A stretch of 64,000 bases of DNA from Benincasa hispida (lineage: Eukaryota > Streptophyta > Magnoliopsida > Cucurbitales > Cucurbitaceae). The translations under genes were made by a program, and so were the position numbers. The DNA is taken from NCBI RefSeq assembly GCF_009727055.1, contig NC_052360.1:63416525-63480524 (forward strand). Reading direction: 5' to 3'. Below, one piece after another: positions 1 to 64,000 of the stretch. The notes under the pieces are model-generated. The model was not told the DNA's origin. It ran no database searches and was given only the letters and a program-made list of their open reading frames with translations. The stretch's first letter is position 1. Each line of letters begins with the position of its first letter.

Positions 1-1040
1 TTGAAGCGTTCAAATTTACTTTAGGAATTCAATTTGAAGTGTTCAAATTTTAAATTAGGGTTTGAATTTGAATTGTTCAATTTCAACCACGGTAGCACCT
101 AGTGTGGTCAGAACCAATTGTATTCAGGTCACAAAGCTTACACTCATTCACATTGGTTCATCCAGCTATGCCTCAAGCCTTTTGCTCTTCTAACATAAAA
201 AGTGGTCGACCATTCGTCAACGCTCAGGAATCCGCTTGACATCTCAACGGCGAGATTGGATACCCACATCTGATCGAAGTTAGGGTATGAATAATTTTAT
301 TCGATATAATTAAATGTTTAATTTATCGAAGTTAAATGAAATTAGAGAGTTTACAATATTTTAATGTTGGTTTAAATATTAAGTTACATGCATAGGATTC
401 ATTTATGAATTAGGTATTTGATTAATTTAATATTTGATATTAAATTATTATTTAATTAATTAAAATCAAATTAATTTTCAATTTTTAATTCAATTTTAGA
501 AATTGATTTAATTTTGAATTAAATAAAAAATATAATTGAAAATATAATTGTGTTAGTGGGGAAATCCATCTTACAAGGTGGATTCATCTCCATAACAACA
601 CCTAGCCCACTTAATTGTTCCAATTGAAGTGTCAATGGGATACCTCCTTTAGTGGCGGAATGTATATGATACATAAAAGCTCAAATTTTTCCAGATTCGA
701 GGGGGTGAATGCTGGAATTTTGGAAATTCTGCACAATTCTCTCTCCTTCTCAAACCCTCTCCTTTACCTCACTTAATTCCCATCAATACTGAGTTCCACC
801 ATTTAAATCTAAATTGGGGAATAGTAGAAAATACTCCCTTGGTGGTTCACTACTTATTTGAAGGTCAAATTCGTGGAGAGCAACTCAGATTTGGAGAATT
901 CTTCAAAGGTATATGTTCTCGAAACCCTTCTATTTTGTAAATCAGTTTTGCATGCTTTTAGAACTCAAATTAAGTGTAATTAGAGTGCTTATCGATTCTA
1001 ATTACTTCTGTTGCATGCCCATACTTTCCATCATTTAATG
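1..1040 (+). repeat. LTR fragment, family X, 3' part
   Basis: Non-coding stretch that aligns by eye with the 3' half of the family X LTR at 52023-53966 and with the reverse complement of 18011-18750. Shared features in the same order are an AT-rich block containing TTTGATATTAAATTA (about 430-450), a short region resembling a 5' leader, the segment TTCTTCAAAGGTAT (about 902-915), and then a tail containing AACTCAAATTAAGTGTAATTAGAG-like sequence (963-985). The 5' part of the LTR lies outside the window or is lost. No open reading frame is supported here. The call of LTR rests on the primer-binding site next to the 18011 copy. Confidence 0.6.
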
Positions 1041-1069
1041 TATCTCATTCATTTAATAATAATAATAAA

Positions 1070-2943
1070 AAATCAATGTGTCACACAAAGCGGACGTCGT
1101 TGATTTCGAGCTAGTTGTCGTCGTCGACTTTGAACTTGAGGTTACTTTGGTTTCTCTTGATGTTGCTCTGATACCTCTGTAGGCGCTTCATAGTATAAAT
1201 ATTCATTATGATCTCCATGGCTACACCCATGTCCATGCAGGTATGAAGACGATGGACTAGCCTCTAAATCATAATATCATTAACCAAATGCTGACATCGT
1301 CATCATCATTAGACTAACATAACCAGTCTGGCCCTATATCTAAGTCATAGGAGGAAATTTTTCCATATCATGGGCGACCTCATCAAACTCATCTTCTTCT
1401 ACTCGAGCAGGTCCCCTATGTCTAGGAACTGGTGGAGGAGTAATAGGTATATCATATATATAATGTATCTCCTCTATATAGGTCTCGTTGTTACTACATA
1501 TAGCAAGAACTTGGTTTTGATCATTTGCAACATCACTGAGGCTACTGTTGTTCGATCTCTAAGAATTATAAACGATTAGAAAAATTTTAAAATAAAATAA
1601 AATTAGAAATAATTAAATAATATTTATTTATGTACCAGATGACCCACAGCTGCTCCGGATGAGTAACGACCTTGTAATATTATTGTACCAATCGATGTAA
1701 TTTTGAGTATCATCTCTATCAAATTGTCCAAAAGAAACCCCCATTGCAATAAACCTTACACGATAATGCCACCACATTACCAAATGTGCAACTTTTTCAG
1801 ACCAATCTCCAGTTCTTAGGTCGATGTCATGCAGTAGAGGTTCAGTAATACAAGGTGATGGGACATTCTGTTGGAAATCAAATTGTCTTATTACCCTGTT
1901 AGGAAGATGACATTCACCAATGTAAAAACATAAAAGAGGACTTATTGTCCACCATATATTTTGACCGTTTGTACAGAAATTAGGCAAAGTGTCTATGACA
2001 ACTTCATAAGACTCCCAAATAATCTGAAACATAAAATATTATATTAAAAACAAATACGTTAAAAATTTGTATAAAAAGTTCAATTTGGTTCAATATTCAT
2101 GTACATGATCAGGTTGAAGTAGATCAAACATGTATCTGTACTAACAAACTACTTGTGTAGTTGTCCTAGTCACACAAAATTTGTCTCTCCACCTATATTG
2201 TTAAATTAAAATTTTAGATTTTAAATTAACTAGATCAGTCATATAAAATAATTTGTTAAATTAAATTGAATTAAAATAATATACCAAGAACCGTAAGCTC
2301 GTCCAGCTAATTGAGCGTCATTTACATGTTGGAGCAATGAAACCATTGTTGGAAACCGTACCTAAGCCCATAATTGCAAAAATATCAGAGGCCCAACGAT
2401 TTCACGAACTTCAGGTTTTGTTGCTTTGCATAGCTGTCTATACAGCTATGCCAAATATGCTCTACCCCAAGAATACCGTCCCGCATCATAGAGGTTAGCT
2501 AACAATAGCAAGAACATCAAGTGAACGAAATGACTTGATTTGTCAGAAAACAGACTTCCACCCATCATCTGTATTATATATGCTCGCGTATATCTTAGGA
2601 CGGCTTCCTTGTCTACATCATCGACAAGCTCATGAAATTGTGTCCCTAACTATGTCAAACTTCTCGATCATTTAATTTTATCGGTGGGTGGGGTCACACC
2701 GAGTAACAGTTGATAAATATTCAACTAGTCATCATGCATTACTCTGGAAACTGGCTCGCCGTCAACAGGTAATCCGAACAACACTTCTATGTCCTGTAGG
2801 GTGGGGTGGGAAGTGCAATGAACAACTGCCTCTCAAAATTTAGATATCTCGCCAGTGGTATGATCTTCCCATACAATTGATGATCGATGAATCAATTGAT
2901 CATACAGAACATCAGGATCAATCGATTCTAGATTCAAAGTCAT
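1070..2943 (-). pseudogene. Plant mobile domain (MAIN / PP7 long-form-like) pseudogene
   Basis: Read on the minus strand from an ATG at 2943, the translation begins MTLNLESIDPDVLYDQLIHR and continues with the plant mobile domain pattern: a TLQDIEVLFGLPVDGEPV segment, LGVTPPTDKIK, a DKEAVLRYTRAYIIQMMGG segment, and further on the intact stretch 2032-1628 containing WWTISPLLCFYIGE and HDIDLRTGDW. The tail at 1070-1200 reads as the usual basic C-terminus rich in RRR and RRP. The family is known from proteins annotated as MAIN-like or serine/threonine phosphatase 7 long form homologues, many carried by transposons. At least six in-frame stops lie between 2943 and 2280, mostly where the family has tryptophan, so the gene is dead. 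Exon limits in the last 500 bases are uncertain. Confidence 0.75.
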
Positions 2944-3286
2944 GATCCAAAAGAAAAAAAATTATTTATTTCTCGAGTAAAACATAAAAATAATGTAGAG
3001 CTTCATAAATTATAATAATAATAAAAAATAACTACACAATAAAAATAATATTTACAAGTTAAAATATTAATAATAAAAATCCCTAACTGTCTGGAGCTTG
3101 TCTTTGTAACAAATGACACTTCCTTCAATTATGACCTAACTGATAGGAACAAAATTTATAATTCTTTTTAAAAAAATTAAAATTTAATAGAGTAAATATA
3201 CAAATCTCACAATTTGATGGACGAATGTGGAGAAGAAGAGGATTTAGTAACAATTTTTTGAAGAAAAAGAAGGAAAAAGATGATCT
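2944..3286. other. AT-rich spacer
   Basis: AT-rich sequence with short A runs and ATA repeats. No gene or repeat boundary is recognised between the PMD pseudogene and the start of the family X LTR. Confidence 0.4.
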
Positions 3287-3703
3287 TGTTAGGGTTGATG
3301 CCCTAAAGTCTCGTTTCCTGTAGTTTGTAAATAGTTTATACGAACGCTTGTGTTTTATAATATATGATATTTACTTCACATCTTGTATTTTGCTCAGTTG
3401 TATGTTTTATTTGCTTTACCACAAACCAATAAACATAAAATCTCTGGTTATCTGTATGTGACTCAAGCATGTATGTGGTGACATACAAGTGGATTATGTC
3501 TTGAGTGATAACCAAAATGGTCTATAGTATATGGATATAGGAGGGAAACCTTATCCTGGTAACGCTATGGACGCGACCCACTTTGTGGAATGGTCACAAG
3601 TGTTGTGACTTGTCACAAATGGTCTGATCCTGATCATTCGTGTTGGGGACATACGAGCGAGGGCGTCCTATATAAAGAGTTTGTATAAGACCTGACCACG
3701 AAG

Positions 3704-3741
3704 CTGTCTCTTATACACATCTAGATGTGTATAAGAGACAG
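3704..3741. other. Back-to-back Tn5 mosaic ends (mate-pair junction adapter)
   Basis: Bases 3704-3722 are the 19-bp Tn5 mosaic end (CTGTCTCTTATACACATCT) and bases 3723-3741 are its exact reverse complement, so the 38 bp form a perfect palindrome of two mosaic ends head to head. This is the structure of the Nextera mate-pair circularisation junction. No IS50 or Tn5 coding sequence lies beside it. The sequence is not plant DNA and marks a join made in library preparation or assembly. Confidence 0.95.
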
Positions 3742-4385
3742 AGCGAAGGTGTCCTATACAAAGATTTTGTATAAGACTTGACCTCGAAGTGTTAACGTCT
3801 CGTTATATAACATCGTTCATGACAGAGACTTCACTTCACTAGGATGACCATAGGTAACATGATCTCAATCCTGAGTGAGTTGGGAACTCCTACCATTGAG
3901 GGTGGTTCTTTGATTTGTATGGGTACGAGTGGCCAGGTCGCCGATTCAAACCTACCATTTTGGGGATTCGTTTGATTTGGGAGCTGGGAACTCAGCTACA
4001 CAAGATGGAATTCACTCCTTCCCCGAGGTAGGGGTAAGTAGATAGATAGCTCCCTTAAGGGCTGATTCTGGGGCTTGAAGGATGTGGCGCCACACACCTT
4101 CTCTTGGCCCAAGAGGTGTTCACACATAGTTGGACTATGTTGTATTGTTCATGAGAGGAATCAGTGGTACTTAAGGAGTGAGATGTAACTACAGCGGCAA
4201 AACAGTAATTTGGCCCAGCTATAGTTACGAGCATCTGTGAAGGGTCATCGTACTCATGATTGGTTATATCCAATGGACACATAAATATATATGTGGTAAG
4301 AAGAGTTCAGCTGTTACTTTATTGGAATGCCTGACAGTTAACGGATGATGGATCTCGTGGCTAAAGAGTTTAGTCAGCTATTCAC

Positions 4386-4427
4386 GGTTAAAGAGGTAAT
4401 AGGACGGTTAAAGAGGTAATAGGACGA
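4386..4427. repeat. Two-copy tandem 20-21-mer
   Basis: GGTTAAAGAGGTAATAGGAC occurs twice back to back at the 3' side of the plus-orientation LTR fragment. Probably a small local duplication. Confidence 0.7.
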
Positions 4428-4519
4428 CGTCTCTTCTATTTTCATAATGGATAAGTAAGTTGAAAATCACTTTGAGACTCTTAAATAGCTCACGATATGT
4501 TAAGCATTGGATGCGCGGA

Positions 4520-4820
4520 CATTGTGTTGAAGAGTGTCATCGCTTACTTATACAATAGTGCTGAGCGATTGTTTAACGATTACATCCGCGCGTGCTATTT
4601 ACTAAACGACCGTTTACCTTTTCCTAAGTGATTGTTTAACGCCCGATATTTATTAAACAATCGTATAGACGATCACTTAGCTTTTCTTACACGACCGTTT
4701 AGACGATCGCTTACCTTTTCCTACACGATCGTATACTTCACCTAAACGCTCAAGCATTTTTGTCTATACGATAAGCGAGCCTATCTCCTACTTGCTTGAT
4801 CGTTGTATACGATCTCCCTT
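4520..4820. repeat. Degenerate short repeats around CGATCGTxTA
   Basis: Many imperfect copies of motifs such as ACGATCGTATA, GACGATCGCTTA and ACGACCGTTTA separated by CTTTTCCTA-like spacers. Similar motifs occur at 51750-51960 beside another family X LTR piece, which suggests that this is a variable region inside the LTR family. No coding potential is seen. Confidence 0.5.
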
Positions 4821-5129
4821 CCTCCTTCCCTCTACCAAATCCAAACAAAGCCCACCCTTTGGATTCTCACTCTAATAATACTGAGGGCTTTGAGTGATGG
4901 TGTTGTCCTCGTTTCTTTCTGTTCATGTGGAGACTGTTCGAGGTAGACGATTAGGTTTTGTTGAGCGATTGCTTACCGTCTCAGCAAAAACGAGGTTTGT
5001 TGTGAAGAATAAGTCTACAACTGGTATAATCTCTCGATCTCTTATTTATTGGTCCTTTGAGCATGTCAATAATTTAGCATTATGAATGTGTATTAGTATG
5101 CTTGAATGTATATGTGGAAATTTTATGAC

Positions 5130-6066
5130 AATGAATTGGAAAGATCTACTTTTGCTCATAGGTACTCTTGAATAAGAGTTCCTTCACACTCCACTAAAGA
5201 TATATTGTGTCCATTTTAACCAATCAACAGTGCGACAACCCTTCACAGATCGCTCGTAAGTACAGCTCAGCCAATAACCGTTATGCCCCTGTAGTTACAT
5301 CTAACTCCTTAAGTACCACTGATCTCTCTAATGAACATAAATTATAGTCTTACTATGACTGAGTCCTCTCTTCCAAAGTGAAGTTGTGGCCACTATGTTC
5401 AAGCCTCGGAATTAGCCCTTAAGAGAACAATTAATCTACTTACCCCTGCTTCAGGGAAGAAGTGAATTCCATCTTGTGTAACTGAGTTCCTAGCTCCCAA
5501 ATAAGACAAGTCCCCAAAAAGGTAGGCAGGTTGAGTTGGCAATCTGGCTACTCTCACCTATACTAATCAAAGAACCGCCCTCAAAGGCAGGAATTCCCAA
5601 AACACTCAGGATTGAGGTCATGTCACCTATGGTCGTTTAGGTGAGATGTAAGTCTCTAGTATCAACTGCGTTATATACAGAGACGAATCATCTCGTGGTC
5701 CGATCTTATACAAACTCTTTGTATAGGACACCCCCGCTCGCATGTCTCCACATGAATGGTAAGGATCTACCATATATAGTAGTTCACAATACTTACAAAC
5801 CTCTACAATGCGGGTCGTATCCGTAGTGTCACCAGGATCAGGTATCCCACCTTAATCCTTATACTACAAACCTATTTAGGTTATCACTTAAGGCATGATC
5901 CACTTGTATATCTCATATACATGCTTAAGTTTACATACAATAACCATGGAGCTTTGTTTATTGGATATGAGTAAATGCCAGAATGAAATAACTCATATTT
6001 ATTCAAAACAATGTGTATATATTAAAAACAACGAGACTCTGGGAGAATTAGGACATCAATCCTAAT
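5130..6066 (-). repeat. LTR fragment, family X, 5' part, minus orientation
   Basis: The reverse complement starts at about 6066 with TTAGGATTGATGTCCTAA and follows the plus copy 3287-4340 block by block: the CCTGATCCTGGTGAC block, a single copy of the GTCCTATACAAAGAGTTTG unit (about 5714-5732), ACTCAGTTACACAAGATGG and TCAGTGGTACTTAAGGAGT. With 3287-4560 it forms a large imperfect inverted repeat around a loop of about 0.6 kb. The single copy of the unit here shows that the two copies around 3704-3741 are not ancestral. Confidence 0.65.
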
Positions 6067-6090
6067 AATTCCCTACTAATAATCATTACG

Positions 6091-6800
6091 TTTGTATAGA
6101 AAAAAGACGCTTGCAACAAGAACGCCGATCTAAGAATAAGTACAATCATCGAATTTCAATTAAAGGTTATGCTAACCTTGTTGAGGAGATGGTAAGAATT
6201 TAGTATATGTTCTCACGATTCCTAAATTTATTACAATATCTAATTTTTTTTCTTCATTTGAATGTAGAAGAAAGTATCATCAAACGAAAGTGATTTCGAT
6301 CGAGCTAAACTATGGAAGAAGGCTCGAGTTAATAAGAAAGGAGAATACGACAAAGAAGATGTTTAAGAAGTCGTCAATCGAATAGTAAGACAAGTATTAA
6401 ATTTACATGAAGTATATGACATATAGCTTGATTATATTAAAGATAAGTATTAAATTTACATGAAGTATATGACATATAGCTTAATTATATTAAATTCCAT
6501 TTCTTTTTAGGATGAGATCTCAAAGAATAATACAGATTCATTGTGCCACAAACATCACTCTCCCAATGATATCTTAACACAAGCTTTGGGTACTCAATAA
6601 AAGCACGGGCGTGTGCATGAGGTTGGTGGTTTTGTTACTCCAACGGCTTACTTTCATACAGTGAAGCGAAAGTCAAAACATGGGAATGATGAAAACAAGA
6701 AAATTGTATGTGAGAATGAAACACTTTGTCAACGTGCTAGGAATTAGAAGCTCGTCTTCAAATTTCATCTTCTACAGCATTTTCTGGACATGGAAGTTGC
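6091..6800 (+). pseudogene. Transposase_24 / En-Spm-associated gene remnant
   Basis: Segments in different frames match the usual order of this family. KYNHRISIKGYANLVEEM lies at about 6139-6192 and is followed by a GT-rich intron-like gap. SNESDFDRAKLWKKARVNKK lies at 6280-6345. DILTQALGTQ, a stop, and GRVHEVGGFVTPTAYFHT lie at 6568-6660. The family is part of CACTA element open reading frames and its biochemical role is not well defined. Stops at 6364 and 6597 and a further one near 6746 show loss of function. A 52-bp tandem duplication (6392-6496) lies in an intron-like segment. Confidence 0.65.
6392..6496. repeat. 52-bp tandem duplication
   Basis: The segment beginning AAGTATTAAATTTACATGAA at 6392 is repeated from 6444 with only one or two changes, inside an intron-like part of the CACTA gene remnant. 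Confidence 0.8.
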
Positions 6801-7540
6801 TCCAAGCAATTTTTAACAGATCAGATCGAATCTCAAGATAAACAAAAAGACAACATGAAGATTGCATATGAAAGAAAAAAAAAACAGAAAGAGAAGATTA
6901 AGGTGGAGGAGATTAAGTCTCTAGAGAAACGAAGAGACAAGATAAAGATGAATGTAAATTGCAACGCAAAAGATTTGAAAATGTTTAAGGTAAGTGGCAC
7001 TAATAAAATCAATTAAGTTTTCTGCTTTATATACTTTTGTTGTTATGATTTTACTGCATTAGGAGAAATATTCAATGGAAATGATTAAGAAAAAAAGAAG
7101 TTAATGACTCAACATCGGTTCTTCCTGTATCTTTATATCCATTCTTAGATATGCTGAGAAGGTGATGGCAAAAGAGCCTAGTATTTCTTTACAACTTTCA
7201 GTTGGACTTTTTGGCATCAGCCGAAAGAGTTGTGTCCTGCGAGAGGACATAATTAACTTTTGTAACATGTATGAAGTCAAGAGAATGACTTTGGTGGCTT
7301 ACATGGCATAAGTAATGTTATTACTTTTGTAAACTTCAGTTCTGACGTTTCTTTCCAATTTTGGTCATCTATATTTATGTTATAAATCTTTTGTAGATAC
7401 TTGCACTCATCTTTTATTGATTCAAAGGAAAGTTCACAATACACTATGGTAGATCCATCTCTCATTTCCTCTAGACATAACTCTCAGGAAGTTAAAACTC
7501 GAAACCTATGTAATAGACTGATGTTCTCAAAAGAAAACCA
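6801..7540 (+). other. CACTA internal region, no clear gene
   Basis: Lys/Glu-rich coiled-coil-like coding remnants are visible (around 6860-6990, KEKIKVEEIKSLEKRRDKIK in one frame), followed by sequence with partial ORFs that probably belongs to the linker before the ULP1-like domain. The frame is broken and exon limits cannot be assigned. Confidence 0.35.
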
Positions 7541-7548
7541 ATCAGTTC

Positions 7549-8250
7549 TTGCTCCTTTTAATCCTGGGTGAGTTAAAACACGTTTTGTTTTTATCAATTT
7601 CCATTAGCATTAAAAATACTAATTATATTTTATTAACTAGTGATCATTGGGCACTACTTGCTATAAATGCATACGATGATACTGTGTACTACCTAGACTC
7701 AATAAAGACAACATCACAGGCAGGTGAACGATATATAACTGACACGTAAGTTAACTTTTTTTATTTGTAGTGTTTGTTTTAAAGTTTACTTTCTCTTATA
7801 ATAATTTGTGGTTATTTCTTGACAAATAGGGCAATTGGGATGTTTCAGTCTCAAAAGAATATTAAAAAAAAAGCTGGAAACAAACCTTATGGAGAACAGT
7901 AAAGGCAAGTATAAATTAACAATGACTACTTATTCATCATATGTGTAAGGATTACTTCATTCTTTTTTACTGGTTTTTTCTCTATAGTGTCCTTTACAAG
8001 TTGGGAGCATCGAATGTGGATACTACGTCATGAGGTATATGAGCGATATTGTGACTAAAAGAAGCATTGTCATCTCAGATTTGGTATGCTATCGTTATTT
8101 TGACATTTCAAATAGCACAGAGAAAAATAGAATCCATTATATTATTTGGCTTTTATGTTTATAGATTGATACAAGGAAACCGTACTCACAAATCGAGTTA
8201 GATGAGGTGCGGATAGAGTTGGCTGATTTTTTAGGTTGCTACATGTGATC
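7549..8250 (+). pseudogene. ULP1-like (C48) cysteine protease remnant of CACTA
   Basis: Exon-like segments encode the core of a SUMO-protease-type fold. HWALLAINAYDDTVYYLDS at 7647-7703 carries the catalytic His (HW) and Asp (LDS). CPLQVGSIECGYYVMRYM at 7988-8041 carries the oxyanion-side Gln and the catalytic Cys. The final segment is at 8164-8247. Intervening pieces have GT/AG-like limits, for example GT after 7747 and AG before 7829. In plant CACTA and Mutator elements such domains are recurrent passengers; the substrate is unknown. No intact upstream start or continuous reading frame was found, so I call a remnant, although the catalytic residues survive. Confidence 0.65.
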
Positions 8251-8719
8251 GTGGTAGGTCATTTTGGATGTGTTTGTTCCGGCTGATCAATTTATGGATT
8301 TACTTCATATCCATATAGGTGTAAATATGTTTTGGTATTGTTCAAATATGCACCCGAGGGGGGGAGAGGGGGTGGGATAGTTTTGGATTGATACATGTGT
8401 GGGTAGATAGATGGTTTTGTTGATAGAAGTTTTGGAAATATATTTTTTAAAATTGTTCATATTGGGTTGACTGTTAGAATTATGTTCCTTATATTGTTTT
8501 GGAAGTGTCCGTATGAGTTGACAGTTAGAATTATATTCCTTAGGTTGTATATATTGACAATGTTAAAGAAGTTAAGTTTTTATAAAAAAAATATATTGGT
8601 GGTTTTTTGTTGATATATAAGTTTGTCAATGTGTGTATATTGTTTATTTGATTGATGAATGTATGTCATATATATACCAAATGTGGTTGTTAGATCTAAA
8701 TACATGAGCAAACGTCAAC

Positions 8720-9030
8720 ATTGTAGATTTTCCTAAAAAAATCACAAGCAAATTTCTTGACCATTTTTAAATGTCAAGTTCACAAAATCTCTTGACGTTT
8801 TTTCCTTGTCAAGAATGCCCATATTCTTGACATTTCAAAAATGTCAAATGTCTGTGTTTCTTGACGTTTTTTAAATGTCAAGTTCACAAAATTTCTTGAC
8901 GTTTTTTCCTTGTCAAGAATGCCCATATTCTTGACATTTCAAATATGTCAAGTGTCTGTGTTTCTTGACTTTTCTAAATGTCAAGTGTCATTTTTCTTGT
9001 CATTTTTAAAAAGTCATGAAACACTATTTC
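8720..9030. repeat. CACTA subterminal repeats
   Basis: Dense copies, in both orientations, of a TTGACRTTTTxxAAATGTCAAG-like motif (for example at 8755-8780, 8791-8812 and 8858-8885). A unit of about 104 bp beginning CTTGACGTTTTTTCCTTGTC is repeated directly at 8791 and 8895. Such arrays near the termini are the binding region for transposase in CACTA elements; that role is inferred here. Confidence 0.75.
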
Positions 9031-9040
9031 TGTAGTAGTG

Positions 9041-9420
9041 AGAACAAGTTCCTCGACATTGGTTCAATCTTTCATTCACGAGTTATAAATATACTTTATA
9101 GCCTCGTGTCGAACAGAAGATGACGGTTGCCCAAATATATCCTATAATGACACCATAATTTCATGGGCTGTGAACATGGCTTCATGTTTCTTGTTGAGCA
9201 CATTGGATGTGCTCGCTAAGATATAGGCCCTTGACTTTTCATTCTCCCTTACCCACCTATCATAAGCATCCCGAACGCTTTGGTTTGCAGTCGAATTGGG
9301 AATAAGAGGACATTCCTCCGTTAACACAAACCTCAGATCATCAACTACTAATATTGTGTTTAAATTTGACTTCCAGTTGGAACAACCCTCTCCATTAAAT
9401 TTGTCAGAAGTTAGAAGTTT
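9041..9420 (-). pseudogene. Ty1/copia gag fragment
   Basis: The minus-strand translation from about 9415 reads TSDKFNGEGCSNWKSNLN, then ILVVDDLRFVLTEECPLIPN, then QSVRDAYDRWVRENEKSRAY, the standard N-terminal part of copia gag, ending in a stop at 9142-9144 and continuing in the same frame with gag-like sequence (FGQPSSSVRHEAIKYIYNSR) to the CACTA border. The C-terminal half of gag, protease and pol are absent. The fragment stops exactly at the CACTA terminus, so the transposon probably inserted into it. Confidence 0.75.
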
Positions 9421-10360
9421 TATTATTGGTTTGACATGCTGAAAAAATTAAACAAATTCTATTAATAATGTGCATCTAAATCCAATTTTAGCAAAAAAAA
9501 ACTAATAAAGTTCTCATATATCTTTATTTATTTCCAACGATACTATAGTGAGTTAGAATAAGTGCTACCTGATGATGTCAAATACTTATTCACTAAAGCA
9601 AGACATTCTTGACTAAATACTGTCTCCAGAATATCTCATATTCTAACAGTCATTTAGCTATCGTCTTTCGATCAAGAACTTACTTAGTAATTCTATAAGT
9701 GTGGCCTGTCATTTTCAGATATGATAGAATGGTATGAACATGCCCCCAAATTTGAAGACAATGTACAAGATGGAACTATAAGACAATATTCATTTATGAA
9801 ACTTGAGCTGTTCTAAATCCTATGTTACAACCTTCTGAAGCGATCGCCGCTGTTAACGACTAGCTAGTGCCACCTAAAAACGACAGCAGACACAACATAG
9901 GAATCTCACGGTTCAAACTAATGGAGGAGACCGTAGGATACATTGACACGTTTCCTTCACCCACTTACTATGAAATACTTCCCTCATTCACTTTGTTATT
10001 GACTCATGCAAACACTTTTCGAATGAAGCAGTCAAGATAAAATCAACACAAAGTCGAGCATGGATCTCACGGTGTGAACTCTTGAGAACGTGAGAGCTAA
10101 AAACGATATATCGTATATATGTTAATACCACTGAAGAGTTCTAAAAGTTTGGGTATTCTATAACTTAGGTTTATTACGGCTAATTTTAAACAACCTAAGT
10201 CTATATGTTTATTATCCAAGTATAACGTTTATATTTGGATTTAACCTACGATATTAAAACTGATTTTAAACCTCACACCGCTCACACAATACTCATAAAA
10301 CCGGTTATCAATTCTCATTATTTCAGTCATAATCCCCATGTAGGAGGTGTTATGTAAAGC
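9421..10360 (-). repeat. Probable copia leader / LTR remnant
   Basis: Non-coding sequence immediately 5' of the minus-strand gag fragment. It contains conserved-looking stretches such as CACGGTTCAAACTAATGGAG (9909-9928) and a second CACGGTGTGAACTC (10069-10082), which look like parts of an LTR or leader. No clean LTR borders or primer-binding site were identified. Confidence 0.4.
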
Positions 10361-10869
10361 GTCAACTTAAATACTCTCAACCTTAGACAGGATTGTGAAC
10401 TAATTGAGTTTGTAACCAAATTTTATAAGATAACGACCTATTTTAACTATTAAAACAAGTTACTAACCTAAGTGAGCATGCTTTTTATCTTTATTATGGA
10501 TTTTAATGTCTAATTTAATTTTATAACAACTTACAAAAATAGACATGTTAAACATCCATAACATGCATAAAAGGCATTCAATATTTAACATAACCTTTAT
10601 ATTAAAACAATTGAAACCCTATAAATGCATACTATACATTATAACAATTTTATAACATACTTCAATACACGTAACATGCTTCCTATGGTGGGATTTTAAT
10701 TCTACATGGCATACTTTATACACATACAAGATTTATTTAATTATAACATACATCAGATGCATAAATAATTAAACACAAAACTGATATGGTTTTGGTTTTG
10801 GCATTTCCAAGCAAACAAAGGCCTAGATATTACATAAATCAGAAAAATCGGCTTCAAAGACCTTCTGGA
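10361..10869. other. AT-rich intergenic stretch
   Basis: Low-complexity AT-rich sequence with ATAACATGC-like words repeated loosely (10540-10680). I see no gene. Confidence 0.4.
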
Positions 10870-11250
10870 CCGCTTGAACCACCTTGAATCGGGAAAAACC
10901 CATCGAGTATTAGCAAGCAATGAATACCATCGAGCATACCACTCAGCATCGAGTATGCTAGTGTGCATTGAGTATGACATCAAGCATCATCGAACATCAA
11001 TTATTTCACAATATACCGTCGAGTAGATGCCATCGACCATCAAGTAAGGCATCATGTATCGAGCAGTGAGTATTTCATGAAATATCATCGAGTGAACGAA
11101 TCGAGTATCATCAAGTATGGCATCGTGCATCGAGTATTTCATGAAATATCATCGAGTAAACGCATCAAGCACCATCGAGTATGGCATCGTGCATCGAGTA
11201 TTTCATGAAATACCATTGAGTATTCCATCAAGCATCGAGTATTTGACAGT
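10870..11250. repeat. Minisatellite of CATCGAGTAT units
   Basis: Some 380 bases made of a degenerate 10-mer, CATCGAGTAT. Within it is a higher-order unit of about 64 bp, clearest at 11125-11188 and again from 11189, each beginning GTGCATCGAGTATTTCATGA. The left part is more diverged than the right, as expected if the array grew from one side. There are no spacers or leader of CRISPR type. Confidence 0.85.
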
Positions 11251-11478
11251 GATTTGAATTCCCAGTTCCTGTTACTTGACCTTCTTCACTTCTTTCTTCA
11301 ATTACATCCTAATTGCAATTCTAATGATTTCAAACGAATTACAGACACTTAAACACACATTAAGACTCATCAAATAAGAGTCAATTACAAGAGTTACAAC
11401 ATAATTGAAAAGATTTAAATGCTAAAACACTGAAAACCCATATCAGTTCACCATTTTCGTACAATTTATGAAGAACAC
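11251..11478. other. Spacer before gypsy LTR
   Basis: No recognisable gene or repeat; ordinary AT-rich sequence. Confidence 0.3.
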
Positions 11479-12775
11479 TGTTGTGACATAAACTATATAA
11501 TGATGCAAGAAAGGTTCAAGTCCATGTCCCCGTTACCAGTTCCCCGAAAACGGCGCTATAAACTTATAAAAAAAATTTATCTTATGCATCGTAAACTTGT
11601 AATGTAGATTTTATGCGATGATATGTGATACTACTTCTAGATATGTGTTATTAACAAATGTTCTTGTAGTATGTTGTGCATTGTCACAAGTTTCCTTGCG
11701 TTGAAACCAAGTATAATTTTACCACAAGTTTCTTGGTGTGATCCGATGTCAAACACAGGGACTGTTTTAGGTTATTGCATTATGTTTGTGATATATGTGA
11801 CCAAGGGTTTTTCAATTTATAAAAGAATTTGTGTACAAGTAATTAAACATGCGATAAAGTAAAGTAAAGCGGTAAAAATACGATGATAACATAAATTGCA
11901 TTAAAGTAAATTACGATAAAGTAAATCTAAGCTAAGATGATACAAGATACAGGATTCATGATACAAGATACTGAGGTCAAGGCTGGCTGTGAAGATTATG
12001 CAAAGATCGTGTAATGCGGTGACAAGTCTTATGTACGAAGCAGAAACAGAAAAAATAACTAATATAAATAGCACAAGTTCCTTAATTACGTTAAAGATAT
12101 AAGTATCGTTCCGCTTTTCCCTTGGCGTACACCTCTCGGTGATCGGCCATGTTCCCACATCTCTGTGATGAAACAGGGATGAACGTATGAACGCAAGGTT
12201 GCTTCCATCTCTGGAAGTACTACTCACTTTAGTTAACGCATTCTTCTAACTTCGCTCGACAGATCAGAATAACATCTTTCACTTCTACTCTCACAGGTGT
12301 AGATGCCGTCTAGCATGCTTAGCTAATCATTATCTCTTTAGCACAGATTAAGTTATTCGTTTAATCCATATTTAATTACCAAGGTATTAAGAAAACTTCA
12401 TGGAGAAAACGATTAGAATAGGAACGGAAGTAGACAGAAAAAGTGGAAGTGAAGTGATCGAGACATTCAATAAAACTATTTAGCGTCTGATACATGATTT
12501 GTGAATGAAGAGATTTATGAAGATGAAATACACTTTTATAAAATAGAGTTAGAAACAATACAAATAAGCGGCAATGTCTTAGCGCCGATCTGAATAGAGA
12601 TTTGCTTGCCGGCGTGGATGAAGTGAACGGAAGGATGAGCTTCCCTCTCAGGCTTGCTCAACCGGTAGCAGGGATCTAAGCACAGAGCTTCACAACGACG
12701 ATCTGGCAAATTCGCACTAAGACTCACCTCTCGGCCTTCTTTGTTGCCACGCATCTTCTCAGACCTTTTCCCGGT
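11479..12775 (-). repeat. Gypsy 3' LTR
   Basis: On the plus strand it starts TGTTGTGACATAAAC and matches 16250-17550 throughout, including AACAAATGTTCTTGTAGTAT (11654-11673) and GGCGTACACCTCTCGGTGAT (12123-12142). Similarity fades at about 12740-12775, where reverse transcriptase sequence begins. An open frame of 108 codons on the minus strand (12227-11901) has a counterpart in the other LTR but looks like chance. Confidence 0.8.
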
Positions 12776-12795
12776 TAGATAAACAGGAGTCGTAA

Positions 12796-13200
12796 TTATT
12801 GTCGAAGACTGAAAAACATCTCATGGAAAACCTCGACTAACTCCTCCAAGTAATCTGAAATATTGCCATCATGCATTGTTGGAACGTGCCTGGCGCATTG
12901 CAGAGTCCAAATGGCATGCATCGAAATATAAATGTACCAAATGGGCACGTGAATGTTGTTTATCCTGATCTTTTGGCGCAATTGCTATTTAATTGTACCC
13001 TGAATAGCCGTCAAGAAAACAGAAAATTCATTTTCCGCAAGTCTGTCTAACATCTGATCAATGAACGGGAGTGGAAAGTGGTCCTTTTAGTAGCCAAGTT
13101 TAATTATGATAATCCATGCAATTCTCCACCTCGTAGTCGTTCTTATGGGAATTAATTCGTTTTTGTCATTAGTACAACTGTCTCCCCCTTTCTTTGGAAC
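12796..13200 (-). pseudogene. Gypsy reverse transcriptase fragment
   Basis: The minus-strand translation shows DHFPLPFIDQMLDRLAENEF (about 13085-13026) and, in another frame, a stretch corresponding to the FGTF...MPFGLCNAPGTFQ block (about 12945-12880). Frameshifts and stops separate the blocks. The frame ends at the position of the catalytic YxDD-type motif, where the acidic pair is not conserved (FHEMFF is read instead). RNase H and integrase do not follow. Confidence 0.75.
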
Positions 13201-13541
13201 ACTGCATTGGGCTCACCCAGTGCTATCAGATATGGGTAGATGACTCCTGCGTCCAACCACTTTACTATTTCCTTTTTTCAACCTCCCTTATAGCCAGGTT
13301 CAAGTGGCGTTGCCTTTTCTACGTCATGTCTATCCTTTTTCCAAACGAATCTTGTGCATACAATACGAGGGACTGATTCCTCGAATGTTCGCCAAGGTCC
13401 ATCCTAAGCCTTTGCGTTATTTCTAAGGATCGTATGAGCGCTATATTTCTCGTTACTCAGCGATACGAAATGATAACTGGTAATGTGTTGTTACTTCCTA
13501 AGTAAGCATTACTTAAAGTGCACGGGGCAACGGCTTTAACT

Positions 13542-14096
13542 CTAGTACAGGTGGCTCTTCCAAAGATGGCTTAATGCATTGTGAGGTCCATTCAGATAAA
13601 CTTGTCGGTTCAAAATTTGATTCAGTATGAATTTGCGGCGCAGTCCTCCTCCATATTGTGCGATTTCAAGATCTTCCTTCAGCTTCTTTAGGAGTTTCAT
13701 GCCAATGTTCTTCCCGCATTTCCTCAATATATTGGAGTTTTCCATGTCACCTGGGTACTTCAATGCATTGAACACGTTGAATTTTACTTCCTGATCGTCA
13801 CCCTGATGGTCAATTTCCCTTTTTGCACATCAATCAGTGCTCGCCCTGTTGCCGAGAAATGGGTGACCCAAGATGATAGGGACTTCTCTGTCAGTCTCGT
13901 AATCCAATATGACAAAATCTGTCGGAAAGATAAACTTGTCCACTTGCACGAGTACATCCTCTATCTTGCCCTCAGGATGCTTTATTGATCTATCGGCCAA
14001 CTGTAAAGTGATCGTAGTTGGTCTTGCATTGCCGATATCCAGCTTCTTAAAAATCGACAAGGGCATTATATTTATGCTTGCCCCTAAATCGCACAC
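13542..14096 (-). pseudogene. Gypsy retropepsin and linker
   Basis: 14096-13830 encodes a retropepsin core: [20 protein letters not shown] with the active-site Asp in DLGAS, then [18 protein letters not shown], and [11 protein letters not shown] near the C-terminus. This arrangement is typical of the Athila/Tat branch. The linker to reverse transcriptase continues in 13775-13542 (begins MFNALKYPGDMENSN, contains LKKLKEDLE). A stop at 13828-13830 and a frame change separate them. Confidence 0.8.
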
Positions 14097-15925
14097 GCGT
14101 TCCCGACCATCTTCCCTTCTATCGTGCAGGGCAATGTAAAACTTCCAGGGTCCTTCATTTTAGTGGGGATATTGTTTTGAAACAATGCGCTGCATTCATA
14201 TGTTAGCGCAACTGTTTCATTTTCCTCGATCTTTCTTTTATTGGCAAGGATATCCCTGAGAAATTTTATATAACTCGGCATCTGCTCTAGTGCTTCTATT
14301 AAGGGAATGTTAATGTATAACTGTTGGAGAACGTCCAAGAACCTCTGAAATTGCTTACTATCGTCTTTCTTCTTCAACCTGGATGGGAAAGGTGGAGGAT
14401 ACTGCCTTACTTCTTATTGTGTTGACTGTTTGATGAGGTCATATTCTTGTTGTGTTTCATTATCTGGAGGTTGCGTTGATTGAGAATTCAAGCCTTGAGG
14501 AGCTTTATCTTTTGTAGATGAACTTGCTTTTGAACTGGTACTTTTGCCACTATTGGGTGACTAGTCATCTTCAACAGTCAAATCTACTGGTGTTGTTGTC
14601 GCCTCTGATACTGATGGCATAGGGGTTGTTGTTTTGCCACTTCTCAATGTCACTGTGTGACATTGTTCTTTACCTCGCTGCCCTGATGCCCCTGGGTTAC
14701 TGTGCCACGTACCAGACGCTCTCTTCTTTAATTCCCTTGTAAGTTGATCGATCTGCTTTTCTAATTCTTTAAGGGAGTCATCTTGCGATTGTCTCATTGC
14801 CTCGCTCTTTTCAATGTAATGTTTTAACGATGTCTCTAAAGACGAGGTGCTGCAAAAGGTATCATATAAGAATGGTTGGTCACAGGGTGATATACCCTGA
14901 GAATTACCTGGGTTACAGTCCGAAGTAATGAAGACCGGAGGGTTGCCTCTATCCTCTTGATAACTGTTCTGATTGAAACTAAGGCTCCCCTGGTTGTGAT
15001 TCCCGTCCCAACTTGAAGTTGGGTGATCCCATCAACCAGGGTTGTAGATGTTGCCAACCGATTCATCGTAGACAGAATATATGGGTTGTTGATTCCATGG
15101 GGAGACTTCTACTGGATGTCCCTCTCCATATTGGACGCAATTCATTGCGACCATGTGAGTCACTGCATTAACTTGCGCTGATCCTTAAGAGAGAGTTCTC
15201 TGTTGGTTAGCCACCGCTCTGCGAAGTGAGGTCACTGTGGTCATTTGATCGACAATGCGCCATTGTATCAAATTGACACATCGGCACTTTCTACTCTTTC
15301 TTGCTCTAGACCTCTACCTCAAGCCCCGTATCAATCCACTCATCAGAATGCGCGAGATGCGATCCAAAATATTCTTTGCTTCTGTATATGATCTGTTATT
15401 AATCCTCCTTCTGTGGAGGCATCGGCAACTGCTTGCATTGATTAGTCTAAGCCATTATAAAAGGTTTCCATCAGAATACTATCGGGAATCCGAATGCGGA
15501 CAGCTCTTCATTAATTGTCGGAATCGCACCCATGTGATGCTCAATGTTTCATAACCCTTTTGCTCAAAATTCAGACATCCCTCCCGTCTCCTTACATTGA
15601 CGGTTGGAGGAAGATTATTCATGAACCTATCAACCAACTATCTCATGCTTAATCTCATTCGGCTCTAATGACTAAGCCCATCTCTTTGCTTCATCCCGCA
15701 ATGTGTATGGAAAAGAATAAACCTAAGTCTTTCTTGAGTCACATCATGATGGAGAAATGCGCTGCACATGTCTACAAAATTCATCAAATGTGCATGTGGG
15801 TCTTCTCCTTGTATCCTCCAAATTGACCCATATTCTGAATAATCTGCAGCATAATTGGTTTTAATTTCAACGCTTACATTCTCCTTAACCATTTGTCTTG
15901 TGATTCCTGGTGAGAAGTGCCGCAT
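14084..15925 (-). pseudogene. Gypsy gag, broken
   Basis: Order on the minus strand: an N-terminal gag part at 15925-15665 (GEDPHAHLMNFVDMCSAF, the gag signature of this lineage), a degraded middle (15066-14836), LEKQIDQLTRELKKRASGTW and QCHTVTLRSGK at 14797-14561, then a stretch leading to retropepsin at 14377-14084 ([30 protein letters not shown]). Several stops and frame changes break it. Gag would form the particle coat; none of it can now be made whole. Confidence 0.75.
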
Positions 15926-16225
15926 AGTCTCTTATTGGGACATCATGATCAGCAGCAAGAAATATGGAGCCTTGCGCTGGCCATTTTCCCCTTTGATTCC
16001 CTGCGGAAGCCTTGTTAATTATTAGCCATACTTCTCTCACCACTTAATTCGGCCCTGATGAACTCTTGCGCGAATAATACACTTGATCTCTGGGTCCACT
16101 TAGAATTTCTGGATCACTCCAGCACTCCTAAGCCGTTAGACTGCTCTTCGCGTTGAACAGCCAGTACAAAGAGATTTGTCTTGCAAAATACCACAAACAT
16201 GCTCAAACAATAAACCGTTAACTAA
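15926..16225 (-). other. Gypsy 5' leader between PBS and gag
   Basis: Untranslated leader of the truncated element, with short ORF fragments only. Confidence 0.5.
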
Positions 16226-16243
16226 TCTCCGGCAACAGCGCCA
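16226..16243 (-). other. Primer-binding site (tRNA-Asp type)
   Basis: The minus strand reads TGGCGCTGTTGCCGGAGA, six bases downstream of the end of the 5' LTR. This closely resembles TGGCGCCGTTGCCGGGGA, the Athila-type site complementary to the 3' end of tRNA-Asp. Confidence 0.8.
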
Positions 16244-16249
16244 TAAACT

Positions 16250-17550
16250 TGTTGTGACATAAACTCTACAATGATGCAAGCAAGGTTCAAGTCCATGTCC
16301 CCATTACCAGTTCTCGGCAACGATGCCATAAACTTGTAAACGCAAAATTTATCTTATGCGTCGTAAAATTGTAATGCAGATTTTATGTGATGATATGTGA
16401 TACTACTTCTAGATATGCATTATTAACAAATGTTCTTGTAGTATGTTGTGCGTTGTCACAAGTTTCCTTGCGTTGAAACCAAGTATAATTTCATCGCAAG
16501 TTTCTCGGTGTGATCCGAGGTCGAACACAGGGACTGTTTTAGGTTATTGCATTATGTTTGTGATGTATGCGACAAGGGGTTTTTCAATTTATAAAAGAAT
16601 TTGTGTATAAGTAATTAAACATGCGATAAAGTAAAGTAAAGTGGTAAAAATGCGATGATAACATAAATTGCGTTAAAGTAAATTGTGATAAAGTAAATCT
16701 AAGCTAAGATGATACAAGATACAGGATTCATGATACAAGATACTGAGGTCAAGGCTAATTGTGAAGATTATGCGAAGATCGTGTAATGCGGTGACAAGTC
16801 TTATGTACGAAGTAGAAACAGAAAAGATAACTAATATAAACAGCGCAAGTTCCTTAATTGCGTTAAAGATATAAGTACCGTTCCACTTTTCCCTTGGCGT
16901 ACACCTCTCGGTGATCGGCCATGTTCCCACATCTCTGTGGTGAAACAGGAATGAACGTAATGAACGCAAGGTTGCTTCCATCGCTGGAAGTACTACTCGC
17001 TTTAGTTAACGCATTCTTCTAATCTTATCTCGACAGATCAGAATGACATCTTCACTTTTGCTCTCACAATTGAAGATGTCATCTAGCATGCCTTAGCTAA
17101 ATGCATTTATCTCTTTAGCACAGATTAAGTTATTCGTTTAATCCATATTAATTACCAAGGTATTAAGAAAACTTCATGGAGAAAACGATTAATGGAGGAG
17201 CGGAAGTAGACAGAAAAATGGTAATGAAAGTGATCGAGACATTCAATAAAACTATTTAGCGTTTGATACATGATTTGTGAATGAAGAGATTAAAAAGATG
17301 AAATACACTTGATGAAATAAAGTTAGAAACAAATACAAATAAGTGCCAACGTCTTAGCGCTGATCTGGATTGAGATTTGCTTGCCGGCGTAGATGAAGTG
17401 AACGGATGGATGAGTTTCCCTCTCAGGCTTACTCAATTGGTAACAGTGATCTAAGCACAGAGCTTCACGACGGGGATCTGGCAGATTTGCACTGAGACTC
17501 ACCTCTCAGCCTTGTTATGCAATCAGACCGTCAAATCTGCACAACGGTTA
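16250..17550 (-). repeat. Gypsy 5' LTR
   Basis: Direct repeat of 11479-12775. It begins TGTTGTGACATAAAC on the plus strand directly beside the primer-binding site. The upstream border is unclear: similarity to the other LTR fades between 17512 and 17550, but the true LTR may run further toward 17700 if the other copy is truncated. A degenerate second primer-binding-like sequence lies inside at about 16314-16331. Confidence 0.75.
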
Positions 17551-17996
17551 GTTGTACACGTGTCACAATCCTCCGCATTTGCATTGCTCAGCTGCATCTT
17601 TCGATCGGTTGCTCGCATGCGGTGTTGAAATTCGACTCTGGATCAACTGTCGCATTGCGCCATCATTGTGTTAATCATTTTCTCATTGTGATTTAACGGG
17701 CGCAATATAACAGAGATGCGTTGTTCAGTTTCTCGTTGAGCCTTGATCGCAAGCGGTGTCTTGGTTTCCTGCAAAATAGAGTAAAAATATCCTCTTCTAC
17801 CATCTTGACGATGTTAGTGGGTGTAATTGCGATAATTTATATTTATTGTATTTCTGAGCTAATTTTCATACAATCGATGCATATTCCTTCTTTTTGGCTG
17901 CAATATCTAGATAAGGCAGCATAAATAACTTGTATTTCTACAAGTTATCAAACACCCATCAAACTCAAATTAACTATAATTGAGTACTTAAACCAT
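17551..17996. other. Region between two retroelements
   Basis: May contain the rest of the gypsy 5' LTR (to about 17750) and then internal sequence of the family X element that lies downstream of its primer-binding site on the minus strand. A 67-codon plus-strand ORF (17721-17924) has no recognisable features. The perfect inverted repeat ACTTGTATTTCTACAAGT (17928-17946 region) could form a small hairpin. Confidence 0.35.
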
Positions 17997-18008
17997 GCTC
18001 TGATACCA
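17997..18008 (-). other. Primer-binding site (initiator Met tRNA type)
   Basis: The minus strand reads TGGTATCAGAGC, the standard plant copia primer-binding site complementary to the 3' end of initiator-Met tRNA. It lies two bases downstream of the LTR that ends at 18011 on this strand and so identifies family X as an LTR retrotransposon, probably copia type. Confidence 0.85.
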
Positions 18009-18010
18009 AT

Positions 18011-18750
18011 TGATTGAGTAAATTAACAAGTAACAGAGAAAATCAGAATCAATAAGCATTATAACTATACTTAATTTGAGTTTACAACATACTTCAAAGT
18101 AACTATTACAGAAGAGGGTTTGCTTAACACAATACCTTTGATGAAACCTCTTCAACACCAGCTGAGCTCCACGTAAATATGCATCAATCTACAAGTAGAC
18201 CACCACGAAAATCTTCTCTACTATTCTCTTGCAAGGATTGTGTGGTGGAAACACTAAATTGAGCTGGATTTGATGAAGATATGAAAAGGGTCTGGAGGGT
18301 TTCGAATTTTGCAGAGTTCTTGAAGTTCTGAATGCTTAGTCCTATCATTCAACCCAACACTTTAATTTATAAAGTTTTCAACATGCAAATTCAAAACTGG
18401 CATGAAGGTCAGCTCCTTCTTCATAAATTAAGTGGAATTGGATGAATAAGGTGCTTTGCACCATAGTGGAGATTTCCAACTTTTGGAAATTGCCACTTTT
18501 GAATTTCAAAATTTGTTTTTGTTTTCAAATTTTATTTTCAAAAATGATTTCTAAAATCAAATTTACACTAAACCAATTTATTTATTCTATTAGTTTTATA
18601 AAAATTAATTCAATTAATTAATTTTAAATAAAATTAACTAATTAAATCTTTTAATTAATTTTGTTAATTTAATATCTAATATTAAATTAATAAAAATACA
18701 CATTTCACTATAATGAATGTAATTTCATATAGTTAATAAAGTTTAGAACT
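18011..18750 (-). repeat. LTR fragment, family X, 3' part, with PBS
   Basis: The plus strand begins TGATTGAGTAAATTAAC. The reverse complement contains CATCAAAGGTATTGTG (about 18128-18143), AACTCAAATTAAGTATAGTT and an AT-rich block with ATATTAGATATTAAATTAA, all matching the 3' half of the LTR at 52023-53966. The 5' half of the LTR is not seen beyond about 18750. Confidence 0.7.
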
Positions 18751-19560
18751 AGGAAAAGATATGAAAAGTAGATAACGAGAGAAAATGAGTAAGGATTCAC
18801 ATATCCGTACAATCCCAAAAGCTAGCTTGTAATGATAACTTCTAGGGACAATATAAGAAAGGGTTTGATAAACCAATCTAAAAAAGGGGAAGGGGAGAGC
18901 GGGAATCAACCAAATTCTGATAGGCTATTCCCAAAGTAAAAATGATTTTATGTTCGCTCGGGAATTTACTTCATTAAGCCACGTTAATGACTACACACTC
19001 GACCCAAAACTCAAGAGGTGCACATCTTGAGGATAGAGCATTTACAAGTCCAAAAATAGACACGTCAAAGGGCAAACAAACATGTTACACTATTATGTAC
19101 GTTATGACTAAACAACAACAAATATACTTTCAAATTTGAATCTTAGCACTCAATCCTTAATAATTAGTCTCAAAATCCCAACACGAGAGTAGTGGGCGAA
19201 TGTTATGGATAATTCTAGACCGGTGAACGATAAAGACAAGAGTAAAACTAGGAGAGTTACCTAATCCAAAAACGGACCAATTACTAGTAGGAAGTGGACA
19301 CAAGAGTGTTCCTAACAAATTGGGAGAAAAGACAATTGAGTTGAAACCCAATTGGCCTGCCTCGACCTCGGAGGCCGAGGCCAAGACCAATGAATCTCTC
19401 GAGAGTAGCCAATCCGGATCAACCCTCTATTCTGGAGCATCCGTAGTGGCCCAAGTCCAGCCTTGAGTATCCAATTTCCAAATAGGTAGAGGAAGTATTC
19501 CTAACTCTAAAATGATAAGACAGACTCCTGAACTCCATTATAAATAGAGTATGACAACCC
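18751..19560. other. Unassigned spacer
   Basis: No gene recognised. The 77-codon ORF at 19390-19157 (minus) has no family signature. The sequence may be the U3 part of an old LTR whose end lies at about 19560-19770. Confidence 0.35.
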
Positions 19561-19775
19561 TGCAAAAGGTAAATTGATTTCCTCCCTAAAACTACTTGCT
19601 ATGACCTTTGTGCTGAGATCTGACTTAAGCATCGGAGTGTTTGTGACAAGCACCACACGAGTGTGTTATTTTTTATTATTTTGCATGTAACCCTTTTCTC
19701 AAATTATAAATATACATTGGCAGCACGTGAAAGTTAGGTTAGTCCGTTCGGCTAGATTTTGCCATCAACAATATT
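19561..19775 (+). repeat. Possible LTR 3' end with conserved motif
   Basis: Contains GATCTGACTTAAGCATCGGAG (about 19616-19636), a motif I recognise from the R-U5 part of several plant LTR elements, followed by a poly-T/AT block with a TAACCC word, then CGGCTAGATTTTGCCATCAA (19749-19768). The opposite end and any internal region were not found. Confidence 0.4.
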
Positions 19776-19970
19776 CATTATTAAAAACTTGATTTCAATG
19801 AAACCATATAAATATATATATTATGATCACATGTCCTGAGTATAACATATCAACTACTCAACTTATAAGAACTTACTTTCATGAATATTGCTTTTATTGG
19901 CCAAAGTTCTTCATCCTTATATTTAGTCTACTTCACATTCAAGGGAAGGAGTCTTATACTATATCTATAT

Positions 19971-22104
19971 TTACGAGTAATCATTTTCTGTGGGTGAAGC
20001 ATGAAAAAAGAGGCAAATGGCCGACATGTCGTCCCTCGCGAACCCTCGTTTCTTTGATTTCCACGCACGTGCAGCACAATCCACTAGCCTTTTGGCCGCC
20101 ATTTCCCTATTTGGTGTCGAAGAAACTATGTGAACCGCTTCTTGATTCGACATGACGTCCCATACCTGAGTAAAGAATTAATGAAAATTTAGAGAGAAAA
20201 ATATCATTAAAAGAAAAAGAAAACTCGAACAGTTCTATTAATTTCTTAAGAATTTGGAAGAAGAATTATAAAATTTTCTCAACCGAATGACATTTTTCTA
20301 GCTCTAAATTTCTATATTATGTATGATGTCATCATAAGTCTATTAGTCGTTAATTTTAAAAGTCTAAATTTAAAAATAAAAATAAAAATAAACTCCTAAT
20401 TTTACCAATTATTTTTCAAAATTGCAATATTATTCTTAAACTTGTATAAACAGATAGAAATCTTTTTACATTTTGAATAAAAATCAAGACTCGAAACAAG
20501 ATGATAGAGTTACTTGAAATGATATGTGGTGAACAAAATTTTTGTTTTAAATCACTACCATATACTATTTCAGACCCCAAATTTTTATCATAATACTAAA
20601 GAATCCCTATTCTAAGAGGGTATTTTTATACTTTAGCCATTTTGAAATGAACTAAGGGAAAATGCATACCCCATCAGTGGCAACAATGACAAACTGGTCT
20701 CCAGTGGTAATGACTCGGTGGCTTACATCAGGCACAGAAATGAGACCGTATTGTTTGGTGCAATAATCACCAAAAGCTCTAGAAATTGCTAAGCCTGGAG
20801 TCCCTGAGTCGGGAGTCCACACTCTGTAAACTCCAGGTTCATCTTTTAAACATAGCACTCTCCCTTTCGATTGTTTTATTCTTTCCGCTTCCTCTGCCAT
20901 AACACAAAACCAAACCACTTATTAGTTTGAATCTTATATTAAACATTACTTTCACCTATGAGTTTTTTTTTAATCCAACTTTTAATGGAGCTTTTAAAAT
21001 CAAACTAATTTGTTAAAAAGCAAACAGAATATACTTTTAAGAACTTATTTTTATTTATAAACTTTGACTATAAATTTAAATATATGTTTCTATAAGAATG
21101 ATGAAATTCATGATAAATAAATTGTGAAAGAACAACTACTATTCTCAAAAAATAAAAGGACTATAAAACTGGGTTTACATGATATGATTTGTAGATTTGT
21201 CAAACTGAGATATATAAAGTTAGACAAGGCTAAATTGTAAAAACAAAAATATTCTCTACTTTTCCTTTTTTTTAAGAAAAATATTCATATTCTTTTCAAA
21301 GTTATAGTAAGTTTTGATTTTTTATAAACATTTTAAAATTGTAATTAGAGTAGAAATTCTTTAATGAAAATTTTACACGATTGAAGATGACGTAGAAACG
21401 GTTGTGTGACGATCCGGATTTTCATTTAGTTTACTACCACACAATTTCAAATCCCAATTTCTATTTGAAATTTGAAGAAATATTCTTACGGCAAAGATAA
21501 TTTTGAAACATTTATAAAAATTTAAGACTAATATTGCAACTTTTGAAAGAATATAGATACTTTAATAACGGAATTTTTATAAGTTAAGAATCAAACAAAA
21601 CAGAGGAGAAAATTAGGAATTTGATAGAAGGGTCTGACCAGGCAAATTAGGTCTGAAATCAATGGAGAGTTGAACTGGTTTCAAGCAGCCATCATCAGAA
21701 GTTACTGCCAACACAGCTCGTGAATCCCCAGCATTTGCAACAACAAGATGTCGGCCCTGAAATTCAGTTTCATACCAAAACAACAACCACCCCAAAAATA
21801 GTCATATACAACCAAGGTCTCTCTACAGCTATAGTCTAATAGAACACCTCATTGATGACACAGAAATTATCAAAAGCTTTTAATTATATGGATCTTGTTT
21901 GGTAACAGTTTTATTTTTGAAAATTTTACCTCTTTCTTCCCAACTTTCAAGGAAAGATTTAAATTTCTAACTAAATTTATAGAGCATAAAATTAAATTTT
22001 TAAAAACTACTCGTTATATTTTTTTGGCATCAATATGTCTATTGATTAATTTAAAATAATTATGAAATTTAATCTAATTATAATTATTTTAAATAAATTA
22101 ATAG

Positions 22105-22141
<37 letters not shown>

Positions 22142-23887
22142 ATATGTTTAGTGAAAATCGAGGTTACAAAAGTGTAAATCTTAAAATTTAAGGATCAAAT
22201 TGAAATAAAACTCAATAATTTGAAAGTTAAGGATTAAATTGAAATCAAATTCAAAACTTAACATTTTAAAACGTAAAGAATTTAGGAGTAAAAAGATATT
22301 TTTTTCCTAAACATAAAGGATAATCAAACGAGGTCTTAATATTACCTGTTTAACGACGGTTAAAGCGGTGGTTCCACTGTAAAAGGAATCAATGCGAGGG
22401 TGTTGCTTGAGCTCCTCATCAATGGCGGCATAAGTTTTTAAGCAAGATTGCTTCCATAAGCTGAAAGGGAATAGATGGTTTTGGTCGGTTTGCATGGAAA
22501 GGTTTTGTTGCCAATTGGTGAGTAATTGAGAAGGTAATGACTTTCTGACTTGTTTGCTAATCATGTGACCCCAAGGCCCATGTCCATCAAACATCCCACA
22601 TAAAACTACATCTCCTTGGCTACCATAATCCTGCACAGCCACATAATATAATCAACGTTAAAAAGAAAAAATGAGATCCAATTCAATTATTCGAATTAGA
22701 ATATATAAACATAGGTAAATCTTTAAATTCTTAAAAATATCATTCCGGTCTCTATTCAACTTTGTTCACTTTTAGTTTATATACTTTTAAATGTCTAATT
22801 TTAGTCTTCGTACCTTCAAGAATCATTAAAAATGTAGTCCTTGATGCATGTTTATTGTTGTTTTTTCAAAAACTTTTTGTTATTTACTAGTATTTTCCTT
22901 TTGAAGTTTGAAAACATATTCATATATTATATTTTCTTGCATAAAATATATTATTATTTAGTCAATTTCGATAAAAATTAACTTTTGAGGAACTAAAATT
23001 AAACATTTGAAAGTATAAAAATCAAAAGAAAACAAACAGTGATCAAAATGATATTTTAACCTAAACGAGCAAAGTGCATCTAACTTATTTTATGCATCTC
23101 ACTCCCACCATACAAAAATAAATAAATCATTAAGGTCCCGTCCGATATTACTTCTACTTCCAAATTTCTTTTTTGTTATTCACGTTTCACTAATAATTTA
23201 AAAAATCAAGTCAAATTTTGTGAACTAAAAAAAGTAGCATTCAAAAAGTTGTTTTATTTTTAAAATTTGGCTAAGAATTCAACTATTGTACTTAAGAAAT
23301 GTGCCAATTATTATAAGAAATGTGGATGAAATATGCTCAATTTTCAAAATCGAAAACAAAAAACTAAAGTCTCGTTTGGTAACCATTTGATTTTTTTTTT
23401 TTTTTGTTTTTGTTTTAGAAAATTAAGCCTTTTTTATCATTTTTTACAATGATTTATACCTTTCCATTTTTAACAAAATTTAAAAAACAAAAACAAAGTT
23501 TTGAAAGCTATTTTTTAGTTCTCAAAAATTTGTTTGATTATTTAAACCATGGTTGAAAAATAGATAACAAATGAAAAAATTTAGAGGAAGAAATAACGAT
23601 CACCAAACAATGCTTAAATGATTATCAAACAGGATAGGAGAGAAAAAAGAGTGAGAAAATACCTCCCAAACAACGAGAGAATCTTGATTAATTCCTTTAT
23701 TTCCTCTCTTGGAGCAAACAGAAGTGATATCATCAAACTTGCTGGTTTTAACACTTCCGGATAAACAAACCATGGATCTGTTCCTTTTTCCCTCTTTAGC
23801 CCCTTCTTTGCCCCCATCTTCATTATTCTTTTTCTTTATCGACATATTTCTTACCATTTCCTCAATTACTTCCGGAAAATGCACCAT
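19971..23887 (-). CDS. Protein phosphatase 2C, clade E type
   Basis: Ser/Thr phosphatase of the PPM family, which removes phosphate using two metal ions. Five coding exons: 23887-23663, 22630-22346, 21756-21639, 20893-20670, 20165-19971 (1047 bp, 348 aa); all introns are GT-AG and phases agree. Motifs: NQD with metal ligand D69, MFDGHGPWGH with D90-G91, SGTTAL at 160-165, NAGDSRAVL at 178-186, SRAFGD, ATDG with D283, and RDDMSAICLFF with D329-D330. All expected metal ligands are present, so the enzyme should be active. Sequence order and length resemble Arabidopsis clade E phosphatases (EGR1-3 group, regulators of growth under drought); that assignment is from memory of the family and not from a search. 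Unlike many clade E members the N-terminus MVHFPEV has no Gly at position 2, so N-myristoylation is not expected. Introns carry foldback repeats and a poly-A run. Confidence 0.92.
22113..22139. repeat. Poly-A run in PP2C intron
   Basis: About 27 A residues in the intron between coding exons 2 and 3, on the plus strand (poly-T in the transcript). Confidence 0.9.
22741..23062. repeat. Foldback repeat in PP2C intron 1 (coding)
   Basis: Left arm words such as TTTAGTTTATATACTTTTAA and TCTAATTTTAGTC reappear inverted in the right arm (GACTAAAATTAAACATTTGA-like, AAGTATAAAAATCAAAAG). Typical of small non-autonomous foldback elements; a related one lies at 50455-50805. Confidence 0.5.
23135..23610. 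repeat. MITE-like repeat with GTTTGGTAACCATTTG terminus
   Basis: Contains CTCGTTTGGTAACCATTTGA (23372-23391) and a nearby inverted partner with long A/T tracts, part of a repeat group also found at 37823-37990 and 38160-38462. Borders not sharp, possibly two adjacent copies. Confidence 0.5.
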
Positions 23888-24839
23888 CAATTCTCTCCCA
23901 ACTCCCCCTTAAATCAATTACAACATAAAATACTTCAAACTTAAACTTCTACTTTTAATCAAACTTAAATTTAGTTTTTTTAAATATATTTTTACAAAAA
24001 ATCAGTTATATGATACTAAGAAATATAAAATGTGAATATGTTTTCAAAATTTATAATGAAAATTCTAATAGTTAATAAAAAATATTGAAAAAATCAACCC
24101 TAACAAGTAATAAAGATTAAATTGAAGATTTATTAGAAGTACATAAACCGAAATTGAGTATGTGAAAGTGACTAAAATTGAATAAACTTCACATTATAGA
24201 AACCGAAATATTATTTTAAGAAAAACTAAAAAACAAGTATATCCTCCTTTTATTAAAAAAAAAGAAGGTAAATTGTAAAATCTATACCTAAAGTAAGGTG
24301 GTGGTTGCAAATATGACCTCAAACTTTCAAAAGTTGAGATCAATGATATAAGTTTGACGGTTCAACTTTGATAGGTAGATAGTTCAATTTCTATAACTAT
24401 TATAAATTGAATCTAATTTTAATACGAGAAGTGAATTTTTATAATTAAAAGTTGTGTAATTGTAACTACCATCATATTTCGAGCTTTTGCAGTTTGTTCT
24501 TAAAAAAAAAAAAAAAGAAAAAAAAAATTCCTAAAAAAATTCTTAATCGAAAAAACGAGGACAAAACCATCATCAAATTAAATCAGTCCCAACCTCTGAT
24601 TAGTACATGATCGGAGCTTAGAACAACCGGAAATAATAATCTCGAGTGCCAGAAAGGCACTCAGAAATGTCGTATATCAATGAAATCAAAAACAAAAACC
24701 GAGCCAGAAATTTTCAACTCTCATCACTTTTTCAAGCCAAAAAAAAACATTGAAAAAGAAGCAAAAAATTGATTTCCATTGAATCATTAAGATTGCATCA
24801 AAGAAGAAGAAGAAACTAATTAATTAAATTAAAGCGTAC

Positions 24840-25075
24840 CAAATCTGAAGTGCTACCGGAACTATTATTGTTCAAAGTACAAGCTCTACGGTAAGTTCTA
24901 TATGCCGGAACTGATCTGAAACAACCTCCTGAAAGTGATCGCCGCCGACCGGAATCCGAATATTTCCGGCGAGAGTAAATTTCTAGTCGGAATCTTGAAG
25001 CCTTGCGTTCGTTGATTCTCCATTTATTTATTTCTCTCTCTCTCAGTTGTATAATCCAAAGCGTTCTTTACGTGA
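24840..25075 (-). other. PP2C 5'UTR exon and likely transcription start region
   Basis: Upstream of the coding exons the minus strand has a GC-richer stretch with a CT/GA-rich start (GAGAGAGAGA, 25035-25046) that ends in a good donor, TTTG|GTACGC, at 24840. The next acceptor, TTTAAG|GGGGAG, opens the first coding exon at 23907, 20 bases before the ATG. This implies a 932-bp 5'UTR intron. The exon holds a 41-codon upstream ORF. Exact transcription start unknown. Confidence 0.6.
24898..25023 (-). CDS. Upstream ORF (41 codons) in PP2C leader
   Basis: Starts ATGGAGAATCAACG, ends TAG at 24900-24898, entirely inside the inferred first exon and ahead of the main ATG. Codes for a short peptide beginning MENQRTQGF. 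It could reduce translation of the phosphatase; that is inference. Alternatively the transcript starts downstream of its ATG and it is never translated. Confidence 0.4.
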   Translation of the reverse strand: MENQRTQGFKIPTRNLLSPEIFGFRSAAITFRRLFQISSGI

Positions 25076-25079
25076 GTGT

Positions 25080-27039
25080 ACAAATTCGTTACCGCGGCCC
25101 TCAAGGCGCATGATGTCCTTTGTGTGAAAGTTCGATAATGCCCTTGTAGTAATGACTACATGTCTGGGTAGTTTGGACAATTTTAAAAGAATACGTTGTA
25201 TTTTGAAATTACGTCACTGCCCACTGTTAGCTGGATTTTAAATTATGATATTATTGAGAAAATAAAGTTTTTTTTTAACATTATTGAGAAATTAATTAGA
25301 AGAGTAGGTTAGCTCTTAGAATATATAATTTTGGTCAATATTCATTGTTCTTGTTTTATGAATTTTTAAAAATTTTATGTTAAATTAAGTCGATGACTAT
25401 TTAATTTTTATTTTTGAAGCTTTCTTAAAAACTTAGTTTTTATTATCAAAATTCTATAATATTTTTGCAATTCATGCCGTATGTGTTCGAAAATTTATAA
25501 AATAGGTTAGTTGATAAATCTTTGATTTATTATATAACTTATAACTATGCTTTTGAAATTCATTCCAAATTTAGAAAAAAAATGGTTTAATTTTTGAAAT
25601 TTAGCTTAAAATTTTAATTTCTTTAAATGGAGTAAAAATCGCACTAAAAAAGTTTTCAAAGTCTTAAATTTTAATATCATTTCATGTTTATCTTTTGGTC
25701 TAGTTAAAATTTTTGTCATTAAATGCTTTGATATTTATGTATAATAAATTCTCAAATTTAAATGTAGGTTAAGATTTTGAGAGTAATTATTTTATATAGT
25801 AAAATTATAAAAAAATATTTTTAAACATGATAAAATATTATTGTCTATGATAGATCGCAATAGACTTCTATATCTATCACGAATAGATAATGAAATCTTT
25901 CTATTTTTATAAATAAGTTAATTCATTTTTTTTTATTTGAAAACCGCTCTGAACTTCAAAATCCGTGCCTAAATTTTCCATTATTATCTAAAGGAATAAG
26001 TGAAAAGGAAATTTCATGACAACCCATGAATATACATTCTTTGATATCGTCAAAAAGGGGAAATAATAATAATAAGCAAACAACTATAACTTTTTAAAAA
26101 GGAATATGATAAAGAAAAAACAAAATATTTTTCTGAACTCAAATAAGACATTTGTTCAATTTTCATTGGTGGACAATAAAGATGAATGCTTATTATTGTT
26201 ATTTTTTGTGGTTTTAAATAAATTCATTCAAATATATTACGGTGATAAATATATAACAACGTTGTAGTCCTTACATTTCAATAATATTTTTTAAATATAT
26301 AGACTAAAATTAAATAAATCTTAAAATATAATGACGAAAATTATGTTTTAACATTGTTATAATAAGAGTAGATAAAAGAAATTTAAAATATTAGAAGTTT
26401 GTTTAAAAAAGATTAATAAACGTGGAGTTTAACCTAAACAATGGGCACATCTTTATGTCATTACATGGACTTGGATGCTAATTAAACAAAATTATCGGAA
26501 GCTATATTTTAAATATAATAAGTTCAAGGTCGGTACTAAATTACGCATAGATATAAGCCAAGGTGATCTATTTATAAAGTAAAAGTTGAAAAAGAAATTA
26601 TTTATAAATAGTTGAAAAAGAAATTAAATATGATATTTGTGTGTTGTACTAATATATACATATATATATGTGTGTGTATATATATGATATTTGTGTGGAT
26701 GGGAATTGTTGGGAGCTTCAATTGATTATTATTATTGTTATTGTTATTATTATTATTATTATTAAAAATATCTTGGATTGGAGTTGTTGAACAAGGTTTG
26801 ATTACCATACAATTTGCTCGTCTTTTTCATCATTTAATAATTTAAATTCTTCCTCATTTTTTTTATACATTGTTCATTCATATGACAATTTAAAATGAAA
26901 TTTATTGAAGAATTAGTCTATAAGAACAAATGAATTGAATTTGCCCACCATTTTCCAACCAGATTTATAAGAAAAGGAAACAAATCTAGATATTTTAATT
27001 ATGAATCGATAATCATTTTGAGTTTGTGAGGGTTGAAAA
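25080..27039. other. AT-rich intergenic region
   Basis: No gene seen. Contains a GATAGA-type dispersed repeat (about 25845-25890), a TA/TG microsatellite (26650-26690) and an ATT run (26725-26764). The ORF at 26808-26602, with a run of Asn, is made by the microsatellite. Confidence 0.5.
26723..26764. repeat. ATT microsatellite
   Basis: About 14 units of ATT/TTG-type trinucleotide, slightly interrupted. Confidence 0.85.
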
Positions 27040-27328
27040 ATCTACATTGCAGAGAGCCCAGAGACAATTCTCCTAACAATCAGAAGACTCCATGGATTCT
27101 GAAGCTACACACTCCTTAAAGTCTCTTGAAGATATAAAGACTCTTCCAAGATTTCGATTTTAAGAACATCACGTGTTCTGCTTCTTCAAGTCAAGCTACG
27201 CATTCAACTGAGAGAGAATCAGAGGATCAAGTAATAGATATCGAATCACATCGCATCAAATCAATATCAACACCAACTCAATTTCAACTCCACGAAACAA
27301 GTTTTTCTAAAAATCTTGTGTGAACAAA
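27040..27328 (+). repeat. 5' LTR remnant of gag-only element
   Basis: Only the last 290 or so bases of the LTR remain, aligned with 33345-33580. The full LTR on the right side is probably about 1.5 kb. Confidence 0.65.
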
Positions 27329-27329
27329 T

Positions 27330-27347
27330 TGACACGCCAAGTGGGAC
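27330..27347 (+). other. Candidate primer-binding site
   Basis: TGACACGCCAAGTGGGAC lies one or two bases after the end of the left LTR, where a primer-binding site is expected. I cannot name the tRNA with confidence. Confidence 0.5.
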
Positions 27348-27386
27348 ATCTCTACCTCTCATCTCTCTCAACATTCAAACAAATCA

Positions 27387-28680
27387 ATGGCACCAAAGAA
27401 AGTTACATCTAAAGTAACTGCTACAAGCGACTCCTACACGAGACATGTCACCCGTAGTTATTCAAAGGGAGTTATGCAGGAGCAAAAGCAAGGTTTCGTC
27501 ATCGCGCATAACATCTTGAAACAGATGATAGAGTATCCTAAAGGACGAATTGTCATCAACGAAAATCCCTTATTTGACAACTCTACTTCTGCCTCCAACA
27601 AGTCAAAGAGGGAATCACACCCGGATGTGATTTCTGTCATGATGGCAAATGCAACAGCCGAGGCGACCATGGCAAAAATGGAAAGAAAGATAAATTTTTT
27701 TATGAAAGTTATAGAGGATCAGGATCATGAGATTGTTGCCTTAAGAGAGCAGATACAGGCTTGTGAAACTACTGAATTGAGTCAAACTCTTACTGTAAAA
27801 GCAAATGACAAAGGAAAGATCGAGTTGCAGGAAAACTAACTACAAAAATCAACTTTTATTGCCTCTTTGTTGGTCCAACAACTGCAAGATATGATCATGA
27901 CCTCTATAAGGGCTCAGTATGGAGGCTTGTCTTAGACCTCTTTTATGTATTCCAAGTCGTACACTAAGAGAATTGACAACTTAAGAATGTCTTCTGAGTA
28001 CCGACCCCCGAAGCTCCAACAATTCGGTGGAAGTGACAACCCGAAGCAACACATTGCCCATTTTGTTGAAACATACGAAAACGCGACAACCAGAAGAGAC
28101 CTACTAGTTGAGCATTTTGTCAGAACTCTGAAAGAAAATGCTTTTAACTGGTACACTGACCTAAAACCCGAGGTGATCGACAGTTGAGAGCAACTTGAAA
28201 GAGAATTCCTAAACCGCTTTTATAGCACCAGACGCACTATCAGCATGATGGAGTTGAAAAACGCCAAACAGTAGAAAGTGGAGCCAATCATGAACTACAT
28301 CAACCGAAGGAAAGCTCTGAGTCTGGACTACAAAGATCGACTCACCGAACTGTCTGTTATAGAAATGTGCACCCAAGGTATGCACTGGGGACTTCTTTAT
28401 CTTTTGTAAGGAATAAAGGCTCGTACGTATGAAGAATTGGCAACTCACACCCACGATATGGAGTTGAGCACCGCCAATAGAGGAACGAGGGATTTCTTGA
28501 TCCCTGAAGTGAAGAAGCACAAGAAAAAGACAAAGGGCACTGAAAAGATTGCGAAAAGTGCTACGAAGGAATCAATGGTTGTTAGTATTACCCTGGTAAA
28601 ACTTTCTTCAAAATGAAAAGAGGAGAATGCTAAGAAGAAGGACAAGGGAGGGGAAAGACGTTGCCCAACTTTGAAAGTCA
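27387..28680 (+). pseudogene. Ty3/gypsy gag, broken
   Basis: ATG at 27387 opens a 150-codon frame (starts MAPKKVTSKVTATSDSYTRH, with a coiled-coil-like segment in the second half). After a stop at 27837, gag continues from 27945: EYRPPKLQQFGGSDNPKQH, then HFVETYENATTRRDLLVEHF and LKENAFNWYTDLKPEVIDS, a stop where Trp is expected (28183-28187), LEREFLNRFYSTRRTISMME, another stop, NYINRRKALSLDYKDRLTEL, and EELATHTHDMELSTANRG. This is the retrotransposon gag core. Four or more stops make it non-functional. Confidence 0.8.
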
Positions 28681-29699
28681 CTTGGAAAAATTTTATTCAT
28701 TTCCTAACTCTGATGTTGTAGATATGCTTGAACAACTGCTAGAAAAGTAACTTATCTAGCAATCGGAATGTAAACGACCGGAACAAGTAGGAAAAGTAGA
28801 CGATCCTAACTACTGCAAGTATCAAAGGGTCGTTATTCATCCGGTTGAAAAATGTTTCGTGCTGAAGAATCTGATTTTAAGGTTGGCTCGTGAGAGGAAG
28901 ATTGAGTTGGATCTAGACGAGGTTGCTCAAACAAATCTTGCTGTAGCGACAGTAACTTCGAATGCTCCAACATCAACTATATGTTATGATGAAAGAGATA
29001 GTTTGGTCTAGTTTGGGACCCTCGAACTTGTGGTCATTCGGTTTCAACAAGTGATCCGAATGACATATTTTCAAAATAGAGAAAAACATGTTCATAATGA
29101 AAATGATGAATGATGGTTTCTCGTAACGCGTCAAAAGAAGAGAAAGTTGAGTCCTACTCAAAAAGAGTCGTACTTCTATCAGAGTTATCGAAGAGGGAAC
29201 TGGACTTAGAAAAGGAAGAGAAAAAAAGTAGGCTTGGGAGCCCAAACTTGTTGAGGAGGAAGATGAGGACATCCTTCAACCCAGGCAACAGTTGACATTA
29301 GCATATTTCCTTCCAAAGAAGTTTTATGGCCATTATTTGAGGAAAATACAATAGGTTGTTGCATGTCACGTTGTTATGCATGAAAAAATAATAAAATACT
29401 TCTCTAAGTTCATCGAAAACAATGTAAGAACCAAAAGACTTACCATCGTGCAACATAGATGACCTGTTGTCACTCCCTCAAGCAAATAAGACAGCTCTCA
29501 TCAATGCATTGTTAGAGTCAAACATATCTAGCGTATCGATCTCTAGGGCATGCACAAATGCTTCTTACTGTGTTCATAGGTTTCTCGGATGAAGATCTAC
29601 TGCTGGGATCAAAGCTTCATAATAGGCCATTGGATATTTTGGGATATGTTTGAGAACAGAGAGTTGAACGAATTCTCATAAAAAATGGATTAACCATCA

Positions 29700-30080
29700 A
29701 TATAATGCCTAAGACGACTATGAAGCAATTAGACATCCTCAGAATTTTCGAACAACAAGTTGGTAATTTAAGGTTTCAATCAAGGCAGCCAAAGGGCGAT
29801 AGGCATGATACACTTATAGCTCTTCATTGGCAACCTGAAGGCCGACGCATTGTTTTATGTCATAGACTCGAAGACTACCTATAAGCTACTGATGGGACGT
29901 CCTTGGATTCATGGAAATAGGGTGATAACGTCGACACTACATCAATGTTTTAAGTTCAATCAAGATGGGATTAAAAAAGTTGAAGCAAACTTTAATCCCT
30001 TTTTAGAAGCTGAGTCTCATGCAAAGTTTTATTTGAAGGGTGAGGAGTTGGTGAAGCAGTGCCCGTGGAGACTCCATTAA
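29700..30080 (+). pseudogene. Retropepsin C-terminal fragment
   Basis: 29850-30080 encodes FYVIDSKTTYKLLMGRPWIH, the LLGRPWIH-type block that closes the protease domain in this gypsy group. The active-site part upstream is not intact. Frames 30233-30637 and 30641-30898 downstream appear to continue the polyprotein (KINPPKTRTKDGFNPKAYKL, SAFQRLT) but hold no enzyme motif. Confidence 0.65.
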
Positions 30081-31620
30081 TAAATGATGGAGATGAATCC
30101 AAGTCGAAATAACAAACAGATGCAGAAAAAGAAATAAGCAATGAGGCACGAGCCTTTAGCTTAAAAGGGAGTGAGGCATCCACCAACATTACAAAGACTT
30201 CGATTTTAAAAGACGAAAAAGCTCCAAGTCCTTTGATCTTGCCGTATGTCCCTTTGTCAAGATACAAGAAGGGTGAATCACCTTTTACGGAATGCTCAAA
30301 AGGCTTAAAGGTCGGTGATACTAAAATCTTAAAAGAGAATTTCATTACACCACTCACGTCGATAACGAAGCAGGAAATCCATAAATCAAAGAGAGACTTG
30401 ACCAAGATAAATCCACCCAAAACACGAACGAAAGACGGGTTCAATCCTAAAGCTTACAAACTGCTAACGAAAACAGGTTATGACTTCACAACTCACACTG
30501 AGTTTAAGAGCTTGAGGATTTATGGCCGACTCGAGCTTTTTTCAACCCAGAAGAAGCTTTTACAGAAGAGGCATGCTATACATGTATCAAAAAAGGGATT
30601 TAGATATAAGTCATCAGAGCCAGTTCGCATAATGTAAAGGGTGAAGGAAAATATGGTCAACAACAATCATATAACTGCAGAGGAAGTTGATGATGTAGGA
30701 GAAAGGGAGGGAAAGGATAAAAGAACCTTAGTCTTTGGTCGCATCAGACCGCTTGTTGCTCGTGCTTTGGTCTTTAAGAGATTGAGCATGGCGGAAGTAG
30801 AGAAAAAAAGTCCACATATGACCCCTGGCTCTTTCCAACACTCAGCCTTTCAAAGGTTGACTTTGCCTTCTAAAGAAGAAGAAGGAATTGTTTGTTAATC
30901 TTCAGCAGTGACGCGACCATCAACCTTCAAAAGATTAGGTGCAGTTTGAAGAAAACTGAAGCAAAATCCTGTGTGTCTGTTTTTTATTGCCTTAAGCACA
31001 AGGGTGTTGAGGACCACTTCAACAAACGTGTCTCCAATGAGATATAAGGTAAAAGAGAAACTCACAGTGTCATCCCTAATGTAGCCATAAGGAAGAAGGA
31101 GAAGATATCTCGTGCGTCAATTTGGAGGCACCTCAGGCATAAGGATACCGAAAGTCCATTAGGTGAGAAATCATCTTGTGAGTAAGAAGTGATGGGGAAG
31201 TTCACAGTGTCGTTCTTTCACGGATGAAAAGAAAAATCTACATTACTCTAAACACAAGCGAGGGTTCCCTGAAGGTGAAAAGCATGATGTTATCTTCATT
31301 AACCCTTAGTATGGAAGCTTAAAACAGGAGAAAGGTGAAACTTCATGTCACCATATTACCATCATCGAAGAGTCCGAAAATGAAATGACCGAAGAGGAAG
31401 TGAAAAATGTTCCACTAGGTCTGGAGGATGGTGGTCAATTCACAGTGGATAAACTCAAAGAGGTGAGAACCTTGGCACAGTAGAGGAGTCGCATTGGAGT
31501 TTTATTAGCGCATCTCTCTCTAGAAGCAAGAAAGGAACCTCACTTTAAACACACTCTTTGTGAAGCAATCGTCTATAGAGCCGAAGAGAGTAAGGAATTG
31601 CATACCACGGCTTGATTCTC
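30081..31620 (+). other. Post-protease region of gag-only element
   Basis: Partial open frames with charged residues, for example RRRI-type and Lys-rich stretches, broken every few hundred bases. Reverse transcriptase would be expected here but its FPLP, LPQG/MPFG and YxDD blocks are absent. Confidence 0.5.
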
Positions 31621-31989
31621 TACCTCTCTCTTTTTCCACAGTTGTCTTTTATATTGTGTAAAATGTTGAAAGAGATTTATCTTTTATCCATCTCCTCAAC
31701 TTTTATCATGAGCAACAAATTTCTTTATGGGTTGAGAATCATTGCTGCTAACATAAACTAAGTAAGGCTTAATCATGCGTTCAACTTGTTTTATGTATGC
31801 TTTATAAACTATTCAATCTAGGTTTGAAAAGGCCAAAAGTTTTAACCTCATAAAACAAGAAGAGCATCTTTATAAATAAAGAAACATCTTTTGCATGAAA
31901 TAAAGAAACATTTTTTGCATCAAACACTCATCACATACATCCTAGAGATAGGATATGGTGGCTAAATAAATTGAGAAGTGTAGGTTGTA

Positions 31990-33580
31990 ATTTTTGAGTA
32001 GTTTGCTTGAACACATGATTTATGTATTTACTTAGGAATGATAGTGAATATTTTTCTCAACTCTACTTTTATTCATTCGAATCTTGTACTTCTTGTATAG
32101 ACTATTTCACTTACGATTTTGATTTCCATTGCATTCATCAATTTTTATTTTAGGAATAGAATAGGATCAAAATTATCGCATATCTATTAAACAACTCGTG
32201 TCAAGATTGAAACAATATTTTCCAAAGCATATATAGAACGCAATCCTTGAGTTTGATCTTGAACTCACCAAGACTCTAATTGAATTTATATTTGGGTCTA
32301 ACTAGGTAAAACAATGTGTTAATAAGACATCATATAGCACTCACTCATCGCAGGCCTTTTATCTATGTAACATAATACTTGAGAGTTCCTCTCATAATGC
32401 TAAATGCAACCTGTATCTTTGTAAAGTTAGTATCTGAATAGGGATGGGATTTAAAAAAATTCGAAGTTCTTGATGGCAGGGTTACCTTCCTCTTCTGTGA
32501 TTGCAAAAAGAATTGAAGTTCTTGGTCCAATTTATAGGAACGGCATCTCAAAATCCTAATGAGATTTGAAATCAAATCAAATCAAGAGGATCTTTTCCAA
32601 ATAATCATTTTAGATTTAAATTGGTTTGTCTTGAGAAGATTTAGGGTAAATTTGCATGATTTAGCTTGAAATAAAATATTTTAGCTATCCAAATTTACCT
32701 AAAATTAAATTTGGGTATATTCTAAATTTTATCTCAAATAAAATCAATTTTAACTTTTATCCTCAATCCAAATCAAATTGATGGTAAAACTCAAATTAAA
32801 ATTTGGTTATAGTTCTTATCTTCAATCCAAATAAAATTGAGAGTAAAGTCTCAAGTTAAAATTTTTATCAAATTCCAAAGTATATCTCAAATTCTAGTTA
32901 AACTTATGTACTAAATTCATAATTTGACGGACACGTCAAATGGAGTTTAAATCAAGAGCAAATAGTATTTTGATTCCAACTTCATCTTTTTCGAGATTCA
33001 TCCACGTGCATAAATCTCGAAAAGGGTCATTTGTTGAAATAGAAATTTTGGATCAATCATAAATTACCACGTCATTTACTAAACTAATGACAAAATTCCA
33101 AATAACTGAACTTGGGACTAATTAGAAGTTGACATGCATCCTGGAGTTGAAGACATAAATTGGCGAATTTCGATGATGCCACGTGTTTTCTTCATGATCA
33201 TCAGATCGAATAAAATTAATTTGAGCCCAAAAATAGGCTTAATTTGACTCAAATGTCAAATGAGATCCAAATTCAACTAATTGGGCTCAAGGGGCCAGAT
33301 CCATAGACCAACCAAGCCCAAGCCCTCGAAGCCCACTAGAGAGCTTTATAATTCTACATTGTAGAGAGCTCAGAAGACTCCTAGGCTCTTGTAGACTCTT
33401 TCAAGACTTCGATTTCAAGAACATCATGCTTCTTCAAGCCAAACATACACATTCAAAGAAAAGAGAATTAGAGGATCAAGTACTAGAGATCGAACCACAT
33501 CACATCAAATTAGTATCAACACCAACTTAAGTTCAACTTCACGAAACAAATTTCTCCGAAAACCTCATGTGAACCAAATG
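31990..33580 (+). repeat. Probable 3' LTR of gag-only element
   Basis: The right end (33345-33580) is supported by its match to the left remnant. The left border near 31990 is a guess, since the corresponding part of the other LTR is lost. Non-coding and AT-rich. Confidence 0.45.
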
Positions 33581-33998
33581 AAAGATTTTTTAAAAAAACT
33601 AATTTAATATGTTTTTATTCATATTTCAAATTCTTTTTCCTAGAAAAAAATTAAACTAGTAATGAAATTGGAAAAAATATATTATGTGTATGGATTTCAA
33701 AAGAAAAAAACTAAAATTAAAATCCTTATAATCAATTGAAGTCTTAGTTTTTAGTGACATCAATGGTACGAAATATAATGAAATAAATCTGTTTTTTTTT
33801 AATGTAATTTTAAGAAAAGATAAAGCAAAAATATTATACAATGTTGCATATTATCTTAGTTGATCATCTTTTAATGGTAAATATTATCAAACTTCAAATC
33901 ATACTTTTAAGAATTAAACTTAAGATAGTTGTCTAAAACATGCTACTATGTATAGAACTCGGTTGAAAATTATTAGAAAATAGAAAAATTAAACAAGC

Positions 33999-34067
<69 letters not shown>
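33999..34067. repeat. TTA microsatellite, about 23 units
   Basis: Uninterrupted TTA/ATT trinucleotide repeat; likely length-variable. Confidence 0.95.
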
Positions 34068-34849
34068 GACTAATTTAATTTAAAAGAACCTAAATATCAA
34101 ATGGGATGTGTTTTATTGATATGGTTTAAAAACCTAAAAATGGAGTCAACTCTCAACAAAAATAATTGTATGATGAATATTCTTAAAGACATATTTATAA
34201 AAGTCTGGTTCTTATTTTTCATGAATGAGCATCAACAGACAACTCCTTCTTTGCTATTTTTTTTTTTATGATTCAACATGAAAGTGAAAAATTTTAACTT
34301 TAATTGAGTATACACACATTTTATATCAATTGAATTATGTTCATGTTGACGGTATACTTCATATTTATTTGTATTAAAAATTTTAAATATAGATAAGGTA
34401 GAATATTCTATTTAATCCCAACCAATATTAAATTGATAATTGAGTGTGATTTGTGATTAATGTTTTGTGGTGAGCTTTAATAGAATGTAAAGTCAAATGG
34501 AGAGATCTAAAATTGGTGGCTGCCGATGAGCCAGCTGGCCTGCGGGGGCCGAGCGACCACATTTAGTGAATCTCATAATACCCATACTGGGTTGGACCAC
34601 ATTTTTTTCTTTTTCTTTTTAATACTTTATTTATTTATTCTAATTTTAAAAGGTTATAAATTTTTTTTTCTTTTCTTGAAAAAAAAAAAAACGAAAAGGT
34701 AACAAAACGCATACTCATTTCAACGGTGAATATGTCAATTTAATATCAATTAATAGTTTTAAATTTTAATTAATAAAATGATGAGTTTAAATTTAGATTG
34801 TTTTTTTTTTCAAAAAAAAAAAAAAAAAGGATCAACTTATTTACAGATA

Positions 34850-34955
34850 TGGTAAAATGTCACTGAAATATAGAAGTCTATTGCGGTCTATCACTCAGTG
34901 ATAGAAATTTATCGTGGTATATCACCAATAAACATTAACATTTTATTAATTTAAA
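34850..34955. repeat. GATAGA dispersed repeat
   Basis: Contains AGAAGTCTATTGCGGTCTAT, then TCACTCAGTGATAGAAATTT, a pattern also seen at 25845-25890 and 39760-39845. Confidence 0.6.
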
Positions 34956-35823
34956 GATTTTTTAGTTGTTTTATATATATATATATATATATTGGCATGA
35001 AAAATAAAAGGTCGAACATTTTCAAAAATGGAAATGTGTACTAACTTATGAAACTATGACTTGGTCAACTTTTCTTAAGGTTTAATCCATGAGAGAAGAG
35101 AAGACACCCTAGACTAGGCTTATCTCCCAATACTTAACATATCACATACTCATTAGTTTGATTGGTAATTAGATTTTGTTTTATGTTTTCAAATTTATTG
35201 AGTTCAATAAATACATGTTTGTCAGATAATTTGAATTTTATTTATAAAAAACTGTTTTCAAATTTTGTGATCCAAATCGTGTAAATTAAAAAAAACATAC
35301 ACACAATTTTTTAATGTTTTTATCGAATCTAGATTTTGACTTTTGAATTCTAAATTTTAAGATGCAGAATTATATTAAATAAAGATCAAAATATTTAAAA
35401 ATAAAATATGTATTATAAATTATATAATATTACAAAATAGTAATTATAGAATTTTTCTAAACATAAAACATGTTTGTTAATAAATTCATAATAGTTTATC
35501 GTTAACTAATATTTAGTGAGTAACTATTATTAGTTTTATAATTTATAAATTAGTATTAAACATATTTTGGACAATTGTTTAAATTAGAATCCAGTTTTGA
35601 ATTTGTTATCAAACACATCTATTAAAACATGAACTACAATTTCTTTTCATTGAATCCATTATTTTCGAATTTATGCTTTCAGATTTCTCACCAAACATGC
35701 CCTAAGTCTTTTTAACTTAATTTTAATTAATAATTCGAAGTTTGAATTAATAAAATTATTTAAATTTTAGGCAATGAGCTTTTCCTTTTTTTTTCTTTTT
35801 TTTTTTTCTTTTTTTTAAAAAAA

Positions 35824-35883
35824 TACATTCTCCAAATGTTAGGAATACAACTTTACATTTTCCAAATGTTAGGAATACAACTT
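35824..35883. repeat. 30-bp tandem duplication
   Basis: Two near-identical copies containing CCAAATGTTAGGAATACAAC. Confidence 0.85.
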
Positions 35884-37188
35884 TTCCATTTATATTATAT
35901 ATAAAAGGTGTTTATAAAGAGAATTTTTACATCCCCATTTTGCGCTTACAATTTTTCATAATTCCTATTTTGTTTTTCATCATGACTATTCGGGTTGAGG
36001 TGGTTACAATTTAAGTGGAGTTTTCTTTTATATAGAGACATGTTTGAACAAACAATCATATTTTTTTTCATTACAACTATCCGAGTCAAAATCGTATATC
36101 TTTTCTTGTATGAGTATAATGTCGACCATAGATATGAAAAATCATGATCTAACAATAAAGATATATTTGTACAAAATCATGTCCTTTATCAAGTTACAAC
36201 TATACAGGTTGAAGTGGTATATCTCACGTACAAGTATGATTTGAACTATAGTTATAAACCATCACTATCTTGTGTAGATATATTTAAGCTTTAAAATTTT
36301 CTTAGATTCGTATTATGTCTTTCCTTTTCAAGTAATTAAAACTATATGGATAAAACAATGTAAAAAACTATTTTATAAATTAATTAAAATATTTTTGAAT
36401 TTTTATTTTTCTATGTACTAAAATAATCTATACATCCCACGTGTTGTGGACTAGTAAAATTAGGGGGAAGTTTTTTTTTTTTTCTATTCATGACAGAAGA
36501 GAAGACAGCCTACACTTATCTTCCAATACTCAACAATACAATGTGAACTCAAGAAAATCTCAAACGAAATTCAAACCATCCATCAACTGATCGTCAACAT
36601 ATTTTTATGTGCGATAATATCGTAGGCATTTGAATTAATTTTTGGTACTTTTAAGTGAAACATTTAACATTTTTGTCTTGCATAAACAAAATTCAACCGG
36701 TCTATCATAAAGCTCAACTAACCTAAAACATGAATTCTTGATTAAGAGGTTAAAAATTTGAGTCTCCCACCTTAATATTGTTAAAAAAAATAGAAATTCT
36801 TTTAGAAAGAAAAGAAAAATATTTATACTAGAATTGGCTCAAATATTAGATCTTTAAATACTCAACCAAACAATCCATCAAAAGAAAGAAAAATAAATTA
36901 AGGTGGTAGTTTAATACATAAAGTGAGAAGGAGATGAAAACGACAATAAATGCCCAAATTAGGACAAGAGTATTGTATTAATTGAATGAATATTACAAAA
37001 TCCTAACTTTTGTTAAGGTGCCTTTTTGAAGGCTTATATCATGAGCCTCCACCCACCCCACCTTCTCTCTCTTATTTTTCTTTTTTTAAAAAAAAAAAAA
37101 TGGTAAATATAGTATAATGCAACATTTAACTATAAAATTAATTAAGTTAACCTAACAAAAAACAGGGCATATTTATATATATAAAGAT

Positions 37189-40100
37189 TTAATGAAAAAC
37201 TTGAGATGCATAGTATTCACTCTCATTGAACACAGGTCTTAAATCTTCTTTGCTGAGGAACTCCAGTGGGAAGGAAACAAGATGCCCCTTCACTGAACTT
37301 AATCTCTCCATTGGATCAATCCTTTCAATTTCTCCATTCTTATAAAACTCAAGCTTCTCAGGGGCAATTCCTAAATCTATTGTCGTGTGTCCCAGTCGCT
37401 CTTTCCATATCGCAACACTCTGTCTCAGTCCAGCTCTGTATTTTAATGCATGTAAAAACCATTACATTGCGAATAAAAAAACGGGTTATGACCAACTCAG
37501 TATCGAAAGCATAAATCATACCTGGAATTTATGAGGTCGTTCGGTATGCAAGAAAAAACATCTTGGTATATTGTTGTGTTTGTCTGTTTGAAAATCATCA
37601 GTTTACTGTCAGTGCTTTAATAAGATACAACAAAACAGAAATCTCATGCAGTGTGCTTTGGGGTCCTGGGGATGGGGTAGCAACATGGAAGAAGAATGCA
37701 AACATTTATTCTATCAGACCTTAACTATCTTTTGGTAAAAAGTGCTATCATTCCTAAGAGAGAAGTGCTATCATTCCTAAGAGAGGAAGTTGCTTCATTA
37801 ATCTTAAAATTCAGGCGATTCCTTAAGCATCGTTTGACAACCATTTGGTTTTTAGTTTTTGAAAATTAAGTCTATAAACATCTCTTTTACCTCTAAATTT
37901 CTTACTGTGTTATCTACTTTTTACCAATATTTCAAAAACCGAGCCAAAATTTGAAAACTAAAAAAAATAGTTTTTAAAAGATTTCATCCTTTACCAGTCA
38001 ATTTGGTTGTAATTGGAATAACTTCCCTCAATAAATTGTTTACAATTTGTATTTTTGGTATAACTAGACATTACGTTCATGAACTATCCCACTAATCTTC
38101 GAAAAGATTGCACCTGACATACGTACCAAGGCCAACTCCACGAGATAATAAATATTTAAAATTATCAAGGTCCCGTTTGGCAAACATTTGGTTTTTTAAA
38201 ATTAAGCCTACAAACACTTCTTCCATCACTCAATTTCTTACTTAGTTATACACTTTCTACCAATGTTCTCAAAAACTATACCAAGTTTTGAAAACAAAAA
38301 AATAGTTTTTAAAAACTTGTTTTTGTTTTTGAAATTTGACTAAGAATTCAACTTTTTTACTCAAGAAAGATGAAAACTATTGTAAGAAGTTGAGAGAAAC
38401 TAGGCCTAATTTTCAAAAATCCAAAACCAAAAGCCGAAAATTAAATGGTTACAAAATTGAGACAAAAATTTTTCACCCAAGAGGTTGCACCTAGGACCTA
38501 CAAGGTATTTTTGTAATACCACATTTTGATTCTTTCTATGTACCAGACTTCAGAAATTCAAACATTTTTAAAATCTCAGGGACCAAATAGAAACAGTACT
38601 AGTTTTGAAACTTTTGGAACCAATAGAAACTAAGCATAAATCCCAAAGGACCACCAATAATATATTTTACTCCAGAGATAATTAAAACAGAATCATAGGG
38701 GCGATCTTCTATTCTCTCACCTTGGCAGTTGCCATCCACATATCCTTGTAGGTTGAATCGGCAACTGGATCAACTATTTGATTGATCTGGAAAAAAAGTT
38801 CACATCATAATCAGCTAATTGAGACAGAAATGGTTAAACATTTAAATTAAAGCCTCGTGGCATATAAAATGTTACTCAGCGCCAGATAAAAATCTGACTC
38901 TTCAAACAGTGAAAGTATTGTTTACTAGTCCTAAGACAGATGCTTAATTTGCCACCCACTAACCTGTCCGGGACGAAGACCGAGATGTTCAGACCAAAGA
39001 GAGAGACGTAGACTCCAGCAAAATTTTCCAGCTTTCCATGGTTGTCCTCCCATATGTGAATTGATGAGTTCGTTATCTTCAATAACAATAGCAATCTGAG
39101 AGGAGTACGTTTATTAGTTATTGAACTCATTCAAAGCTTTTCAGCGAGAGAGAGTATTGAGAACTCAGATTTTTAAAATTTCCACTGAGAATAAACAGCT
39201 TCGATCAAGTCAAGAAGCTCAGAGTCAGATCTATAACGTTATTCACCATTACCAAGATGCAGAGCAAAAAAAAATTATGGTTGTTATTTGTTGAATTTTC
39301 AGGTACATGGTGAATTAACCGCTATTAAACATTTTATTAATGGGAAAAAAAAAAAGAACTGGAAAGGATCATAGTTTTCCAAAAGAGAAGTGGTACCTCG
39401 GAGTCCCTACTACCGAGTAAACTTCTGTCATTGATATTAGCCGATCCAATCAAAGCAATACAATCATCGATAATCATAATTTTACTATGCACGTATACCT
39501 AAATTCACAACATATAGATGTTAGAATGTCACAAAAAGCTAAAAGTCAATCAATTCTATGTCTATCACTCGGATATCTAAGATTGTAGTAAAGAGATGAA
39601 TGTGACTATAGGCCTGTTTGAAATGATTTTCTAAGTGCTTATCCAGAATCACAAAGCATGCTAAACAAAGCCATAAAAGAAATATATAGAAAAATATAAT
39701 ATAGGAAAATTTTCGCAGATAAAAAAATGTCAAACTATTTACAAAAATAGCAAAAAAAAATACTGATAGACTCAGTGACCTATCAATTTCTATCACTAAT
39801 AAATATTGATAGACTTCTATCAGCCTCTATCAGTCTCTATCACAAAAGATTCAAATTTTGTTATTTTATGTAAATAGTTTCCCATATTTTTCTATTTTTG
39901 AAAATCCCCCATAAATATATATATATATATATATATACATATATACCTGGCTTGTAGCCACAGGACCAACATCAAAGAGTTTACCATAAGCTCTAAGGCC
40001 ATAAAATGATATATAATCATGAACTTTTGAACCAAGAACGTTATAAAGATTATGCAATATTGAATTTTGTCCTCGACATATAGTTCGGTACTGCCAATGC

Positions 40101-43100
40101 ATTATAGCTCTAACCGATGCTGCACCACTGTCATCCAGACCCCCCTGTCAAACCGTAGATCAGAATGGAGAAAGATCAATATATATACACTCAAATAATA
40201 AACCAGCAAAGAAAAAGAGTGAAAAAATTCCAAGAACTAGAACCTGAAATCCAGGTAAGAGTGGTATGACAATAATGACCCTAAAAATCTTCTTTTCACG
40301 GTAGGCTCTCATTATGCGGCGGTATAATGCTTCTAACACACGGTTCCGTATTGAATCATCTCCCGCGAGGCCTGATATAAAAAATTGATTCTGGAAAAAG
40401 AAAATCAAGTTTCAATATCAACATGTTCAGTTAAAAAATGAAGGTGATAGAAAAAGAAAGGAAAAAGAACCAAAAACAAAAAGAACAAAAACAAAAGTAT
40501 CAATGCAATAACACAAGTAAAAAAACATATACCTCGATGTAGATAAAATGTTCTGCTTTCTCAATAAGAGAGCAATATGCAATGTGAATACTTTCTTCAG
40601 TTTGGCTTGTCCCAGCAGACCACTGACTGACGCTTCTGATGACCTGAAAGGAGCAAGAATTAGCAACAGAACAATCTAATACCATAAAAACTGACAAATC
40701 ACTGACCACCAATTAGCTTCTAGATATGGCAAATATGACTTTAAAGAGCCAGTCCTCCTACTCTACATCCATGTAGTTCAACAATTTGTTGGTTCAGCAA
40801 ATTAACAATTAAGGATGCTTCTCTTATGAGTTTTGATATTCACACAGGTAAGTTGAAATTTTTAAATATAAATAATATCTATACAAACAAAACGGGAGTT
40901 CAGATAACCCCAATTGCAATATGAGCTTAGCTACTGTTATAAATATCAGAAAAGCAAAAGAAAGTAAAGTACTAAAGTGCATTTGAAACTGCAAAAAAAC
41001 CAGCGCCAAAGAAAGCCAAAACCCAAAGCGATCATGCAACTTTTTTATCCACAGGTATAAAACTTCCAATATCTTCTTCATGCAACTCACCTGGCAGCGA
41101 CATGAAGCACATGGACCAACTTGTCCAGATTCATCTGTGAAGCCACCATGATGCCCCCTGTCTTGTATTTCCCACCACTCAAAATCTGAACTTTTGACAC
41201 GATGTGTTTTCCCATCTCCAGAGAACTTTCCATGGGAATCCAAATGGTCAAGATCATCAACAAAGCCTTTCATAGGCATATCGGATCCTATGGGTTCAAC
41301 TTTGATCTTCCTGAGAGAAAAAGGGAGACCGCTGCTGACCTTACTTGGCTGATCAAAGGGATTAACAATGGGCTCCAGACCATTCAATTTTAGACCTTCA
41401 TTGTCGGCATCCTGTCCATCAGCCTCTTGAGGCAAAAGCAATGGAATATCGTGGAAAGAAGATCCTCGAGAAAATGAATCCTGCACTGTTGTTCCTCTTG
41501 AATTCTCAAAACTCTTCTTTTCAACCTCCAACTCTCGGCTATTCCACAAATAATGAGGAATGACCATATGATGCTGAGGCATAAGTAATGGAATTGCCTG
41601 CTCATTTGGGGCTTTATTTCTCTGCAGGAAAATATATATTTTTGTTAGTAAAATGTTAAAACTTTCAAAACTATTGTTGTATGTTCTACGAATGCTTCAT
41701 GATTCAACAATATTTGGACAGAGTACCAACGAGCACTGACCTTAGCATAATTCCAGCGTTGGACAAAATGCCTGGCTATGTCTCGACAAGGTGGTCCCCA
41801 AAGTGCACAGTGGACATCATGCCAAGGCATGCGAGGATATTTTTTGCGATCCAACTCATCTCTCATGGTATCTTCCCATGAATTTGGCTCAGATTCCCTG
41901 AGTCAATCAAACGTAAAATGAGCACAATTACACATAAAATCATCACGTGGAATCAAAACAGAATTCTAATAGAATAGCATGAAAGTTCTTAAATAATCAT
42001 CACTATCTAGTGGTGTACTAGGTGACCCTCTAAAATTTTTACCGACTCACAATTAATTTAGATAAAAAAAAGAGATCATAATGAGGAATCATCCAAATAA
42101 CAATGACCCAAAAAAACTTCAGGGAAAATGTTCAGCAGTAGAGAACAGTAGAACATACCTTGGATTATAGTAGTCCTTCCCAGGCCATACTGAAGGAGGG
42201 CAATCACCAACTTTATGTTGGGGTGTATCATAACGACCAAAGCATAAATCCAGTCCTCCGATAAAGCAAATATGATAATCAACAATGACAAGTTTCTCAT
42301 GATGGGACCTATATTAACCACTCACTAGTATTAGATGCTGAAAAATCTAGACCGATTTGACACTAAAACGTATAGACTATGTCCTCAAAAAAAAGACACT
42401 GAACACATACCATAAGTACACGCCACTGGAGAAGTGGTCTGGGTAACGCAATACTCTTACATTCTCATGGATGCCAAGAAGTTTTCTCTTGCTATAAACA
42501 CTGTTAATCTTTAAAGCAAGGGCAACCTCTTTGTAGAGAAGAATGTAGATCTGTATACAAATTACAAAAATTCCTGTCGTCAGAGATCAGATCAATACTG
42601 TGGAATTAGAAAAAGAGTGCAATACATTCATAATGCATAAGGTACGCAAGTTTTGTAACATTTGGAGAGAGAATAGAAAAGTTAATTCAAAATTTTATCT
42701 ATTCCATGTCTGGTACTGTCTAGATCAATGGATTGCTATTCTATTAGAATATATTAGGTAACTTTTTGATGCCTCATAATACTAATGCTGGAGGCATAGA
42801 ATTATTATAACAAAAATTTCTCTCCATCTCTGCAGTAAACAATCGAGTCTTTTTCTGAAAAAAAAAAAAACTTGAGGGGTAGATATTCTTTTGAGAACAA
42901 TACTACAATTTAATACTATAAACCCATTTATGAAACAATTAATGCATAATGATAACCAAAACATTTTAGAAAAACAATAGTTTTTTCATTATCTAACTAT
43001 ACGCTACTACAGATAAATATAATTAATTTAACATTTAACAAGTATAAGAAAAACATATTATTTTTAATCGTTTACATTGCAAAGTAATTGATATATAAAA

Positions 43101-46100
43101 ACTATCATTAGATTGAGACTTCGAAAGAAATTAAATTATACCAAAATTAGCTAAATGCATGAAATTAAATTTAAACTCCATGTTTGTGTAGTTTTTAAGT
43201 TATTCCAAGATTATTTGATTAATTTAAAAACTTGTAGTAATAGAGAATCCCTATTCCTGCCCCACCCCAAATGTCTTCACTATTAAAATTCAGCTGCAGC
43301 ATTGGATAAAGATAGCTATGATTCAGTAATTATTTTCAATTCTCAACATCCCGATACAATTAAATAATTAGAATTATGAATAAGATATTCATGAGTTTAC
43401 ATTATAACTAACATGATATTCATGAATTCAAATTAAAAAATATATATGAAAGAATTCCAAAAGGTACCTGAACGCCTTCCTTAGCTTTTGCTTCAAGTAA
43501 AGCATCAAGCCTAGATGAAGCATTTGAAACAAAAGGACGCCGCAGATACAATTCTGGGCAAAGCCACCAACCACAAATGAAAATCTGTAAAAGACTCAAT
43601 CAGCCAAAAATACTTGTCCACAAGAATAATATTGTAAAACCAATTCAGTCTCTTATGTTAGAAGAGAATGATTAAAGGAGGGGGAGAAAAAAATTAAGAA
43701 TACCTCTGATTTTGCACGTTCAATGGAAAACGCAATAGCTTCAAAAGCTGCTAGGCCATCAATGAACCACTGAGCCTTACTACCATCTTCAGTCAAACCT
43801 CTTGGTGGAGCATAAGAACCAAAACGGTGAGGATGACACCAGCCCTCAGGAGGCCTCAGTCCAGCATCATTAATTGCAGCAACCCAATCTTTAACCTTGG
43901 ATCCATTCTTCGCTCTTATCCTAATATTCCTATTTCCACATGTCACCTGACATTTTAAATCACAGATTTAAAATCTCCCTAAGAAATTCTTATTAGCACA
44001 AAATTCCACCACAAACAAAAGTGTACCATGACTAAATGAATAATTGAAAAAGTGAAATCCGTCTTAATTCTAACCACATAGGCAGCAAATGACCAGCACC
44101 ACAATTATAACCAAAAACAAATTGTAATCACCAACAATATACAAGGCTTAATGCCATAATTTCACTACCTTAAATGAATGTCTTAACGGATTTGGCTCCT
44201 TAATTTCCTTAGCCAAAGATACTCGTCCGTCTCCGTTGCCATCAGAAGTAGGTAGCACATCAAAAACTATAATATCCATTGGTTGGGTATCAAAAGGATC
44301 TCCCAACAAGGCCAAAAACCCGGGTTTTAATACAGCCCACACCTACAAAGTCCAATCAACAACGTAGATTTGTATATTTAAAGCTTATCATTAAATAAAT
44401 TCTAAAAAACCACAACAGTACCAATATGCCAAAATTGTCCAGTTAAAGACAAAGGCTCATATGCCAACAAGAAATTACTGCACGTGGAAAGAGACAAGGA
44501 GGGGAGATCCAAGAGATTAATAGCTAAGATGCAAAAGGCGGGAAGGAAAGCAGCAAAGTTGGTCCAACTCCAGAAGATTCTCATGATACAAACATCATCC
44601 CGAAAAGCATAATGCATAACCAGTAGTTTCTTTCATAGTGAATTGAAAAATCAAAACTCAGAAGAGCCACAGCTCATGATATAATTATGATACAAATCCA
44701 AGAAGATTTAGTTACAGTTCCTTAAATGTTTATAAAAGAAAGTCAGAACTTGAAAAAGGAAACAAGCATTTAAAATTGAACCTCCATGGAAGGAGAAAAA
44801 GAAGAGAACATCCTACACAAGTTCCTGGGGGGGGGTGAGGAATTTCATTTCCTGCCAGCATACCTACAAATTTAAGTGTCTACTTCAAGGAAAAACCATA
44901 TAGTCAAACTTTACAATTTGGCTCCCAGAATAAACATATAATCATTCCGCATAAGCTGGGAGAACTGGGAGGATCCTAGTCCAGATATAGGGAATTTTAA
45001 AGAGGTTTTACTTTCATGACATCATTTGAGGGACATGCCACAGAGAGTGTTCGAACTGATTATTGCCCATTTCTTAAGGAAAACTATCAGGGGAACCAGA
45101 GAACATCCATATTCTAGAAACAGCACAACTCAATGTCTTCACATGAAAAGAATATATTGCATGTTCGCAGATATCCATACATAAACAAGTCTTGTATAAA
45201 CACACGATAAGTGAAATAGATCAGAACATAACTGATAATAGGACAGACTTAATACACACAGAGAGGAGGAGGAGGAGATGAATAAGAAGAAGTCAACTGC
45301 ATCCAACCAAACTTGCTTGGTCACTTAAGACACCATGGAAACCCAGACATAAAGGTAACTAAGGGAGGGGAAAAAATATAAAAGCCCCTTACCTTTTGCC
45401 AATTGTCATTACAACAACTAAACCATGGGCATAGACAACATTTCCTAGAGTCATCTTCCTTTGGAATTTTAGGTAGATGCTTCACCATGACATAATCCTC
45501 TTTCAACTTTGGGCCGTATTCTGGTGAAAATGATAACTTAGAGACCTCCAAAAACCTGCAAACCTACAGTTTATGAATTTAAAAGGAATTATAATAATAA
45601 AAATAGATCATAAATGAAAAAAAAAATGCTTTACACTCAATGCATGAAAACATAAAAGAGGAAATATCAAACAACTAAAATAAGGATCCTACAAATAAAG
45701 CCTAGCATCGAGGGTGTTCTATGTTAACATACAAGCATTAGAACATCTTGAATATAAAAAGAGAATTGATGGTTAAGTGTAAACACTGCAGTGGAGGTTG
45801 AAAGATTCAAAAGGTAGCAAACTTTAATGCAAGACATGCATTCCTCTTGATCAGATTTCAAACACCATTCACATCATGCAAAGAACAAGTGAAACAAGCA
45901 AAATACTACTCATTAATGAAAAGAGCAAGCTAATTAGAAATCTAAAACTACTCATTTGGCTCAGGTAGAAGATAAATTAAATAAGTTTTCTCAAGTTTTC
46001 AGAGAGGTAATAGCAAGAAAATTTATTAAGACTACACTGACTACCCACAACTGCAATGGTAAGCATCCCATGAATTCCTTGACCACGATATGTTGTAGTC

Positions 46101-48077
46101 TTAAGTATATAGTTGTAGTCTTAAGTATATAGTCACCATTTTTAAACTCGAGAAACAATTTGTTCCACAAAAACCCAAGCTTTCATTGAGAAAATACAAG
46201 AAAATAGATGGGCTTTAAAAACAATATCAAAGTCCTATACAAAAGGATCCAATACAGTGGTTTCAGAACAATAATAAGATATGCATCATATGTCTTCAAA
46301 ATAATGTATCACCACTTATACCTCTCGTGAGTTGACAATATCCATGTTACTCAAAAAGTGATTCAGATACCCTTGCATTGCATTTTTAGCTCTATCAGAC
46401 ATAGAGTGCTGCCTTCCTAAAGCAGGCCGAATAATTGGCAGGGCTGCACTGGATGGAACATCCCTGAAATGAAGTACCACAACCATATGAATAATAGCAT
46501 TTACACATATTGAACAGGCTACATAAACAAATTCTTCTAATGCTGCTTTGAGCATAGCTGAAAAATACCGATTTTTAGAACTTTCATCATGATGCAGAGG
46601 ATCGGCCTCATCATCTGGTCCATCCTCATCTTGGGGCACCGCGGTTTGGTCTCCTATTCCTAGATTTTGAAGCCATTCTTTAACCTTTAATATAATGTTC
46701 CAATGAAGACTACATCAAAACCCCAAACGTTTATATTAACAATAACTGATCTAAGATTTCAAAAGCATAAGAGCATTAAACACCAAATAATTCATACGAT
46801 CAGACCAAGAACAAAAACGTATAATGATAACAACCGTACTAATGATAACAACCATACTATAAAGTTTTTAGAGGGGTTGAGACACAATAGAGTTTATGTA
46901 GGGGTTGAGAGATCCAAAGAGCTGATTTGATCGCTTGTTTGATTCTCTGTCTTCTTTTGAGCCTTGGTGTGTAAGGATTTTGTAATTACCCTTTAGATCT
47001 TATTACGCTGATTGGAGCCCTTTGCTGTTTTCATTTGGCACTTTTTTTTTTTAATGGAAACAACAATTTTCATTTGGCTCCTTTTTGTGTGCCACAATTT
47101 TTCTTAATGAAGGTATGGGAAATCGTGAGCAAGATAAAAAGCAACCATACTACTATATAGACCATCTTACCCACATACCTGTTCTTGCTTCTCGTGAATT
47201 TCCTCAATGAATGCCCGTTTTTTTAATGCTAAATGCAGATAAATTACATGGGAAGCTTTCTTCAACATGCGCCATTTAAACTATTACAGGAAAACAAAAT
47301 AGAGTTAACCCAGGAAATGCTCAAAGCTGCAAAGATGAAAAATCTCAAAAGAAAGAGAGAAAAAATCACTAGACTAAAAAGAAGGAATATTGGCGAGAAA
47401 AGTATTTTATAACGTCATAGAGAGTACAAACAACTAAATTACTCGTACTTCTGCTGGAGTGTATTGGTAGAATTGGGAAGTGTAATCATCAAATTCTAGA
47501 ATTAGCAACAGGACATCGAAATAAAGCTCTAAATCCAATAGAATACGCATCTTCAATCCCACCACTACACTATATGATAAACTTGAGGTAACTCATCGAT
47601 AATATTACACGTAATTCTACAATCGTCTTATTCGATTCCCTCAATGTTCTTCGCGAGCAAACAAACGCAATTGCACAAATCTAATATTACAATCCTAGAC
47701 CAAATTGAAATTATAGAACACCTGAAGCGTGGAGTAATTAAGCTGCAGAAACGAAATCTCCAGAGGAAGATAAATTTAGAAACAACAAAAATTCAAAAAG
47801 AAACTCAAACCTGCTTGTACTGGCACTCAATTGTGTAAGAAAGAAGCATGGGACTGATATCGCCGGCATCGGGGCGAGAGACGGAAATAATCGTAGCCTT
47901 CGGCAACTCATCGAAAATCCTTGTCGGCTCAGGAGCATCCTGATGGAATGAAAAAAACGACGACATCGAAGCCGTAGGCGGCGAGGCCGTAGGCGGTTCC
48001 GATTGCATTTGAACGTATCGAGGCCCACCTCCGGCCATCAACTGCTCCGATCCCATTCCTAATCTGCCCAACGCCAC
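37189..48077 (-). CDS. PLDZETA1: Phospholipase D zeta (PX-PH type)
   Basis: Hydrolyses phosphatidylcholine to phosphatidic acid; plant PX-PH PLDs are calcium-independent, act on vacuolar and endosomal membranes, and function in root growth and phosphate starvation. Twenty exons: 48077-47811, 47280-47179, 46684-46569, 46463-46322, 45563-45393, 44342-44169, 43946-43704, 43584-43468, 42550-42411, 42308-42159, 41897-41741, 41621-41091, 40643-40533, 40390-40244, 40144-39947, 39498-39397, 39095-38964, 38786-38721, 37583-37522, 37435-37189 (3375 bp, 1124 aa; all GT-AG, phases consistent). PX region about residues 45-200, PH about 215-345. Catalytic HKD motifs: HHEKLVIVD (H494, K496, D501) and HSKIMIIDD (H926, K928, D933). 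C-terminus [13 protein letters not shown] is the conserved zeta ending. The N-terminus SEQLM...YVQMQ resembles the zeta1 rather than zeta2 paralogue; that choice is from memory. A second in-frame ATG at 48056 is equally plausible as start. Confidence 0.95.
37739..37792. repeat. 25-bp tandem duplication in PLD intron
   Basis: AGTGCTATCATTCCTAAGAG is present twice back to back in the intron between exons 18 and 19. Confidence 0.85.
37823..37990. repeat. MITE-like half copy in PLD intron
   Basis: Contains CGTTTGACAACCATTTGGTT followed by TTTTGAAAATTAAGTC, matching the left half of the foldback at 38160-38462. Confidence 0.5.
38160..38462. repeat. Foldback MITE in PLD intron
   Basis: Left end GGTCCCGTTTGGCAAACATT; the right end contains AAACCAAAAGCCGAAAATTAA and AATGGTTACAAAATTGAGAC, an imperfect inverted partner of the left end. 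Size about 300 bp, in the intron between exons 18 and 19. Non-autonomous DNA-element class inferred from structure only. Confidence 0.6.
39706..39911. repeat. Foldback element with GATAGA core in PLD intron 15
   Basis: CAAACTATTTACAAAAATAG (39732-39751) is inverted as TATTTTATGTAAATAGTTT (39861-39880), enclosing GATAGACTTCTATCAGCC-type sequence. It lies just downstream, in transcript terms, of the exon 15 donor and is followed by an AT microsatellite. Confidence 0.6.
39915..39946. repeat. AT microsatellite at splice donor of PLD exon 15
   Basis: TA dinucleotide run beginning at the very donor (GTATATATGTATATAT on the minus strand). Confidence 0.8.
46091..46132. repeat. 21-bp tandem duplication in PLD intron 4
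   Basis: TTGTAGTCTTAAGTATATAG occurs twice in tandem. Confidence 0.9.
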
Positions 48078-48240
48078 AGCAGCTTCGTTTGATCGAATTC
48101 AGCCACAATTGAAGAGTTTTAATCCACAGAAAACAGAAACAGAGAAATCGAGAGATCGAAATTTCTTCTCGTTGAAGGTCTTTTTTTTTCCCTTTTTCTG
48201 AACTGCAAGCAACAAGAAACACGTCAAAGTGTGAATTTCG
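48078..48240 (-). other. PLD zeta 5'UTR / promoter-proximal
   Basis: Sequence just upstream of the ATG with no other ORF; no clear TATA box within the first 200 bases. A 5'UTR intron cannot be excluded. Confidence 0.35.
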
Positions 48241-50454
48241 CGGGTTTCTAACGTGGGTTTCGGGTCAATCCACAATGAAGAAGAAGATCAAGGAAAATTT
48301 GTTTTTTGGTCGTTGTAAACGATTGCCGTGTTATATTTCAATGCTCCACATCGAAAAAACAATTTGTAAGTTTGATTCTGTGTAGGAATTGGTATACGAT
48401 TACTAATATATAATAAGTGGGAAAAAAAATCTTACCCTCTAGATTTTGGATTTAGTTTTATATAATCCTTCATTTTCAAATTTTGAATGGTAAAGCTTTA
48501 AACTTCAAAAAGTTGGAATTACAGATTATGTTTTTTTGTTACAATTTCAAAATTCTATACTTCTAATCTTCATACTTACCTCGATAGTTGATGTTATTAT
48601 TCGTTAATAAATTTAAAATAATTATGAAATGATATTTTAAACCTCGTTTTAATAGTAAATTTTTATAAAATAAATAAATAAATAGTAAAGTTATAAATGG
48701 TAGAATGTGTGAATATTAATGTATAAGGCCAAATAAATTTGACTTTTTAAATATAAAGTGTACGTTTTCTAATAAAAAAAAATGGCATTTGAAATTGAGT
48801 GGGAAGAGAGCGGATATGGTTGAGAAAATAGTTGAAAAATTGTAAATTTTGATACGAAAAATATATATATAAAAAAAATTAAAAAAAGGGAAAATTGATG
48901 GAGAAAATAATTGAAAATTTCTAAAAATTTAATATTAAGAGGCTATTTGGATTGCAAATATTGTTTCAGGGGTGATATGAATATTAAATGTCTAAGATTT
49001 AATTGTGTGGGTTTTAAATGTATGTGAGATAATTAATATATATGTTTGGATTGGTAGAATAATTAATATCTAGAAGTTAAATAAATGATTATGTTTGACT
49101 TACCAATTTTATTTCTAGAAACTAAAACTAAATAATAAGGTAGTCACAATTAAGTTTAATTATTTAATATATTGTTATATTGATGAAAAACTTAATCACT
49201 TAAAATATCAATAAATAAATATTTTTAATTAAAAATTATTTAAATTAATAAAAAATAATTAAATAAATATTAATTAATTAGAGTATTAATCATTAATAAT
49301 AAAATTTGTATTAAATAGTTAAGATAATATGAAATATCAATGTTAAATGTATTAGTTGAAATTTACCCCGTCTAAATAATATATTTATTTTTAATAATTA
49401 ATTAAAATTAATAATAATAATTAATTGATATTAAATAAATAATTAATTAGGTTGTATTCCTATTAAAATCCTACAAAGAGGGTACAAAAAACTTTACCGT
49501 TATCTCGATAATAATATATTGAGTTTTAAAAAGTGAAATCGAAATAAACACAAATATATAAATATGTTTGAAATCTTATTGCAACATATGTGAAACAAAC
49601 CAGTGCTAAAAGTAAATAAATAATTTACTTTCGAAAAAGGTAAATAAATTATTATAATAATATATACCCACAAAAATAAAGAGGTTAACAACTCAATGTA
49701 ATTGGTTCTACGTGTGTTAAATAAGTTGTTCAACTTTAAACAAAAAAATCTACAAAGTCTAATTATTTTGTCTAATAAATTTTTAAATTTTTACTTTTAT
49801 ATTTACTAGGTGATTTGATTTATTCAACTTTTTTTTTTTTAATTTTATCAACTATTGGGCAAATAATTGAAAATCTAATTTTTAGAATCATTAACTAAAG
49901 AAGTTAAATATGCCACATACGTATTTATCATTTGAAAATTTTACATTTTTGACCTTTTAGTTTGTGTTTAATTTCATTTGGTCCATAAATTTTCAAACTT
50001 AACATGTTAATAATTTTTTTAACAAAAAAAAAACAATAATGTTTATGCAAATCATTATAAGATATGTAGAGATGAAATAGGATTTATTTTAAAAAACAAA
50101 GATAAAAACTAAATAGTTATCCGAAAGGATTTTAGATTTTTTTTTTAAAAAAAAAAAAAAACACACTTTTGGTTATTGTTGAGAGCTAATTTGACATTCT
50201 TTTTTTCTTATTTTTAGGTTAGATTGGCTTAAATAAATTAATGTAATAATTTTTTTAAGTTGTTGAATGCTAAAAATATATTAATTATGATATTTCTTAA
50301 ATTCTTAAACTTTAAAGAAAAATACACAACCATTTTAAGGTTTGGGTTTGATTGCATTTGAAACTCTTGGAGTATTCAAAATTGACATTTTAATCTTTAG
50401 AGTTAAGCTTATTTTCACCCCTACCTAGTTTGGTCTTCCATTATTATTATTATT
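48241..50454. other. AT-rich intergenic region upstream of PLD
   Basis: No gene recognised. Very AT-rich, many TAATTAAT words. The ORF at 49733-49500 has no family signature. The promoter of the PLD gene should lie in the right-to-left direction here. Confidence 0.45.
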
Positions 50455-50805
50455 ATTATTATTTGTTAAAATACTGTATTGGTTCTTATACTTTTGACTT
50501 TTGTTTATTTTGATTCCTATATTTTTAAAATGTTAATTTTAGTTCTTATACTTTCAATTTTGATTTCTATTGGTCCCTCTATTTTTAAAATTGTTCATTT
50601 TGATCATTCTACTTCAAAAAAGTGACCATTTTGATCACTTAAAAATGAAATAAAAAGGAAAATGAAAGGACCAAATGGTCACTTTTTAAAAGTATAAAGA
50701 CCAAATGAGCCAAAGTTAAAAGTACAATGACCAAAATAAATAAAAAAATTAAAATGCAAGGACCAAAATGAATCAAACGTAAAAGTATAAGAGCCAAAAC
50801 ATTGT
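50455..50805. repeat. Foldback repeat with GGACCAAAATGAA words
   Basis: The left half reads repeatedly TTTTGATTCCTATATTTTTA-like; the right half carries the inverted words AAGGACCAAAATGAATCAAA and ACAATGACCAAAATAAATAA. The centre near 50625-50650 holds AAAGTGACCATTTTGATCAC. Probably a non-autonomous DNA element. Confidence 0.6.
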
Positions 50806-50829
50806 TTTTTCAATTTACAAAAGAGAAGG

Positions 50830-51453
50830 AAATATCCTGAAAATTTTTGGCGAACTTCCAGACTTCTTCATGTATGCATTGGGCTTCATTGAGGTAAGCT
50901 AATTTCCTGTTTAAGATGTTTATTGCTGTTGAGTAGTCCAATTCAATCTCTTTTTGCTAAATCCTAACTTGATGGATAGTTTAATTCCTTCTAATATAGC
51001 TTTCAATTTAGTTGAAAGAGGTTCATAGACGAAGTTCAAGCAATCTTGGCATATTGCTTTGAGATTTCCAGTGAAGTCATAGCAAACTATTTTGATTCTC
51101 GTAATCGAAGGATTTTTCTTCCATGCAGCATCAACATTCACTTTAATTGTACTTTCTTTTGGTTTGATCCATTTCATGTTAGAGAGAGAAATTATAGTCT
51201 TCAGAATTTCTGAATTTGATCTGTATGAATTGTTTCTTTTTATAGTTTCAGTTAAATAATTTTGGATATATTGAATTCTGATTCTAGTGTTTGTGATGGG
51301 CTTATCATGGGTGACGTTGCTTCTATTAGACCATATTGCCCAGCATGCTGAAGAAACTCTAAAACTAAAGAACCAGTGAGTGGAAGCGGATCGTTCCAAA
51401 CTCCATTGAGAAAGAACACATACATTTACAGTCATACAGAAACAGTTATGCAT
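50830..51453 (-). pseudogene. LINE-type RNase H domain remnant
   Basis: The 177-codon minus frame contains CWAIWSNRSNVTHDKP, then MKWIKPKESTIKVNVDAAWK and SITRIKIVCYDFTGNLKAIC, the start of the RNase H-like (RVT_3) domain found at the C-terminus of plant non-LTR retrotransposon proteins (VNVDAA holds the first catalytic Asp). Sequence after the frame ends at 50920 continues in another frame with DYSTAINILN to a stop near 50830, so there is one frameshift. Reverse transcriptase is not present in the window, in keeping with 5' truncation. Confidence 0.7.
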
Positions 51454-51479
51454 AAAGAATAAATTACATCATGCTTCTT

Positions 51480-52020
51480 AAGTAAATACAAGGTGATTCG
51501 AGTATAATACCTTTGAAGAACTCTTTCTTTATGTATTTTCCTCGGTCAGTCTCCAACGCGTCCAAAGAAGAACCCGAACGCAACGATCAGAACTCGATCT
51601 CAATGAGCAACTAGAAGATCCTCGATCACCAGCGAGTATAACTCGATCCTTGATCCTTGAACAAAATAAGACACCACCATAAGATTACTTTGGTATTCCC
51701 GGTATGAGAATCCAGGAGTTGTGGGCTCTGTATAATTTTGGATAGAGGGAAGGAAGAAGTAAACGACGAGTAGACAATCGAGTATGCAATCAAACGATCG
51801 TGTAGAAGAAGAAGCCTATCTTATACACTTAATACTCGATCGTGTAGTAACGAGTAACTATCGTATAGTAAACTCGACACTTGATCGTTTAGGCTCTAAA
51901 GCTATTATTTAGTAAAACTAGTTTTTACTCGATAGTTTTTCTATGAGATCGATTCGAATAGAATTTGCACTGAATTATTTGAAAAACAATTTTTCCTTTT
52001 TATCTCACAGTTACCATAAA
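51480..52020 (-). repeat. LTR fragment, family X, 3' end, minus
   Basis: The reverse complement contains GAGTTCTTCAAAGGTATTAT (about 51503-51522), the same motif seen near the 3' end of the copies at 902, 18135 and 53848, preceded by CGATCGT-type short repeats as at 4520-4820. It abuts the start of the plus-strand LTR at 52023. Confidence 0.5.
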
Positions 52021-52022
52021 AC

Positions 52023-53966
52023 TGCTGGATTTTATGTCCTAAAACTAGCAATTTGTAAAATGATAAACATTTTCTATAATCAATAAACTTATTATTGATT
52101 TTATAAATTGTATAAAAGTCTAAATCCAATAAACTAAAACTCATGACTATTGCATGAGTACTTGAACATTATGTGGAGACATAAGAGTGGATCAAGTTCG
52201 AGTAAATAGTCAAAATGATCTATAGTACATGAATAAGGTTGGGTACCTTATTCTGGTAACACTATTGGATACGACCTACTCTGTAGTTGTTAAAAAGAGT
52301 TGTAAAGTGCTAATACGATGTGATCCTAATTCGTACATGTTATGACATGAGGACTAGGGACGTTCTATGCAATGAGTTTGCATAAGATCGGACCAAGAAA
52401 TAAGTCACTCTTACTTTATAATGTTGTTTACTGTATAAGACTGACTATTTCACCTAAATGACCTAGGTAACTCAATCTTAATCCTGAGCTAACTATGAAC
52501 TGATCGGATCAAGAAATAAGTCACTCTTACTTTATAACATTGTTTATTTTATAAGACTGGCTATTTCACCTAGATGACCTAGGTAACTCGATCTTAATCT
52601 TGAGCTAACTATGAACTCCTATTTATTCAGGATTATCCTTAGATTTGCATAGGTGAGAGTTGGCTCAACAGCGCCGTCTCAATAAGCCTCCCATTTCAGG
52701 GGTAAGACCTAATAGATAGCTGGGGACATAGGGTATAAAACGAAGTTCATGCCTACCCGATTTAGGGATAGGAGAAAGGTTGTTCTCTCAAGTACTGAAT
52801 CCAGGTTTTGAACAAAGGGCCCCACTCTCTCACTGGGCTAAGAGAGTTTGGTTTAGTAATTGGATCACAAACCAGTTGTTCATTAGAGGATTAGGAACTT
52901 GAGGAATAAGACGTAATCTCGGGAGTAAAATAAGTATTTGACCTAGCCGTTATTATGAACGACTTGTGAAGGATCGACTTGCTGATTATGGTTAAATCAT
53001 GTGGACATAATATATCTACAATGAAGGGAGTGCAACTATGAGCTTTAGTGGAGTGACCCATTAGTTAACGAATGAAGATTAATCTAGTCTAATAAGTTTA
53101 GCCAATTAATCTCGGATCATTGGAGCCCATGACCTGTTGGTCCGCGAGGCCCCCCTACTAGCTCGTAATGGACTAGCTCTAGAATAGCGTGATAAGTTAA
53201 TTTGAAACGTTTAAATTAGAATTAAGGAAATTAGTAATTATATGAGATATAATTACATGTTTAATTTGAGAATTAAACGGAATAGGAGAATTTATATTTA
53301 AATATATAAAGATTGATGTGTGTAAAAATTAATATAATATTTGATATTAAATTAATTAAGTTTTATTTAAAAATTAATTTATGAAATTAAATTTTCAGTT
53401 TTAAAATCAAAATGGTTTTTTAAAAAATCAAGTTTTGATTTTGAGATAAAATTGAAAAATTGGAAAAAACAATACCCAAATGGAAAAACATTATCCATCT
53501 TCTACTTGCTCACACAAAAGCCATCACCATTGCCGTGTTACTCCAAGCATGAGCTACAACTCATGCAACTCTCTTCATTGCATGATGGTCTACAATATAT
53601 TGAAGACTTTGGAGTGAATTTCGGGCATGCAATCAAGAGAGAATTTTAGAGAAAATTCGTGCTGAAGAAAGTGTTCTTCAACAAAATTGCTGTTGTGAGC
53701 AGTTCTCTATAATCCCTTGATTTAAGCTTGTTTTGAGTCTCACAACTCAATCTAGAGCATCAAGAGAATAGTGGAGAAGATCTTGAGGTGATCTGCAATA
53801 AGATTCAGAGAAGATTGTAGCTAGAGATCGTGCTTTGAAAAGGTTCTACAAAGGTATGTCATGAAACTCACTTGTTTTCTACAAGAGCATGCTTTATATT
53901 TTGTCAAAATTAATGAATTAGAGTGCTTAAATGATCCTTGTTGCTTCTGTTGTTAATGATACAATC
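52023..53966 (+). repeat. LTR, family X, near full length (about 1.94 kb)
   Basis: Begins TGCTGGATTTTATGTCCTAA and ends near TTGTTAATGATACA. It carries both the 5' blocks shared with 3287-4340 (CCTTATTCTGGTAACACTAT at 52248-52267, and the ACCTAGGTAACTC block) and the 3' blocks shared with 1-1040 and 18011-18750 (GATATTAAATTAATTAAG, CTACAAAGGTATGTC at 53848-53862). It thus links the separate fragments into one family. No internal coding region follows, so it looks like a solo LTR. Confidence 0.65.
52391..52618. repeat. About 116-bp tandem duplication inside LTR
   Basis: AAGAAATAAGTCACTCTTAC starts two successive copies (about 52395 and 52511), each running to CTAACTATGAACT with about ten differences. 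Confidence 0.85.
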
Positions 53967-53989
53967 CTACAAAAACCGCAAATAACATC

Positions 53990-54420
53990 CAACTCAAGTC
54001 GGTTATGGAGAAAAAGAATTATTAATTATCATATAATTAATAAATTATAAATAAATACAATAACTAACTTATCATATTATATCTATAACGTATAGTTTTA
54101 ATATTGCATCATATGCAACATATAAACCATAGTTCTTTTTTTATTTTATGGTATTTAATATAAATCATATTTATATTAATTCCTCCAATCAAATAATAAT
54201 GTATCAAATACATTATATCAATTATATCACATATAATTTAATTAATTTAATTATATCATATATAATCAAATTTCCTCTTGTTAATTTGAACACTTCAAAC
54301 TAACCCAAAATCTGATTCTCAACTTGAACCCATTGAGCTACCAAGGGGACCTTATGGACCTATAGCTTGAAGTTTCAACGGTACGTGAATAACTGACTAA
54401 ACTCTTTAATCACATCCACT
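53990..54420 (-). repeat. LTR fragment, family X, middle part, minus
   Basis: The reverse complement contains AAAGAGTTTAGTCAGTTATT, TTTGAAGTGTTCAAATTAAC and then the AT-rich middle block, as in the copies at 1-500 and 53040-53400. Confidence 0.5.
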
Positions 54421-54965
54421 GTGACCTTATTAACCTTATGGACCTTATGGACCTCATGATTGGCGCATAGTCCTACTCCATGCTTACCTTGCCTAGCCAA
54501 CGCATCTCAACGCACGATCAAGCCTCCTTGCCTAAGGTCACCTAGCCCATTGTCGTGCGTGTCACCTTGTCCTCCTAACCTCACTATGAGGCTTGGCCAA
54601 TGCATGGCTTCAACACAAGACCCCCTCTCCCTCAGTCAACCCTTAGGCATGCCCTCACCTACCTCAACGCCTAACTTGTGCTTACTAACCTCCAAAGGCT
54701 TAGTCCACCGCATACCTTATCAAGTCTTCAACCATGGCTTCCATACTTAGCCAAATTTTTCCCTCCTTAACCAAGCCTACTACACCTTCACTTACTATTC
54801 ATGTGCTTCATAATCCTTAAAGTATTTTTCCCTTTTTTCATCATCCTTAACTTTATCCTTATAGTCTTAACTCATACTTAGACCTCTTTAATCTTAATGT
54901 CCATGTTTTTATTTTCCTTTAACAAAACTCGAGGGTTTACACCACCCCCCACCAAGCACAATCGT
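54421..54965. other. C-rich repeat-like stretch, unassigned
   Basis: Unusually C-rich for the surroundings (for example CACCCCCCACCAAGC at 54941-54955). The 96-codon ORF at 54460 has no family signature. Probably part of another retroelement LTR, but no border was found. Confidence 0.35.
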
Positions 54966-57900
54966 CCCTCAACCAAACAAATTAGATTGAAACGATAGAG
55001 TGAGAAAATCGAATGATGCAACAAAAGGAATCAAAGGTTTGGAGCGGCAAGGGTAAGAATGAATGGACACGTTTAGAACGACGACGAGGGTGAGGACGTC
55101 AGACAAAACCCCAATCGACAAAGATGAAGAGCCGTGAATCCGTGGTTGGGTTGGATTTGGTTCATTATTTAATAATGGTTATATGGGTTGAAGAAATTTA
55201 TAACTCGAACAATTGGATTGGATCTATAAAGAGCTTCAACCCAAACTAAAAACACCACTCATCACACATCTCGAATGTATAGAAAGTTTTCTTTTGCATA
55301 GATTGTTGTTAATGAGTAACATATTATTTAAATATTTTCATATAAATATTGGAATTTTATTGAAAAATTTCAACTTTCACATCCTATTCCACCAACTTTC
55401 TTCGATCCTTGTTAGAACTAGAAAGTCCTAACGAGACCTTGTTTATACACTCTTTGTTGTCAAGAGATACAATTCATTATATATTGTCAAATTTATCGAT
55501 GAAGAATTAAAAATGTAAAGGGAGTGCTTGGAGTAAGGAACGTAATAGTAAAGAGTAAAGAGTTATGAAGTCTAAAGAATTGAGAACTACTAGGACTCAC
55601 AGTGTAAAAAATTGATTTTTTGAGTAATAGGACCCACTAATTTCTTGGACTAAACAAGAAAGGAATTTCATAACTCATACTTCACAATTGTTTAGGTCAA
55701 ACGGCCCGAAAATTATATAAAACTAAAAAGATATTCGAACCTTTAATAAAATTAAATAAACCAAATCATTATTGTTTATTGAAGTTGAAACATTCAAGCA
55801 ATGGTCAAAGGAATCTGAAGTCCTCGCATGTCCTTCCACTCGCTAACGACTTCAAGCCATTCAGAAGAGTCTCTTACTCAAAACTTGTATACAACGATCC
55901 ATATTTTAAATATTAGGGGAAAAATTAATAATAAATACTTTTGATCATAAATTTATCGAGTTGTATTAATTTTAATTCTAATTTTTTTTAACTTTAAAAA
56001 ATGGAGCAATTACGAAAAGAATATAGCAATTTTCGTCCTCTTATAAGTTCTTACTCTAAATATTATATATATATATATATATAATAAATTATAAAACATA
56101 TATACACTACAAAATTGATAAAACTTTAGAGAAGACCATGGTTAATGTGTGCATGGTCAAATGTATTTGTATGCAAAATTTTATTTATTAAAATTAATAT
56201 TTATGAAGGTCGTAAATTATATCTGCTAAAATTAGAGAGCGAATCCGTCAAATTGAATCGAAAAATAAATGATGTAGTATTTATTTAAGTTTATACTTCA
56301 ATTTGATGAAATTTAACTTTATGATTAAAATTGATAACATAAACTAACAAAGTTGAAGTTAAAATTGTCTTTTATTATTATTATTATAATTAATTGTGAT
56401 GGAGGAATCAATTTATAGTTCTAAAATTTTGAGTCCAAACTAAAGTAGATGGATTATTTTTCTTTTCATTTTGAGTCTTAATTGCGTTCCTAATTCACGT
56501 GGATACTCATTTCTATTTTCATAACTATTTATTAATTAGGGTTTTAGCCAACAATACAATACTATCGGAAGCATTCTTAAATACATAGCATAATATAAAA
56601 CACAATAATATTAAATACATTAACATTAAGGAGTTTCATCTCGAGATGAGTAATCTATCTATTTTATAAAGAGTGTGAGATTCTCGGTCTTTCTAACGTA
56701 GGATCCTCAATAATGATTAGAGGTATAAAAAAAATTCCTCGCATACTCTTTGAATGTGCTTGTGTTGGTATGTGGACGATATGTAGTGAATGAATTTTGA
56801 ACGATTCAACAATCTTTTTTTCCACTTTCTATACTAAAACAAAGGCCATATTAGGAGTTCCAAAATGTATCTATTAGATATGATTTTCAACCATGTACTC
56901 AAATGCTCAATGGATGAATCATACAAAAGTCTAAAAGACTTTGTACGAGAATCTCTTTTACACACGTGTGTCGAAATTATGATGTGATTGCGGATTCTTT
57001 GAAATTCATAAAGGTGACCGTTGTCAAGCTATACTATGAATATCCTGATTTTTCACGTTGCCTTCTTTCTTTGGCCTTTGTCAATTATGATAAGTCTGTA
57101 ACTTGAGTTTTGTATTCAATTTTGTTTTTTTAAAAATTCTGACTAATAATTATATTATTTTGAATCTTAGTTTTTCTTGGATCCCATAGCTCGAGATCAA
57201 GGTATCAAAGCATCAAAACACAAGCAACGGGGTAACAAAACCCAAAACAAAACCTACAAGATAAGATTAGAACAAAAGCAACACAAAAGAAAACAAACTC
57301 GCAGACCACTAGAGAGAAAGCCAGAGAAAAGAAAACAAACTCCCATAAACAAGGGACAACAACAAAAACAAAGAACAACGAGAAGTATAACAAGAAAAAT
57401 ATTCGTAATCACACTATATATAAGACCAAGAAGATCCGCCAGGAAGAAGCACGAGCATGAACCGTAGAGATCATAAGGTGAACTAGAGTTGACATCCACC
57501 TCGGTCTATTTCCATGCAGTCGCCAATTACGTTATTGCCAGATGTATATGAAAGCACACTAAAAAACACGGAATAACTTACTACACACCCCCTTATCCGA
57601 CCCCACTCGACACAACCAACTCAACTCCACATCCCAACTCGCCACCCGATACGACGAGCCCAACTGACGCAACACACCAGACCATACCTCTCTCCCAAAC
57701 TCACACTCTGAATCCTAGTTTTTCATTAATGAATCAATTTAGATAATTTATTATAATTTAATTTTAAAAGCGTTAATGAATAACTTTTTCATGTTAAATA
57801 AATAACTATTTCACACGTGTAAACAAATTCCTTAGGAACAATTATTAATATAAATTAGAGACAAATGCATTAATTACGTTCTCATTTGTGGTCGTCTATT

Positions 57901-58984
57901 TTTCTCACTCACTCATAAAGAATTTAATGATATTTTATTTACTACTTTAGTAAATTTTTGGAGAAAATTGATTTTATTTAAATGATATTAAGGTTATTTT
58001 AAATAAACCCAAGTGAAAAATAGCTCAAAGTTTTTAATCAATAGTTTTTTTAAAAAAAAATTATAAATCAATAATTTAAATTGATTCACTTATGAGCAAG
58101 AATTTTATTATTTAAATTGATATAGTTATCACTAATGTTATAATTTATACAATTTAGAAGTTAAAAGGAATATAAATAGATATTAAATAATATACGAAAA
58201 ATATTAATTTATAATCCTAAATTTTAGGTTGAAACGATTAGGTAGGGGGTATATCGATTAAAATCCTAAGTTAATAAATGTATCAATTTAATTACATCTT
58301 AAACTTTCTTAATTGTATTAATTTATATCATCTTTTAAGTTTCATTGGACTAATATTGTGTAAAATTTATAATTTGAGTCAATTAAACTACTCAAATTTC
58401 ATAGGTCAATCAATCTAAACTTTTCATTACGATTACCTTTAAAAATTATTCATACATTAGTTCTCAAACATATGTAAATTTATCTTCAAATGCCAATTTA
58501 ACAAAAGTTACGATTTAAAGTGAATGTATAGAAGATTTTCAAAGAGAATTTTATCTAAGAGTCTAAATTGATCCATTTATAAAATTTTAAAGTCTTATTT
58601 ATAAAATCATATATTCCACGTGAAGTCTTTTTAAATATAATTAATGGAGGATATAAATTAATATCTATAAAAGAAATTAATATAATTTTTAATTAAAGAT
58701 TTAAATGGATATTAATGTTACATATGTGTACTCAAAATTACAAAGAAAATTTAGTAATTTTGTAGGTTGTGAGGCTGCGTTTGCATATTTTTTGCTTCTA
58801 CAAACACGTGGAAGTAAGCTTATAAAAAAACGACGCCAACACATAACCTAACGCCGTCCCCTAGGCCGGATTTTCTTTTCAAATACATTTTATATTATTA
58901 TCGAATTATGGAATCCAGGTCAAATTCATTGTTTTTCTATACTATATTATTGACTTGCATAGCTTATAGCACCACTTGTTGGTC

Positions 58985-58985
<1 letters not shown>
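54966..58985. other. AT-rich intergenic region
   Basis: No gene recognised. Contains a TA run (56060-56083) and several foldback-like words. The Lys/Arg/Gln-rich ORF at 57177-57467 looks like a chance frame in A-rich sequence. Confidence 0.45.
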
Positions 58986-59031
<46 letters not shown>

Positions 59032-59032
59032 T
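58986..59032. repeat. TTA microsatellite, about 15 units
   Basis: Uninterrupted TTA repeat followed by TTATATG. Confidence 0.95.
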
Positions 59033-59149
59033 ATATGTTTTATCAAGTTTGTTAGAAATATACCACTCAAAATTAATCTATGAAGGCTTTGTCATCTAAT
59101 TCGTGTCAAGACCATCTTCATCAAATCTGTGAAAAATAAACCACTTAAA

Positions 59150-59377
59150 TACTGAGCTATGAAGATTTCATTATTATCCATAAAGTCTATATCAGGATCA
59201 CCTATAGAAAGGACTATAGATCATTAAGGTTTTAGTATTATCCATCAAGTTCATCCTAGGACCACCACACAATGGGCTATGGGTCATCAAGTATATTGCA
59301 ACAAACCACCCAAACAAAGGGCTATGAACCATTAAGTTGATCACAATAAATCATCCAAACAAAGGGCTATGGATCAC
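59150..59377 (-). repeat. Degenerate 45-64 bp repeats at 3' side of copia element
   Basis: A plus-strand word RRGGGCTATGRRTCATTAAG recurs at about 59154, 59211, 59275, 59320 and 59365, the last three spaced 45 bp apart. The array directly follows the end of the copia RNase H coding region. Confidence 0.65.
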
Positions 59378-60034
59378 TGTAAGGATTTAAGCCCTATGTT
59401 CATTGAGAATTCTAAAATTATTTTCCTTGTTAGGTATTTGGTTAAAGGATTAACCAAATTCTTCTCATACCTCACATTACAAGGAAATAACTCATCTCTT
59501 GAACAATTGTTTCACAGTTCCATGTCTAAGACGTATATGTCTCCTTTTGCCATTATATACACTATTCTCGGTAATACTTATGATAGCCTGTGAATTACAG
59601 TGTACCTACTAGTACTGATGTTTCCCACAATTATACATCCCTAGTAGACTTCTAAACCATTCAGCCCCTTGTCTTGCTAATTCTATAGCAATAAATTCAA
59701 ATTCCATGGTGGATCTAGCTATCAAGTCTGTTTTGCAAACTTCCATAATATTGCTCCTCCTCCGAGTAAAAATACATATCCACTAGTAGAACTGAGCTCG
59801 TCATTATCAGTTATCCAGTTTGTATCACAATAATCTTCTAATACAACAGGGAATTTGTTGAAATGTAAACAGTAGTCTATATCTCAACAGACAAAGAATA
59901 GTACCCCAATTATCCTTATCAGAATTATGTGTATATCTACTCAATCTACTCACAGCATATGTAATATCAAGTCTAGTATAGTTCATTAGAAACATATCAC
60001 TACCCATGATCTTTTCATATTTAGACTGAGACAC
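59378..60034 (-). pseudogene. Copia RNase H and C-terminal end
   Basis: 60034-59825 gives MNYTRLDITYAVSRLSRYTH. Broken frames beyond read as STMEFEFIAIELARQGAEWF (about 59720-59660), IRLRHGTVKQL-like sequence (about 59540-59500) and a final ...LNEHRA*ILT segment at the usual polyprotein end. The domain is fragmented by stops. Confidence 0.7.
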
Positions 60035-60117
60035 ACTATCTCCTTTTTTTTCCTTAAGACTTACACTAGCATCATAAGGAGTTCTTACATAAGGATCATC
60101 AAAACAATAAAATCTCT

Positions 60118-60963
60118 TTAATATTTTTCAATGTAGTGTAATTGACACAGAGAAAATCCATTTTCAATTTCCCTTATTTTAACACCAAATATTGCGTCAG
60201 CTTCCCCTAAATCTTTCATTTCAAAATGCGATGATAATAACAACTTGGCATTACTTATTGTCTTTATATTTGTTCCAAAGATGAGCATACCATCAACATA
60301 CAAACATATAATCATACATCTGGCTCCAAACAACTTTGAGTAAACGCACATATTAGAGGAGTTCACCTTAAATCCATTGTTTATTAAAGTATTATTGAAT
60401 TTTTCATACCATTGTTTGGGAGCTTTCTTAAGACCATAAAGAAGTTTTTTAAATTTACATATTTTATTTTCCTGACCGGCAACTGTAAAGCCTTCAGGCT
60501 ATATCATCTAAATCTCTTCCTCTAGATCACCATTGAGGAATGTTGTTTTTACATCCGTTTGGTGAATTAGAAGTCTACGGTTGACAGCTAGTGCAATCAA
60601 GACTCTAATTGTAGCTATTTTTGTTATAGGAGAATACATGTCAAAGTAGTCAATAGCTTGTTTTTATGTATACCCTACTACTACAAAGCTAGTCTTTCAT
60701 CTTTCAATTGAACCATCTGACCTTGTTTTCCTTTTGAAAACTCACTTGCACTTAATAAGTTTACTACCTTTAGGGAGATCTACTAAGTCCCAAGTTTGGT
60801 TCATTGTTAGAGAATCCAATTCACTCTTAATGGTCTCCTTCCATAAGTTAGAGTCTACAGATTTTAAGACTTCTTGGTAAGTTTTAGGATTCTCATCTAT
60901 TAGATACATATATGCAAACTGACAGTCAATATCATTTGGCCTCTCAACTAAAAAGACAGTCAA
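60118..60963 (-). pseudogene. Copia reverse transcriptase
   Basis: 60963-60742 reads PKTYQEVLKSVDSNLWKETI and MNQTWDLVDLPKGSKLIKCK, the N-terminal RT block. 60366-60118 contains MIICLYVDGMLIFGTN, where the YVDD catalytic pair reads YVDG, and HFEMKDLGEADAIFGVKI. The middle (60740-60370) is interrupted by stops. The loss of the second catalytic Asp alone would abolish activity. Confidence 0.8.
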
Positions 60964-61559
60964 ATTTTTTCTCAGTTCTTTGTCTCTTACTTCTTCTAGG
61001 TTCTATATCATGCATTCTATCTTCAGTTTCAGGCATACTACTAAAAGCTATATTATTTCCAGTTTCGTGCATAACACTTAAATCGTTATTATTTTCAGTT
61101 TCATGCATATTGTTAGATGAAGAAGGCATAGAAACAGATACATTCTCATAATTAGATGTTCCAATTGATTTAATTTTTCCCTTTTCAAGGGAAAAACATG
61201 CTCAAAGAATTCTGCATCCCTTTATTCACATATGGATCTATCATTCAAGCACATAAATCTATATGCAACACTATTTTAAGCATAATAAGCACACAATCAA
61301 AAGTTTTAGATCCTATCATAGGTTTCTTGAATGTGGGATATGGTACCTTAGCCAAATATCCCCACACTCTCAGGTAAGTAAGATTAGGCGCATAGTCTTT
61401 CCAAAGTTCGTAAGATATCTTATCCAGTTTTTTTTAGGTGCTTTATTAAGAATAAAACCGGCAGAAAGTACAACTTCCCCCACATATTATCAAACAATCT
61501 AGAACTTAACAACATAACATTTATTATTTCCTTAAGAATTCTATTTTTACGTTTTGCAA

Positions 61560-62029
61560 TACCATTTTGTTATAGTGAATAAGGTGCAGTAAATTCATGA
61601 AGAATGTCATTTGGTTCACAAAGTTTTTTAAGGAAATTATCATTGTATTCACCACTTCTATATAACCTTAACCTTTTTATCTTTTTATCTTTTTATCTAA
61701 TTGATTCTCTATTCCTGGTTTATACTTCAAAAACATACTACCAGCTTCATCTTGTGTTTTTAAAAGATAGATTGTAGTATACCTAGAAAAATCATCAACA
61801 AAAGATATGTAGTAATTTTTCCCGCCTCTACTTGTGGTATTTTTTAAATTAGTTAAATCAGAATGAATCAGTTCAAGCAATTATGTACTTCTAGATGTGA
61901 TAGGTTTAAAATATTTCTTGATAAATTTTGTTTCTACACAAACAGGATATTTACTAATTTCATGTGGTTCATGTGCATTAATTAATTTTAATTCATTTAG
62001 TTTCTTAACTGATGCAATATTCACATGAC
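61560..62029 (-). pseudogene. Copia integrase core fragment
   Basis: 61880-61677 reads LELIHSDLTNLKNTTSRGGK, then YYISFVDDFSRYTTIYLLKT; both catalytic-core Asp positions (HSDL and VDDFSR) are present. The sequence downstream to 61560 retains the ILxKRNRIL...QNGIAKRK-type region in broken form. Confidence 0.75.
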
Positions 62030-62545
62030 CTAGTCTAAAGACTCAACTATGTAAGCAGAATTATAAGTACGTGCATTCATCATATTTGCAACAAGAACAG
62101 TATTCAATACAAAAAGACCATCAACCAGATACCTCTTACCAACAAAGTCTCCATTTTTGGTGAGGACAAACTTGTCAGCTTCTAGTACAACTTTAAGCCC
62201 AGCCCAATTCAATAGACTTCTAAACACCAGGTTCCTATAAGGAAGGTACATACAATACATTACTTAAAGTTTTTTCATATGTTAATTTTAAAAGAACTTT
62301 CCCTTTTCCAAGTACTCTTGTCGTGGCAGAGTTACCCATGAATGCACACTCTTCGTCAGTAGTGTCTTCATAGTCATGGAAGAGTTTTTGGTTTGAGCAG
62401 AAGTGTTTTGAAGCTCCAGTGTTAAGTATCCAGTCAATTGGTTTTCCACCAGATTAGTTTCCTCAACAACAGCTATTATGTCATCTTGTTCAGCAAGATT
62501 ATCTTTGGGGTGGGTCACTAATTTGGCCTTCCTTTCCTTTGATTG
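62030..62545 (-). pseudogene. Copia protease and GAG-pre-integrase region
   Basis: At about 62440-62410 the translation reads WILNTGASKHF, the protease active-site block with Asn (codon 62423-62421) in place of the catalytic Asp. Further on come KVVLEADKFVLTKNGDFVGK and the GAG-pre-integrase-like VLVANMMNARTYNSAYIVES segment. Frames are interrupted. Confidence 0.65.
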
Positions 62546-63418
62546 CATTGGTAGGATTTGCGCCCATAATTCCCGCAGACATAGCAAATTAATTTCTTCT
62601 TTTTAATCTTCCCACCAGTAATTTTGTGATGTCCTTTCTTTTTAGAGGAATTATTCTTTCTAGACTACTTCTTGGGATTTTTGAACCTGTCTTTGTTAAC
62701 AGTAGAAAATTCAACCAAATTAGTATTAACCAAATTCAGATTTTCAGAAGTTAGCTTATCTTTTAACTTGTTGGCTTCTTTCGTGCACATGTGACTGATC
62801 AACTTTTGGAGTGTCATATCCTTCTTTTTGTGTTTCAGATGGTTTCTATAATCGCTCAATGATGGGGAAAATTTCTCAAGTAGTACATTTTCTTAGAGAA
62901 CCTCACACATCTTCATGCCCTCAGACAAAACGTTGGCCACCAAATTTTCATATTCATGAATATGCTCCACTACAAGTTTTTTGTCCGTCATTTGAAATTG
63001 TAGCCATTTACTGACGACATACTTCTTGTAGCCTGCATCATCTCTTCCACATCGGGACTCCAACATATTCCAAATTACCTTTGTTGACTTTTTGACCATG
63101 AACAGATCAAACATCGAATCTGTTATATGGTTCAGCAAATGGTCATAGACTGTTTTGTTGTCTTTCTCGTATTTATCAAGATCGATTGGATGACTACTTC
63201 GGTTGGTAAAAAACATCAATGGGTTCTTTGGAGGATTCTGGATCAGAGACATTAATCACCTTCTTAGTATCAACCGATGCTTCTGTGGTGAGGAGATAAT
63301 CAACCTCTAGCTGCTCAAAGAAGATCAATAATTTTTTAAACCAACGGCAATAGTTCGCTCCATCGAGTGGTTCAAGCTTGGACAAATCGGGAAGGACCTT
63401 AACATTATTGATCAACAA
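62545..63418 (-). pseudogene. Copia gag with zinc knuckle
   Basis: 63418-63194 gives KLEPLDGANYCRWFKKLLIF and 63252-62893 in another frame gives YDHLLNHITDSMFDLFMVKK, then VVEHIHEYENLVANVLSEGM. 62859-62665 continues gag, and CYVCGNYGRKSYQC at about 62596-62555 is the zinc knuckle, with Arg where the conserved His should be. Stops and frame changes break the frame. Confidence 0.75.
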
Positions 63419-63464
63419 CTGGGAATAATTGCTTTCAAATTATAGAAAAAATACAGCAAAGAAT

Positions 63465-63907
63465 TGTTGCGTCGTGGAGGAACCACTACCCTAAAAGCAA
63501 TTAGGCGTGACCTCGGTGCTAATTGCTATGTCGGTTGCTTCCCAAGGTTAACACAGTCTCCAATCTCGGGCGTGCTCGTCAAAAAGTATACTATAATTGG
63601 AAAAAATGCTTAGAATAGATGAGAATAATATTGGTGAAAGGAACGCATACAGATCCGAAAATAGAACTCATTTAATATTAAAACATTTTACCCAAACCAT
63701 AACTTGCCCACCCGATCGGATGACGATGGTGGTGGTGCGCACGTACGGTGAAAGGGTTATACTTCTACCACCAATACACTTTGGACTCACATCTAGCATA
63801 CCTTAGTTTTTATACACTTTAGACATCGTTAAACTTTCTAATATGGATAAAGCTCTCCCACCCCTTAGCTTTTGTTATGGGCCTAGACCCAAAAGTTATT
63901 TCTAACA
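63465..63907 (-). repeat. Copia 5' LTR
   Basis: The minus strand begins TGTTAGAAATAACTTTTGGG at 63907, a typical copia LTR start. The end near 63465 is placed by the TG on the plus strand before the leader and is uncertain. Confidence 0.6.
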
Positions 63908-64000
63908 CTATATACAAATTTTGTGATCCAAATAGTGTAAACTTGAAAATTTTAAATTAAAAATATATTTAATAGATAAAAAGGTTAATAAATATAGTAT
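63908..64000. other. Flank of copia LTR
   Basis: AT-rich; nothing recognised. Confidence 0.3.

Follow-up and report, generated by a model that had tools for sequence, protein, structure and literature searches.

We consider it nearly certain (probability about 0.97) that the 38 bases at 3704-3741 of the window, by which we mean the whole stretch of 64,000 bases analyzed here, are the junction adapter of a mate-pair circularisation, which was left untrimmed in a read and built into the contig. The evidence comes from the letters themselves, from their match to a printed laboratory reagent, from their recurrence in other assemblies, and from the sequence on either side of them.

Identity of the 38 bases

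The 19-base mosaic end CTGTCTCTTATACACATCT was detected with 0 mismatches at 3704-3722 on the forward strand and at 3723-3741 on the reverse strand, so that the two copies lie head to head. When up to 3 mismatches were allowed, no further match appeared in the 64000 bases, so that the count stayed at 2, both within 3704-3741; 100 shuffles of the window gave a mean of 0.04 matches, and none of the 100 contained 2. No perfect palindrome in the window is longer than the one that the two ends make together; those next in length (26, 22, and 20 bases) are all purely A/T. By hand arithmetic from the composition of the window, a perfect palindrome of 38 bases is expected on the order of 1e-6 times per 64 kb, a value computed without also demanding a match to a known reagent. 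Accordingly, the original prediction, which described two perfect 19-bp Tn5 mosaic ends making up a 38-bp palindrome, was confirmed by both exact matches and by the rank of the palindrome. The window contains a single copy of the adapter, and its N count is 0. Exact searches of the window for the TruSeq 13-mer, the Nextera read 1 and read 2 tails, P5, P7, and a loxP piece gave no match, which speaks against ordinary library-end read-through.

Table 1. Positions of the adapter halves, the flanking units, and the repeat copies in the window.
Feature	Position	Strand	Basis or remark
Tn5 mosaic end, 19 bp, first half of junction adapter	3704..3722	+	Exact match; letters printed in PMC3046479
Tn5 mosaic end, 19 bp, second half of junction adapter	3723..3741	-	Exact match on the - strand
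Left 48-bp unit of plant repeat	3656..3703	+	Last base adjoins the adapter; 42/48 identical to 3742-3789
Right 48-bp unit	3742..3789	+	First base adjoins the adapter; possibly an assembly duplication; copy B has the unit once
Diverged plant repeat copy A, holds the junction	3426..4290	+	Similar to copies B and C elsewhere in the window
Repeat copy B, inverted, one 48-bp unit	5200..5964	-	Alignment to A
Copy C of the repeat, with more divergence, a single recognisable unit, and its own tandem duplication	about 52123..52660	+	Match to A

PMC7357533 prints the identical letters, in the same head-to-head layout, as a biotin-labelled ring adapter for circularising fragments of ~4 kb. The agreement with the window is 38 of 38 bases, with no difference found, and this was the sole match to the full string in the literature searched. 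In the protocol described there, DNA is fragmented with ultrasound and a ligase attaches the adapter, unlike in Nextera tagmentation; the identity reported here is to that print, and the letters by themselves would fit either source, a Nextera tagmentation kit or a ligated ring adapter. Two further papers deal with the mosaic end: PMC6201506 calls it an engineered mosaic of the Tn5 outside and inside ends, and PMC3046479 prints the 19 bases, derived by engineering from the natural Tn5 ends, and states that 'Nextera' uses a hyperactive Tn5 transposase to integrate synthetic oligonucleotides. The steps of Nextera mate-pair preparation with a biotinylated junction adapter are given in PMC6298255, where the trimming classes include reads that carry the adapter in the middle.

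Recurrence of the adapter in other assemblies

The exact 38-mer was found in at least 120 stretches of the collection genome_contigs, which are not independent, since they come from 19 prokaryotic genomes of various bacteria (judged by title and counted by eye) and many of them from two Enterococcus assemblies. A further 7 stretches, on 6 contigs of viral_contigs, and 5 of 72,556 plasmid records carry it too, which places the window beside known adapter carry-over in public assemblies. In 4 of the 7 viral stretches, all sharing one sample number, the 38-mer lies no more than 10 bases from the contig end, and in one of the plasmid records the match reaches the last base. In a Cronobacter plasmid record, the match that we inspected lies under no gene listed in the collection's gene table, which is incomplete. 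Complete E. coli genomes, a set that covers one species and is no test of plants, contained the 38-mer in 0 of 20,395 records. Four loci in three records titled as chromosomes (L032; L108; L122 and L127) carry it, and together with the plasmid records they indicate that finished-looking records are not free of adapter. One of the 5 plasmid records, NZ_KY978628.1, is described as a complete sequence.

Among 155 adapter sites, the window counted, 53 have N within 300 bases, as expected from gap filling, and the window itself has none. Four adapter copies were seen inside 510 bases of one bacterial locus (L048, 2821-3330) and four more in another (L082, 5372-7042); parts of these two assemblies may have been built from untrimmed reads. 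The distribution of the 38-mer, which recurs in unrelated assemblies independently of the organism as a junction adapter should, is the pattern of a reagent and unlike that of an inherited element. The proposal that the palindrome is a mate-pair circularisation junction is thus supported by the match to the adapter in PMC7357533, by the engineered nature of the mosaic end, and by recurrence across unrelated assemblies.

The flanking duplication and alternative explanations

The adapter lies between two direct units of 48 bp, which align without gaps, are identical at 42 of 48 positions (88%), and abut it on both sides. This diverged direct repeat is an addition to the earlier reading, which had considered the 38 bases only. 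Both units belong to a diverged plant repeat, and the copy that holds them (A) is presumably LTR-like. After removal of the adapter and the right unit, copy A and copy B form one collinear alignment, with 623 of 750 aligned bases identical. Scored against B, A reached 531 in its assembled form, 598 once the adapter was taken out, 684 with the right unit removed as well, and 674 with the left unit removed instead; against C, the corresponding scores were 155, 149, 167, and 147. Dropping the adapter and one unit clearly improves the fit to B; the fit to C improves hardly or not at all, so copy C says little in this comparison. Copy C itself contains an adapter-free tandem duplication, with members of 116 bp at 52386-52501 and 52502-52617 (+) that are 92% identical, and it starts in the tail of the 48-bp unit, the same part of the repeat in which the adapter lies in A. 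A search of viral_contigs with the 48-bp unit, uninformative for a plant repeat, returned 0 matches.

Could the 38 bases have arrived in the plant genome by other means? It is very improbable that an engineered Tn5 truly inserted here, or that the bases are left over from a native Tn5/IS50. Insertion of Tn5 in vivo leaves a 9-bp target duplication, and there is none here, because 3695-3703 and 3742-3750 differ. Although a mosaic end is a functional transposase site according to PMC6201506 and PMC3046479, 0 bases separate the two ends, the transposon body is absent, and PMC3046479 states that two ends can meet only if enough DNA separates them. A Pfam scan (E 0.001) of all 8 stop-to-stop ORFs of at least 130 aa that do not run off the window found no transposase family, and its two matches were to a plant mobile domain and to RVT_3; the statement that no transposon genes lie beside the ends therefore holds in the sense intended. 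With nothing between the ends, no transposase in the 8 ORFs, and no target duplication, we rejected an in vivo Tn5-type insertion. Unlike the outside and inside ends of Tn5/IS50, from which the mosaic end was derived (PMC6201506), the sequence in the window is the engineered hybrid.

We assign even less probability, close to nil, to a palindrome native to the plant, derived in evolution from the inverted element (TATACAAA and TTTGTATA) that the repeat has within its unit. The mosaic end does have the 9-mer TGTATAAGA in common with both flanking units, but this is within the chance range and we treat it as coincidence; 1.1% of 2552 49-mers from the window score as high. Against a native origin stand the exact identity to a reagent over 38 bases and the result that copies B and C contain no mosaic end at up to 3 mismatches, and on these grounds it was rejected.

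The flanks of the other adapter sites were examined for direct duplications with one copy on each side, neither more than 2 bases away from the adapter, with a score of at least 30 (and also of at least 60), after N and neighbouring adapter copies had been cut out. Of the 155 sites, with the window counted, 41 were excluded because one of their sides retained less than 60 clean bases; the same shortage, or an adapter nearby, led us to skip 181 control draws. At a score of at least 30, duplications were present at 21 of 114 tested sites including the window, that is, at 20 of the 113 others, compared with a single case among 1059 positions drawn at random from those loci. At a score of 60, the numbers were 15 of 114 (14 of 113 with the window left out) and 0 of 1059. 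The 20 duplicated sites are spread over 9 of the 19 listed genomes. Because of the excess at adapter sites over random positions, the join around the adapter is probably false as well, beyond the 38 bases themselves. The duplications at these 20 sites are 95-100% identical, in contrast to 88% in the window, where they lie inside a repeat; this difference would fit a joining of two diverged repeat copies here and an overlap of the same sequence elsewhere.

A different view of the flanks is that the adapter is an artefact but the 48-bp tandem duplication is native, the adapter having fallen between two real units. A native duplication is possible, because copy C carries a 116-bp tandem duplication that begins in this unit and lacks an adapter, and here lies the chief argument for not regarding the 48-bp duplication as false. 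Moreover, 6 of the 48 positions differ between the units of copy A, a divergence that fits old tandem copies of native origin. On the other side, copy B has the unit once, abutting duplications were found again at other adapter sites, and the unit boundaries coincide exactly with the two ends of the adapter, an arrangement that is automatic for a chimeric overlap and has a chance of about 1 in 48 for a native tandem (hand arithmetic). Taking both sides together, we regard a native duplication as a serious but somewhat improbable alternative.

If the 38 bases are a circularisation junction, as we favor, the library and the assembly step that we infer would have acted as follows. The adapter would have been added to fragments of several kb either in Tn5 tagmentation (Nextera kit) or with a ligase, as described in PMC7357533. 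Each fragment would then have been closed into a circle through the adapter, the circle sheared, and a junction-spanning piece sequenced, and a read that escaped trimming would have entered the assembly or the gap filling. Because both flanks fall in the plant repeat, this read probably linked two copies that had diverged from each other, and such bridging would have doubled the 48-bp unit (42/48) around the adapter. More generally, we lean toward the view that where a junction adapter has become fixed in a public assembly, its flanks are often falsely duplicated as a direct repeat, which makes the adapter a marker of local misjoins.

Host sequence and consequences for the locus

A fragment of a plant mobile domain (PF10536, E 4.8e-16) was identified at 1628-2038 (-). 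An ORF of 290 aa at 40824-41696 (-) has 105 relatives, most of them unnamed; where an organism is given for the relatives shown, it is a plant, and several of these are called phospholipase D or phospholipase D zeta. Both features support a flowering plant as the host, in agreement with the claim that synthetic sequence lies inside a plant contig. The frame at 46316-46714 (-) may be another exon of the gene at 40824-41696. A weak match to RVT_3 (E 2.1e-4) was seen at 50920-51468 (-), close to repeat copy C. Elsewhere in the window, two direct repeats of ~1.27 kb (11479-12741 and 16250-17516, +) are 91% identical and lie 3.5 kb apart. The frame between them, at 14561-15031, had no Pfam match (E 0.001) and is, we assume, gag-like; the repeat pair and this frame (11479-17516) are probably an LTR retrotransposon.

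Folding of 3640-3805, calculated with RNA parameters and for sequences of unmatched length, gave -64.4 kcal/mol as assembled and -16.8 kcal/mol without the adapter and right unit, and the 38 bases by themselves fold at -24.3 kcal/mol. Screens for hairpins and small RNAs would therefore pick the site up. Repeat dating and tandem-repeat calls at this locus would also be distorted. The bases at 3704-3741 are an assembly artefact, which has no biological meaning but is misleading, and the safer mask extends from about 3656 to 3789 rather than over the 38 bases only. If false duplications of the flanks are indeed common at such junctions, removing just the 38 bases would leave invented tandem repeats behind.
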